From positions 9,058,001 through 9,122,000 of the forward strand of contig OV121092.1 in NCBI GenBank assembly GCA_921293015.1: a stretch of DNA of 64,000 nt, written 5' to 3'. The notes beneath the pieces were generated by a model. It was not told the origin of the DNA. It saw only the letters and a program-made list of their open reading frames with translations, and made no database searches. Of this stretch, positions 1 through 64,000 are shown piece after piece (the stretch's first letter is position 1; each line of letters opens with the position of its first letter). This DNA comes from Phorcus lineatus (taxonomy: Eukaryota > Mollusca > Gastropoda > Trochida > Trochidae). The translations under genes and the position numbers were made by a program.

Positions 1-3000
1 AAATACCATTCCTAGGTGGGGCCCTGGTGTATGGTCTCATTACAAGCTAATTATTGTGTCTAATTAGCTCTAATTGATTTGTCCTTCAAGGATGTCCTGG
101 GCTTGACAGGAAGTTGAGGAAGTCTCCCATGATGCAATGGGCAATTTCTAAGAAATTGTGACAGAGCTATTGGCATTATTGGAGGTGGAATCTCCATGGT
201 GACATTTGCATGTAAATAACAGTTTTAATTAACTGAAATTATGAGGCAAATGATAAAGGATAACTGAATTATTGTACATCATCAACTTGGGCCAAATGAG
301 TTCTGCTTGTTTTGTTGTACTTTCATCAAGATTGACAGCTAGAAAGAAAACTTCAAAATGAATTGTTTTAGTGATATTCTGAAAGCTGATGATATTAATA
401 GGGTGTTTTTATAGATGAACAACTTCTTCATTTCATGACTGTGATGGAATAAGAAACCATACCAAAATCTCATTTTGAGAAAAAGGTGTTCACATGAAAA
501 TGGCCTCTGGCAGATTTTGGTTGATGTACCTCCTAATTCTTCGACTACATGCAGACACTCCCATTTTTTTAAATGTGATATTTTACCTCCTGAAGGAAAT
601 ATGTTTTGGCTTAAGAATACCAAATCGGTTGAATTTAAAGAAACAAAATTTCTTAAAAACATGCTAAAGCTGTCTTTTATAACTTATAAACCTGTAACTT
701 TATCACTTATTCATTTCAGCTGTATATTACATATGTGTGAAATGCTTAAGATGAAAGACTTCTATAGGATATCTGTCTGTCTACAAAGATATGCAAGGTA
801 TGGGGCTAGTTTATGGAAGCGGTGCCGACATATACGTCTGTATTAACACCTGCAAGTGATTGCCCTTTACTCTGGCTCTGTCTCATCACAGTGCCCAGGT
901 GAGACTGATAGAAAGCCAGGTGAGATAAGCTCGTTAGGGGATGGGCGGGGTCACCTTGTGTGTTGCTGAAGACGTTGGGAAATATGATCTATTTAATCTA
1001 ATCCAGTTGTGCATGCTTGCAACATGGACTTACATTTGTGGAAGAGTTTGAAGGGAAGAAAGTATTTCTCTGTTGTATTTATCATTTCATTGTATCAAAT
1101 ACAGATTTGGCCAGATTGGTATTGTGGGTCTTATCTTTCATTACAGCGTTGATAGTAATTTGCTCAAGAAAAGTCACATAGTCTTACCAATACTTTTCCT
1201 TGTCGATTTGAAGGTAATTTACAGTCGCAGAAGCAGAATAGCACTCAATCTAACTTTTTGATTAACATTATTATGTTTATTTTACGTTTCCAACAGAATT
1301 AGAAATAGATATCCTCACAAGAGACAAGCATTGAGAGAAGCTATGAGATTGTGAGGTGTTGAGTAACTGTGTGAGTCAAAGTAATAATTCCCAATAAGAT
1401 ATTTTAAACAAATTAAGGAAACAGAATGCTGAAATCTTGTGTATTTGTATAAACTTCAACTATGCGATTATAATTGCTTGTTCGGTGAAGATTCGGTTAA
1501 AGATATAACTAGTCTCTAAGATGGAATTCATTTTGCAAAAACCAATGGGCTACAGAGCCAATGGTTCTAAAATTGTTTATACCAGAGCATTGATGTTTGC
1601 TGTACCTAGTAATTGTGAATCATGTCATGTTTTTTGCTGTGCACAGATACTGCTCAATAGCATTATTAACCCTTTCAATAGCATTATTAACCCTTTCATA
1701 TGTGAGTCATGAATAAAGAATACTGAACAATGTCCCCTTTAATACTGAAATAACGAAATACTGCTGCCAGAGAAAGACGGTCTTGAATGTTTATAAATGA
1801 TAGACAGATGTTTTGTAAAGAAAAACTCGCAGTTTCATAGATCAGAATGATATCGTTTATTTTCATGGCTGTTTAAATGTTCTTGGGGTCAAAAATTTGT
1901 GTTTGCAAACTGTTTAGGGGCCAAAAGAGGAACTCAATTTGATAAGATTTGAATGACTTCATAGGATATTGACATAAAATTCTGATGCACTTCAATATGA
2001 TATTATTTTCACTGTCCAAATGGCATGTAAATCTAATCATGGTTTCTTGTTATATCATAAAATGTAGACATTGAAAGTGATACCGAAGGCAGTTCACGCG
2101 CCTGCGGCGCCCTATATATAAGAGAAGCACGCGACAGCGGGCTGATCTCCGTAAGGAGACATTTTAGACATGGCACAATGCAGTTTCAAGGGTATTAAGT
2201 TTTCAATACCTACAAGGAAGAAATTTGTATTCATATGTGACCTTTTTCGACAGTCATTGTCTGACTCAGCCTTGTTTCTTTTTTTCAGGATGAAGTGTGT
2301 ACAGAAATAAATTCCTCCAAAACATCATCTCATGCACTTGTCACATGAATGAGTCACAATAAGGATTTAATTCATAAATCATGCGTGTTGCAAATTGCTC
2401 AGGTTTAAATTTACAAATGAACAAAAAAGGTCTTTTTAACACAATTCAGTTAACATCTTTTCTAAGTATTTTAAGTGATGAAAACTATGAAAAAGTTTGC
2501 AAATATGCAGTATTCATCAGTATGATACAAAGAGAAAAAAGCAAGATCATGAGTTTGAATTACGTTAAACATGAGTCATATAGGAATACCGTTTGATTAT
2601 AAATCTTGTCAAGAGTGAGTTTCTAAGGTCAAATGCTGCATAGATAAAATGAACAAGTTGTTGCTTTGTACTCGCGCTCACCAGTTTTTATTAGAGATAC
2701 TTGCCATCTAGATCATGAACAAAATATGCCATTGTCATATTTGGGAGTGCCATCTGCAGTTTTAGGATTCATTGTACAATCCACAATGTCAAGCAACACA
2801 GGCAACAATCAACAGCTAACCAACTCCCCCCTCTCACCTCGTAAAAAATTTGCCCAAAATTTGTCCAAAATACAGCAATTCAACACTAATCAATTTATAG
2901 ATAATACTCTTATTTTTCAGTAGGGTTTGTTTAACGATCATCACAGTCTCTTTTACTACCAAGTATTTTGAGTTTTTCAAATATTCATCAGCATGTCTTA

Positions 3001-6000
3001 GTGTATTATATTTTTGAAAAAAAAGGGCTATAGATCATGAGTGAGAATTGTTTAAATTATAAAATGAGTTAAAAGTATGATAATTAAAGGGAGATTCAAT
3101 AAGTTTCTGAATCAATATCATTATATTTTTCTGCATTGTTGTTGTTATGTTAGATTGTAATGACTCTTGTTTACACTACTTATTCAGCATAGTGGATTAC
3201 AAAAATGCATGATTCCTGTTTAGTACACATTTCATATTAACAAACAATGCTAGAAGAATTGTAGATTTATTTGGTTTTCATCGATACCTCAAACTTTAGT
3301 TGTCGTCTTTAGACCCACATGGAGAAAAGATTTAATATCTTCTTCCACCTTCACTTTGCATCATAAATAACATTGGAGCTAAGCAATATCCTTGTTGTAT
3401 AGGTTTACATGTCTTTCTTTATTGATCCCTCAACCACGCCTCTTGTATTGTTCTGACTCAAATCATCTATAGACACCTGTATATGAGTTATAGTATTTTC
3501 TTCAACCCTCGCCAAGCAATATAGATAGAGTTTGAGCTAGGCAATGTATTTACTTGTAATCGTCTACAGACAGACCTATGTCTTCTCCAGCCCCCCTCAC
3601 CTTGCAACATAAATAGTATTGGAGCTAGACAGTACCCCTGCAGTACATACAGTTCGATATTGATCTCATTATTTACCTCTGTATAACTCTGAGTCACTGT
3701 TGTCTATAGAATATAGATAAACACCAAGGGATGATTCATGCATTAGGTATAAACATAGCTACAACAGAGTGTTCAGTAGATTGATATGTCTATCGTACGG
3801 ACGTCAGCTTCTTGTTGACAAGATAGTCCATGATGGTTGTGTAATTTGACAAACTTCTGAAGATTTGGTATTTGATTTTAGTTAATCTATATGTACGTCA
3901 GATTGGAAATGATATTGCATGATTTTTATCACGGTAGATATTAACAAAGCTTTGATAAAGGTACTTAGAGAAACAGTTTTACGTATTAGGCATTGTCTGG
4001 GTTATCATAATAATAAATTACGACCATTAGCTGTTTATTGTCACGAAACTGAACTAATGAGCATTAAAGTGTTCATTTTTGTAAACAACCACTACTTCAT
4101 GATGAAATCACGCAATTTATTAAGTTTTAACATATTTGGCTCCATCAACATACTCTGTGTCCCTTTAAAGGATTAATAGAAAATAAGTTCATTTAGATAG
4201 AATTGGAATACAAAAGTTCTTAACAAATCACGACCAAGTTTAATAATTTAGCCTCACAAACTATTCCACTGTTGTAAAAATATTTTTTATGAAAAATTTA
4301 TCGAGAAAATAGCAAAAAAAATTTCAGTATGGCAGTCAATTACTCAATTCATAAGCAACTGGTAATTTATGTAAATGTCATTTGTATTGAAAAATGTCAG
4401 CTGTAAACCATTCAGAATAGTGTCTGTTGATGTTACTGATAGAGACAAATTGGCTGTGTAAAAATGTCAATTTCAAATGTGGGCTCCTATTATTTCACTC
4501 ATTTACTGAATAAAAGGGATAGTTTGGGAAAGAATATTAACACAAGAGTTTAGTTACACTGAGATAATCATCTATACACATAAGTGTTTTTAACAGTTCA
4601 TAAAGTGCTTTTCATTCTGTAATCTATGATATTTTTCAAAACTCAACCGTTATTTTATTTTCAGTGATCTTTAAGAATAATGCTGTATCTTATATATATA
4701 ATTATATATCTTGTCTATCATGTTAGCCCATTATGGACCTTACAACAGTTTTCTTTTCAATAACAAAGTATGAGAAAGGTATCTTTCCTTTGTATTTCAT
4801 ACTTTATCTGACAAAGAACATGAAGTTATAAAACACATTTTAGCCATGTAATGTTGAGGGAACAATTGCTTCAGAACCTTCTTATCTGTATGAGCTAGTC
4901 ATGTAACAGTTAAATGTGCCATGATTATAACGATATTTGATTTAATTGATTGATTTTTATATAAAAAATGAACTTTATGTCAGGATAAAAAAACATCTGA
5001 TGATTATCTTGTGTAATATCAATAAAAAGTCTACCAGCCCCACTTTTGTTAAAAAAAATATTTGATGTTTGATATTGTTGACTTAAAGGGGCCCATGTTC
5101 AAAACAGTTGCTTCATGTTAATAAACATGTCATATCACACACCTTATTGTGGTTTGAAACAAGACACAGTCACATCATAGAGCCGCCATAGCCGCAATTT
5201 ACTTCATAGAGAAGTGACTGCACTAACTCAGCATGGAGCCAATTAGGATGATAAACTTTCACAGTCAGACGGTGTTTAAAGTGATTACCTCACACGCTCA
5301 GACGATTATACTAGGACTGTTACACATGGCTTGGATTGTCTGCCTGTCTGTCTGTCTGTCTATTCTTCTATAACCCAGACATGTGGTGAGGGAGTGTGAG
5401 ACTACTGCGTTTCTGGAGTAATTGAAATTAACCATGGATCTGCCATCAATGAAAATGATCGACCTTACATACATTTTACCAGCACAACAAACCGATTTCA
5501 TTCTTACTTTGAATGAATAAGGGCGCAAATATACACCAGACTCAAAGCTATACATTTATCTCAATGCCGAGTTCACGATATAATGAAACTTATATTCGGT
5601 TTTCTACCATTTTTTTCGGTAAAGATCAAAGGCGCCGCCTATCATTTATTCTACCATGAAAGTGCTGGATACTCGATTCTGATTGGTTGTTTTGTCCAAT
5701 TCTGCATGTCCGGTTTCAACTTAAAGTTTACTCACTATCAATCCAGTATGACATCTTTCTGATTTTCAAACACACTAGGTTTATCTCCTAATTCTGCAAT
5801 AAAGTATAGTTTTTGAATGACGTAAAAAACAATGATCTCGGGCGTCAACAACAATAACGATATGACGTCACTAGTTTTGGCCCTAGTCGAGCATGCTCAA
5901 GTCACTGCTAAATTCGATTAATTTCATTTAAGTTTATTTTGGCTGAAATTAATTTACACGAGTTTGAATCGACATGTTAGAAAAGAAATAGAGTTGCATC

Positions 6001-6785
6001 AACCATCATGTGTTTTGCAATAAAGTATAGTTTTGCTCTGAACTATTATCAACATCAAACCACTCAGCCTTTGGCCTCATACTTACAACCTTGTTAAATC
6101 TAACATTGTTTATAGTTTATCATGTCTTGGTAAGTATAACATTCCTTGGCCAAATTATTCCTAAATTGCCATTTGTTTTTACAACGTGGCCCTGAGATGA
6201 ATTCAAATTGTTGTCAAATCTCAACACAATTCTCATTGGCTGTAACAAATGCCTCTGATTGCAAACTACTTTTGATAGAAAATAAACATCAGAAAGTAAG
6301 TTTAATGACAAGTTTCTATCTAAAAACCGATCAAAATCAATCATGAATGAGTAAAAAGGAATGTCAAAATTTTATTGAAAATGTTTGATACTGAATTAGC
6401 CAATTGAAAGACGTGTTACGAAGCACATGTCATTACGTCACACATTGTGTCAGATGGAACATGTCAAACTGAAACTGTTGATTTGATCTTTTTCTTGTTA
6501 ATTTAGGTAACTTTGAAGTCTGCTGCAACCAAATTGATCTGATAAGCTTTGAAAAATGATGTATATTTGACAAAAAATAATTTGGTTGCAGTTGCCTATA
6601 AGGGATGATTTTCCATTTTGCAACCAAACTCCAGGATTCCTAATAATACAATATGTTACAGTCAATTATTTCAGCTTTCAGAATATCTTCATCTGAACTA
6701 TTTTCAAGGACTAGGTAGCATTTAATAGACGTTTTAGATACATGCTAACAATGTTTATATGCTAACAATGACCTCATTGTTGCAG
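1..6785. other. Gene-free AT-rich stretch upstream of the first visible kinase exon
   Basis: I found no exon with recognisable protein similarity here. The open frames are short, AT-rich and without family motifs. The missing N-lobe of the STK17-type kinase should lie 5' of 6786, so this may be its large intron, but no Gly-loop or VAIK-like exon could be seen. A (TGTC)n microsatellite sits at about 5340-5362. Part of 3920-4175 resembles the right half of the TTAA-flanked element at 37.5 kb and ends in the same CATACTCTGTGTCCCTTTAA terminus, so it is probably a truncated copy. Confidence 0.5.
2083..2310 (+). promoter_or_regulatory. Candidate TATA-box promoter with a small ORF
   Basis: A GC-rich island in AT-rich surroundings carries a TATA-like CTATATATAAG at 2112-2122. 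About 30 bp downstream is a perfect 5-bp inverted repeat, TCTCC-GTAA-GGAGA (2146-2159), with a GNRA-type loop. An ATG at 2170 opens a 46-codon frame ending at 2310 that resembles no family I know. It could be an alternative promoter or first exon of the kinase gene, or a decayed repeat. The spacing of TATA, putative start and ATG is promoter-like; everything beyond that is inference. Confidence 0.25.
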
Positions 6786-9700
6786 CTGTGCGGGAGGGGA
6801 GTTGTTCCACGAGTGTGTGATCGAGGAATCCTTCAAGGAAGCGGACGTTGTGCGACTCCTCATCCAGATCCTCGAGGGTCTGACCTATCTACACGAACGC
6901 AATATCGTCCATCTAGACCTCAAGGTAAAATTAAAGAAAAAGCTTAGTTACAAGCCCTGTCCATGAGCAGTCAGACTTTAGACAGGACTTATTTCATACA
7001 GTGATAGTGTACAGGCATCTGTGAGGTTTTGGTGCTACCTCATATTCTCGAATACAACCCTTGGTTCTCAAATATAACCTGGGCCCCAAATACAAAACGG
7101 GGGTTATGTGGTGCTTAGGTAAATTACAACCCATGTATATACAACATATAGAATTCGAATTAAGACACAACCCAGGTGTTTTATAGAACCGGCGGGGTAA
7201 AGGGGTTCAGACCATAATAGAACACTGGGGTTATATTTGAGGACATATGGTATGAAATCTAGTGCAGGAGCATGCTTTGTTCTCTGATTGTAAGCCAGTG
7301 CTCCAAGGTTTCACTGGAAAACATAACTACATTTCTGTGGCCTGCTTCTTCTCTTCAACAATACTTGCTGACAGGGTGTAGGTGAAATACTTTTGTTAGT
7401 CATGATGTCACGATTCACCGATTTATCATCATGGTTCAGTTAACAATATGATACAAGACCCAAGTAAATAAATCACAATCCAACTTTTTGTGAATAATGA
7501 TCTGAATAATTGTGAATATTGATCAAGAAATTCAGAGTTTGTGAAAATACTCTGTAAAGTAGAGTTTCTTAAGATAATGTTCAAACAAATATTAAAATAT
7601 GAGATTTATAGATAACCTTACTTGTTTTGTGTTCAACTGTTAGTCACATAACTTGCTCTCTTGTTAGCATATCAAAATGATATTTTTCCACAGGAATGTT
7701 ACGTTTATTGAATCATGATACCTATCGTATTGTGACCTAAGTACTGTGGTTTGTATTGTATCGTGAGGTACCTGTATTGTGACATCCCTAATAAATAGCG
7801 GTAATCTTAGTCTAAACTCTCATTTTACATGTCCTTCATTCAAAGACCAAGGATATAAAATGTAAACAATCACATGTCCAACTTCACCACAAGACTACAA
7901 ACAGTACAACATAACCTTTCATATAAAAAACAACACAACCGATGCAACATAGACCTATGGAAAACAAAGTACAACAGGTACAACAGAGTCCAAAGTAAAA
8001 CACCAGCGATGGAAATAAACTACCTGTTGAACAACTGAGAGGTATTTCAGGTGGCAAGCCTGTAAATCAAAATGTCATTACGCAAGATAAGGTGTGAAGG
8101 AAACACTTCTTTCAGACTGCATGTGTGTACATCAAAACTGAGGCACTTTCAAGTGTTTCTGATAAGCCAGGCCGTGCTAGCCAACTTGAAAGTAGGCGAC
8201 TGATAGATGTGTAGACCATGAAACAAGTTGAAATCTCGGGACTGATAGATCAGTCAGTTCTGTCAGTTTGGGTTGTTTTATGATTTGTGAGGGGTGAAAG
8301 TCCTCCAAGATGAAATAAGATGGAATGTAGCAAGATAACAGAGTATGAATGGTATGTGAATTTGATATTTGGGTATGTTGTATTCAAAGCTGATCTTCAG
8401 GCCCCATTTTCATGAAGTCCGGTAAATGCTAAGGGCGTCACAGCTACCCATAATTACTACTTTGAGTTACAGCCACCTTAGCCTATGGGAGCACTGTGCA
8501 AGACTGGGCTGATCTTTCTTCATCATCGACCTAGTTGTAGAGTAAAATTTAGTTTATGAAAAATTTTAATAATTTACAGTTCCTTCATCCATAATATTGT
8601 TTTTCTTTGGGCTCCTAATTTCATTAATCAATCAATCAGTCTAGATTTGCTGAATGTGGATCTAGACTGTATAAAATGCTCCTTTATATACACAGTCATG
8701 AAGCAGAACTAACCTAGTTGTTGAAAACTGTTTTAATTCAAATTAAACTTGCTTTGTGGTTGTCTTCTAGGAGTCATGAGTCCAATTACCGTATTCGACG
8801 TGATAAGCGCCTGGGGCGCTTTAAAAATTGGTAAAAGGGGGCGCTTATTAAAACAATAAAAATTTTCCTCAAGTTTAGTCTTCAAAGTGTTTTCTTACGA
8901 TACACATGTCTTTGAACTAACTTTTATCATTTTGATGGTGGCTGGGGGTCTTGAAATACCCTGTGTTCTTCACTTTAGTGGAAGTAAAAGACTTATTGAA
9001 AGACTAAAAAACCTTCTTCAATGAATCAGCTTGCAAGGTAAGCAATGTTGAGAGGTGGGCGCTAAATCAGGACGCATATTGTTCAGTCAAAAACGTGGTG
9101 GGTGGGCGCTTATAGGGGAGTGGGCGGTTATTAAGTCGAATACGGTATTAAAGTTTAATATTAAATATGGGTCATGCTTTGCATACATAGTTGGACTAGT
9201 AATTTATGTCGTTCACTCTTTTAACTTCTAGAAGATTAACATTACTTCTGGTAGAATCGATAAATTAAGTGTTAAACGAAATCATGTGTAATTTGTTCTC
9301 AAGAGAGGTAGGCACTGGGATAAGATATTCTGTGTTCAACAAAGTGTAAAAAGCTCAAATGAATGGTCACATGGGGTACAAACAGGAATCCTTATGATTC
9401 TTAACTGTCAAGTCACATCTGTTATTAATCCATCAACACCTTGAATATAGTACTACTGGGAATATGAGAAGTTCTGTGTCTGGAACCACTAGGGGCAATT
9501 TGCTGAACTCAGTATTATTTTGATACTTATTCGACTAAATATAGTCACCATGTTAGTATTGTTAAGGTGTCTCAAAATGTCTGGAATGGAAATACTAAAA
9601 TCACAGAAATATACATTCGTTTTGAAGTTTTCATCAGGAGGAAATATTGACCTTGCGTAGGCGCAATAGGGGATTTTTGGAGGTTGACACTATCTACCTG

Positions 9701-12700
9701 AAATTCTGGTGCCAAACCATTCTTAAGTATAGAAACAAGCTAGCACATGACCCAAGTAAGGCACATATTCCTTATAAGGATAGAATGATGGTAATCTGTT
9801 ATTTGAACTGAGGATGTTTATCAAGTTTTGATCAGTTCCTTGGCATGTTTTTGCCTGGTCCCAGGTGTTATCAAACCCCAGAGATTTGTTTGAAGAAGCG
9901 ACTGTAGTTCTCCTTTGTGGAGAAAATTGCCAAGTCGGCAGAAATAATTCCTGATTGTTGCAAATGTGCTTAAATTGTATTGATTGTTTGATCAAGTTCT
10001 ACTTGTGAAAGTTGCACTGCATGTTTTATTGATTTGCTGCCTAGTTGCTGTATAGCTGCCTGTCTGACTAATTGCTTCAGGAGAGCTCTCGGGGTTCTGT
10101 TTTCTTGCAGAGTGTAACAATAGCTCTTCTGGATAAAGTTTTCTGAATATAAAAACTTTGGTAACTTCAGGATTACATTTCTCTTCAAGTTGCTTTACAT
10201 TATTTTGCTGCTACATAACTTTTTTAGACAGTGTTTGTTAGTTCAAAGATAAATTTGCTACATAAATGGTTTTTATCATCAAAAACTGGCTCTATCAGTG
10301 AGATCAGGCGATATTTACGAGTGATATCTGCAATTTACAGTCGAATTGTCATAATTAAAGCAGTTACATCATCAGTTAAGGAAAATGCAATGACCTCACT
10401 TCACAAGAAGCCAAATGGCAGTTTTGAGTTCAGAGATGTTCATTCCTCAAATGACAACTGTTGAAAGATGTTGATGATTAAAACAATCTCTCCTTCTTAT
10501 CTCCTGATGTCAAATTAAGTTTTAAGGCAGTGTTTTATGTTAAAACACACAAAATAAATGCATAAATGCCTTTTGTCATTTCCCATCTCAAAAGATTACT
10601 ATTTGAGTAAAATATTTTGGTGCCCAGATGTTTTTATTAAATCAGTAGTTAGTGTAGATAGGTTCATTGTGCATGTGATATTCACCATATCCTGAGGTAG
10701 TTTTGTGGGAAACTCTCAATATATTGCTCAATATATTTTATTTCTGTTATATAGCTGTCAAATGTATATCATTTAAACCTCATTATGATGGCCCATAGAT
10801 AAAGTTATTCAGGTAAGCAAATTTCACTGCATTCCTGCAGCGGGCCAGTTTAGCCTCCAGCAGCCTGAGTTGTCCCCCTTGATAACCTCTCGTAACTTTT
10901 GTCTCTCTCCTGATCTATGCTCTATTAACAATGATTTGTTTCCCATGTTTCAGCCGCAGAATATTTTATTCACGAGACCATATCCCGAGGGCGATATAAA
11001 AATCTGTGATCTGGGATTTGCCTGTCTCGTAAACACCGGCGAGGATATACGCGACATTATCGGGACCCCGGACTATGTTGGTAAGGCTATCAAATGTTTT
11101 TTATACCTTCAGTTATGTTTTATTTATCGGGGCAATATTTTTCATTGTCTTCCTAACATTTGTTATAGTAGTCGGTTGTCTTAGGGTACAAAAATGAATT
11201 TTTTTGTGAAACTTTTGAAGATATTGCCTTTTTTGGCAAAACCTTTTTTTTTTATCAAGTATTGCTAAACACATTTTGAAACAAAAGGTTTTTTTTCCAA
11301 ATATATATATATATATATATCATAGTGAATGAAGACCTGAACTTGTTATTGCTAAATTTGGTAACCATTGTTTGTAAACTGTAAGTCTTATTCATCAACT
11401 TCATCAAGAAACATTTTTTCCGCAATATGAAAATAGTTTGAAATTCAGTAAAATTTAACAAATATTTACTAGAAGATGTTACTTTTGTCTATAAGTGTAA
11501 CTGTTTCTTTCATTTAGCAAAGTGAAATGAGTTTTGAAAAAGAAATTAAGCAATTTGACACTTTACCAATTCAGGCACTATAAGATTTAGAGTTCATTAA
11601 TTCAATTGTTCTGTCTCTTAGGGTCTAAGAGTTAGATAATTCAATCATTCTGTCTCTTAAGAGTTAAATAATTCAATCATTCTGTCTCTTAAGAGTTAAA
11701 TAATTCATTTACTGTGTCTCTTTAAATCTTAAGAGTAAAATAATTTAGTTACTGTGTTTCTTAAAATGCAAGAGATAAATAATTCAAATAGTGTGTCTCT
11801 TGAAATCTAAGAGTTAAATAATTAAATGTTTGTGTCACTTTAAATTTAAGAGGGGTCAATAATTCAATTATTGTGTCACTTTGAATCTCGAGTTAGATAA
11901 TTCAATTTCTGTGTCTCTAAATCTAAGAGTTGAATAACTCATATACTATGTCTCTTTTCAAATCATTGTGTCACTTTTAATCTCAGAGTTAAATAAATTA
12001 CTGTCTATACTCCAGCTCCTGAAGTCCTCGACTACGAACCCCTGAACACGATGACCGACATGTGGTAAGTACTCGCTGTCATCTATCGTTAAATTCTTTG
12101 TTCTTTCATCTTTCAATCTATCTGAACATCACAGCCGATGTCTGCATCTACTTTGAACCAAAATGAAAATGGCAATTTAAATGCCTTAGCTTTCTAAAAA
12201 AGTAATATGTTTTCATTACTTTAGTAAAATGTTTTTTAAAATTGAGGGAAATAGTTAAGATGTTATTAGAAAATCGCATTTTATTACTTCCCTCAGTAAT
12301 TATATTTCACTCTGTTCAGATAAATGTTTTTCTTATTGAATATTAACTCATGAGATATGTGAATCAGTGGTAGGTCCTAGCTCAACCCAACCTAATTACC
12401 TGTATTAATGTCACCAGGAGTATGGGCGTGCTGGCCTATGTGATGCTGACCGCGTGTTCCCCATTCGCCGGGGAGAACAACCAGGAAACCTTCTGCAACA
12501 TCTCCCAGGTTAAACTCGACTTCCCGGAAGATCTGTTCGCTGAGATCAGCGAGGCTGCTCAGGACTTCATCACTGGCCTCCTCGTCAAGAACCCAAGGTG
12601 CGTCAGGGATAAATTCTTGTAGTTTTGAGTTCATTATTCTTGTGAGGTACCCCAGGTGCATAGGGGAGATTACTGTTGAGATATCAGTTCATTTTTGTAG

Positions 12701-13574
12701 TAAAGAACCCCAGTTTTTTTGGAGAGACAACTCTTGGAGGTCTGGCTTAATTATTCTTGTGAAGTACCCCAAGTGTGTCGGGGAGATTACTGTTGAGATA
12801 TAGGTTCATTATGGTGGTCAAGAACCCCAGGTATTTGCGGGAGACAACTCTTATAGGTCAAAGTTCATTTTTTTATCAGAAAAAATGCTATTTGTATTTT
12901 TGTTTAGAATGATCGATTGATGAAGATATCAAAATGTTATACCAGATGGAAGAACATTCTCAAAATAACATATTTAATCCATTTCTGCTCATAATTCCAG
13001 AAAGAGGATGACCGCCCGTCAGTGCCTGGAGCACCCATGGCTCAAGTCGTACGTTGACCTCGGTGAAGTTCCCTCTCTCCCCTCTCCGTCCGACGCAGCG
13101 TTTGACCTGTCTCAAGACCTCGGATCAACGGTCAACTACCACTCTAAATCTCGGGAAAACCAGGAGAATATCATTAACGGCAAGCAGATGAGGGCGGCAT
13201 CTGCCGGGGCGGAAAAGGAGGGTCGAATACCAGAAGACAGAGAGAGGGAGAAACCGTTACTGAACAACCAGAAGTGTTCCATGTCTAACGTCGAGAAGAG
13301 GCGGTCCATGGAGATACCTCTCAAGAAGTTACGAAGCGATGACTTTAGCGATTCTGTGATGTATGAAATGTCCTGCAAAGCTGTGAAAGAGTCTGCGAAT
13401 CACTACGAGAGCACCAAATCTTATGTAGTTCAAAGAGAACTGGAAGTGGTTGGGGATGAGACGTCATACGTTGAGTCCACGACGTGTGTTACTATAGAGT
13501 CGGAGATTGACAGTAATATACTACACGTGTCACCCGTGGAACAAGACAAATGCCTTAAGTCAACCCCAGATTAA
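6786..13574 (+). CDS. STK17: STK17/DRAK-like serine/threonine kinase (DAPK family), N-lobe missing, five 3' exons
   Basis: Exons: 6786-6924, 10954-11080, 12016-12064, 12418-12597, 13001-13574 (stop TAA), all with GT-AG borders and consistent phases. They give 355 residues, starting with one base of a split codon. Exon one ends with the catalytic loop HLDLK (residues 42-46), the HLD form typical of DAPK/DRAK kinases, interrupted by an intron just before PQN. Exon two has the Mg-binding motif as DLG (65-67) instead of DFG, then GTPDY; exon three supplies APE (89-91) and DMW. Exon four ([28 protein letters not shown]) closely matches vertebrate STK17A/B. Exon five finishes the C-lobe ([13 protein letters not shown]) and adds a Ser/Lys-rich tail of about 170 residues with RENQENI and KKLRSDDF, which recall the end of vertebrate STK17B. 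The family phosphorylates Ser/Thr substrates and is linked to apoptosis signalling. The ATP-binding N-lobe is not in the recognisable sequence. Family call is strong; orthology to 17A or 17B is undecided. Confidence 0.9.
7036..7252. mobile_element. MITE-like element with imperfect terminal inverted repeats, kinase intron
   Basis: The left end TACCTCATATTCTCGAATAC and the reverse complement of the right end (TACCATATGTCCTCAAATAT) match imperfectly over about 25 bp and both run into an AACCC block. There is no coding capacity. It resembles the 'ACC-TAT-CTCGAATA' class of invertebrate MITEs; I could not settle the target duplication. Confidence 0.5.
8788..9146. mobile_element. 359-bp MITE with ACCGTATTCGAC inverted ends
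   Basis: The element begins ACCGTATTCGACGTGATAAG and ends with the inverted form ...GTCGAATACGGT; the ends pair over roughly 25-30 bp with a few mismatches. Both sides are flanked by ATT (8785-8787 and 9147-9149), a plausible 3-bp target duplication. It has no ORF and lies in the kinase intron between exons 6924 and 10954. The rest of that 4-kb intron shows nothing else I can name. Confidence 0.7.
11590..12000. repeat. Degenerate minisatellite next to a 3' splice site (kinase intron 2)
   Basis: About ten units of roughly 35-45 bp repeat the pattern 'GAGTTAAATAATTCAAT...TGTGTCTCTT...' with drift. The array stops some 15 bp before the acceptor of the exon starting at 12016, so it supplies the polypyrimidine-rich context and candidate branch points. 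An (AT)n run lies at 11300-11321 in the same intron. Confidence 0.75.
12584..12860 (+). repeat. Tandem copies of an exon end and its 5' splice site (kinase intron 4)
   Basis: The exon end AAGAACCCAAG and following donor GTGCGTCAGGGA (12589-12609) recur downstream in diverged form at about 12645, 12703, 12758 and 12818, for example GGTACCCCAGGTGCATAGGG and CAAGAACCCCAGGTATTTG. Spacing is about 57-60 bp, with alternate copies more alike (a two-unit, roughly 116-bp pattern). Several copies retain a GT at the donor position. No other coding signal is seen in the copies. Confidence 0.7.
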
Positions 13575-16500
13575 AGCTAAATTAGATTAGATGATATTAA
13601 GCATTAGGTCACACCCACAATACTCATGTACTCACTGGTGTAGGGTTGGTTGTACAGCTCTGGGCAAGTGTTCACAAAGTTTTCTTAACATTATTAAGAT
13701 CATCTCTTTGTTAAGTTGGATTTAAATTTCTCTGCCCACAGATTCTACTCAAGTCATATATCTTCTAATTTTGACCTTTATGATATTGAAACACCCTTAA
13801 TGATAATTTCACTACGGACACAACGTCGACCCTCTAATTTGCAGGGGAAGTAACTCTTGCTGAAGACGAGGCTGAGTTCTCCGTTTGAAGCAATTTCACA
13901 CAACTAAATAAAAATGAAACCAATCAAGATTCTTGAGTTGAGTGGGGAGAGAACGCTGGTCTAATTGTTTGAGGTGCGATCACAAAGCTAGAGACACTGG
14001 CGTAACAAAAGAGGATGTTTGGTCTCGTAGGAAAAACTCAAAATTTCAAATGATCAGTACCAAATGACATGCTTCATTCCAAAGCATTTGTTATTTTTTG
14101 ACTTGTTGAAATTAATTTGAAATAATCTTGATAAAATTAAGACAAGTTTTAATTATCAACTTTTCGAAAACATTTTTCCATCAAATGTGAAAATTTTTCT
14201 AACTCATCCACTTTAAGCGAGGGCCATGAGAAGGCTTGAGAAGTTAATAATTTCCTTAAGTCAGTGCATAGGAGGTTTAATCATTAAAAATGTGATAAAA
14301 TTTCATGAGCAATAATTATGAATTGATTATCTATTATTGGGGAACTCCTATGTTAAGTAATGCCATATTGAATTAACACCTTTGGAAAAAAATGTTATGG
14401 GGATAATAATTAAAAATACTTAAATGAAAGGGGTGTGTTTTTGATATGTGATTTAGCTAATAGATAAATATTATTTACTTTCATATTTTCTTATCTTTTC
14501 TTGTATTATTGAAAAGAGAGTATCTATGTTGATACTTTTATACATTCAAATGTAAATAAATTGTGTCAAAATTTCTTACAACACAAATTCTGTGTTATTA
14601 AATTGAAATTATTAGAGAAGAAATGATTACAGAGGAAGTAACTGATTGTCAACAGAATAAATTGAAAAATAAAGTATGAGGTTTCTTTACGAACTAACCT
14701 TTTAATGACGACAGTTTCCAAAGGTCCATATCATAATTTATCATCTTACACAAAATATACACACTCAGAGCTCAAATCTCCAATGAAAAATAAGTATTGT
14801 ATAAATATTGCAATAATTGATTAATGAGGAAAGTGATAACAGACTGCTTTGCATAAAATAATATCAATCATTGTGATTTCTTGCTTAAGAATAATGCAGA
14901 AGAAACTGGTGTATATATACAATGGTGATTCTCTCTGAACAAATAATGCAAGGTATGTAATTGTAAATAAAAAATCATGGTGGTTTTTGGCCGGAAGAAT
15001 TGTATATTGGTGTATATAAACCATGGTGATTTCTAACAAGAGAATAACATCGGGTGTAATTGTGTATATAAACAAAGGAGACCTTTCCCTGGATGAATAA
15101 TGAGGGTGGATTGTTGTATATGAACTAAGGCAATTTTTCGGCATTAAAATGTCACTTCATTCAACTCATCAACTTCATTATCAGAATGCCAATCAAACAG
15201 TTAGACTTCATTATTATTTAGATAGTACATGCAATCTTTCATAACCGTAAGTTATCATTTATCAAATTTGTGTTCCGTATCTCATACTTGCCAGATACAA
15301 AGTTTGGATCAATTCCCAAATACCTCCTTAGAATTCAGTTTAGAGAGATGTTTTTGTTTATTTTCTTTTATCAAATCAAACTGACCAAATGCTTATCCAA
15401 ACTTGTACATGTCTTGTACAGTAATGTTAAATCTTTCAAAAAGTATTAAACTTTCATTTTAAAACCATTGTCATTTATCATTCCACATTTTTAACTTTCG
15501 ATCTCAAGTTTTTAATTTAAGGAATTTACACCAGTTTTTAATTATGGTTTCATTGGATAAATTTTATTTCTGATTTTATTGTAAGATGTTGACATTACAT
15601 GACAAACTAGTACAACCTTTCCCTTGATTCAGTGCTGTGTCCCTCCACTGTAGCACTAGACTGTCCTCCAGGGAATTAGTTAATGAACTAGTGATTTAAA
15701 ACTAATATGAAATCAAAATCTTTAAAAGGGCGCAATCTGAGTGCATGTACTTTGATAATTTAGAACTGATCATATGACTTAAAGGTAATAAAACTGACTT
15801 AAAGTCTGATAAAGATTTTTGAAAGTTAAATGCAAATAAAAAGTCACTGTTATTGAATTTTGGAGCAAACTGATCGAAAAAGAAATGAGAAAATGAATAT
15901 AAATCAATACACATGAAACATTTCCAGTGAATATCTGGACCAACACATTTATATTTTGTTTTCTTATCTGAATATACATTTGTAAGTAGTATTCTCCAAG
16001 AATGGAATATCAATTGTAGTTGTATATCAGTGATAACTTTCAATGATGTTTTACACTGTGTCAATTTTCACATTACACAATTTTGGTTTGAAAACTGTGT
16101 GACATTTTAAGCTGATTCAAGGGTCATTGTCCCTTAAAAATTTGATTTGATTTCAAATAAATGAAAATGACTTGAAACAATAATTAACTTTTTAATTAAT
16201 CTAACATTATTAATTTGTGTTATGGATTTCTTTGCCAGCCTGTTAGAAAACAGTTTCTTAACAAATCGTGTGTATCCAAACATTCAGTACTTTGTCTCTT
16301 GGCACTTATACATCCTGAAATAATTTCTTTAATTATTTCAGAAAAACACACTGAAAAATATACTTAGAATAGAATGTAATTAAAGCATTATCTTTGAACG
16401 CTTAGTGTTTACAGGATATACTATATATAAGCCATTTAAGTATGACAAAGTCACAGCAATCAAGATGTTAGCATTTTAAAATAAAATAAAGAGAAAATTC

Positions 16501-18770
16501 AGTTTTCGAGAGTTGATTTTGTAAAACCAAAGCTTGAGGAGGAGACAGGCAAAAACTAGGCAAAACCATTCCAGCACCCTTTTGTGTGAAATTTTACAAA
16601 TTGTTGTAGATGATGTTTACCTATTTATGATCAGTTTAGTAACTAGTGTTAACTCACTAGAGACTCCATTCAATATTCTGTGAATATATTGATCATGAAC
16701 CTATTCTTCAATGAAGAAAAATTCCCCTTGATTTGCAAATATTTGTTCAACTACTGGTTTAAGTAAATACTTTGGTGAATCTTGAATTAAAAGGTGTATG
16801 TTATTGGAAATCAATAAAACTGAAGGTGATAAGATTATTTGAAATAAATGTGCATGAATTAAAACTTTTAATTACAACTCAAAAGAATCAGTTTTTATGG
16901 GCCACCAAAAGCTTGACATACTAGAACTGCATTGTTGACATCACAAGTAGGGTAGTTATGAATATTTGAAGTAAAACTGACTATATTAAGAATTTGTATT
17001 GTGATAAGAGGAATTGTATGCAAAATCTTGATAATAAATGCACATTGATTTTTACTTTTACAGATCTGTGTTTATCAGATCAAATGTTGTTGTTTAAAAT
17101 AATGTTTAATATTTGTATTTGAATGTTGTATCTATTTGTACAGAAATCATTTTTTGTCAACATTTTGGTAGAATTTTAAAAGAAATTATTAGAGTGAAGT
17201 CAAAATGTTTTGGTTTTTTTCCTGAAAGTCATCTGGATTACGACAGTCTATTTGTTATTATTTTCAAACTAAATTTATGTAGCAAAATTATTTCTTTAGA
17301 AAAGATTAAAAGTATAAGAGTTTACCTTGTTAATGTAATTTTGATTTATTTTCTCAGAAATATCCAAATCATATGAAAAAGGTTTTATTTTGTGTCAAAA
17401 TATGAGGTAAAATAACCTGAAAAAATGGCAATAATTGAGGTTGTTACAAATAATTGTTGATACCATGGATGCAATAGTTAAACAACATGAAACATTTTGG
17501 AAAATCATTGAACTCTGTTCATCAGCATAACAAACCCCGTAGAAAAATCTAAACTTTTTTCTTGTACATATAAAAACATTTAGATAATTAAGTGTACATT
17601 TATCATCTAAAAAAGCAAAACTTTCCAAGTGAATTCTACCATTCATGGCTGGTTGTGTTAAACTGTCCCCTTAGTGCCTTCATTCAGTACCGTTAGTATA
17701 TATCTTATGATGTCGTTTGCTGAGTGCACCTTAAGGATATTTCTTCCTACATCAGTTTTTTCTTGTGATAGGTGTTTCAATGTTAAAATGTTCTTCACTT
17801 CACACATACATGTTGTCCATTTCTCAAGCGTACTTTGTCAGTATTATCAGTAAGTTTATTAATGAAAATGATATGAAATAATTAATGATGCAAGATATAT
17901 TTGGTTGTCGATCGGAATATTTTGATTTTCTTGAAATAATTTTTCGGAGAGAAGTTTGTGAAGATTTTGTGAGTCATTGTATGAGGAAAATGTTTTTCAT
18001 CTAGAAAATGAATCACTTAAATCTGCTTTCATTTAAATGGTTCTTGAATCTAGAAATATGTTGCTGTTTGAAATACAGAATCTGTATTAAACATGATTAT
18101 CTTGATTTAGCTGTCTAAGTCAATCTATTACTAGTATTTACAGTTGTTCTTATACTCCGTGTTGTCATGACGATATTGTACACAGTGGTCTGTTATGGAT
18201 TTTGTATTCAATGAATTTGAAAAGTAATAAGGACTAAATTTTAATTTCTTTGTAACAAATGCTTTGGCGTTATTTGCCTGTACATAAATAACAGTTTGTA
18301 AATTTTGAAGCATTTATTTATGTTGCCCGTGATTGTAAGTAGAAAGCTAAGCTTAAGGATACATAGCACCGCCCTCAACTGTAGACCTTAGATAATGACG
18401 ACCTTTAGAAGTATGCTTGATGTGAATATATGTGTGTCCCAACAAGTTTTATAATTGTGAATTGTAGATATTGATATTAATAAGCTGATGTACAATTAGG
18501 ACTTTTAAATCCTCAACTAATGTTAACTGTATGGGGAGAAAAACCTACAGGTAAATTCCTCCTTATATTTTTTATCAAAAAGGTAGATTAGAAATTTTGT
18601 ATGACTATCATCAATTGTTATATGTTGTGACAAAATGAAGATTACATTTTCTATCTACTCCTTCAATGTTTGCTCTTGAAAAATTAGAAAACAAAGCACT
18701 TCAATGAAATTTAAAATACTTATTTTATTAGTATTTCTTTTGCGAATACAGTGATCATGACTAAGGTTTG

Positions 18771-18826
18771 GACTGTCAAAGGGAGATAATGTATGGTTTT
18801 ACGTGATTACCTCCCTTTGAAAGTCA
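18771..18826. repeat. Short hairpin repeat with CAAAGGGAG arms
   Basis: GACTGTCAAAGGGAGATAAT (18771-18790) pairs with ATTACCTCCCTTTGAAAGTC (18807-18826) around a loop of about 16 nt. The arm resembles the AAGGGAGATAA motif I associate with dispersed repeats in mollusc genomes. It probably is a small MITE. Confidence 0.5.
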
Positions 18827-19253
18827 AGTATATCAAGATATTTGTAAATGATGAAAACATGTATGATATTTGTAAATAGTGACAACATTTGGACCAATCA
18901 TCTTGCAATAAGCTTTGATAAGCCAATCAAAATCAACTGTTTAGGGAAGATATTGCAGTAAGTTGGATATACATAAGCATTAATTCCAGCACTCAAGTCA
19001 TACGATAGAGTAAGTATGTTTACACAATAGTTATTGTTACCAAGCAACAAACATGCAATTCTCCTGTCGGTGTTTTCAGTATTCAGTCCAACCCAGAATC
19101 AAGTGTGAGGGTACAGGTGCAGTATTACAGTACTGGAGGTTTCTCTCGTGTGCAATATGTCCTCACAATTTCTCTTTTTCTCTCTTTTTTTCTCTCTGTC
19201 TCTCTTTCTCACTAACAGGGCTTGAAGGTTAAATATTTGTCAGCTGTATATAG

Positions 19254-19259
19254 AATAAA
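19254..19259 (+). terminator. Poly(A) signal, likely distal end of the kinase transcript
   Basis: AATAAA followed within 15-40 bp by a TG/T-rich downstream element. No other gene on this strand ends nearby. Confidence 0.5.
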
Positions 19260-19396
19260 GCACTGAAAATATGTCTGTCTTTTGGTTGTTTTTCTGTTCT
19301 TTTAATAGAAGAATGAGTTATGTTCCATTAGAGTGTAAAAAACAGAGCCTTACAGTCTAGGTCCTCATGTGGCAAGTCTAGACTTAAATCAGTGTT

Positions 19397-19682
19397 TGGG
19401 GGCACAGTGGTTAGCGCGTTCGGCTTCAAATGAAGAGGTCTATGGTTCAAATCCCGCCAGGGGCTCGGCTGCTTTGCAGTAGAGAACTGTTCGGTTGCAA
19501 TGCTAAACTGAATTGCAGTGCAGTACCATCGGTGGTTTGCTAGTTCCAGCCGATGCTCGCAGGTTTCACTTCAATGCAACGCCACAATGGTGTTGCGGGC
19601 TTTCTCCCTGCAATAAATACTAGCGGCCGTGATTTAAGTGAAATGCTCTTGAAAGCGGTGTTAAACCCAATATCACCTCACC
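19397..19682 (+). mobile_element. tRNA-derived SINE, complete, with 13-bp target duplication
   Basis: The 5' end has a tRNA-like head with box A (TGGTTAGCGCGTTCGGC) and box B (GGTTCAAATCCC). A body of about 200 bp follows, ending in GCGGTGTTAAACCC, a tail type shared by many molluscan SINEs. It is flanked by identical 13-bp duplications TTAAATCAGTGTT (19384-19396 and 19683-19695), the mark of LINE-mediated insertion. A second copy in the opposite orientation is at 41086-42902. The intact internal promoter boxes and exact duplication suggest a fairly young copy. Confidence 0.92.
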
Positions 19683-19695
19683 TTAAATCAGTGTT

Positions 19696-21737
19696 GAAAT
19701 AACTGCCTGCCAGCCAGCCGATTTCTGGTTAAATTCATATTATTAAACCACAAGTGTGCTTACAAGTGAGAAATAATTGCTATTTTGAACACTATTTACA
19801 ATACAATTGAAACTGAAAGAGCACGACTGTAATGTTCAGAAATTTGCAGTATTTTGTTAATAATTATATATGAATATTATTTGGGACTTGCATTAAATGT
19901 TCAAGCGACCAAAGCTCACTTGTAGTTCAAAGTCAATATTGGGATATGTAAGAAAAGTGGTTGAAAGCATATATCAGCATCTATTATTCATCAGGACCTC
20001 CTTTCACAATGCAACCTGTCCTAAGGTAAACCTTAACTCCTATTCTTTAACATAACATAAAGGTTAACTTAGTGACTTATGATCATCATAAGGCTTTGTG
20101 AAAGGGGGCCCAGGATATCCAAAGTGACAGCAAGCAACTATTGTGTCAAATTTGTATCAATTATAATATGGAGAATGAAGAAGTTCTTTCAAACAAACCA
20201 TCAAGAAAAGTCCCTTCTCTTTGATGAAAGATTTATGTCAACTTTGCCTTCTTGCACCACTCCCATACTGCTAAAGTAAAGAAATTGGGAAACAAAAAGA
20301 AAACTCTGAACAACTGATTTAGCCAATGTTTGATAATATAGAATTTATCACTGCCAAAAGATCAAAGAAGAACAATCCTATATGGGTATTTTTTGGAAAA
20401 TGAAATTCAAGTGGACTTTCCAGTTTATTGATATATATTATTAGAAAATTATTAAAACAAAACACAATACCAATATCGATAGAAAACCCATCCATCAACA
20501 ACCAACAATGATACGGTACGATTTTAGAAGTTATTTTACGAATGCTTCGATTCTGACGTCAACTCGGTCACGACAGAAGATAACTGTCACTGGAAGAATG
20601 ATAAAAATAACCATAAGGAGATTTACAGTAACAGCTAAAGACACATGGAAATTATTAAATTTTTCCCGAACCTGGAATTTCAGCCATTTAGAGTGAATTC
20701 GACCTTAAACAATAAACAGAAACTTTAGAGTTCTGAGAAATAGTTGGTCCCTTTTCTTCCTTAAAAAGAAGAGAACATCAGATGTCCCAAAGTTTTATAC
20801 AATGAAATGAAAACATTGAATTTGAGCGTAGGAGGAACTACTAACAGTAAACTATTTTCTTAAAAGTGTAAAATTGTCGTCTGTCTTTTGGGAATTTCTG
20901 GTTTTTTTATTATGATCGAAAACCGGACAGTGACGCGCGTCAAATAGTCAAACGTAATTTTGGAGACTTATCTAAAACAGCCTGGAGGGCAGTTAAGATT
21001 TGCAGTGTTTGTTAGGTAATATAACTAGTATCGATGTATATTGGACGTGATATCTACACCTCTGTGCATTTATAAAGATGTTTTTATACTTTCATGGAAA
21101 ACCAGTATTTACTTTCATGGAAAACCAGTATTTGCCATATAATGTCTTTTGGACATGAAAAGTTAAGATGTTTTAGTAATGTTAAGCGATGTTTTAAGCG
21201 ATTCCACAACCTTGGCCTAGTGTATTAACTATTAAAAATGGTTCATATGTTAATGATTTATACAAATATCGGTGTGATATAGACAGTTCAAGAGAATCGT
21301 ATGAATTTTGTGTAAACTAACTTTGGTAAAAACAATCAATAGGCCTAGAATTTTTCGACTGAAATTTATTTAGTTAAAAGTAAAAGTATTGATTTCTAAA
21401 TGTTCTCGTTATCCATTGGATTTGATTGTCAGCCTGGCGTTGCCCTCGATTTTCAAGCATTGGCAGATAACGTTTCGAGATTGCTAAATTTGCCGCTAAA
21501 TTCTCACGTTTGTGGCTCAGCAACACCACGTGATACATTACTCTGTAGTGAACAAAATAAACTTAATTTAAATATCATTTTATAGAAAACAAATCTTCAA
21601 CCATACACCCCTAACAAAACGCTCCTATATTTCCGCATGGTGATTTTTCTTTAGGCTGCAATAGCTGGTAGACAATTATGAATACCTGGGCTCATACAAA
21701 ATTAGATAATATCTACTTGAGGACATTGCGTCTTAAA
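19696..21737. other. Intergenic DNA between kinase and F-BAR genes
   Basis: No coding or RNA gene recognised. A 30-bp block at 20911-20940, beginning TATGATCGAAAACCGG, recurs exactly at 51481-51510 and in part, inverted, at about 37739-37759, so it belongs to a dispersed repeat. Confidence 0.45.
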
Positions 21738-21825
21738 ACCGGAAGTGAGCTTATGACGCTACGTTGCTAGACAACAGTTTTGTGAGCGTGAATTCTGGAA
21801 GACTTTTGCAGCGCCAACTTACAAA
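21738..21825 (+). promoter_or_regulatory. Proximal promoter of the F-BAR gene: ETS-like site and RFX X-box-like palindrome
   Basis: Within 90 bp of the start codon are ACCGGAAGT (21738-21746), an ETS-type core; TGACG (about 21753), a CRE half-site; and GTTGCTAGACAAC (21763-21775), an imperfect palindrome fitting the RFX X-box pattern (GTTGCC-n-GGCAAC type). No TATA box is seen. The arrangement resembles TATA-less promoters of broadly expressed or ciliary genes; function is inferred from motifs only. Confidence 0.5.
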
Positions 21826-24800
21826 ATGACTGAGACGACGCGAGAAAAGTTGTTGGTGTTTAAGGGTGAAACTGATTTAACGTAAGCCAAGATTTTGATA
21901 AAGCAATAGAAGTTATGCATGATAGGATAAGAATATAATAGAAATTGAAAATAAGAAAGAAAATGTCTGTGGAAAAGGAGGATAGGACTATTTCCCATCA
22001 CCAGACCAGTGCCAGTCGTAGTTTGACTGGACATTATTTCAATAGACCATTGGTACAAAGAATTATAATTATTTCCATTTGATTCGCTCGAGTAATTTGG
22101 AAAATTAAAGTACGTTTTTACAGATTCTTCATTTCATACCATATCTGTAGCCCTTTTGATCCCATAAGATTGTCTTGGATAATTGTTACTGTAGACTATC
22201 TTTTTTACCCCTTCAATCACTGTGGACGATCTTTTAGGGTTAGTTTGCCCTTACTTTTTCTATAATTCCTTGTCTCATATCTGCCTCAAAATCCATAACT
22301 TAAGAAGAGCCCGGAAAATGTTGTGAGGGGGTTATGGTAGGAAACATTGTTTATGTTAGGAATGTATACATCAGATTCATCTATTTTTTTATTGATGAAT
22401 CTGATGAAAATGCTTTAATGTTAATCAGATAATTGAATACAAATAATCTTCTTCAAGATAATTTCAATTCATTAAGCAAGTACAGTTTTTTATATCAACA
22501 AACCAAAATTATTACATGAAAATTGTTTATCCTACATTAATGTTCCATGAAGGTCCTCAGAAATAATGTCACTGCCTGAATATAACTAGCACTGGTCTAT
22601 CATGGCTTATCAGTCTTTATCATTTCTAATTTAAAAAATAATTAAATCTTGAATTGGTAGATAATCTATCAAGAGATATATCTCATATTTGTTAGGCTGT
22701 AACAATGGTGGTGTTTAAGTAATGGAGGTGATTACATGATATTCAGGGAAATCCCTGCCTTCATTTAAAGGAATAAGGACACTTTTGCCGTATATTTCTT
22801 GATTGCATGATATCAATCATGGTAAAATAAACAACATGAATTCATGTCTTTTCTCATTGATATCTATTATCCAGTTAAGAATTTTCATGACTAGATGTTT
22901 GATCCATATCATCATGATAATTCTAGTCATTCAGCCATTTATTTTTTTACAAAAGACAAAATTTTCTTAATTCAGTTTTCTAGAATTAAAAACATGGAGA
23001 TCCTTCGTGCATTGCATTGTGGGAGCAAACCAAGCCTACTGTAACCAGTTGAGTGAGGCCTCTGATGTTCTCAAAATGTTTGCTGAGTATTGTAAGTATT
23101 CAAGCATTTTGGAGTAAATTCAATGAGGAAAAACTAACTATATATATATTTATGTTCAAGTAACATTCATTATTTATTGTCAATGTCTAAACAGCTTTAA
23201 CTTGCTGAGAGCTGATCCACTAAATGAATCTTTTGGGCCTCGAAATCAGAAGCTCATTTTTTTAGAATTAGATTTATCAAAATATGCAACATTGTGACAA
23301 TTTTCCAATTCCCAGGTGACGGCTATTACAATGGAACTGGACAGAGTTCCAAAAATGCAGCCAAAAAAATCAGTACTATCTTGGACAAGACATCACAGTT
23401 CCACAAGAAGATTTTTGGAGACCTGGAGAAACAAACAGATCCTAACGAGGTCTTTACACACCTGCTAGGGTGAGATTCAGTTATCAATAGACTTTAATGA
23501 ATATGTAGATCTAAATGAAGTCTTTACACACCTGTTAACTTAAGCAGAAACTGACAGCTGTTAGATGTAAACTATATCATAAGGGTGGATGGAGGGAGGA
23601 GAGGAGTAGCTGGGTTTCCTTGGGTTAAAAAAAAAATGGGTGAAAACCCCTTATCAGAGGTTGAATCTCACCTTTCCAAATTCATGGATCCGCCACTGAC
23701 AATGAGATGATAACCTATACTCACTTACAGAAAGAAAGACCAAAAGAGAATATTTGTCATTTTAAGGGTTTAAAAATCTTCCGGAATAAAAAAGTCACAG
23801 GCTAAAAGTCACCAAGCCACTGTAGTTATTTGATTATAAATTGTGTACAAAAAGAGGCCAGTCATTGACATTTTTAGGGTTGTTTGTAAAAATTGGTAAT
23901 ACGGTGATATGGGACTCATAGATTTATCAACCCCTGCATTTGTTGGACATGCTTGACAGTTTGATGACAGAATTATACAATTGGTTTAAAATCTTTGTGG
24001 TTTCAAAACTTTGTAATGAATATGTGTCAATGTTCCTTTTTCATTTGTCAGGTGCAAAGATCAAGAATTTGAATATATAAAGAAAAAAGCAATGGAGCAA
24101 TTTGAAAGGCACCAAACACTGGAAAAAAATTCAGAAATGTCTTGGAAGGTAAGACTAACATATGTTTAAGGATGAATTTAATTCTTTTATTTATGATTTT
24201 TAAGAATTGTTCAAGAATGATTCAAAAGATGTTCTGATCCTTTTGGCATTCTTATGGATCAAGAGGCTTTAACTCTTTACTGCTCAATATAGAGATGATG
24301 TTGGATCAAATTTCTGTCATTTCCTCTGTTTATACATAGATTTTTGGGAACAGCTCTTCACAAAACCTGAAAATCAGCAATAAGGGCAAATAGATGCATT
24401 CACCATTATTTACCTGGTTTTCAGTTAAAAGACTAACAGAATATAAGTCAGGTTTGGTCAATGTGCAATAGTCATGGTCAAATAAAGCACTTACTGTACC
24501 GACAGCTTACCAGCTTGATCACCAGGCCTTGGCAATTTCATTTTTACCCTGTTCTGTTTCAGAGCTATCTGAAGGTAGTGAAGAGACTGACAGATCTGGA
24601 ACTGGTTCTGTCGGAGAGCCTGAGCCCAGAGGAACTGAAGGCCAGAGACACAGTGATAGCGCTAGAGAAGGAACTAAACACCGCTCTCGACCACTATCAG
24701 GCCTGCTACAAAGAAGAAGTGAATCACAGGGACCTTCTCGCACAGGTGAACACAATAGTATTGTATCCATTGAGGAAGCACAGCAGTCATTGCATTTTGC

Positions 24801-27800
24801 ATATTCCTATACTTAAGATTAGAGCCCAGGCCCAGGGGTCAAACTTAATTAAGAACCTACCTTATCTTCTTCTCATGAACAAAAAAGGGCTAGAATGATG
24901 TAATATTGTAGATAGGGCAGCCCTGATATGGCCACAGGGGTCACACACTTACAATCTATTTACATCCTCTGAACTGAAAGTCAAAGAAAGCTGAACTTTT
25001 CTGTGACAGACACCTTTATAGTCTGGAAAACACCTACTAATCTGCACATTTTGAACACAATGTCGTTAGCGAACTTTGTCTTCAAAGCATCATTAGTAAA
25101 GTGACATTGCTCTCAAAATGTGCAGATTTGTAAGTGTGTCGTCACAATGTCAGCAATTTTCTTACAATATTTTACGATTAATTCAAGCAAGAAATAGATA
25201 AATTATTTAACATAGTTCCGTTCAAAAAGATTTTTATGAAGCTAGGTATCGGAATCTTATTCACTCTTGCTTTTCAAACACGAAACCAATCAATCATTTC
25301 ATAAAAATGTAATAAATGGGACGTTGTTTAGTAAAATATCCAGGATACCAAGCTATGGAAGTCAATATATTTGTTGAACACTCTAACCAGGAGACCGAGC
25401 TGTTGAAGAAGAGGTTTCTACAGGATGAGGAGGATAAACTCTGTATTCTGTTTGCATCCATCAACCATACACTCATCAAGCTGAAGAAACTCACCCCGCA
25501 GGGTCTAGCGTGAGTCTGTTGTTTGTAATCCCATTGAATCTTGAATTAGTTTGTGACAACTTTGTGATGTAGTTATGATTGCGCTTTTGCTTTGTGATGC
25601 ATTTACAGCCAGCACAGAGTTTTGTTTGTATGTTATAAGATGTTGTTATGGTGAACACTATTAACTTCCACAAATCTTTGGTTATCCGTTTAGAGTATGT
25701 GTAGTTGTCTTCAGTAATGTGTAAATACATTTAAACATAATGCCTGTGTAAACAAATCTAACTGATCTGACAACCTATTTTCATAACTTTTTAGGTTTTT
25801 TTTTATCTTGCACTATCAGTAGGAAAATTTAACTTTCATGCTAGCTTAAGTTGTCAAGCCTGTCCACTTTGTACATTTTAGTTACATTTTAGAGCATGAC
25901 AAACAGTTATGTCATTCAGGTTGCAATAGTAAGCTTTGGTGAAGTGGAGGTTCCCTCGATCTAGCTCATAACACAGTATTTGATGCAGTACATCATTTTC
26001 ACATTAAACCTGCAAAAATTCAAGAGAGCATTCTGATATTTGTCTAGGTTGTCATCAACTTATCTATTTTGGATCACTGGATTAGAAAATTAATCAAGTA
26101 GATAAAAGTATAACTGTAGTACCTCAATCTGGCCCAGCGATGAGGAAAAAATTCAGACTCGACCAGTCTTTGGTTTAAGATTAATGTTCCTTAACCTATA
26201 CCGACTTTATTATCAAGTTCATCCTTTGAGCCAGATTAAGGATTGATGAAAGTCAATGGTGGAAGAAAATTTCTTCTAGAATTTACTTTTAAATTCAGTT
26301 TCAATCTCAATAAAATCTGTGAAACAGTGTGCTCTGTAGGAGTCATGGAACTTCAGCCAAACAATGATGCAGCTAGGATATCAGAAGCATGATTTGATAT
26401 ATATTGGGGCCACTGATTTTTAATAATTGTGGAAGGTGAAAGGTCACATTCAAGGTCATCTGACACAAACATACAATGTACAGTGATATGTTTGTCTTTA
26501 TTCTGATCAGATTTCTTTATTTTCACGATTACTAAATGCTTAGCGTTAAAAGGGGAGAATCCCTTTTTCAAGGACTGAAGCTTGTTGTGACTCTGAACTC
26601 AAGATTTGTTTACTTTGTAGTGTTGAGAAGAGTGTCAGTTTTGCATCAGAACGGCCGAAAATACGAGACATGGCTCTCACCAGTTGGAAAGGGTACCTGA
26701 GAGAACACAGCTTCCCACAGAAAAAGGTGACTTGCAGTTGTTTGACCCGAATGTCATGTTTCTGGCCTGCAGTTGCAAATTAATTCATTAACCTATAGTC
26801 ATGTATTGCTGGTCTCTATGATATGTCACCGACAATATAATTTATCATTCAGTATGAGAAATTATTTTCTAGTGAAGTAATTTGGTTTCGGTCAATACAC
26901 AAAGGACCTGATTTCAAGGAAATCGGTGTTTGTCAATATTCGTTTTCAAATCTTGGATTAAGGCAAAATTTAAATCATTATCAATATCGTTTTAATGTTT
27001 CACAGGGTAATGAAGACACAAACTCCCTCTCTGTCTTTATAGGGTAACCAAGAATCCTTCAACATGGACGATCTTGACGACGACACAGATTCATACGATG
27101 AGGGTCCCAAAATACTCAGCTTTCACAGGAAATGCCGCATCGGAAGTCTGAAGATGCCCAACACAGATTCTCCCAATGATGATATTGTCAATGGTATTAT
27201 TGATGACATCCTGGCATCCCTTGATGCCAAACTGGCATCTGAACAGAATCTGTCTGGACATCCTGAAAGTGCTGGTGATTCATGTCAGATGACACAAGTA
27301 TTTGAATCACAAATGAAGTGCACAACCTACGAAACAGGAGAGAGTGTGTCAGCACCGGAACTGAAGTCCCGCAGGGGTAAGTGAACATCACCATTTAAAG
27401 ATGTTTAACTTGGAGAGTCAATGTGAGTGTCCCTGTCCTGATAGATAATCCTTATTATTTCAGTTCAGTGGTGGAGTATAATACTATCAATGTCGTTCTC
27501 TTAGGGTCTCTGTTCAAAACTTGCTGCTGCTTAACTCAAAATTGCCTTCTTTTACAAATATTTTGCATTATTTTAGTAACAGAGTCAAAATTATATTTCA
27601 TATAAATTAAGTTTTCCTCATTAAACTAGGATCAAGACACAGATGTTTAATTTTTCATCAAATTCATTAGTCAAAAACAGTAAAGCATGAAGAATTTTAT
27701 CATCACATCTATGATTAAAATCATTTACAGCTGCAGACCAAAAGTTTGTTCACACACCTGCGAATCATAGTGCAAATATCATATAATTTGGCATGTCTTT

Positions 27801-29242
27801 GAAGCATCGTAGCATTGCGAAAAAGAAATGGATTATTTTGAATTTTCAATACAGAAGAGAAGATCCATTGCACCTTTACGCAATCGTATGTCATACCCAA
27901 CAGTTAACCGTATTAGTTTTTGGCAGGTCACTGAAGTGACCAAGGTTCAAAATTTCGAAAAAACTAATTTTTATTTTTCTCTACAAACTTCTTATTTGGT
28001 GATTAACACCTTTGAATACAAGTCATATTTGTTTGTTTGCATTAAGTCAATAGGAGTTTGCTGATTTTGTTCTCTAAGAGTCAAAATAGAATATTTTAAT
28101 CAAAATTTTGGGAAATCGTAATTTCGAAAATCCGACCCCTTTTGTCCATTTAGTCATGCCAAAATTTGAATTTTTGTTCGAGAGATGAGACAATACCACA
28201 ATAAATTAATAAATGTCTACTTTACATAAAGACAATTGGAGATCCTGTGTTAGTTCTGCTGAAATTGTTTTATTGACATTCAAACCTAACCCAAGTTACA
28301 TGATATTTGCACTAAGATACAGTAGAAAGTGAACAAACTTTTAATATGCAGCTGTATTATGATTTAAGAATCTTTATAAGTCGTTAAATATTTGTTCCAA
28401 GTATGAAATAGCCTTTTGCCTCGAACATTAATACTATCATCTTTATTGATAAAAATGTTAATAAAAGCCCATTTTAATAAGCATTGTCAAAAAACACAAA
28501 TGCTAATATTATCCCAGAAGGAATGGTACTTATTAACTATTGATGAGGAGAGATCTATCCAAGTGTAACATGGGTACACCTGGTATCCTCAATTTACATT
28601 GATGATACAAATATCTGGTGTGTTTGTACCACAGAGAGGATCTCCCCGGTCTCGGCAGTGAGTCACAGATCCAACGTCACTGTATACGCCTGGACCTCCT
28701 GCAAGAGAAACAGCCCAGAGCAGATCAGCATCAGGGCGGGTCAGTACCTTAGTTGTTTGTGTCTCTAGTATCATTTCATCAATCCACTACCATAGTTGTT
28801 TGTGTCTCTAGTATCATTTCATCAATCCACTAACATAGTTGTTTGTGTCTCTAGTATCATTTCATCAATCCACTACCATAGTTGTTTGTGTCTCTAGTAT
28901 CATTTCATCAATCCACTACCATAGTTGTTTGTGTCTCTAGTATCATTTCATCAATCCACTACCATAGTTGTTTGTGTCTCTAGTATCATTTCATCAATCC
29001 ACTACATAGTTGTCTGTGTCTCTAGTACCTGTATCCACTAAAATCCACAAGATTTAGAAAGCTAAAGTTCTGTCAATGTTGCAGGAATGAAGCTGAGACA
29101 ACTGCAGGCAGCTAACGACAAGGGGATGGCATATGGCTACAAGCGGACAAGGTTTGGGATAAAGAAATATGGCTTCTACCCTGCTGAGCTTGTCTCGCTC
29201 TCATTCGCTGATACAATCAGGGAGTCAATGTCATCTGCTTGA
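21826..29242 (+). CDS. F-BAR domain protein with C-terminal SH3-like domain (NOSTRIN/PSTPIP-type architecture)
   Basis: Ten exons: 21826-21881, 22976-23091, 23316-23469, 24052-24148, 24563-24745, 25391-25509, 26621-26726, 27043-27376, 28635-28739, 29085-29242 (TGA). All borders are GT-AG, phases fit, and the product is 475 residues. Residues about 1-280 are helical, charged and Leu-heptad rich (LKTWRSFVHCIVGANQAYC, SYLKVVKRLTDLELVLSES, ETELLKKRFLQDEEDKLC), as in F-BAR domains that dimerise and bend membranes. A Ser/Asp-rich linker (278-388) begins with an acidic DDLDDDTDSYDEG stretch. Residues about 403-462 form a divergent SH3-like fold (VTVYAW... GYKRTRFGIKKYGFYPAELV); the usual ALYDY and double Trp are weak, so proline-peptide binding is uncertain. 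F-BAR/SH3 proteins link membranes to actin regulators. Length is near that of NOSTRIN (about 500), but orthology is not proven. For exon 2 the acceptor at 22975 is preferred over the one at 22983 because only it keeps the frame. Confidence 0.8.
25039..25128. repeat. Palindromic MITE-like hairpin in F-BAR intron 5
   Basis: AATCTGCACATTTTGAACAC... (25039-25064) is inverted at 25103-25128 with one or two mismatches, leaving about 38 bp between the arms. It is noncoding, and no clear target duplication was found. Confidence 0.6.
27728..28355. mobile_element. 628-bp TA-flanked MITE with about 58-bp inverted ends (Tc1/mariner-type) in F-BAR intron 8
   Basis: The element starts CAGCTGCAGACCAAAAG and ends with the inverted form CTTTTAATATGCAGCTG. 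The ends match over about 58 bp, interrupted by a variable block of about 16 bp. Both ends abut TA (27726-27727 and 28356-28357), the target of Tc1/mariner elements. Internal open frames (longest about 78 codons at 27828-28064) have no transposase motif, so it appears non-autonomous. Confidence 0.75.
28744..29030 (+). repeat. 44-bp minisatellite starting just after a splice donor (F-BAR intron 9)
   Basis: The donor GTCAGT at 28740 is followed within a few bases by the first unit (TAGTTGTTTGTGTCTCTAGT...CAATCCACTACCA). About six nearly identical 44-bp units follow, ending some 50 bp before the acceptor of the last exon (29085). Units differ by one or two bases, so the expansion is recent. The array fills most of the 345-bp intron. 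Confidence 0.9.
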
Positions 29243-32200
29243 AATGATAAATTGTTGAATCGATAAAGTTAGATAAAGCTCATTTATTTTCTTTAAAATC
29301 AACTGTGTTCCAAGGAAAACAAAATTCAAAATATTGTTTCTACATGGAAATGAACTCATCTGTTAAGGGAGTTCCTCTCCACAATCGACTGAGAACAGTC
29401 AGTTATGTCACATGTTGTGCCAATTGCTTGGAACTATGAAATTGAACTTTTTTATTCATTCATAGAAATTTTTTTAGTTAAATATTAAATCTAAAAACTA
29501 TGTATCTATTAGCTGCATCTAAAAAATGAATTGTTCAATGAAAAATTTCTTGTGTAAACAGAATATACGGAACATGATTCTTGTACAATTGGCCAAATCC
29601 AGTAACATTGTGAAATTGTAATTTATTCAGTTAATCTTAATCTCTTGGATAAAAAAAGGTTCCTATGTTTGTAGTATGAATCTCAGCCTTGAATTTATAT
29701 TGTTTGGTGTAAAGAAAATATTGTAACACAAAAAATACTCTAACTTTATTCTGTTTTCAAAGTTTATGTAAATAAAAAAAATGTTAACCATAATAATAAT
29801 TTTTTTTTTAAATTTGTCAGATATATAATAGAAAAATAAATAGCTTTTAACACTTTTATTTCATATAATTGCACTGCTGATAAATTATGTCAATCTTAGA
29901 TAATGTATTATATTGTATCTTTCATCAGAAGGACAGTATTGAGAATTTGTATTATTTTATTGTGAAGACCAAATGCTGGTATTCATCTTTAATATATACT
30001 TGGGATTTCTATTTGTATGAGTGTGTGTACGAAATACCCCCTTAGTAAAGTCAATGTTACCTATATTATTTCCAGTATTACATGCTAGGGGCAGGTAACT
30101 CCTGTTAACCATTATTTCCTGCAGGCTCACCGCAATGTGCATTTTTAACTACAATGATGTTATTGTTGAGCTACTGACCTGGTTTTGAGTTCACATGGAC
30201 AGTCCCATCTACTAGCTGGGTCACACAAATGAATTGTTGAACCATTACTTTCTTCTGTAAACAGAAATATACAGAACATTCATTTTTGTACAGTTTGCCA
30301 AATGTAACAAGTATACTTACGTTATGCGATTGTAAGTTTGCTTGAATAACTAATTCTCTTGAAAAAAAGAGGCTCTTATGTTTGTAGTATGAATCTGAGA
30401 CTTGAATTCATATTGTTTGATGTAAAAGAAATATTGTAACACAAAAATATTTTTACCTTATTCTGTTGTTCTCAAAATTCTACATTTCTAAATGTAAATA
30501 CGAGAAATGTTAACCACAATGATTAAAAAATTATTTTGAAGGTTTGTTAGATATATAATAGAAAAATAAATAGCTTTTAGGACTTTTATTTCATATAACT
30601 GCACTGCTGATATATTATGTCAGTCTTGGATACTGTATTATATTTTTAATATGTATTACCGTATTTTATTGGGAAGACCGAAGGCTGGTTTTCAACTGTA
30701 AAATATCATCATAATTTGGGATTTCTTTTTGAATGAGCGTGTGTTTTTTTGTGTAAAGCATCCCCTTTGTAAAGTCAATGTTACCTATTATGCCATATAC
30801 TCGGTAACATTACTGAAGTGTTTCTTGCCATGTGAGTTACGTTTTTTTTCCCTGATATAAAAATCTGTTATATATATAATAAATAAATAAATAAAAAGCT
30901 TTTAACACTTTTATTTCATATAACTGCACTGCTGATAAATTATGTCAATCTTAGTAAATGTATTATATTGTATATCTTTCATCAGAAGGACAGCATTAAT
31001 AATCTGTATTTTTGTTGTTGTGAAGACCAAAGACTGGTGTTCATATATACTGTATCAGTGCAATGGGGGATTTTTCTTTGTATGAGTGTGTGTTTTCTTG
31101 TATGAAATACCCCCTTAGTAAAATCAATGTTACCTATAATTCCAGTAAAACACGCTAGTGGCAGGTAACTCCTGTTAACCATTATTTCCTGCAGGCTCAC
31201 CCCATCCTGGCTTTTTTAACGCAATGATGTTATTGTTGTGCTACTGACCTGATTTTTGTGCACATGGACAGTCTATTAGCTGGTTTTATTTTGATTGGTG
31301 AAAAAGAAAATAAAGACAAATATTTTAACTTTATTAATCTGTTTGAACAATTTTATATATCTAAATGTAAAAACAAGAAATGTCAACCAAAATTTAAATA
31401 AAAAGGTTTTGACAGTTTTGTCAGAAATGAAATAGAAAAAAACAAACTTTTAGCATTTTTATTTTATAATTGCACTGCTGATAAATTCTGTCAGTCTTGG
31501 ATGATGTATTTTATTTTTACTTACATCAGAAGGACAGTGTTTTTAATATGTATTATTTCATTGTGAAGACCAAAGGCTGGTTTTCATTTTTTTTTCTTCG
31601 GCATAATGGGTGAATTATTCAAACATAACTTTCTTGTGTAAACAGAGATATACTAAACATGATTTTTGTAAAGTTTGCCAAATGTAACAAAAATACAAGT
31701 TTATGTTATGGGAGTGTTCGTTTGCTTAGGCTCTTGGATAAAAAAGGTTCATATGTTTGTAGAAAAAGTTTACATTTCTAAATGTAAAAACAAGAATGTC
31801 AACCAAAACATATTTTAAAAAATGTTTTGAAGTTTTTGTCAGAAATAATATAGAAAAAAACCAATCTTTTAGCACTATTATTTCATAATTGCACTTCTGA
31901 TATATAATATCAGTCTTGGATAATGTATTTTATTGTAAGTTTCATCAGAAGGAAAGTGTTTTTAATATGTATTATTTTATTGTGAAGACCGAAGGCTGGT
32001 TTTCAACTGTAATATATCAGCATAATTTGGGATTTCTTTTTGTATGAGCGTGTGTTTTTTGTGTGTAAAGCATCCCCTTTGTAAAGTCAATGTTACCTAT
32101 AATGCCATATACTCGGTAACATTACTGAAGTGTTTCTTGCCATGTGAGTTATGTTTTTTACCCCTGATGTAAAAATCAGTTGTAACAGGGGAAGATGACT

Positions 32201-32520
32201 AAAGCCTTGTAAAAAAAAATATCATAGATTCTGGAAGGAAGTCAAAATGATGTGTACATTTAGCTGATCATCTGTGAAATTAAATCATATGAAGAATTTG
32301 ATTGTTATTGATTAGTTGTAACATTTCTATGTGTATGTTGAGATAAAATTGAATTATAAAAAAACTACATACATGTACAATGTATTTATTTGAATTTCAT
32401 ATTGTTGAATGATGATTAATGATATTGATGTAATCTATCTATCTAAGATTGTGCAATTTGTGTACACTCGACAATGTTTGTTCTCACAGTAATATTTTCA
32501 TGGATATATTCTTGAATAAA
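29243..32520 (+). repeat. 3' region of the F-BAR gene made of about five diverged duplications
   Basis: No coding exon. A landmark, GCACTGCTGATAAATTATGT and variants, recurs at about 29871, 30601, 30925, 31470 and 31893, each followed by the same sequence (CAGAAGGACAGT..., GTGAAGACCAAA.., AATACCCCCTTAGTAAAG). The repeats are unequal (about 320-730 bp), which suggests several rounds of tandem duplication with deletions. Many AATAAA hexamers occur (for example 29773 and 29836). The most distal good one is 32515-32520, followed by a T/TG-rich tract, giving a possible 3' UTR of up to 3.3 kb. Confidence 0.65.
32515..32520 (+). terminator. Candidate distal poly(A) signal of the F-BAR gene
   Basis: AATAAA followed by GTATGTAAACTGG and a T-run. 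More proximal AATAAA copies exist, so usage is uncertain. Confidence 0.35.
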
Positions 32521-32589
32521 ATCAGTATGTAAACTGGATTTTTTTGTACAAGAAAGTTTATTTCAAATCTAATAAGACATTTTCTTCAT

Positions 32590-34240
32590 TATCCCCCGCC
32601 CAACATAGTTGGTGGGGGATATTGAAATGGTCTCCGTTCGTCCCTCCGTCCGTCCCTCCGTCCCGATAATGTTTCCAGAGCACAACTCCAAAACGGTGAG
32701 ACCTATCTCGAAGAAACTTGGTATGTGCAACGGGCATCATGCGGAGATGTGCCTTTTGGGGTTTTCAACTTCTTTGCATTTTTATTATTACCCGTTTCCA
32801 TGGAAACGTAACATAGGATTTTGTTTCCGGAGCACAACTCCAAAATGGTGAGACCTATCTCGAAGAAACTTGGTATGTGCAACGGGCATCATGCGGAGAT
32901 GTGCCGTTTGGGGTTTTCAATTTCTTTGCATTTTTATTTTTACCCGTTTCCATGGAAACGTAACATAGGATTTCGTTTCTGGACCACAACTCCAAAACTG
33001 TGAGACCTAGCTCGACGAAACTTGGTATGTGCAACAGGCATCATGCGGAGATGTGCCTTTTGGGGTTTTCAACTTCTTTGCATTTTTATTTTTACCCGTT
33101 AATGTTTCCGGACCACAACTCCAAAACGATGAGACCTAGCTCGACGAAACTTGGTATGTGCAACAGGCATCATGCGGAGATGTGCCTTTTGGGGTTTTCA
33201 ACTTCTTTGCATTTTTATTTTTACCCGTTTCCATGGAAACATAACATAGGATTTTGTTTCCGGAGCACAACTCCAAAATGGTGAGACCTATCTCGAAGAA
33301 ACTTGGTATGTGCAACGGGCATCATGCGGAGATGTGCCTTTTGGGGTTTTCAACTTCTTTGCATTTTTATTTTTACCCGTTTCCATGGAAACGTAACATA
33401 GGATTTTGTTTCCGGACCACAACTCCAAAACTGTGAGACCTAGCTAGACGAAACTTGGCATGTGCAACGGGCATCATGCGGAGATGTGCCTTTTGGGTTT
33501 TCAACTTCTTTGCATTTTTATTTTTACCCGTTTCCATGGAAACGTAACATAGGATTTTGTTTCCGGACCACAACTCCAAAACTGTGAGACCTAGCTAGAC
33601 GAAACTTGGTATGTGCAACGGGCATCATGCGGAGATGTGCCTTTTGGGGTTTTCAACTTCTTTGCATTTTTATTTTTACCCGTTTCCATGGAAACGTAAC
33701 ATAGGATTTTGTTTCCGGAGCACAACTCCAAAATGGTGAGACCTATCTCGAAGAAACTTGGTATGTGCAACGGGCATCATGCGGAGATGTGCCGTTTGGG
33801 GTTTTCAACTTCTTTGCATTTTTATTTTTACCTGTTTCCATGGAAACGTAACATAGGATTTCGTTTCTGGACCACAACTCCAAAACTGTGAGACCTAGCT
33901 CGACGAAACTTGGTATGTGCAACAGGCATCATGCGGAGATGTGCCTTTTGGGGTTTTCAACTTCTTTGCATTTTTATTTTTACCCGTTAACGTTTCCGGA
34001 GCACAACTCCAAAACGGTGACACCTAGCTCGATGAAACTTGGTATGTGCAACGGGCATCATGCGGAGATGTGCCTTTTGGGGTTTTCAACTTCTTTGCAT
34101 TTTTATTTTTACCCGTTTCCATGGAAACGTAACATAGGATTTCTTAAAGGTTGTTTGTAGAAAAACAACATGATCACTGTTCAATATTCCACAACTAGTA
34201 TCCTTAACTACCCTTTCCTTTTGGCGGGGGATATAGATGA
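32590..34240. mobile_element. Tandem-repeat element (pearl/Helentron-like): ten 152-bp units between GC-rich ends
   Basis: The left end has a strong hairpin, ATCCCCCGCCC...GGTGGGGGAT (about 32590-32622), then a (GTCC)n-like stretch. Ten core units follow (starts of the CACAACTCC landmark: 32681, 32833, 32985, 33114, 33266, 33418, 33569, 33721, 33873, 34002). Unit length is 151-152 bp, except that the third and ninth are 129 bp because they lack the same 23 bp, which includes TTTCCATGGAAACG. The right end carries CTTTTGGCGGGGGATATAG (about 34218), echoing the left GC-rich motif. Some units read open for 60-90 codons, but 152 is not a multiple of three and frames shift between units, so they are not genes. 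The architecture fits non-autonomous Helentron/'pearl' elements of bivalves; that assignment is inference. Confidence 0.7.
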
Positions 34241-36520
34241 CTCTGTCTGCTTGTTCTGCTTTCAATCTAGACTCACTCAGCATTGTTAGATCATGTTGTG
34301 AACAGTCACCTCCTGAAATTCACCAAATGAAGAAATACATTATAACATTAGCTCTCCCCAAGGATTGTGACACAGATTAACTCCCGACTGTCTTGTTTAC
34401 AAATAAGAAACCTGAGGTCAATTGGTTTAGAGCAAATTTTCCCCATTTTTGACCTTGAAGATACCAAGGAGTTGTATATGACAACATACTATTAGCTATT
34501 ATTTTGATATCTCTTGATTACAACGATATGAATTGTTAGTGCCAATTTTAGATAATGAATATGGAAAGAACATAACATGAAATAGATGAATAAAACTTAT
34601 TAGTGAAAAGCTTCACAAACATAACCTTGTTCTACAAAGTACTTTTGGATATATTAGTACTCTTAAGATCCCAGTTAGAGACTGTGTAACTCATCTCAGA
34701 TCGGCATTCTAGAAGTTGGAGTAGATGAGAATGTCCATGTATTCATTTAGAAGGCTAGCTAACCTACAATCAGGGTTCTTTTTCTGGAAACCATACTACT
34801 AGGTCTGAAAATCTTTAAAGTGCCAAAAGAGGCGTATAATATCATAATACCGCTTTGTAGAGGATTATTTGTGATGGAAGCTGAAACGTAAAACTGACAT
34901 CACGAAAATCGTAATCGAGCAAAATTTGGCAGGCAAATACATACGCATTAGATGGAATATACTTTGCATTATACTCTAATAGACACACGAGATGTATTAT
35001 ACTTTACCTTGTAAACTAACATACATACTGGTCTGAAGTGCTCTTTTGATATGTCACTATACGCTATTTCACAAAAATAAACTGCACCTTAAATTCTTTA
35101 TTCGCGATTGGTAATCATTTATCACATCGAGAAAGAATTTCAAGATTGTAACTTTACTAATCTCGTATGGATCCAAGTGTACCTGCATTAGTGTTTAGCT
35201 GTAAGTCAAACGTGTTGATGCATTTTAATCGTTACCATTTTCAGTTCTAACGTTCCGGGCAGTCTCCGTATCATATTTTGCGGAACAGAGAGATTGCAGT
35301 TCTTGTACATTATTTTTCTTTCAAACATATTTATTACCACACTAGACAATCAGTGTCACAAGCTGACCAACATATGTCACGTGGTCAGGGTAACACGGTC
35401 GTTCATGTAGTACATTAAGCATTTATACAATCGCACATTGAAATTTGGGTTACTCAGTATTTCGTTGCAAGAATGGAGTTAAAAGCAGAAGGACTTTTGG
35501 TCTTGTTTTTACAAGAACTACAGCTTATAAATACCAGTTGTTGGGAAAATTCCATTTAAAGATCTTTGGCATGGGAACAGATTTTGTCACATAACACTTA
35601 TAAACGTAAAACTTAGCTCTGCTCAATATAAAATAAAGACTGATAATGTCAGAATGTTCCCAAGAATCTGTTTCTCGACACCTAAGCAGAACATTTCTCT
35701 GTACATAACTACTTCGTTTGAACTTGAATGAATACAAAAGTTACGCTGTTGCCATTCAATAAGGTTTTACCGAAAAGGTATTATTGATGAACTATATAAC
35801 ATTTAATTATTAACAGTATCTTTTAAATCACACTCCTTATACATTAAGTGACGTGGTCAAATAGTATCGGGGAAGTGTGAATGCAATGGTTGTTGAATGA
35901 GTAGCGAAGTTGATTGATTTAAACATATTTTATTCAGTGAAGAAAGGGACTAGGTACAAGTTATCCAAATTCGGTAACCGTATCCTACTAACATAGCTGT
36001 TCCGATGCCACTGGTTGATGATGCATGATGGACCAAGGTTTCGTTTTAGAAAACAGCTTCAGATAAGGCTAGATTCCGCTGAGACACCGGTGTCTTGGAC
36101 GCTTTTGATGAGGTTTCAAAACTTTTGCCAACCATCGTGATGAAACCTTTGTCATTTCCAAATTGTCATTGATATCAAAAGAACTCGTTCCTAGTTAATG
36201 CCGACTACTCAACCTATGTATTGTATGTAACTCTGTCATTCAATATCAGAGCATATATTTTTGGTACCATGTCAGTTGATGCCAATCTTTTGACTAGGGT
36301 GTGATTTGTATTAAATATATGAGTGTCACATTTGAAAGAGATATAATCGCTAATGTCTCAACCATGTCAACATGAATGATTTTCGTTTCGGCGCTAGACC
36401 ATTTTTATGCAGATTTTTTTCACAACACGCTATTGTCAATAGTTTATTTCCTCAGGCGCCAGACTCTGAATGTACAATATCATGAAAGTATATATACATG
36501 TAGCTATATAACATAAACAA
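34241..36520. other. Intergenic DNA, nothing recognised
   Basis: AT-rich sequence with only short open frames and no family motif, repeat array or RNA gene that I can identify. Confidence 0.4.
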
Positions 36521-36656
36521 GGTCTGACACTGTCGTGTCTACAATAGGATCGGAAATGCAAACTGGGATCTGTCTACGAAGTTTACATAGGGTAACCGAG
36601 CCAGGAAACCAGTACAATCATTTCCGATCCTAATGCAGACACGACAGTGTCAGGCC
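36521..36656. repeat. 136-bp hairpin with 38-bp near-perfect arms
   Basis: GGTCTGACACTGTCGTGTCT... (36521-36558) is inverted at 36619-36656 with about four differences, separated by 60 bp. It sits between TATATA-rich flanks. It is probably a small palindromic MITE; I see no protein-coding role. Confidence 0.7.
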
Positions 36657-36895
36657 TATATATAATCAATTTTAAAAACCACAAAAATATTTTTTAAAAA
36701 CAAGCAATAAAACAATAACTTGATGTTCTGACTCTAAATATGACCATGGGAACCCATCACCAATAGTTGGAGGTGAGTTTTTATCTTAGATGGTCCTCGA
36801 AGTCTCCAGTAGTTTTGCGCGCGGGCACGTCCTTGTTCTAATGCCAATGGACGGGTCCCTTGCTGCATAGTAAAGGAAACTCTTCGGACCATATC

Positions 36896-37330
36896 CATTC
36901 TCTCCAAACAGAGGTAGCTTCGTTAGAAATTCTTTAACAACCTCTGTCTTAATACGAAGGTTTCTTAGTCTAGAAATGTAGGACGCTGGTGCAGTCAAAG
37001 TTAGTTGTGCAATCGGCAACGTCGTTTCAAATGTTATCATTCAAATCGCCTAGGTTATTTCCGTAAGCTTTCCAAAAGCTAAACTTTATTCGAAAATGCA
37101 CCTTGCTTTTTGAGTCGTATTTACAGAACACAAACGCCCCATTTTGCGACTGTATCATTGCACAGGCCTATGTGACAACAAATATGTTATTCATGCAATC
37201 GTTGTTTTCATTGGCTGAAATATTTCCAGGTATTTTAAGTTGCAGTACTGTACCGGTAGGAGAAACTGCCGGAAACCCGAGAAACCTTTGTATTAAGACA
37301 GAGGTTGTATAGGAATTTATGAAGTGAATG
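36896..37330. mobile_element. MULE-type MITE, copy 1, with exact 9-bp target duplication
   Basis: The 435-bp element is bounded by CATTCTCTCC and its imperfect inverse (GTGAATG end). Inside both ends is the shared inverted block AACCTCTGTCTTAATAC. It is flanked by GACCATATC at 36887-36895 and 37331-37339. A 9-bp duplication is characteristic of Mutator-like elements. The same family is at 60965-61567 in opposite orientation. Open frames (for example 37103-37312) carry no transposase motif. Confidence 0.85.
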
Positions 37331-37515
37331 GACCATATCCTGCACCTTAATATTATGATGCTATACAGAGGTCTCTCCTGTTACAGTTCAGTAGGAGAAA
37401 TAATGGAAAGTATGATAAAGATTCACTGTCTAGATGAGGCAAATGGAAAATAATGACCCACATCGATAAAGATTTGAAAATAATGAACACAAGCTTTAAA
37501 CCACATTGATATTAA

Positions 37516-37916
37516 AGTGACACAGAGTATGTTTTAGGATTTTTTATGTTCATTAAATAATAGCCAAATTACCATATGGCCTAAATTACGTTCAAATTGC
37601 TTACCTAACTGGCACCTTAATTTATCTCCCAAATTCCAAAATTGTTACACATAAATGTCAGGACATCGAAAAATTGCATAAATTTTCCATGTATATTAGT
37701 TAAAAGTCCTAATTAATACTTCCAATCCAAATTTACGACACTGTCCGGTTTTCGATCACAAATCGACTTTTTCACCTGTTTTTTGTGTCACTATACTGAA
37801 CTAAAAAGCCCTATGATGCTAATTTTTTTAAACAACCACCACTTCTCAATAAAATAACACCATTTTTTAAGTTTAGCATATTTGACTCAAACAACATACA
37901 TGTACTCTATGGACCT
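37516..37916. mobile_element. TTAA-flanked MITE (piggyBac-like target) 1
   Basis: TTAA occurs at both borders (37512-37515 and 37917-37920). Ends AGTGACACAGAGTATGTT and the inverted AACATACATGTACTCTATGG match imperfectly. It includes the dispersed CCGGTTTTCGATCA block that recurs at 20.9 and 51.5 kb. No ORF of interest. TTAA duplication is typical of piggyBac-type elements; no transposase is present. Confidence 0.65.
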
Positions 37917-38829
37917 TTAAGTATAAACAAGGAAATTCCTCGACCCGCGGGAGAGTAATGAATGAATGTGTAACAGCAAAATCCAAGGGGTATCACTGCC
38001 TACACGCTAAGAGATAATAGTGGTCGGGGTATAATTAACGGCCTGTATAAATCAAGTTTTACAAAGAGGAAATAACCCTTCATTATGGGAGGGGGGATTT
38101 AAATACGGGACTATATCACAGCCTGCATCAAGTTTGATGCAAATAGAAAATGATACTTCATGTGGAAAGAATTAAGTGCCAAGGGATGTTTAACGGACTT
38201 TGCCACAGTCTATATACATTTTTAAGTTAAGTGAAGGAGGCGATTTATGGGGGAAAAATTTATGACTTTGTCACAATTAAGATCAATGTTAAAGTGAATG
38301 GAAAGACTTCATTGTGTACGGGGGTAGTGATATGTGGGACAGTGTTTTATATAGTCTAGGGTTACTAAAATGAAGGAAAAACTTTCCACAAGTGAAATAA
38401 AATGATTATGGAGTATGTTAGAGAGGCTTGCCTGAAGATTTTATTCATAGTTCATGAAGTTTGTCAATTGTCGAGAGAATATAACCTATTAAAGGTACGA
38501 TACGACAAACTTCTTTAATTCTCACCTGGGGGTTTATCGATACAGACTATAACCTTGGGTAACCCGCACGCCATTTCTTACTACTGGAAATTTCCACAGG
38601 ACCAGGGACTCTTCAGAAAAAAGTTAGCGACATGTGTGTGATTGTCTGCATGTTCACCGATATTGCAGTTATCAAGCTACAGCCTAAGGTAAATTCACAT
38701 CTTCATTTTGTTCACTCGATTTTTTTTAACCCTAAACAGCAATGAAAGGTAAGTTTACATCTTAATAACAAATATCTGTATTTGACCGATTTTTCTTACC
38801 CTAAACCTACAGTTTACAAAACACATATC

Positions 38830-38990
38830 TGCATAACCATTATCTGGAATTTTACTTAACTTACTACTGCAGTTAAAAGGTATGATCATATTTTCATAAT
38901 CAATTCCTTCATAACCATTATTTGAAATTTTACTAGATTTATTTACCTTAAAACTGCAGTTAAAAGTTTTGATCATATTTCCAAAATACA
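38830..38990. repeat. Short tandem duplication of about 80 bp
   Basis: The block CATAACCATTAT(C/T)TG(G/A)AATTTTACT...CTGCAGTTAAAAG...GATCATATTT occurs twice in tandem, with weaker related sequence from about 38700. Noncoding. The rest of 37.9-39.8 kb shows nothing else recognisable. Confidence 0.6.
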
Positions 38991-39797
38991 TACTTATAAA
39001 TTCAGTTAACTTTCTTAATTAACAGTCAAAACACACCCCATGTTTACTTTTATTAACTTGTTTTTCCGGTAGTTCTATTGATATCTTCATCAGCAATCAT
39101 CTTCCTGAAACTAAAGGTAACAGTGTATTTGATGCATTCAAGAAATTGACAGAGAAAATGTAATTAATGTCTTCCACTATGCAAACTTGCAAAATTGGAA
39201 ACGTGTGAAGATGCATTTGTAAAATATTCTGTTTTGATAAAATTTCTTGAGTTTTTTGGTAAAATCTCATGTATCTTTATCTCTTGTTGCTGTAGTAACC
39301 TCCAATAAATAAACGTTTCTCACTGGCTTTCCTAACGAAAAGCGATAAGCGTGGTTGTTTATATACAATTCAGATATTATACCAAGTTCCATAGCTTAAA
39401 TAAATATCTATGTTTTAATTTCGTGTCTTAAACTAAACGTGAATTAAATGAAGTTTCAACTAGTGCATATTTTAGCAAGAAAATAATTGTGAACGAACCT
39501 GCTTTCACCTGAACGACGCATTTTGCATGGTCCGACCATGAATTCTTCCGTTATAGTTCACTTCTTAGTTTTGCAAATTAATGGTTTTTACATTTTTACA
39601 TACCAAGACGAAAGCAGTCCAATATATATCAGCTATTCCCAAGAGGTAATAACCTTTCAGTCTTTAACCTTGATTCTTTCAGAGAGTAAATTCCACAGTT
39701 GATAAGAGCGCTTCACTATCATTCCTTGTTTCGTCGTTACGTGTGGCAATGTTGATTTGGTTCTTGAATACGATGAGTTGAATTCAGCCTCTCTTAA

Positions 39798-40104
39798 AGG
39801 GGTAGTAGCATGTATTTTCAAAAATGTATAAAGGTATCTCACGAAAACGAAAATAAAGGTTTCTTATTGCAGGACAATGACTTTTAATCAAAGAAGCGAT
39901 TTTAGAACGAACGCACCATATACGAATCTCAAATTATTTAAAAGGTGTTCGCCCAAAAATGGCTGCCAGTGGTTTTTGCTCGATGCTTGATTATTTCCTT
40001 TCGACAACGGATGATCGGTTTGAGATTTTTTGACCAACTGAAGATTAAAGATTTAGCAAAGATTTGGGAAAATTTAAGATTTTTTAAAATGGGCTACTGT
40101 CTCT
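39798..40104. mobile_element. TTAA-flanked MITE 2
   Basis: The element runs from AGGGGTAGTAGCATG to the inverse TGGGCTACTGTCTCT, between TTAA at 39794-39797 and 40105-40108. It contains the phrase AAAATGGCTGCCAGTGG and 'CTTGATTAT...CCTTTTCGAC'-like sequence. A related segment at about 49860-50050 has the same phrases (AAAATGGCCGCCAGTGG), so the family is dispersed. Confidence 0.7.
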
Positions 40105-41179
40105 TTAATTTTAGTTAAAACTTTTTAATACACATCCGTCAGGTCTAAGTTCCATTTTTGGCTTGCTAGACTACAAATCAGCCTATGACATTAAACAAAG
40201 AATACGACACTTGTTTTTCAATGATTTATTTATGGCCTTGCACTTTTTCATTATTATAGTGGGATAGTGTAGACTGGGTAAATTACACTTAAATTAAGCC
40301 TAGACTGTATCATGTCTCCCTTTAATACCAATCATGTTATGGACCGGGACTATGGGCTTGTTTTATGAGTGCGAAAATTGGAATTCAACTTTGTTTATTT
40401 AGTTGGAAATGTATTTGATAAACAACTGTCAGGTCTTACTTTAAGTTTTTATTTAGAAAAATCTGCACATTGATTTGTTTAAAAAGCACAACTATATTTT
40501 TCTTTCATTAAATAATCATGCACTTGCAAAAAGGAACTGATCTTAGCGTCTAGTGAATGGGGGGAAATTAAAGGCGTCATATGTAACCTTCGGTATTGTT
40601 GCCATGGAAACTCATATCTCATGTGTAGTTGTACTACAAGCAATTTTAGCAGAGACATTCATTACTTAGCTAATCGCAAGATGACAACTCGTGAAGGGAC
40701 CGACTGTCTGTCTGGCTGTCACGCATTCCTCTTCTCCCTTGTGAACTCTTACAAACTACTGGCGTCTTCACATCTCACTTCAGCAACCGTAGAGGTGATT
40801 CGTTGAGTTCATACACATTCAGCCAACAGCTTCATAGATTGTAGCGTACACCAAGGCCCTGTTAGTTCTCCAAGGTTGAACTGTTGATAGTCAGTAATGA
40901 ACCTCTTCAGGTTATGACCTATCTATTGATATACAATTATTTACAGTAATTTCTACATTGAGGAACCACATCTTTTAGTGTCATGCATTCTTGAAGATAT
41001 AGTTGTAATGACATTTAGGTATAAAATTATAAATCCTTTACTTCAGTCCATGTGCTTGAAAACGGTGTGTAAAGAAATATACCAATGGTGAGGTGAAATG
41101 GGGTTTAAAGCCGCTTTCAAGAGTATTTCACTTATATCGCGGCCGCTAGTATTATTGCAGGGAGAAAGCATGTAACACC

Positions 41180-42677
41180 GGCATCACCTCACTTGTCCCA
41201 CACCTATATGTTGTGATAGGGATTAAGGGGGGATTAAGAGTGTGGATGTGTGACTATAGCCTGTTCTAATTAGTGTCACTGGTGAACACTTCTCAGAACA
41301 ACTCAGTTCACCCTTAGTAATAAGTCTTTTTAAAAATAAACATTTACTGATTGATACTGATATATATCATAAATGTATCAAATATGAGTATATCATAATA
41401 TTTATAAAAATTTCGAAAAATGATGAATATTACTGATCAATGTTTGCATATTTAAATCTGTTAATGTATACCAATATCAAGTGTTATATGTTTTAAATAA
41501 ATGTCTTACCAACTGCCACTGTGTCCTATAGTCTGAAACAGAATATACCCTAATCCCCCTCTGTTAGCCAATTGGTCATGGCCCAACGCTCCTAAACTCA
41601 GCACAAAAGGTGTGGGACAAGTGAGGTTAAACCTATAGGACACAGTGGCAGTTGGTAAGACATTTATTTAAAACATATAACACTTGATATTGGTATACAT
41701 TAACAGATTTAAATATGCAAACATTGATCAGTAATATTCATCATTTTTCGAAATTTTTATAGATATTATGATATACTCATATTTGATACATTTATGATAT
41801 ATATATATATATGGAAATTGAAACTCAATATAGCACTTGGTATCACAAATTTGCATCACTCTAACACATTAAAGTCCAACAAAATGCAGCACAGCATTGA
41901 GGTAATAACGGGGGTCTTGGCACCAGTGATGAGCAAGTTCTTCAGTTCAAGAATTCTCTCGTCGATACGACGATATTTCCTTCTCTTAGGTGGAAGTCTG
42001 CCCCCATTTTCAAGTTGTTTGATGATGACTTCGACGTCATCTTGTTCGGCCTTGATCAAGTCCAGGAACTTATAGATGTTTGAATGTCCTGGACCCTGCT
42101 TCTTCAATATACTGTGCCAGCCCTCCAGATGATTCGTTGTTCTTGGCCCCACAGTGTCAAAATGGTTCCAGATTTCTCTATCCCCATTGATCCACTGCTC
42201 TGTCACATAGTCTGCAAACCGGTTGATTCTTGGGACATCTGTCTCAGCTTCTTCAAGGGCGTGGAACCAGGAATCGTCAATGTCACAGGGTCCTACCAGG
42301 GCAAGGGCACAGGCACGTTTGATGAGGAGGTTGACAGATGGGTCCGTGTTGAAGAGGGTCTTCTTCTTTATTTTTCACAGTAGTATGATTAAAAATCAGT
42401 AAATGTTTATTTTTAAAAAGACTTATTACTAAGGGTGAACTGAGTTGTTCTGAGAAGTGTTCACCAGTGACACTAATTAGAACAGGCTATAGTCACACAT
42501 CCACACTCTTAATCCCCCCTTAATCCCTATCACAACATATAGGTGTGGGACAAGTGAGGTGATGCCGTCCTATAGTCTGAAACAGAATATACCCTAATCC
42601 CCCTCTGTTAGCCAATTGGTCATGGCCCAACGCTCCTAAACTCAGCACAAAAGGTGTGGGACAAGTGAGGTTAAACC
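41180..42677 (-). mobile_element. Mutator-like DNA transposon with nested inverted repeats, inserted in a SINE
   Basis: The element is flanked by GTAACACC (41172-41179, 42678-42685), an 8-bp target duplication. Its left end (CCTCACTTGTCCCACACC, 41180-41352) is repeated inverted at 42394-42566, giving essentially perfect 173-bp inverted repeats. A second inverted pair of about 171 bp (41361-41531 and 41633-41803) encloses a 101-bp loop. A 111-bp block is present twice in direct orientation: in that loop (41523-41633) and at the extreme right end (42567-42677). Its own end repeats the CCTCACTTGTCCCACACC terminus. The space between 41804 and 42393 holds a transposase fragment on the minus strand. 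Long inverted ends, an 8-bp duplication and the MULE-type protein agree with a Mutator-like element. Confidence 0.88.
41856..42375 (-). pseudogene. C-terminal fragment of a MULE transposase
   Basis: On the minus strand an open frame of about 170 residues runs from near 42375 to 41856. It includes NLLIKRACALALVGPCDIDD, INRFADYVTEQWI, PRTTNHLEGWHSILKK and PPKRRKYRRIDERI. This pattern (W..YD....RTNN..EGWH...L, then a KKYR..D.RI helix) is the region downstream of the DDE core in MULE transposases and FLYWCH-associated proteins. The catalytic N-terminal part is absent and no start codon fits, so the copy cannot be autonomous. The longest uninterrupted ATG frame is 41856-42206. Confidence 0.8.
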
Positions 42678-43139
42678 GTAACACCATTGTGGCTATGCAT
42701 TGCGGTGAAACCTGCGAGCGTCGGCTGGAACTAGCGAACCATGGGTGGTACTGCACTGATATTTGGTGAAGCATTGCACCCAAACCTGACTGCGTGTAGA
42801 ACAGTTCTCTACTGCAGACAAAGTTGCCGAGCCCCTGGCGGGATTCGAACCAGGGACCTTTTGATCCGAACGCGCTAACCACTGCGCTATCCCGCCCCGG
42901 ATATATACCAAAAGAGTCGCTATCCTGTTCATAAAGTAGTATAGAATACTAAAAATCCAGACTTCAATGAGCAAGAACACAAATTTTGACAGGGCATTTT
43001 TTATTGTAATTTTCAGTTTCAATATTTTTCAGTTACCCTTATCAGTTTGGTGGATGTGTTGTGACAGCACACAGTTACATTGTAACTAAATAACTGCAAA
43101 TTTCGGGTGTCACTATAGAAGATGCGAATTAAGTACAGA

Positions 43140-43270
43140 ATATATAGTTTATGATGATACAACGTCCTTACTTACAGAAGTGCGACGTTTCAGGTCAAGA
43201 TTCTGATATATGCTTGAAATAGTACAGGATTCTCAACCGAAACGTCGCTACTCTGTGAGCAAAGAAGTCG
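43140..43270. repeat. Imperfect inverted repeat around GCGACGTTTC
   Basis: TACAGAAGTGCGACGTTTC (about 43173) and GAAACGTCGCTACTCTGTG (about 43239) form an imperfect inverted pair spaced by about 50 bp. It could be a short MITE. From here to 44.9 kb nothing further is recognised. Confidence 0.4.
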
Positions 43271-44969
43271 TTAAACCATTTAATCTTTAATTTTTAATCC
43301 CGTTCAATTAAGTTCAGAGAATCTCTGCTAAAAAATATTTTTAACCTTTACTTGTTCCATTTGACCCATTAAAGTTTATTTTATGCAATTATATTGTCTA
43401 TCTGTGTAACATCTGAATACTTACCCGATAAGTTGTAGAAAAGGTAAGAAAACATGTTTGAATCATTCAAATTTTGGAAATGGATTCGCGCAAACTCATA
43501 AAGATAAAATCTATTATTGCTTCACTACGTTACGCAGAAATGAACATTTAGATTTCATTTTAATGAGATTGGGTTTCGCGTTCCTTTGCCGAACTTAATA
43601 CGTCCGGATAAGATAACCTTATACTTAAAGTACCATTGATCAGTTTTGCATTTGGTAACGTTAACTTTGGATTTACTTCAAAACAAAACGTTCTACGGTG
43701 CCTTTAAATGTAAATCTACTGTTCTGCAGCTAAGGTGATACATGTGCGTTCATATCCAAGCCACGCCCCTTCCTGCAATAACAGTAGCCAGATGTTTATA
43801 GGTAATGCACTGTTGGATTGTAAAAGTCGTTCTGAATAACAAGGGACATAACTCTTAGTTCCAATTACCCACACTTACGAATGTGTAACAGCACACTCAC
43901 TCCAAATAACGCAAACATTTCTAAACAGGCCTTACATTTAAAGAACTCTTCTTAACATTGTTGATCACTTCTGGATAGCGATATGGAGACTTAAATGAAC
44001 TCCATTCTTTTTGTGTTTGTAAGTGTGTGTAATTATGTGTACAAGCAGAGCAATTTAAATGAACTTATTAGCTCATAAATATGTTTTACTTTATCATTTG
44101 TATTCTTATAACGTTGATTCATCATGATATTGCGGTTATTTGTGTCATTTTCTTACAAGGTAATTTACTGAATTCTTTCGTAATAGATCCATTTATTGAA
44201 GCCTGCATTTTTGTTCATACCGTCATTTCTGACCACATATGGTAAGTCATTTAATTGTTTTATATATTAGTTTTTAGTCATTGGTGAATAACGTTAACAG
44301 TTTTCTGGACTCATCATTAATTATGGGATTTTTAGATCAACCCCCAACCCGATCTCATCCCACCTGACTCCAATATTCTGAATGTTTTCGTATGAATTAA
44401 AAAACCATCCAATTCCACCAAACGTCCTATGTAGATTCCTGTATCTCCTGATTTGTGATACCATATATACTCATTCTGCACTCGGAGGTTACATCTGGGA
44501 TGGATGAATCAATGGTTTGACCATGACCTTGTTAAAATGCGGAATGGCACAATAACCTTGTCGTCTATTAACTCGAATTGCCGGGACATTTTACTCACCG
44601 AAATGTTACAAATGGGACAAATTTTGTTGATGCAGTTGTCGTACGCAAATGCTATGCTTAATGTTTCAGTCAAATATGTTTTACTACAATTCTATTGCGT
44701 TCCATGCAGGAAAGGTCATTTAAAACCAAATCTTTGAGTTAGGTATGCCAATGAATCTGCCTTCGTAGTTTTCTCTTTGGTTATACCATGTTAAATAATA
44801 ATTTCGATCGTTTTTTTCATCGTTCGAGCGTTGAATCATGAATTCAAATCATTTTGGATTTCGTTATCATCTTTTGATCGTTGAATCACAGTTTACAATC
44901 ATGGAAGATTTTAAATGTTCGATATCATCGTGAAATTACTACTCCCGGTCAAAGAAGATCTTTATTGCT

Positions 44970-45180
44970 TTTTATCTCATGCCGGTAATTGTTGTTTTAA
45001 TATCCCATGCGGAACATCACATTAACTTTCACGCCAGTGACGGTTGTTTTATTGCCCACGTGGCAATTAACGTTAACTTTCACGCCAGTAATTGTTGTTT
45101 CATTACCCACGCTGCAATTAACGTTAACTTTCACGCCGGTAATTGTTGTTTTATTGCCAATGCGGAACTTCACATTAACT
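44970..45180. repeat. 57-bp minisatellite, about four units
   Basis: Units share TTAACTTTCACGCC(A/G)GTAATTGTTGTTT(T/C)ATTGCCCACG. The period is 57 bp, a multiple of three, so two frames stay open through the array (for example 44979-45182). The translations are repetitive with no domain, so I do not call a gene. Confidence 0.8.
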
Positions 45181-45889
45181 AATCACTCACTCACTCGCTC
45201 CCACTGGCAGTTTTCACCCATGTTCTTACACGTCATTTGATAATCAAATCTTAAATTAAGGGAAAGTTATTAATGAAGATACTATCCGATATGAATACAT
45301 ATCTTTGTTGGCATCCTGAATTCCTAACTACTAATATCTTTCACTCAATTCATAAACCAAAGATTTTGATTGTTTCTAATTAATTTTTCAAGGTCGATAG
45401 GAAATTTCCAAGTTTGATATGCCCACCGGTTTTATTCCTCTGAGTCTATGGTTATCAATGACCTTTAAAGTTTTGCTTTCCTTCAGCAATAATGTATTAA
45501 TATTCGCGGCATGTTCTGTCACCTGTCTTCTCCTACTGCCCCGTAAAATCACCTGTGAATCACGAGCGAAACTAATAGATAAACGGTAAGGACATGTGGA
45601 GTCTGCATGGTCCAGTTCAAATATTGAAATACTTTAACCTGTATAAACACGTGTAATTTTCCTTATCATGATATTATTTACACAAATGTAACTCTCCCTT
45701 GGAAGAATAAAGACTATAAATATATGATGGTCCTCCGACCTTAAAACATTAAAACAATAGATCATATTGGCTGCATGTAGCCCTTTGAGCAGGTATCAGC
45801 AACTGGATATAGCGCCAGTTAAATGTCCACAAATCACCTCATACATTTGATTCAGATTCAGTGAAAGACAGTATGCTAGTATATATAAG

Positions 45890-46375
45890 ACGAAGACACG
45901 TCCGTGGGTTATGATTAAGATCTATTAGTGGTTTACGATTAAAACACGTTAATGGATAATAATTAAGACATGCTGATGGGTTATGATTTAGACCTGTTAA
46001 CGGGTTAGTGTTAGGAAATGTTAACGGGTTTTGGTTAAGACATGTTAACGGGTTGTGGTTAGGACATGTTAAAGGTTTGTGGTTAGGACATGTTAACGGG
46101 TTGTGGTTAGGACATGTTAACGGGTTGTGGTTAGGACATGTTCACGAGTTGTGGTTTGGACAGGTTGACAGGTAAAGATTCACACGCGTTTGTGAATTTT
46201 GATTCAGACATGTTAACAGACAAAGATTAAAACATAGTAATGGGTTTTGATAAAGAAAATTAATCAGGTTTTGACTAAAACATTCTCAGGGGTTACGATA
46301 ACTACATAATAACGGGATTAAGACATGTTAACGAGTAATGATTATGAATTGTTAATGGGTTATAATAAAGACATA
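45890..46375. repeat. 24-bp minisatellite (GTTAACGGGTTGTGGTTAGGACAT-type)
   Basis: About 20 units of roughly 24 bp share ACATGTTAACGGGTT(G/A)TG(G/A)TTA. The central units (46010-46140) are almost identical and the edges are diverged, the usual pattern of an array that keeps renewing its middle. It is noncoding. Confidence 0.85.
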
Positions 46376-47193
46376 TTTTCTTTATTGATATGATCATATC
46401 GTTTTATTTTGAATGCTATCGGATCGCGTTTATGTTAAAAAGGCTTAATTACGATCAACTGATGACGTCAACCTAATGTTTCTTAACGTAATGGGAGACG
46501 TCATATGAAAGTGTTAAATCACTGGGTAGAATCAGATGTTATTTCACACATGAAAATACGACTTTTATTGTTACTGATCAATTGCATATGTTACCACTGG
46601 CACTGAAAATAAAATATCAAAATGATCATTTAGTCAATACCATACAGTTAATAGTTATATTCTATCCGTTCCAATCAGAAAGTGTCACATGATGTCCTAG
46701 TTAAGCGTCGGTGTTTTTAAATGACGAGAATTAATGCGTAGTCACAAGTAGACCGGGGCCTTATTTCATCAGATCTTCTTGAAAGAAAAATTACCACCTA
46801 CCTCAGGATATCACAGAAGGACTAACATAAAAGCCATATAAAAGTAAGAACCATTCTTTTCTTGCTTTAAATGTGAAGGTCAATTTGGTACATAGTGAAG
46901 GACAAATGCGATTGTCTTGGGGTCATGAAAGCAAGAAAGATAGGCATCACCCAGGACATCATAACACTTTTGTTCTGTTTTATTTTCATTTGATTGCAAT
47001 AAACCAGATTTTCAGGTCTTTTTGTGATACATCAAATATTTCAGTCAAGGATAAGATAGAAGCACAAAAGGTAAGATTACAATACAAGAATCAAAGGTAC
47101 GTGATGGACTTATGCATGTGAAGAAGTGAATTCAGGAGTTCACTCTTTCACAGTATTCTCAATCTTAATAGTATTTTCCATTTCACGAAACAA

Positions 47194-47295
47194 GGGCCTA
47201 GATTTTCGAAGCTATCTTAGTGCTAAGATAGTCGTAAGCCAATGTTAATGTATCTTACTTACGACGATCTAAGTGAGCTTCGAAAATCTAGGCCC
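47194..47295. mobile_element. 102-bp palindromic MITE
   Basis: The element reads GGGCCTAGATTTTCGAAGCT inward from both ends. The arms continue imperfectly through CTTAG/GTCGTAAG blocks, so almost the whole element can fold on itself. The target duplication is unclear. Confidence 0.75.
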
Positions 47296-47659
47296 AGACA
47301 TTGTCCTTATTTTACATTTTCTCTATAAGTTTTCCATATTTTACGAAATGATGCAATTTTCGGTGCTAAGTCATCCGATATGGGCCACAAAGTAGAGATA
47401 CACTTGAAATCAATCCGCCCATGCGCGTGATTTGCCATTGTGTTACACAACGCGACACGACTACAGTAATTGTTTATCATTACACGTGCTTAGATCGTGC
47501 TACCAACGTCTGTCCCATGCTTTTATATTCAAATGAACAACACAGGATTCTTACTGACAAACTAATTCTCCAAATCCGCCAGCCCTGCGTATAGTCTTTT
47601 GACAAAACACTAATTAAAAATCGAAGGGGTGGATGTTTAAGTCTCGACTCAAGTCCTTT

Positions 47660-48330
47660 GAAAAGTTGTTTTTTCAAGTTTTAGACGTTTTGATTTTCGT
47701 TTTCTCGAATGTTGTTGAATGAACGATTTCTTAGTACGCATATCGCCGACCGATCGTTTCCTAGACGTGCTCGATAGGGTGAAGATCTGAACTTTCACTT
47801 TGCCAGTCGAGGGATTCGATATCCTGCTGCCTCTAAGGGGCTGTGACCATCTTAGCATCACGGGAATGGACGCTGTCCTCCTGGGATCTTGTAATCAATT
47901 AGAGGATTTGCATGGTTGAAAGGCAGTAGATTGTCCCAATGGTGTCAAGACCGGACTTCTCTGTTTCAATTGTGCCCTAGCGACCTTGATGTCCATCTTC
48001 TGCTGATGACAAAGCATGTCTAAACTGGAACTGATCAACGAACAACCTCTACTGTTGCCAAAATTAATATAATGTTTGTTGGGTTAAGTGCCGTATTGGG
48101 GAGACGCCGGACACGTCAGCGGCCGTCAGAAACATACATGAGGTGCCAGCATTCGTCAGACAGAATGACACGTCGTCAAGTACGCAATTTTCAACCTTGT
48201 CGAAAATGTGCGAAAGCCAAAGAAGGTGCATATGATTTTCGTGAAGACCTGCCGTCAACAGATGTTTTTCACTAGCTCCAGTGATATGTTCACTCCCTCC
48301 TTTGCCGCAACAAAGTTGATTGCAAATGAA
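47660..48330 (-). pseudogene. Decayed Tc1/mariner transposase
   Basis: On the minus strand, from high to low coordinates, I read LLTAGLHENHMHLLW (Tc1-like LLT..H...RL.W), then VILSDECWHLMYVSDGR (V.FSDE..F....DGR, catalytic Asp region), and finally QQDIESLDWQSESSDLHPIE followed by HV*ETIGRRYA. The last is the classical DWP..SPDLNPIEHVWD..GRR block with its conserved Trp changed to a stop. Several frame changes and stops separate the blocks, so the copy is dead. Inverted ends were not identified. Open plus-strand frames here are shadows. Confidence 0.85.
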
Positions 48331-48589
48331 TACGGTTCTTCACGTGCCACACTGAGCAATCTTCTTTCATCTCGTCAAGCGGCGACCTTGTCTTCAATTG
48401 TTCCACAATAATTTTTAATTTTTATTTTCTTTTTTTTATTTCCATATTTTTCGTATTTTACAATAGATCAATTTGACAAAAAGTGCGTTCAAAATACAAT
48501 AAAGAAAAACAAGGGAAATAGTTGTCCCATAGAGAGAAATACATATAATATACATTCATGTGACCGTTAGCATGTTATGAACAGAGTGA

Positions 48590-48930
48590 TAAATAGTGTT
48601 ACATAAACAAAGACATTATTGAAAGTTGACTTCTATACATCAATCTCTCAGTATATATGTATCTCAGTATGTGCTGGTGACAGACATGCAGGGTTTTTAG
48701 TGGCCTTAAGCACTTTACAGACATTGTAATAAGTGTTTTACTTATAAAGACAATGTTGAAAGTTAACTATTATAAATAAATTTCTCATTATGGCATATAT
48801 GCAGGTTTTAAGTGACTTCTTAGCACTTTACAGACATAATGATAATAATCGTTACTTTGACAACGACAATGTTGAAAATTAAACTTCTATAAATCAATTC
48901 TCAGTATAGTATGTAATGAGGATCAGAACT
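48590..48930. repeat. Three diverged tandem copies, 105-150 bp
   Basis: The phrase AAGACAATGTTGAAAGTTAA...TATAAATCAATTCTCAGTAT...CACTTTACAGACAT recurs at about 48606, 48757 and 48861. Noncoding. Confidence 0.65.
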
Positions 48931-49189
48931 TGACGAATAATATAATATATATATTTTTATGACACTACGACAAACACTCACACGTCTATCACAGCCAAAA
49001 TGGCAACCAATGCCGAAAGTCTGCGGTCTATGATAACCGAACTAACAAGTTTAGTGTATAATAAACCTGTTCAATATACTAGCTTTGAGTATGTATGTAA
49101 AGTATGTTCTTAAGACTTAACACTTATCGTTGTTGTGTTACTTATATTACAACCTTTTAGGTCCTCTTTCATTTATCTTAAAGCTTTTT

Positions 49190-49450
49190 TAAAAGATCTA
49201 GACTTGCTGAATGAATGAGGAGTCAGACTGTATGTAAATAATCTATTGGTTACGCCGTGGTGTAAAATATTCACACAGGTATCTTAATTTCTAAATGCGT
49301 TTTTAGTAATCTAGACTTGCTGAAAGATAAGTAAGAACGTACTGAAATATCTCAATGTTTGCAATATGCATCCGTTTATAAATATTTCTGATGGCTTCTT
49401 GGAGTAAACTAGACTTGCTGAAAATGAACCTAGACTGTAATTAAGACTAT
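49190..49450. repeat. Three copies of a CTAGACTTGCTGAA-containing repeat
   Basis: CTAGACTTGCTGAA occurs at 49199, 49311 and 49409 (spacing 112 and 98 bp), with related flanks. A similar phrase (CTAGATTTGCTGAATG) occurs near 8641, so the unit may be dispersed. Nothing else is recognised between 49.45 and 52.2 kb apart from the microsatellite at 50597, a fragment related to the 39.8-kb MITE near 49.9 kb, and the 30-bp block at 51481. Confidence 0.55.
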
Positions 49451-50596
49451 TATCGCATTCTATACTATCACCTGTATTACTTTAGAATTACGTGTTTAAT
49501 AACTAAAATACTGTTGAGAACACGTTAAACCCTAAGTCACTCACTCAATACTTAAGACTTAAGAATGTGTGAGTTGTGAATCTTTCAAACGTTCGAGGAA
49601 AGCAGTTTTTCTACCAAAGAGTGTGTGAATCGGCTACAATGCTACGGTATAAAAACACAGCCTCATATACCAGCACTACTGACACAGATATGCACGAGTT
49701 ACTGGCGAGTTCACGTATGGAATTCGTCCAAGGCTACAGCAAGAATTCGTGCTTAATGGTTTACTTTTCATAAGTGTCACTTTTACCTTATTTCCTCGAA
49801 AAAACTGTAGAACCGCATTAGAGAACTGGTGCTTAAATGGACACGTTTTTAGAAAAATAAAGTTTTTCACGAAAACGAAAAGAAATTTTTCCAACTCCGA
49901 GACAATTTTCAAAATAATAAAAATAGTTTTTAAAGGATAGCGAATCCACTGCTCTATCTCAAAAGGTTAAAAAGTGTTTTTAAAAATGGCCGCCAGTGGT
50001 ATTTCCTTGATTCTTGATTATGTCCTTTTCGACTACAGATGATCGGGTTGAGTAAAGAAATGTTTTTACACTCTGAAGTTAATACATTGGCATAAGCAAG
50101 TGTTTGGTTAGAAAAAAAGAAGAAATAAATCTTTTTTAAAAAAACGTGCTATTTGGAGTTACACGCGTACGTGGGATTCCCAGATACAGTACGGTCACAC
50201 TAATGTAAGAATAAGACTATTGTCTGGGAACCGTGCTTGCGGATAGTTTTTTACGAATACATAGGGTTCCTTGCACCACAAGGGAGACAACTGAACATAG
50301 CCTATAAACGAAGAAGGATAAATAAAAAAATACTTGCAAAACTCCTTAATAGACACTGCTATCATTATAATACATGTTTTGGGAACATACCATATGAGAG
50401 TCTTCTGAATATATTGATGCTTGATGCATATCATTTCCGGTAAATGGACGATCGCTGATGTATCTTAGATCACCGAAAAATAAATTGTTCTGTATAACAC
50501 CTTGAGTCTAATCGAAACCCGGCGCCTCTTTTTTTCCCCAAACAGTTGTATCCCCAGTGTCCAATAGATCGCGGAGGATTTCCGGTCTTAGTTTGT

Positions 50597-50625
50597 AGAC
50601 AGACAGACAGACAGACAGACAGACA
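50597..50625. repeat. (CAGA)n microsatellite
   Basis: About seven CAGA units, preceded by TTTGTAGA and followed by CAATAGTTTATTAACG. It mirrors the TGTC run near 5340 on the other strand. Confidence 0.9.
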
Positions 50626-52282
50626 ATAGTTTATTAACGTCTCACTTCTGTACATAGCTAAGATACATTTACATTTATACACACGATTCATTTATAAAAC
50701 ATGTACAGAACCATTCAATATAGAATTATGAGAGACCTAAAACATTATTTAACCATATAACAAGTCTTTCCTACGTTGTAGAATTAAAAAGCAGATTTTG
50801 GCTGTATTAAAACAGATATCAGGATTGGTAAAGATAAAATACGTTTTTTCAAGATGTAGTAGTTTTAGACTCATCTCAGTAGGTTAACAACAATTAGTAA
50901 ATTACCGTCGTATCGTATTGTAGCTTTGCATGACCAATTTTCGATAGGAGGGCGGTGACGAAGTGAGAAGACACCATCGTTTTCAATATGACATTGTCAA
51001 ACATTATCAATCTGATAAAAATTCAGAATTGCGGTGTCAATGATTCGCCGTCATGCAATATCTTAAACAAACTAAACATGAACATGATCAACAATGACTT
51101 TGTTTTTACCTATATCAAAACTTGACATTTATATATGTCATAAGTTCTTCAAAATCTTAGATATCCAATTTAATAAATGGCAAAAGTGACTACTTCTAAC
51201 AAATAATGCAGTTTGACGCGACATCATTTAGCGCATGTTGGACCATCTGATGTATTCCTTCCGGATCTGAGCGTTTTTGTGTTTTTATACTAATTACGAC
51301 TCTGGATATCTTGTTCATTGCTTAAAGAGCCACTCCGTGAGTTGTTGAAGTCATATATACCGAACTTAATCAATGGTGTCATTTGATCGCGAAGTATCCA
51401 CTGTTACCACACAAAAAAAAACACATTTTAAAGCTTATTGGTTTTTTTACAGTGACAATATGAAGGTAGAACGTCGCAATTATGATCGAAAACCGGACAG
51501 TGACGCGCGTGATTTCCTGCCCCACACTGACCACAAGCCGATAATCGCGCAGTGTCAACTTATGCAAGATACTTTATTGAAAATGTGCCTCTGTTTGCCA
51601 AGCGGTACATTGGGTTTTTGATGAATGTTGCATGGGATGTATTCAAGCGCGGGCGACTTGGGTTGTACTACATAAGTAATGCAGGAAAGCCTTAAGCATG
51701 CATTTTGTGTGGCGCTATATAAATACCCTAATTATAAACTTATGAAATCTTTAATAGGGTAATCTCGCTGTCAAAATTACTTTTACGAAAAATATTTCTG
51801 TAGTAATTTCATTTGACAGATAAAATATCCTGTTAGAACCGTCTTTAGTTATTGACATTTCTAAAATATCCTAAAAAATGCAACAACAAAAAAAGATATT
51901 GCACCCCTTTTACTGGTGGTGAAAAAACAAGGTGATGCCTGCTGGTCTAGGAAAATACCAGTAGTTTTTTTATTGATATAATTTTGGAAAAACTTTTGGA
52001 AGTTATCTGTTTTATAGGTATCATTTTTTTTATAGATTTTAAATGGTAACTTGGAACCTAGATTCTCAGAAACCAATACAGAAATTTCTACAGAACGTTT
52101 ACCGGGCCAATGAGGTACAAGGAAACACCATGACATTTCAATGGTTTAGATTTATTCACTGAAATCAGTCTTTTTGTTCAAGTGTTCTTCAGTGAATAAC
52201 CATGGAAGCCAACGAGACCTCAGTATTGTTATTTTTTAACTACATCAAGTGTAACTAAGTAGCCCTTATGAAACCGAAACGC

Positions 52283-52497
52283 CACGTGTAGGTTGTACGT
52301 CTCTAGAATGTTCTGAGAGCGTGCACCGTATCTACAGATTTACGAAGAGACAACTTCCCCCGGAAGTCATGAATCGTGCCAGTCCTACATCCGGGTTAAT
52401 TTAAGGCTTGTCGGTTTGCGCTGCACCTGGAGGTGATAGTGCAGCGCCCTCATAGGAAGTTACATTGAGTTGCAACCTTCAATGAAGTTCAGCCGAA
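52283..52497 (+). promoter_or_regulatory. Possible promoter and 5' untranslated exon of the SLC6 gene
   Basis: The transporter's first coding exon is preceded by an acceptor (TTTACAG, ending 52654), so an upstream exon is expected. A strong donor, CCGAA|GTAAGT, lies at 52497/52498. An ATG at 52483 in that candidate exon is out of frame with the transporter after splicing and would make an overlapping upstream ORF. Upstream are an E-box CACGTG (52283-52288) and an imperfect heat-shock-like CTCTAGAATGTTC (52301-52313). The start of transcription is unknown. Confidence 0.35.
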
Positions 52498-52658
52498 GTA
52501 AGTTTTAGATGTAAAAGAAAAAGTTAAGGAAATGCTGTATGAATTAAATTAGCAAATGAAAGGGACCGGCGCGAACTATGCTTTGCAGGTTCAGCAAGTC
52601 AAACTCTTTTATTGTCTGACGAACTGACTATTAGTGTACTAATATCCTTTACAGCAGG

Positions 52659-55600
52659 ATGTCCGGGGAGCAATGGGGGAACCAGCTCGACTACTTCCTG
52701 ACCCTCATGGGCTACACAGTGGGGGTGGGGTCCATCTGGAAGTTTCCCTACCTCTGTGCTAGGAATGGAGGGGGTGAGTACATATACACGGAGGGGGTGT
52801 GGCTATATGTATAGACGGAACGGGTGCGTTGTATACATAAATACGGATCTGTACAAGGAATGAGAACCTATATACCGGTATACAAATGGGTTCTCTTGTA
52901 CACATTCATTTAAACATATTTTTGTATGATACATAATATGTCAAGCTCGCTAGAGCATTTCGCTTGACAAACCAAACGCCAAACGCACAAACTTGAGTGA
53001 CAAGAAACGAGAAACAAGAGTTTAAGATTCAATACAATTCTATAAAGATGCACACGGTTAATTTCTATCGCATGATCAGAATAGCATGTTTCCTTCCTCG
53101 TTGTGATAGGTTTAAGCAGTGTTTTATGGTTCCAGGTAGTTTTCTGCTGCCCTATATACTCTTCGTGGTGACGTTTGCAATCCCGATGACGTACCTGGAG
53201 ATGTTCGTTGGTCAGTACTCGCAGGGTGGACCAATCAGCGCCTGGAACATCTGTCCGCCATTGAGGGGTCGGTTTATGTCACGCTAAAACGTTGATTAGA
53301 CTATTAGGCATAAAATTACAATCTCATTTAAATAGGATCAAACCTATGAAATTAGATCGAAGCTATCATCCGTATCTCGCTGTTTCTCTGATCTGAGTAC
53401 TTCTTCACCGATGTCGTGTCGGGTGACCTTGTCGTTAAAGTGACCTTTTTAAATCTACGATTTAGAGGCCCGCTTGAATGTCAGAACATATGTCTATGTT
53501 TCCAACTTTGGATGGTAAGCTTTAAATGTTGTTATTTTCATTCTTTAATTCGAATAAATTTCGGCTTGGTTAGAGTAGTTTATTGCAGATATATGTCTAA
53601 ATGGTAAATTGTCTTCATTTAATTTCATTAGCGATTGATTTCATCACAGTTCACATCTAGCACGTATCATTGATATTGTTATGCATAATGACTAATGAAG
53701 TGAACACATTTAACAAATGCACTTCCCCACTCGTAACAAGGCCAAACTACTCGAAACCATTTTGGATTTTGTAATTTGTTTATATAAATGTAATATTCTT
53801 TATTTACATATTTACATACCAGGTGTAGGGCTTGGTTCCGTGCTGATCTCCTGGCTATTCGCCGTGTACTATCCAGTATTCTTCGCGTGGATCCTGTACT
53901 ATCTCTACTACTCCTTCTTCCCTACTCTACCCTGGACTCAGTGTGATCAGTGGTGGAACTCCGAACACTGCGTCACGGAGGTCAATTACAACAAGACCCA
54001 CATAGGACTCAACACTACCATGTACGGAGTTTCTAATATGACGTCAACCAATGCAAGCATGGAAGTTTCAGCCGCTGAGGAATTTTTCAGGTCAGCAATA
54101 CGTGTATACTTATTGTATATTTCTATTGTGTCTTTTATTACAGTGACTATATCTCTTCTAGCGACTTATTTTGTTAATTATGTAAGATTATTTGTTTTAA
54201 AATTTCAAAGGGACTGAAACGCAAGTTTTCTTATCTTAGCGACCATGCATTCAATTGTTAAAACGGAAGGTATGACTCGCTTATCCGTTGGCACTCAGCG
54301 GAAACACAGTCCAGTCACTGAATCTGTTATCTAGCTTATTTGGAGAGGTAAAAAGCGCTTCAAAGGAGCCAGTCTCGTACTTGGTCAACATGATTTGGAG
54401 AAAGATGTTCTATATTCGTTTCTTTCATTTCTGAATAGAATATTTTCAAGTGAATATTGATGTTTACCTTCCAGGACGAATGTGCTGGGTATATCAGATG
54501 GTCTCGAGTCCCCCGGACAGTTAAGATGGCCGCTGGTTGGTTGTCTCGTAGCAACACACTTGTCTGTATACCTCTGTATGATAAACGGCGTCAAACTCTC
54601 CGGCAAGGTATCATTTCATTATATATATCATTACACTTGTCTTACTTTCTGGGATGTTGTTAAAATTTTATATTCATTATACGTCGTTTATAGTCATTAT
54701 AAGTCATGTCATATTCCCTGGGAAAGTGTAAAACATTTATATCAATAATCAATCTTGCCGAACTTTACAAGATTTATTTTCAATTAAAGGTGAAAGTAGT
54801 AAAACATTTTGTTGAAAGGTTAATTATGTCAGTTTCAAAAAGTCAAGTTCTCAGTTCGTATAAGTCTGGACCTGTGCATCGTGGCCATAGTGGCGAGACG
54901 ATATATCTCGATTCCAGTTTTATTAGGCGAGACAATATATGGTGGAAGTATTGCCAAGGAACCTGCGGGACGATTATCATCACGATACAGTGGTTGCGAT
55001 ATGATACGTATCCCAATTCTCTACAGTCTGTGTAGGAATAATACAAAGGACATAGAAAGGAATGTTATTTCTTAGCTATTAAACTGTCGTAAACCTTATA
55101 AGAAGGGAAATCACAAAATTAGAGACACCATGAAATTGCTGATAAAATATCAGATTCTCTTTTTCTGATTGTCTAATCACTTATCTCCGAAATAGGATAA
55201 AACTGTTTTAGTTTTTTTATAGTTAAATTTGTTTGAAACAGTATTGGGATATATCGTTGCTTATGGCGATACATCGATGAATCATTGACCCTTGCGATAT
55301 AAATATCCTGATATATTTTCTAAATGTGTTTTGTATCGATGCACTCGTATCGCGTAGTAGACGATGCAAACATCGATACTATCGATGAATCGTTACACCA
55401 CTAGCTTAACATGAACTCGATCTTTACATTATTGGCGTTACCGAGAGATTCGGACACAAGCCCAATCTTACACATATAAGACCGTTATTCATGAATGTTA
55501 AATACTTAACACTTAGGATGAAAATGTGGCATGTCTTTAATTGTTATCAACAATTATGTTTTTACCGCGTATTAAAGACAAATAAAAGCAGGAAAGCCAT

Positions 55601-58600
55601 GGAATATTCTGTAAAATAATTCTCTTTGTCTCTCCACAGATCGTGTATGTGACAGTCTCATGTCCGTATATCCTCGTGACGGTGTTCCTAGTACGAAGTT
55701 GTCTGCTAGATGGCGCTATAGACGGAATTATGTTTTATATTGTACCCGATTTCGAAAAACTCACAAATCCTAACGTAAGTATTATAATAATAAATTCTTA
55801 TGCTAAGTTTTCAAATAATTTTTTGCTTATAGAATACCAACGTTCAATGTATTATCGATCCGTTTTCGTCCGCCAGGTGTGGATGGAGGCCTTGGGAATG
55901 GCACTGTACATGATGGGCATCAGCTATGGCTTCCAAATAACGATGGCGGCACACAACCCGATAACAAACAACTGTCTTAGGTAACTTCCATTTAAAGGAT
56001 TTTACTTTTCAGGATTCGAACCCTCAAACTTGTTGATATATAGAGAATCTCACCCAAGTGTCTTCTGATATCAAATATATCAACACAAGTTGATAAAAGT
56101 TACAAATATCCGAGGCTTGCCGAGGATATTTTACTTTTATCAACGAGTGTTGATATATAGGTAGAACGGAGCGAACTTTATTTCTTAAATATATATATTC
56201 ATGTAAAAACGTGATATTGATATAACTTTCACTTCCCAATCATGTCAATATTGAATATATATTCATGTAACAATGTGATGTTGATATGGCTTTCACTTCC
56301 TAATCATTACAATATTGATGCTCATAAAGTTCATTCTTGTTAACGCTGATTTTATTTCACAGGGACGCTGTATTGATAAACTTCATCAATCTGATCTCCC
56401 AAATATTCTTTGGGTTCGCTGTGTTCGCTATAACAGGTCACGTGGCCTACAAGCAAGGCGTTAGTTTAGACCATTTCAAAACTTCAGGTATGTGAAAAAT
56501 ACAGTTTGAAAAAAAATTAACCTCAGAATTGATAATGCCTTTTTAGGAATATTATTTTTTAACATATATTTAAGACATCTGTAACCGCCAAAGGAACACA
56601 CGATTTTTGTAGATTTGAAATTCCTTGTGCCATAGTGCGACGAAGGATTTGATCATAATGGTGTTCGCACCGAAACAGCCAACTCTTGAAAATAAGAAGT
56701 TGTAAATGCTTCGCACTCGATCGTTCCTATGTTGTTTGCTAAAGATTCAATGTACAAAACTGATTAAATATTGAGCTTGGTTATAGTACTCAGGAAGGAT
56801 CATTACTGTTTATGTTCTTAAACATCGTATCAAAATAATCTTCAGAAACTTTAATTTTCAATCCCTAACTGTAGAAAAGATCAAATCAAATTCATTATCA
56901 TTTTCAATATTTTAGAAATCATATTCTAACTCATATTTGATATATTTATCCTTGTGACATAAAATATAGCTGATATCGGACATTTGGTTCCAATCATACC
57001 TCTTCTGCACCAGGCTTCAAGTTAGGCTTCATCACGTACCCAGAGGCGGCCGCCTACCTGCCTCTCCCCCAGCTCTGGTCCGTGTTTCTCTTCGTTATGC
57101 TTTACACCCTCGGAATCGACAGTCTGGTGAGTCACGGGGGACATCTTGTCCTTTGACCTAATTACTTTTGACGACCTATTTTTTCCAATGCATACATTTC
57201 AAACTGAGTTTTGGAGTTTTTCCTGTAGACTCTACAGTGATCCTTTCGGAGATTAGTTATTTTACAAAAGATTTAGTCTTATTATATTTTTAACGTATAC
57301 ATTGTTTTGTAGACATACGCTGATGGTTTGGCGAATCTTTCTCAACAGGTGCCTTCCTATGAAGTTGTAACAACAATGTTCTCAGAGAAGTTTCCCAAAC
57401 TCGCCAAGAGACGCTGGTTGCTTAACGCATGCGTGTTGATCCCTTCCTGTCTCTTGGCCCTCCCCTATATGACAGAAGTGAGTGTCCACTGACAACATTT
57501 CTTTGAAATAAAAATATACCCTTCGTCATTTTGTTACGTGTTGTAAGTATACTCTTATTATTCATGTATTTGAAATTAGGAGGCAACGAACGAAATATTT
57601 CAATAAAGGGTTTTTGGGACTAAAGAGGATCGAACGGACCGAACTTCTCCGGATAATTCTTTAGATAATGTACATGTATGTGAAACCACAAAGTTAACTC
57701 TCCCCATTTTACACATGTGTCCCCCGCTGTTTGATATTAGTCCCTTTGATAACTTTTCAGGTTGAAGTACCATAAAGTGTTCCTTTACCTTGATGTTTCC
57801 AGGGCGGGGTCTACTTCCTGACGGTGGTCGAGTGGTACGCTTTCTTTCCGGCCATCATTTTTTTCGCTATGTTGGAGTGTCTCGTGGTCGCCTGGGTGTA
57901 CGGTACGTAAAGTGCCTTTAGTGTGACAGGTGTACGGTGCGTACATTGCCTTTAGTATGATAGGTGTACGGTACGATTAGTTCATTTAGTTTTATGGTGT
58001 TCGGTACGTAAAGTGCCTTTATTGACATAGGTGTACGGTACGTATAATGCCTTTAGTTTATGCGGGGTGTACGGTACGTACATTGCCTGTAGTTTTATGG
58101 TGTACGGTATGTACATTGCCTTTAGTGATGTGGGTGTACGGTACGTAAAGTGCCTTTAGTTTTATGGGTGTACGGTACGATTAGTTCATTTAGTTTTATG
58201 GTGTTCGGTACGTAAAGTGCCTTTATTAATTTAGGTGTACGGTACGTATAATGCCTTTAGTTTTATGGGTGTACGGTACGTTTAATTCATTTAGTTTTAT
58301 GGGTGTTCGGTACGTAACGTGCCTTTATTAACATAGGTGTACGGTGCGTATAATGCCTTTAGTTTATGGGTGTAGGGTACGTACATTGCCTGTAGTTTTA
58401 TGGTGTACGGTATGCACATTGACTTTAGTGATGTGGGTGTACGGTACGTAAACTGCCTTTAGTATGATAGGTGTACGGTACGTTTAGTTCATTTAGTTTT
58501 ATGGGTGTTCGGTACGTAACGTGCCTTTATTAACATAGGTGTACGGTACGTATAATGCCATTAGTTTTATGGGTGTTCGGTACGTAACGTGCCTTTATTG

Positions 58601-61600
58601 ACATAGGTGTACGGTACGTATAGTGCCATTAGTTTAATGGATGTACGGTACGTTTAGTTCATTTAGTTTTATGGTGTTCGGTACGTAACGTGCCTTTATT
58701 AACATAGGTGTACGGTACGTATAGTGCCATTAGTTTTATGGGTGTACGGTACGTACATTGCCTGTAGTTTATGGTGTACGATACGTAAAGTGCCTTTAAT
58801 AACATAGGTGTACGGTAAGCATAGTTCATTTGGTTACATAGTTTTACAGCGCCCTTGGTTACATGGTTGCGCAAACCGTGCTTTGGCTGTAGTTACAGGG
58901 GTGTACGGTACGTAATGTGCCTTTCATAACATAGGTGTACGGTAAGTATAGTTCATTTGGTTACATAGTTTTACAGCGCCCTTGGTTACATGGTTGCGCA
59001 AACCGTGCTGTGGCTGTAGTTACAGGGGTGTACGGTACGTAATGTGCCTTTAATTACATGGTTACAAAGTAACATGGTGTACAGTGCCTTAAATTACATG
59101 TGTATCTAGAACATACAGTACCTTTAATAACATTGTTACATAAGTACACAGGTAGAGTATGTGCCTTTAGTTACATGGTTTACGATTTGACATTCAGTTA
59201 CATGGATGTACGGTACTTGCAATGCTTTTCGTAACATGAGTGCATGGTACGTACAGTGCCTAATTTGCATAATATACTTGTTGCGTTCATATGATGGCAC
59301 GCAAAAACTATAGCCAAAAACTATTTTTGAATGTAATAAATGAAAGTCATTTTATATATTGTATGACCTTGATGGAGTATGAGTTGGCAGAATTGTTGGA
59401 GGGGTTTAAAACTAAAAAATAGATGTTTTACTCCCACCTTATAGTGGTAAACTATTTCAATAAGCGCCCCCTATTTGTAGTCCGAGAGAGATCTTAGGAA
59501 GCAGCGAGGGCGGATACATATACGCTGATTTAGCAGGATTGATATGATACCAGTTTAATGTTTGCTACCGTTTGTGTTACCTGTTAGTTATAAGATAAAG
59601 AGATGTTAAGTTTCCGTAAATCATTTAATTATGAAGCTAATGATCTTTTTAAGAATCTTTAGGATTCTATTGATAAGGTTATGATGTTGCAGGTGTTAAG
59701 AGGATAGACAAAGCGATGACGATATTGTGGGGGAAAAAGCTCCTCCCGCTAATGTCCCTGCTCTGGAGATTCGTCTGTCCCATCTTGTTGTTGGTGAGTT
59801 CATGTAAATCCTATCCCTAAAACTTGTTATTTGTGATCGTTTTCGACAGGAGTGCTTAGAAAATAGTATTTCCCGAGCGAGAGCGAGAGATATTCTCATA
59901 TTCACGCACGACTGTAGTTAATATACTATGTCATTGGTATTTCGGTAATAAATTAGTGCCCATGGCATACTATTTTTACAATATCCGTGTCAAAATATAG
60001 GTATATACCTCGCTCTCCCTCGGAAAATTCTAATACTAGCCACTGCAGTCATAACATAGAATTAAATGGGACGCATCATATCTATTTGATTATAAATATC
60101 ACCGTGCAGTATATTCCAGGACAAATAAAAACTATCATCATACTCATGTTATATGTGAGCCAAAAGATTTTTCAAAACTTTGAAAACGGCCTGTAATAAT
60201 CAGGAATTCAGGAATTAGACCTCCAACATTTTAATAGCTAGCCATAACATCTTTGAATTCTTCGTTATTTTTTTCGCTTTAGAAGACCTCAATAGCTATC
60301 ACGGCGCATATTGTTACGTACGCTTCTTGCATTACCATAGAAGTGTTATATTGAAGGACAATACTACCTCCTTCCCTCTTAAAATGCATCGATCAGCCTG
60401 GGTCATATAAGGTTTCATGTGTACCTTCCAGATGGTGTTCGGCTATTCGCTGTATTCGTACCGACCCCCAAAGTTCGAGGACTACGACTTCCCTCCCTGG
60501 GCGACGTGGTTCGGTTGGCTCATCTCCATAGCGACCCTCTTCCCCACCCCCGCCTTCCTGGTCTGGTCGGTCTGGACCGCGCCCGGGGACACACTCAGAG
60601 AGGTGAAGGCAAATCATTAATCAATAACAACCCAGCTCTCCCCGCAAAGCATAGCTCGCTACGGTCACAATCACAATCTACTTTAAGCCTTGCTGCTGAG
60701 CGCCGACGATTATGGCTTGCGTCCGACGCTCTCTTCGGCAATGATTGCGACCTTCAGGACATTCTTTCTCAAAGTAACCTTTACTAAGGTTAATCTTAGC
60801 TCCCAGTATTCAACATTAAACTAAGGTTACCTTAGTGACTAGTGACTAATATAGTTTGGCGTCAGTTATGCCTTGCGGGGAAGGTATGTAAACCATTACA
60901 ACGCAAAAGCCTCTTTTTTGTGTGTGATATACTCGCTATTTGTTGGGAGTCCCATATGTCTACTCATTCTCTCCCAACAGAGGTAGCTCCGTCATAAATT
61001 CCTATACAACCTCTGTCTTAATACGAATGATCCTCTGGTTTCCGGCAGTTTCCCCTACCGGCACAATACAGCAAATTAAACTACCTTGCAATATTTCGGC
61101 CATTAAAAACAACGAATGCCATCCTGCTACATCAGCGTATTTGTCTCCCCCTAGCTCCATCATATACCCTGATATCCTTCGGCCTTAAACGCTCGTATCG
61201 CTTACGGCTGGTTACTCATGGCTATTTATAGCCTACATTGACTTATACGCTGATGTAGCAGGATGAACGAATGCATGAAAAACATATTTGTTGTCAAACA
61301 GGCCTGTGCAATGATACAGTCGCAAAATGAGACGTTTGTGTTCAATAAAGACGACTCAAAGTGCAAGGTGCATATTCTAATAAAGTTTAGCTTTTGGAAA
61401 GCTTACCTAGGCGATTTGAATGATAACTTTTGAAACGGCGTTGCTAATTGCACAACTAACTTTGATTGCGTCCAATCAGCGTTCTACATTTCTAGAAGAA
61501 ACCTTCCTAATAAGACAGAGGATGTAAAGGAATTTTTTTACTGAGCTCACTCTGTTGGGAGAGAATGATGTCAACTGTTACCAATGTCGTCATTTAATCG

Positions 61601-62400
61601 AGACGAACCAGCTGGTGTTGAAAATGATCAAAATAGGGCTTTTCCGTTCAGTAAAAAGACACGGGAAAGGTTTTACTCCAGACAATGTACCGTTTCTAGC
61701 GTGCGCCAACCATGCACTCAAGCATAATTGTGAAGTTTTTACAAAGCAGATCATAATACAGATTCGAGTTGACAGCAATCGATAGGTTATATAAGTTGTG
61801 TTCATATAACTTGGGCGTTTCATTTCTGCATCTACAAATGTTTAGGTTATTTATCAATTTTCTTTAAAAACTTATAATCGTTATATATATTACTATATCA
61901 GGATATACGATATTTTGACACTCTTCAAAGTCAAATAGAAATACTTTTAAAAATCCAGAAAATGCATAATGATCTTAAATCTCAGTGAAAAGGGTAAAAG
62001 ATATGATGAACATTCATATTCATTTTTTCAAATGTCACAAATTTCCTATGAAAATAAATTAATGACTTTGTTGAAATGGATTGAAACCGATGCTAAAGAA
62101 TGAAATATTTACCCGACTATAAAGTATATTTATCATATAAAATATCATTTAATTATATTTGTATTTCTAATATACATAATGTTGTTAACATTTATATATC
62201 AATGAAGAAAAAAAAAATTGAAATGAGCTACTGAATTATATAGACATAAAAATTATTGATTTTACCCGAATTTATTTGAATTTCAGAAAGTCCAGAATGC
62301 ATTTCGACCGATGGCGAGATGGGACACTCATGATTGTGACGCGGACGGGGATGGAGACGGGAATAAAACCACTTTACGAAATTTAATAAACGATAAATGA
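52659..62400 (+). CDS. SLC6-family (neurotransmitter:sodium symporter) transporter with altered Na1 and chloride sites
   Basis: Thirteen exons: 52659-52773, 53136-53267, 53823-54090, 54475-54607, 55640-55774, 55877-55980, 56363-56487, 57014-57126, 57349-57477, 57803-57902, 59693-59793, 60432-60602, 62287-62400 (TGA). Phases agree and the product is 579 residues, the usual SLC6 size. TM1 has GSIWKFPY (24-31; usual GNVWRFPY). TM2 has YLEMFVGQY. The second outer loop has the CX8C disulfide pair (CDQWWNSEHC) and four N-glycosylation sequons (NKT, NTT, NMT, NAS). TM4 entry has NVLGISDGLESPGQLRW, TM6 MMGISYG, and TM8 LGIDS (371-375). Gly22 replaces the monoamine-type Asp, so an amino-acid-like substrate is more likely than a monoamine. 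The N-terminus is only about 10 residues before TM1, so an extra 5' coding exon is possible. In exon 9 the acceptor at 57348 is chosen over 57312 because it aligns without an insertion. Plasma-membrane location is inferred; the substrate cannot be named. Confidence 0.88.
56076..56158. repeat. 83-bp hairpin in SLC6 intron 6
   Basis: ATATATCAACACAAGTTGAT... (56076-56114) pairs with ...ATCAACGAGTGTTGATATAT (56121-56158); the centre is the palindrome ATATCCGAGGC..GCCGAGGATAT. It is a compact MITE-like fold-back sequence. Confidence 0.65.
57893..59264 (+). repeat. 34-bp minisatellite built from an exon end and its splice donor (SLC6 intron 10)
   Basis: The exon 10/intron 10 junction GGTGTACG|GTACGTAAAGTG (57895-57914) is the first unit of about 35-40 units of roughly 30-35 bp (GGTGTACGGTACGTA-AATGCCTTTAGTTTTATG). 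Most units keep GGTACGT or GGTAAGT, so each carries the last 8 exon bases and a usable-looking donor. Some units have GTGTTCGG. A longer unit of about 126 bp, including TTTTACAGCGCCCTTGG, is repeated at about 58810-59050. Beyond 59060 the copies are degenerate. The array takes up most of the 1790-bp intron. Confidence 0.92.
60640..60880. mobile_element. Small inverted-repeat element (CCCCGCAAAGCATA ends) in SLC6 intron 12
   Basis: CCCCGCAAAGCATAGC at 60640 is inverted as GTTATGCCTTGCGGGG ending at 60880. Inside is a second inverted pair with AACCTTAGT/ACTAAGGTTA blocks (about 60775-60835). The element begins about 38 bp after the exon 12 donor. Target duplication not found. Confidence 0.5.
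60965..61567. mobile_element. MULE-type MITE, copy 2, in SLC6 intron 12
   Basis: The ends CATTCTCTCCCAACAGAG and the inverse CTCTGTTGGGAGAGAATG are perfect over 18 bp and continue imperfectly for about 55 bp. It is flanked by ATGTCTACT (60956-60964) and ATGTCAACT (61568-61576), a 9-bp duplication with one change. The interior matches the copy at 36896-37330 in reverse orientation (for example the GCGACTG/CAGTCGC and TTTTGGAAAGCTTAC blocks). It contains a second MITE at 61120-61265. Confidence 0.88.
61120..61265. mobile_element. 146-bp MITE nested inside the MULE-type MITE, exact 9-bp target duplication
   Basis: The left end CATCCTGCTACATCAGCGTA is perfectly inverted at the right end (21 bp, 61245-61265). 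AACGAATGC flanks it at 61111-61119 and 61266-61274. A related terminus, TACGCTGATTTAGCAGGATT, stands alone at about 59519-59538 in intron 10, probably a remnant of the same family. Confidence 0.92.
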
Positions 62401-62815
62401 AAACCAGTTTGCAAATTAAGAAAACGATAATAAGGGAAAACATTGTCGAATGTTTAATAAACGATAAATAAAAACAACTTTACAAACATTCGTAATGATG
62501 ATATTGAAAACCACTTTACAAACTTTGGTAACTGTGATATTGAAACCACGTTACGTACTTTGGTAACGGTGATATTCAAAACCACTTTACAAACTTTGGT
62601 AACGGTGATATTGAAAACCACTTTACAAACCGTTAACGATGATATTGAAAACACTTTACAAACTTTGGTAACGGTGATATTGAAAACCACTTTACAAACT
62701 TTGGTAACGGTGATATTGAAAACCACTTTACAAACTTTGGTAACGGTGATATTGAAAACCACTTTACAAACTTTGGTAACGGTGATATTGAAAACCACTG
62801 TACAAGCTCCGACTG
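62340..62815 (+). repeat. 36-bp minisatellite overlapping the SLC6 stop codon and 3' UTR
   Basis: The unit CTTTGGTAACGGTGATATTG-AAAACCACTTTACAAA (36 bp) is repeated about nine times from 62497 to 62810, almost without change in the centre. More diverged units extend upstream to about 62360, where AATAAAACCACTTTACGAAA and AACGATAAATGA encode the end of the transporter (residues NKTTLRNLINDK and the stop). Because 36 is a multiple of three, long repetitive frames stay open on both strands. They carry no domain and are not called as genes. Confidence 0.88.
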
Positions 62816-64000
62816 ACGATAAATAAGAAGTAGTGGTTGGTGGTAAAAGACAATGCTTGTGGGCGTGGTTGTCTTGGAGTTAGAACACCAAAAGGAAACT
62901 ATTCAACAAACTATCCTTAAATTTGAGATGTGTTTCCTTGGAAAGGGCTGGATAGTATGCTACGATGTCCCGGTGAATGATATTAAATCGATTCGACGAA
63001 TTTTTCAAGCAATTTTAATGATTTCTAAATAAATCTGATGAATTTCTATTTGATCGTTGGATAAATTTTTTCAAAGAATTCTTTTCTCTTATAAAGGGCA
63101 CAAATGGTGTCTCGTGTCAAATGTTTGAGCAAGCCGTAGGCCTACAGTAAGATACCGATATAGCCAAAGATCGGTTACATAGCTAATTAAAGATAAGTTG
63201 ATGAACGGTGATCTTTTAAACGACGGGGTCAAGGTGTAGGAAAGGAATTTCATTCAGATGCCCCCCGTAAACAAATGCATCAATATGAGTAGGCACTAGT
63301 GCACACTTTTACGTTTAAATTGGCTATTTTAAGGTTTAAGAGGACTTCTGCAATCACTTACACTTTCTATCGATGCAATACAATACTTCAAATTCTTTAC
63401 AATTGACCTGCAATCAACAATGAAAAAATTTAGACAGCCGCTGTCGGCTTGGCCTATAAAAAAATATATGGTTAACTGTGCACAAACCGGATAAATTATA
63501 GACAGTTGAATGCGACTGAACTAGTATTATGTGCAGCTGTTGAATTTACCTAAACTCGGAACTGAGAACAAAGAATGAATTATGTTTTATGAAAGCAATG
63601 TTGTAAATAAACCGATTTAATAACACAGATTTGCATTGCTATTAGATTGACCACTTTTTTGGTGAGGATCTTGAATAATATCGAGAGATATGCAGTATCT
63701 GTGCATTCGTTGTGTTTACGAAATATTGGTGTGCACTAGTGCGTTTAACCTCATAGGCTCGAAATATTTAAAGACAGGATCTTGGGATTAATTTATCATC
63801 CAAATCATTTCCAATCAGTAGATCGGTGTTCTGAAAGAGGTTATAGCAATATGAGATATTATTTCAACTAATTTATAAGTGATCTCATTGCATTGTCGTT
63901 TTACACAATTGGCGAATCGTCGGTATCAAAATAATGCGATTTCCGCTGTTGAGTTCTAAATGATAATAATGTCATTCTCTCTCTTAGGATGCTGCTCAGG
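62816..64000. other. Downstream DNA with a possible exon at the window edge
   Basis: AT-rich, with a candidate poly(A) signal AATAAA at 63606-63611. The last 13 bases (GATGCTGCTCAGG, from 63988) follow a pyrimidine-rich CTCTCTCTTAG, a good 3' splice site. It may start an exon of the next gene or an alternative last exon of the transporter; 13 bases cannot decide. Confidence 0.3.

Follow-up and report, generated by a model that had tools for sequence, protein, structure and literature searches.

The window, a stretch of 64,000 nucleotides (C19:9058001-9122000 of a 958-Mb assembly), contains a gene of the SLC6 neurotransmitter-transporter family on the plus strand between about 52.6 and 60.6 kb. 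The family is assigned by a Pfam SNF match (1.8e-124), and the top matches among solved structures are dopamine transporters. The exons were placed by translation and tblastn (Table 1), and exons 10 and 11 join in the spliced frame ..VAWVYG|VKRID... The exon 10/intron 10 junction reads TGGGTGTACG|GTACGT and is at the same time unit 1 of a tandem array that extends into the intron. This identity of first unit and junction had been proposed in the original prediction and is confirmed by the end of exon 10 and by the spliced frame. A second array anchored at a donor is found in the same window, at an exon end of an STK17-like kinase gene.

Table 1. Features of the window, in window positions, and candidate arrays elsewhere in the assembly, in prefixed positions.
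Feature	Position	Strand	Length or unit	Remarks
Donor-anchored array, STK17-like kinase exon end	12573..12877	+		donor 12598 is unit 0
SLC6 exon 10 (..LECLVVAWVYG)	57803..57902	+		translation, tblastn; authentic donor directly 3'
27 clean array units	57893..58806	+	32-36 bp	first 10 bases are exon 10
SLC6 intron 10	57903-59692	+	1790 bases	
Authentic exon 10 donor GTACGTAA	57903..57910	+		in-frame stop at 57908-57910
Composite repeats	58807..59059	+	127-bp period	with top-scoring decoy donor 58942, GTAAGTAT
Degenerate 3' tail of array	59060..59272	+		
SLC6 exon 11	59693..59793	+		translation, tblastn
Candidate exon-end-anchored array	C1:18761671		31 bp	22 exon-side bases common with next copy
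Candidate exon-end-anchored array	C1:57758752		28 bp, 46 copies by listed spacing	21 exon-side bases common
Candidate exon-end-anchored array	C5:18173971		37 bp	12 exon-side bases common with next copy
Candidate exon-end-anchored array	C7:2626226		mostly 51 bp	3 exon-side bases common with next copy
Candidate exon-end-anchored array	C11:21310552		50 bp	34 exon-side bases common with next copy

The intron 10 array (57893-59272) comprises ten bases of exon 10 and 1370 of the 1790 bases of the intron. Its unit is about 34 bp long and consists of approximately 10 exon bases and 24 intron bases. Two repeats are called here by Tandem Repeats Finder, one of 34 bp (57893-58825) and a composite one of 127 bp (58773-59059). 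The core GGTGTACGGTACGT occurs in 34 copies with at most four mismatches within 57895-59272, 29 of them with at most one mismatch and 14 exact. Elsewhere in the window no copy with up to two mismatches is present; at three mismatches there is one forward and one reverse match, and at four mismatches there are two forward and seven reverse matches. Unit scoring and alignments cover 33 of the 34 copies, the copy at 59076 being omitted, and GT is kept at the donor position in 32 of these 33. The predicted array is thus real, with 33-34 units found in place of the 35-40 first given. The accompanying statement that nearly every unit carries the exon bases with GTACGT or GTAAGT was somewhat strong, as GGTGTACG is exact at 23 places and one of the two hexamers is present at 24. 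Divergence is greatest in the units of the tail, at the 3' end, where the spacer is a different one (TTACATG).

When units 1-27 are compared by lag, the smallest mean distance is found at lag 9 (5.7), followed by lags 6, 3, and 11 (6.6, 6.8, and 6.9, respectively), with 8.2-9.0 at lags 1, 2, and 4. The minimum at lag 9 indicates that units were duplicated in blocks, resulting in a higher-order structure. Edge erosion is not seen in unit 1, its mean distance of 6.8 lying inside the range of the other units. The 14 exon-like and donor columns of the same 27 units show a conservation of 0.958, versus 0.782 for the other 20 columns, and this block ranks 1 of 34 circular 14-column blocks, for which the chance is about 3%. 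Within this block, conservation is alike for the donor hexamer (0.951) and the exon-like octamer (0.963). A check on donor conservation had been suggested, and its outcome is divided: the exon-like and donor block stands above the rest of the unit, but the donor hexamer does not stand above the exon-like octamer.

The frame of exon 10 continues into the intron as GGT ACG TAA, with TAA being the third codon past the junction if the split codon is included. By position, this stop lies upstream of every later donor, and it is carried by all eight later donors that were translated, in agreement with the earlier expectation that later donors give stops. Donor strength was estimated from the predicted base pairing to the U1 5' end. 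The authentic donor reaches -6.7 kcal/mol and ranks 62 of the 93 SLC6 donors collected. Among the 225 GTs in 57903-59690, which include the authentic one, 11 of the other 224 pair better and 11 others tie. The strongest pairing is predicted for the decoy at 58942 (-11.2 kcal/mol), and the array units mostly fall between -4 and -7 kcal/mol. With stronger pairing predicted elsewhere in the intron, U1 pairing alone does not account for the choice of the first donor, whose exclusive use would require another cause. This may be exon definition or the order of transcription.

DNA searches of the 958-Mb genome with 57886-58100 and 58807-59290, which omit very common words, gave matches only in SLC6 intron 10. 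For the comparison with paralogs, 36 matches were obtained and 30 loci extracted, 23 of which are exon 10 of other SLC6 genes; locus L035, which reads through and has no intron at that place, was excluded. All 22 paralogous exons compared, two near-identical pairs included, carry W-x-(Y/F)-G|GT at the same position, 18 with Y and four with F. The closest paralog, at C19:40.93 Mb, has an exon 10 that is 88% identical and reads TGGATATACG|GTTTGT, and no array is present at its exon 10 donor. Judged by these comparisons, the exon end seems to predate the array. Exon 10 probably seeded the repeat, because the exon end is common to the paralogs and no related array was found elsewhere in the genome. 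The derivation of the array from the junction, as originally predicted, is supported on both points: a related array elsewhere was sought in the two genome searches and not found, and the exon end is ancestral in the paralogs.

The kinase array was first spotted by eye. It copies the exon end in 58-59-bp steps, with cores at 12587, 12645, 12703, 12762, and 12820, and the exon is identified by matches to Pkinase (3.2e-18) and STK17B (2.4e-31). The best downstream copy of its donor agrees at 18 of 24 bases, which is equalled in none of 56 other introns and none of 200 shuffles.

Further arrays are located at the junctions of SLC6 paralogs. The paralog at C16:752.6 kb carries one at its exon 10 donor (31 bp x 5.8 at 66%), and a 45-bp x 138 array lies deeper in the same intron; GTAAACAGGGGCGAYAAC is common to both. 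A partial match (76% over 67 bases) is present in its sister gene at C16:799 kb, which is not outstanding in the donor scan, with 15/24 equalled by 5 of 74 others. A GGGGAGATAACTC-like motif of the kinase and C16 arrays was considered as well; it gives 22 matches versus 1.2 in shuffles, some of them within those arrays, and leaves the anchoring unexplained. At C19:20.01 Mb, the exon 11 donor of another paralog starts an array of 9.5 units of 30 bp at 96%. Including the first, nine donors are present here, seven of them ATG|GTACGT. Two of the eight later donors stay in frame and are predicted to add VRLCVSTVLM once or twice, and the other six shift the frame with no stop ahead of the donor. Two acceptors are affected in a similar manner. 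Exon 8 at C19:10.498 Mb is preceded by three truncated 172-bp copies with about 112 intron and 60 exon bases, and inspection by eye shows CACC in common at the breakpoint. The second acceptor, of exon 2 at C16:748.5 kb, has 51 bp x 2, and the first copy there likewise stands in frame behind an AG. The copy marked as exon end by protein homology is the first one in the donor cases, and the intact exon is the last copy in the exon 8 case.

The frequency of such copies was estimated in a small sample of 12 SLC6 gene regions, in which 88 exons were found and the paralogs are not independent. A self-copy was defined as a 24-base segment with at least 17 matches within 300 bp, downstream of donors or upstream of acceptors, this cut-off being picked after the scores were seen. 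Self-copies are present at 3 of 82 donors, one of which is the index case, versus 18 of 6088 with swapped introns, and at 2 of 88 acceptors versus 10 of 7002. Lowering the cut-off to 16 gives 4 of 82 donors versus 80 of 6088 with swapped introns, and 3 of 88 acceptors versus 54 of 7002. The enrichment at splice sites suggested by the swapped introns vanished under a fairer control, for which the same sequences were sampled at every 25th position: 969 of 5272 control positions have a downstream copy, and first copies account for 101 of 5128. At the latter rate, about 1.6 donors are expected versus 3 seen, in related genes and with few events. Array starts are thus about as frequent at donors as elsewhere, which gives no hint of targeting. 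Arrays occupy 18,756 of 96,000 bases in eight SLC6 regions and overlap four exon ends, versus a mean of 20.4 under random shifts that is driven by few long arrays. They are rarer at exon ends than by chance, in line with selection. Genome-wide, three spaced copies of AGGTAAGT give 426 matches versus 386 for the reversed pattern, both being match rows and not arrays, and donor-consensus arrays show no clear excess. Neither the donor rate nor the exon-end overlaps nor the AGGTAAGT triples support a special targeting of splice sites.

The array is best read, with a probability of roughly 0.78, as a near-neutral minisatellite that was born at a splice junction and is tolerated because its outermost copy still works. 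A short duplication across the exon 10 donor, of about 10 exon and 24 intron bases, would have arisen in this minisatellite-rich genome and would then have been expanded into the intron by slippage or unequal exchange, partly as multi-unit blocks, with the outermost copy still supplying exon end and donor. As this copy is intact, the protein would be unaltered as far as splicing keeps to the first donor. A transcript spliced from a later one would run into the immediate TAA and would presumably be degraded, so that the array would be near neutral. Other junctions in the genome have been hit as well, at about the rate of other places. The conservation of the exon-like and donor block above the rest of the unit speaks against this reading, as it is not predicted by plain neutrality. 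Also counting against it are the better U1 pairing of some other GTs, the uneroded state of unit 1, and a background comparison drawn from few events in related genes.

A regulated decoy array, in which competition between the first donor and the later ones would determine the share of productive mRNA in the manner of an unproductive-splicing switch, is unlikely. The stop immediately after the junction, the relative conservation of the donor-containing block, and the 11 of 224 other GTs that pair better with U1 (the best, 58942, at -11.2 versus -6.7 kcal/mol) would be in line with it. However, the closest paralog is without an array, the donor columns are no more conserved than the exon-like columns, and donors give rise to arrays at a rate close to background. 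It is very improbable that the repeat is of outside origin and resembles the exon end by coincidence, as the ten exon bases agree at a junction common to the paralogs and the same kind of anchoring is seen at five other junctions. Both parts of the array that were searched in their own genome matched SLC6 intron 10 only, and no related array was found by these DNA searches, in which very common words were skipped. The diverged tail units with the spacer TTACATG, which could suggest a separate past for part of the array, point in the opposite direction.

Lower still is the probability of a U1-binding platform, on which the donors would recruit U1 and shield the intron from premature polyadenylation or hold the transcript. 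The predicted pairing of mostly -4 to -7 kcal/mol, the ranks of the three array-bearing SLC6 donors (only 62, 72, and 85 of 93), and the donor-consensus arrays without clear excess genome-wide argue against such a role, despite the GT kept in 32 of 33 units and the 24 occurrences of GTACGT or GTAAGT. Of the roles suggested in the original prediction, neither the decay switch nor the U1 platform gained evidence from the analysis. The least probable reading is an in-frame protein diversifier of the IFI6 type. The paralog at C19:20.01 Mb, with the in-frame addition of VRLCVSTVLM predicted for two of its eight later donors, would fit this description, but the later donors of the window array all lie behind the stop (eight by translation, every one by position), and the reading frame rules it out for this array.

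The near-neutral minisatellite at exon 10 is a further case of a known kind, with a larger intron share and with decoys behind a stop. The original view of a repeat class without precedent is not supported, since two human examples were already known, the minisatellite of IFI6 (1995) and the 31-bp VNTR of CBS. The IFI6 minisatellite reportedly has a short in-frame unit at an exon end, and its later donors are said to keep the protein open. Like it, the window array starts at an exon/intron boundary and has potential donors in its downstream units (GT in 32 of 33), whereas its unit is about 34 bp and a stop precedes all eight of the later donors translated. In IFI6, two downstream repeat units serve as donors and give rise to three mRNA species, according to a later paper that cites the original work (PMC4526556), while those of the window array are predicted donors.

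The human CBS 31-bp VNTR, c.1444_1467+7(16_21), has a unit of 24 exon and 7 intron bases, is polymorphic in people, and is linked to reduced enzyme activity by the title of Lievers 2001 (cited in PMC2630376). The window unit also spans exon end and intron start, with 10 exon bases and the donor, but consists mostly of intron. CBS also provides 844_845ins68, a duplicated intron/exon junction that is removed by splicing (PMC2630376). It resembles the exon 8 acceptor array at C19:10.498 Mb and differs from the window array in having one extra copy, at the opposite end of the intron. In intron gain by tandem genomic duplication, the duplicated segment likewise contains splice-site sequence (PMC4974935). 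Such a duplication produces a new intron, whereas the window array lengthens an existing one, and the intron position is common to all 22 paralogous exons compared rather than new where relatives have none. Splice-junction minisatellites as a recurrent class within one genome are covered by no report found in the literature searched, which was of limited coverage.

Beyond SLC6 exon 10 of the window, donor-anchored arrays are present in the kinase gene, at C16:752.6 kb, and at C19:20.01 Mb, five further candidates exist, and two SLC6 acceptors have tandem copies. These cases suggest that minisatellites can be born at splice sites too, and that the sites survive because the outermost copy remains functional. 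A broader proposal is tentative and rather doubtful: splice junctions may repeatedly become minisatellites, with many genes (dozens, as extrapolated from small samples) carrying 5-46 near-identical donors in tandem, alongside mirror-image acceptor arrays. The outermost copy would be picked, and leakage in some genes would add in-frame peptide repeats as a standing source of isoforms. Work on the choice between equal donors has relied mostly on artificial duplications. Where a genome supplies such rows naturally, at exons unrelated to one another (33 donors in one intron, nine near-identical ones in a second, and perhaps 46 of consensus type in a third), the choice would be readable from RNA, and the best use of the array may be as a natural test of donor choice.

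The five candidates stem from the genome-wide AGGTAAGT matches. Among the matches listed (C1 to C11), 13 distinct arrays were chosen and the upstream flank of 12 was examined, the thirteenth being left aside as a near-copy of another. Candidate exon-end anchoring is seen in five of these 12 flanks; no convincing exon is present in the other seven, one of which (L069) has a flank that ended before the array start. Exon-side bases were counted up to the second mismatch against the next copy. The low figure at C7:2626226 results from a truncated next copy, and a fuller match is visible by eye. Four candidates were judged by their open frame, three of them also with an AG acceptor seen by eye. Two short candidate-exon peptides have no Pfam match; one of them has no match among solved structures, and the other matches designed pentatricopeptide proteins (3.5e-8) with no single stretch passing. 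The exon at C5:18173971 matches the Alg9-like mannosyltransferase family (PF03901, 6e-22), the sole family match of the five candidates.

Besides the SLC6 array, the window holds another donor-anchored array, i.e., a tandem repeat whose first unit straddles an exon end and its 5' splice site, in an unrelated STK17-like kinase gene. Further donor arrays are found elsewhere in the genome. The array on contig C1 is preceded by an apparent exon, ESDEDEPAAKKVKASPAPQ, and acceptor-like CCCCACAG is present at the end of every unit too. Because each unit also ends in this acceptor-like manner, the units look like 28-base introns placed end to end. In the C5 array, the unit reads TTACTACAG|GTAAGT, an acceptor running straight into a donor.

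Tandem repeats at splice sites and further minisatellites in the window and in other loci of the assembly
Feature	Location	Description
STK17-like kinase exon donor array	window 12573-12877	5 cores, 58-59-bp steps
CAG|GTAAGT array	C1:57758752-57760019 (L066)	28-bp unit, 46 copies among matches listed
Alg9-like mannosyltransferase exon donor array	C5:18173971 (L070)	37-bp repeat
SLC6 exon 11 donor array	C19:20.01 Mb (L062 about 9620-9900, reverse strand of L062)	30 bp x 9.5, 96% identity
SLC6 intron 10 array	C16:753.3-759.6 kb (L048 8304 into L049)	6.25 kb, 45-bp unit x about 138
SLC6 exon 8 acceptor-side tandem repeat	C19:10.498 Mb (L058:4638-5329)	three truncated 172-bp copies
SLC6 exon 2 tandem duplication	C16:748.5 kb (L048:3493-3594)	first 51 exon bases and acceptor AG
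Further large minisatellites	window 32662-34143, 28745-29027, 62365-62805	

Among the SLC6 paralogs, the exon 11 donor array has two of its eight later donors in frame, with VRLCVSTVLM repeats as the predicted addition. Upstream of the large intron 10 array of the C16 paralog lies a donor-anchored array, and GTAAACAGGGGCGAYAAC is common to both. Tandem copies also occur on the acceptor side. Intact exon 8 comes after its truncated copies, and CACC is shared at the breakpoint. The exon 2 duplicate stays in frame, and either copy may supply the acceptor.

A dispersed GGGGAGATAACTC-like motif gave 22 matches in 190 kb, versus 1.2 in shuffles. It is present inside two donor arrays, its sites including window 12663-12850 and L048:7596-7760 (C16 paralog locus).
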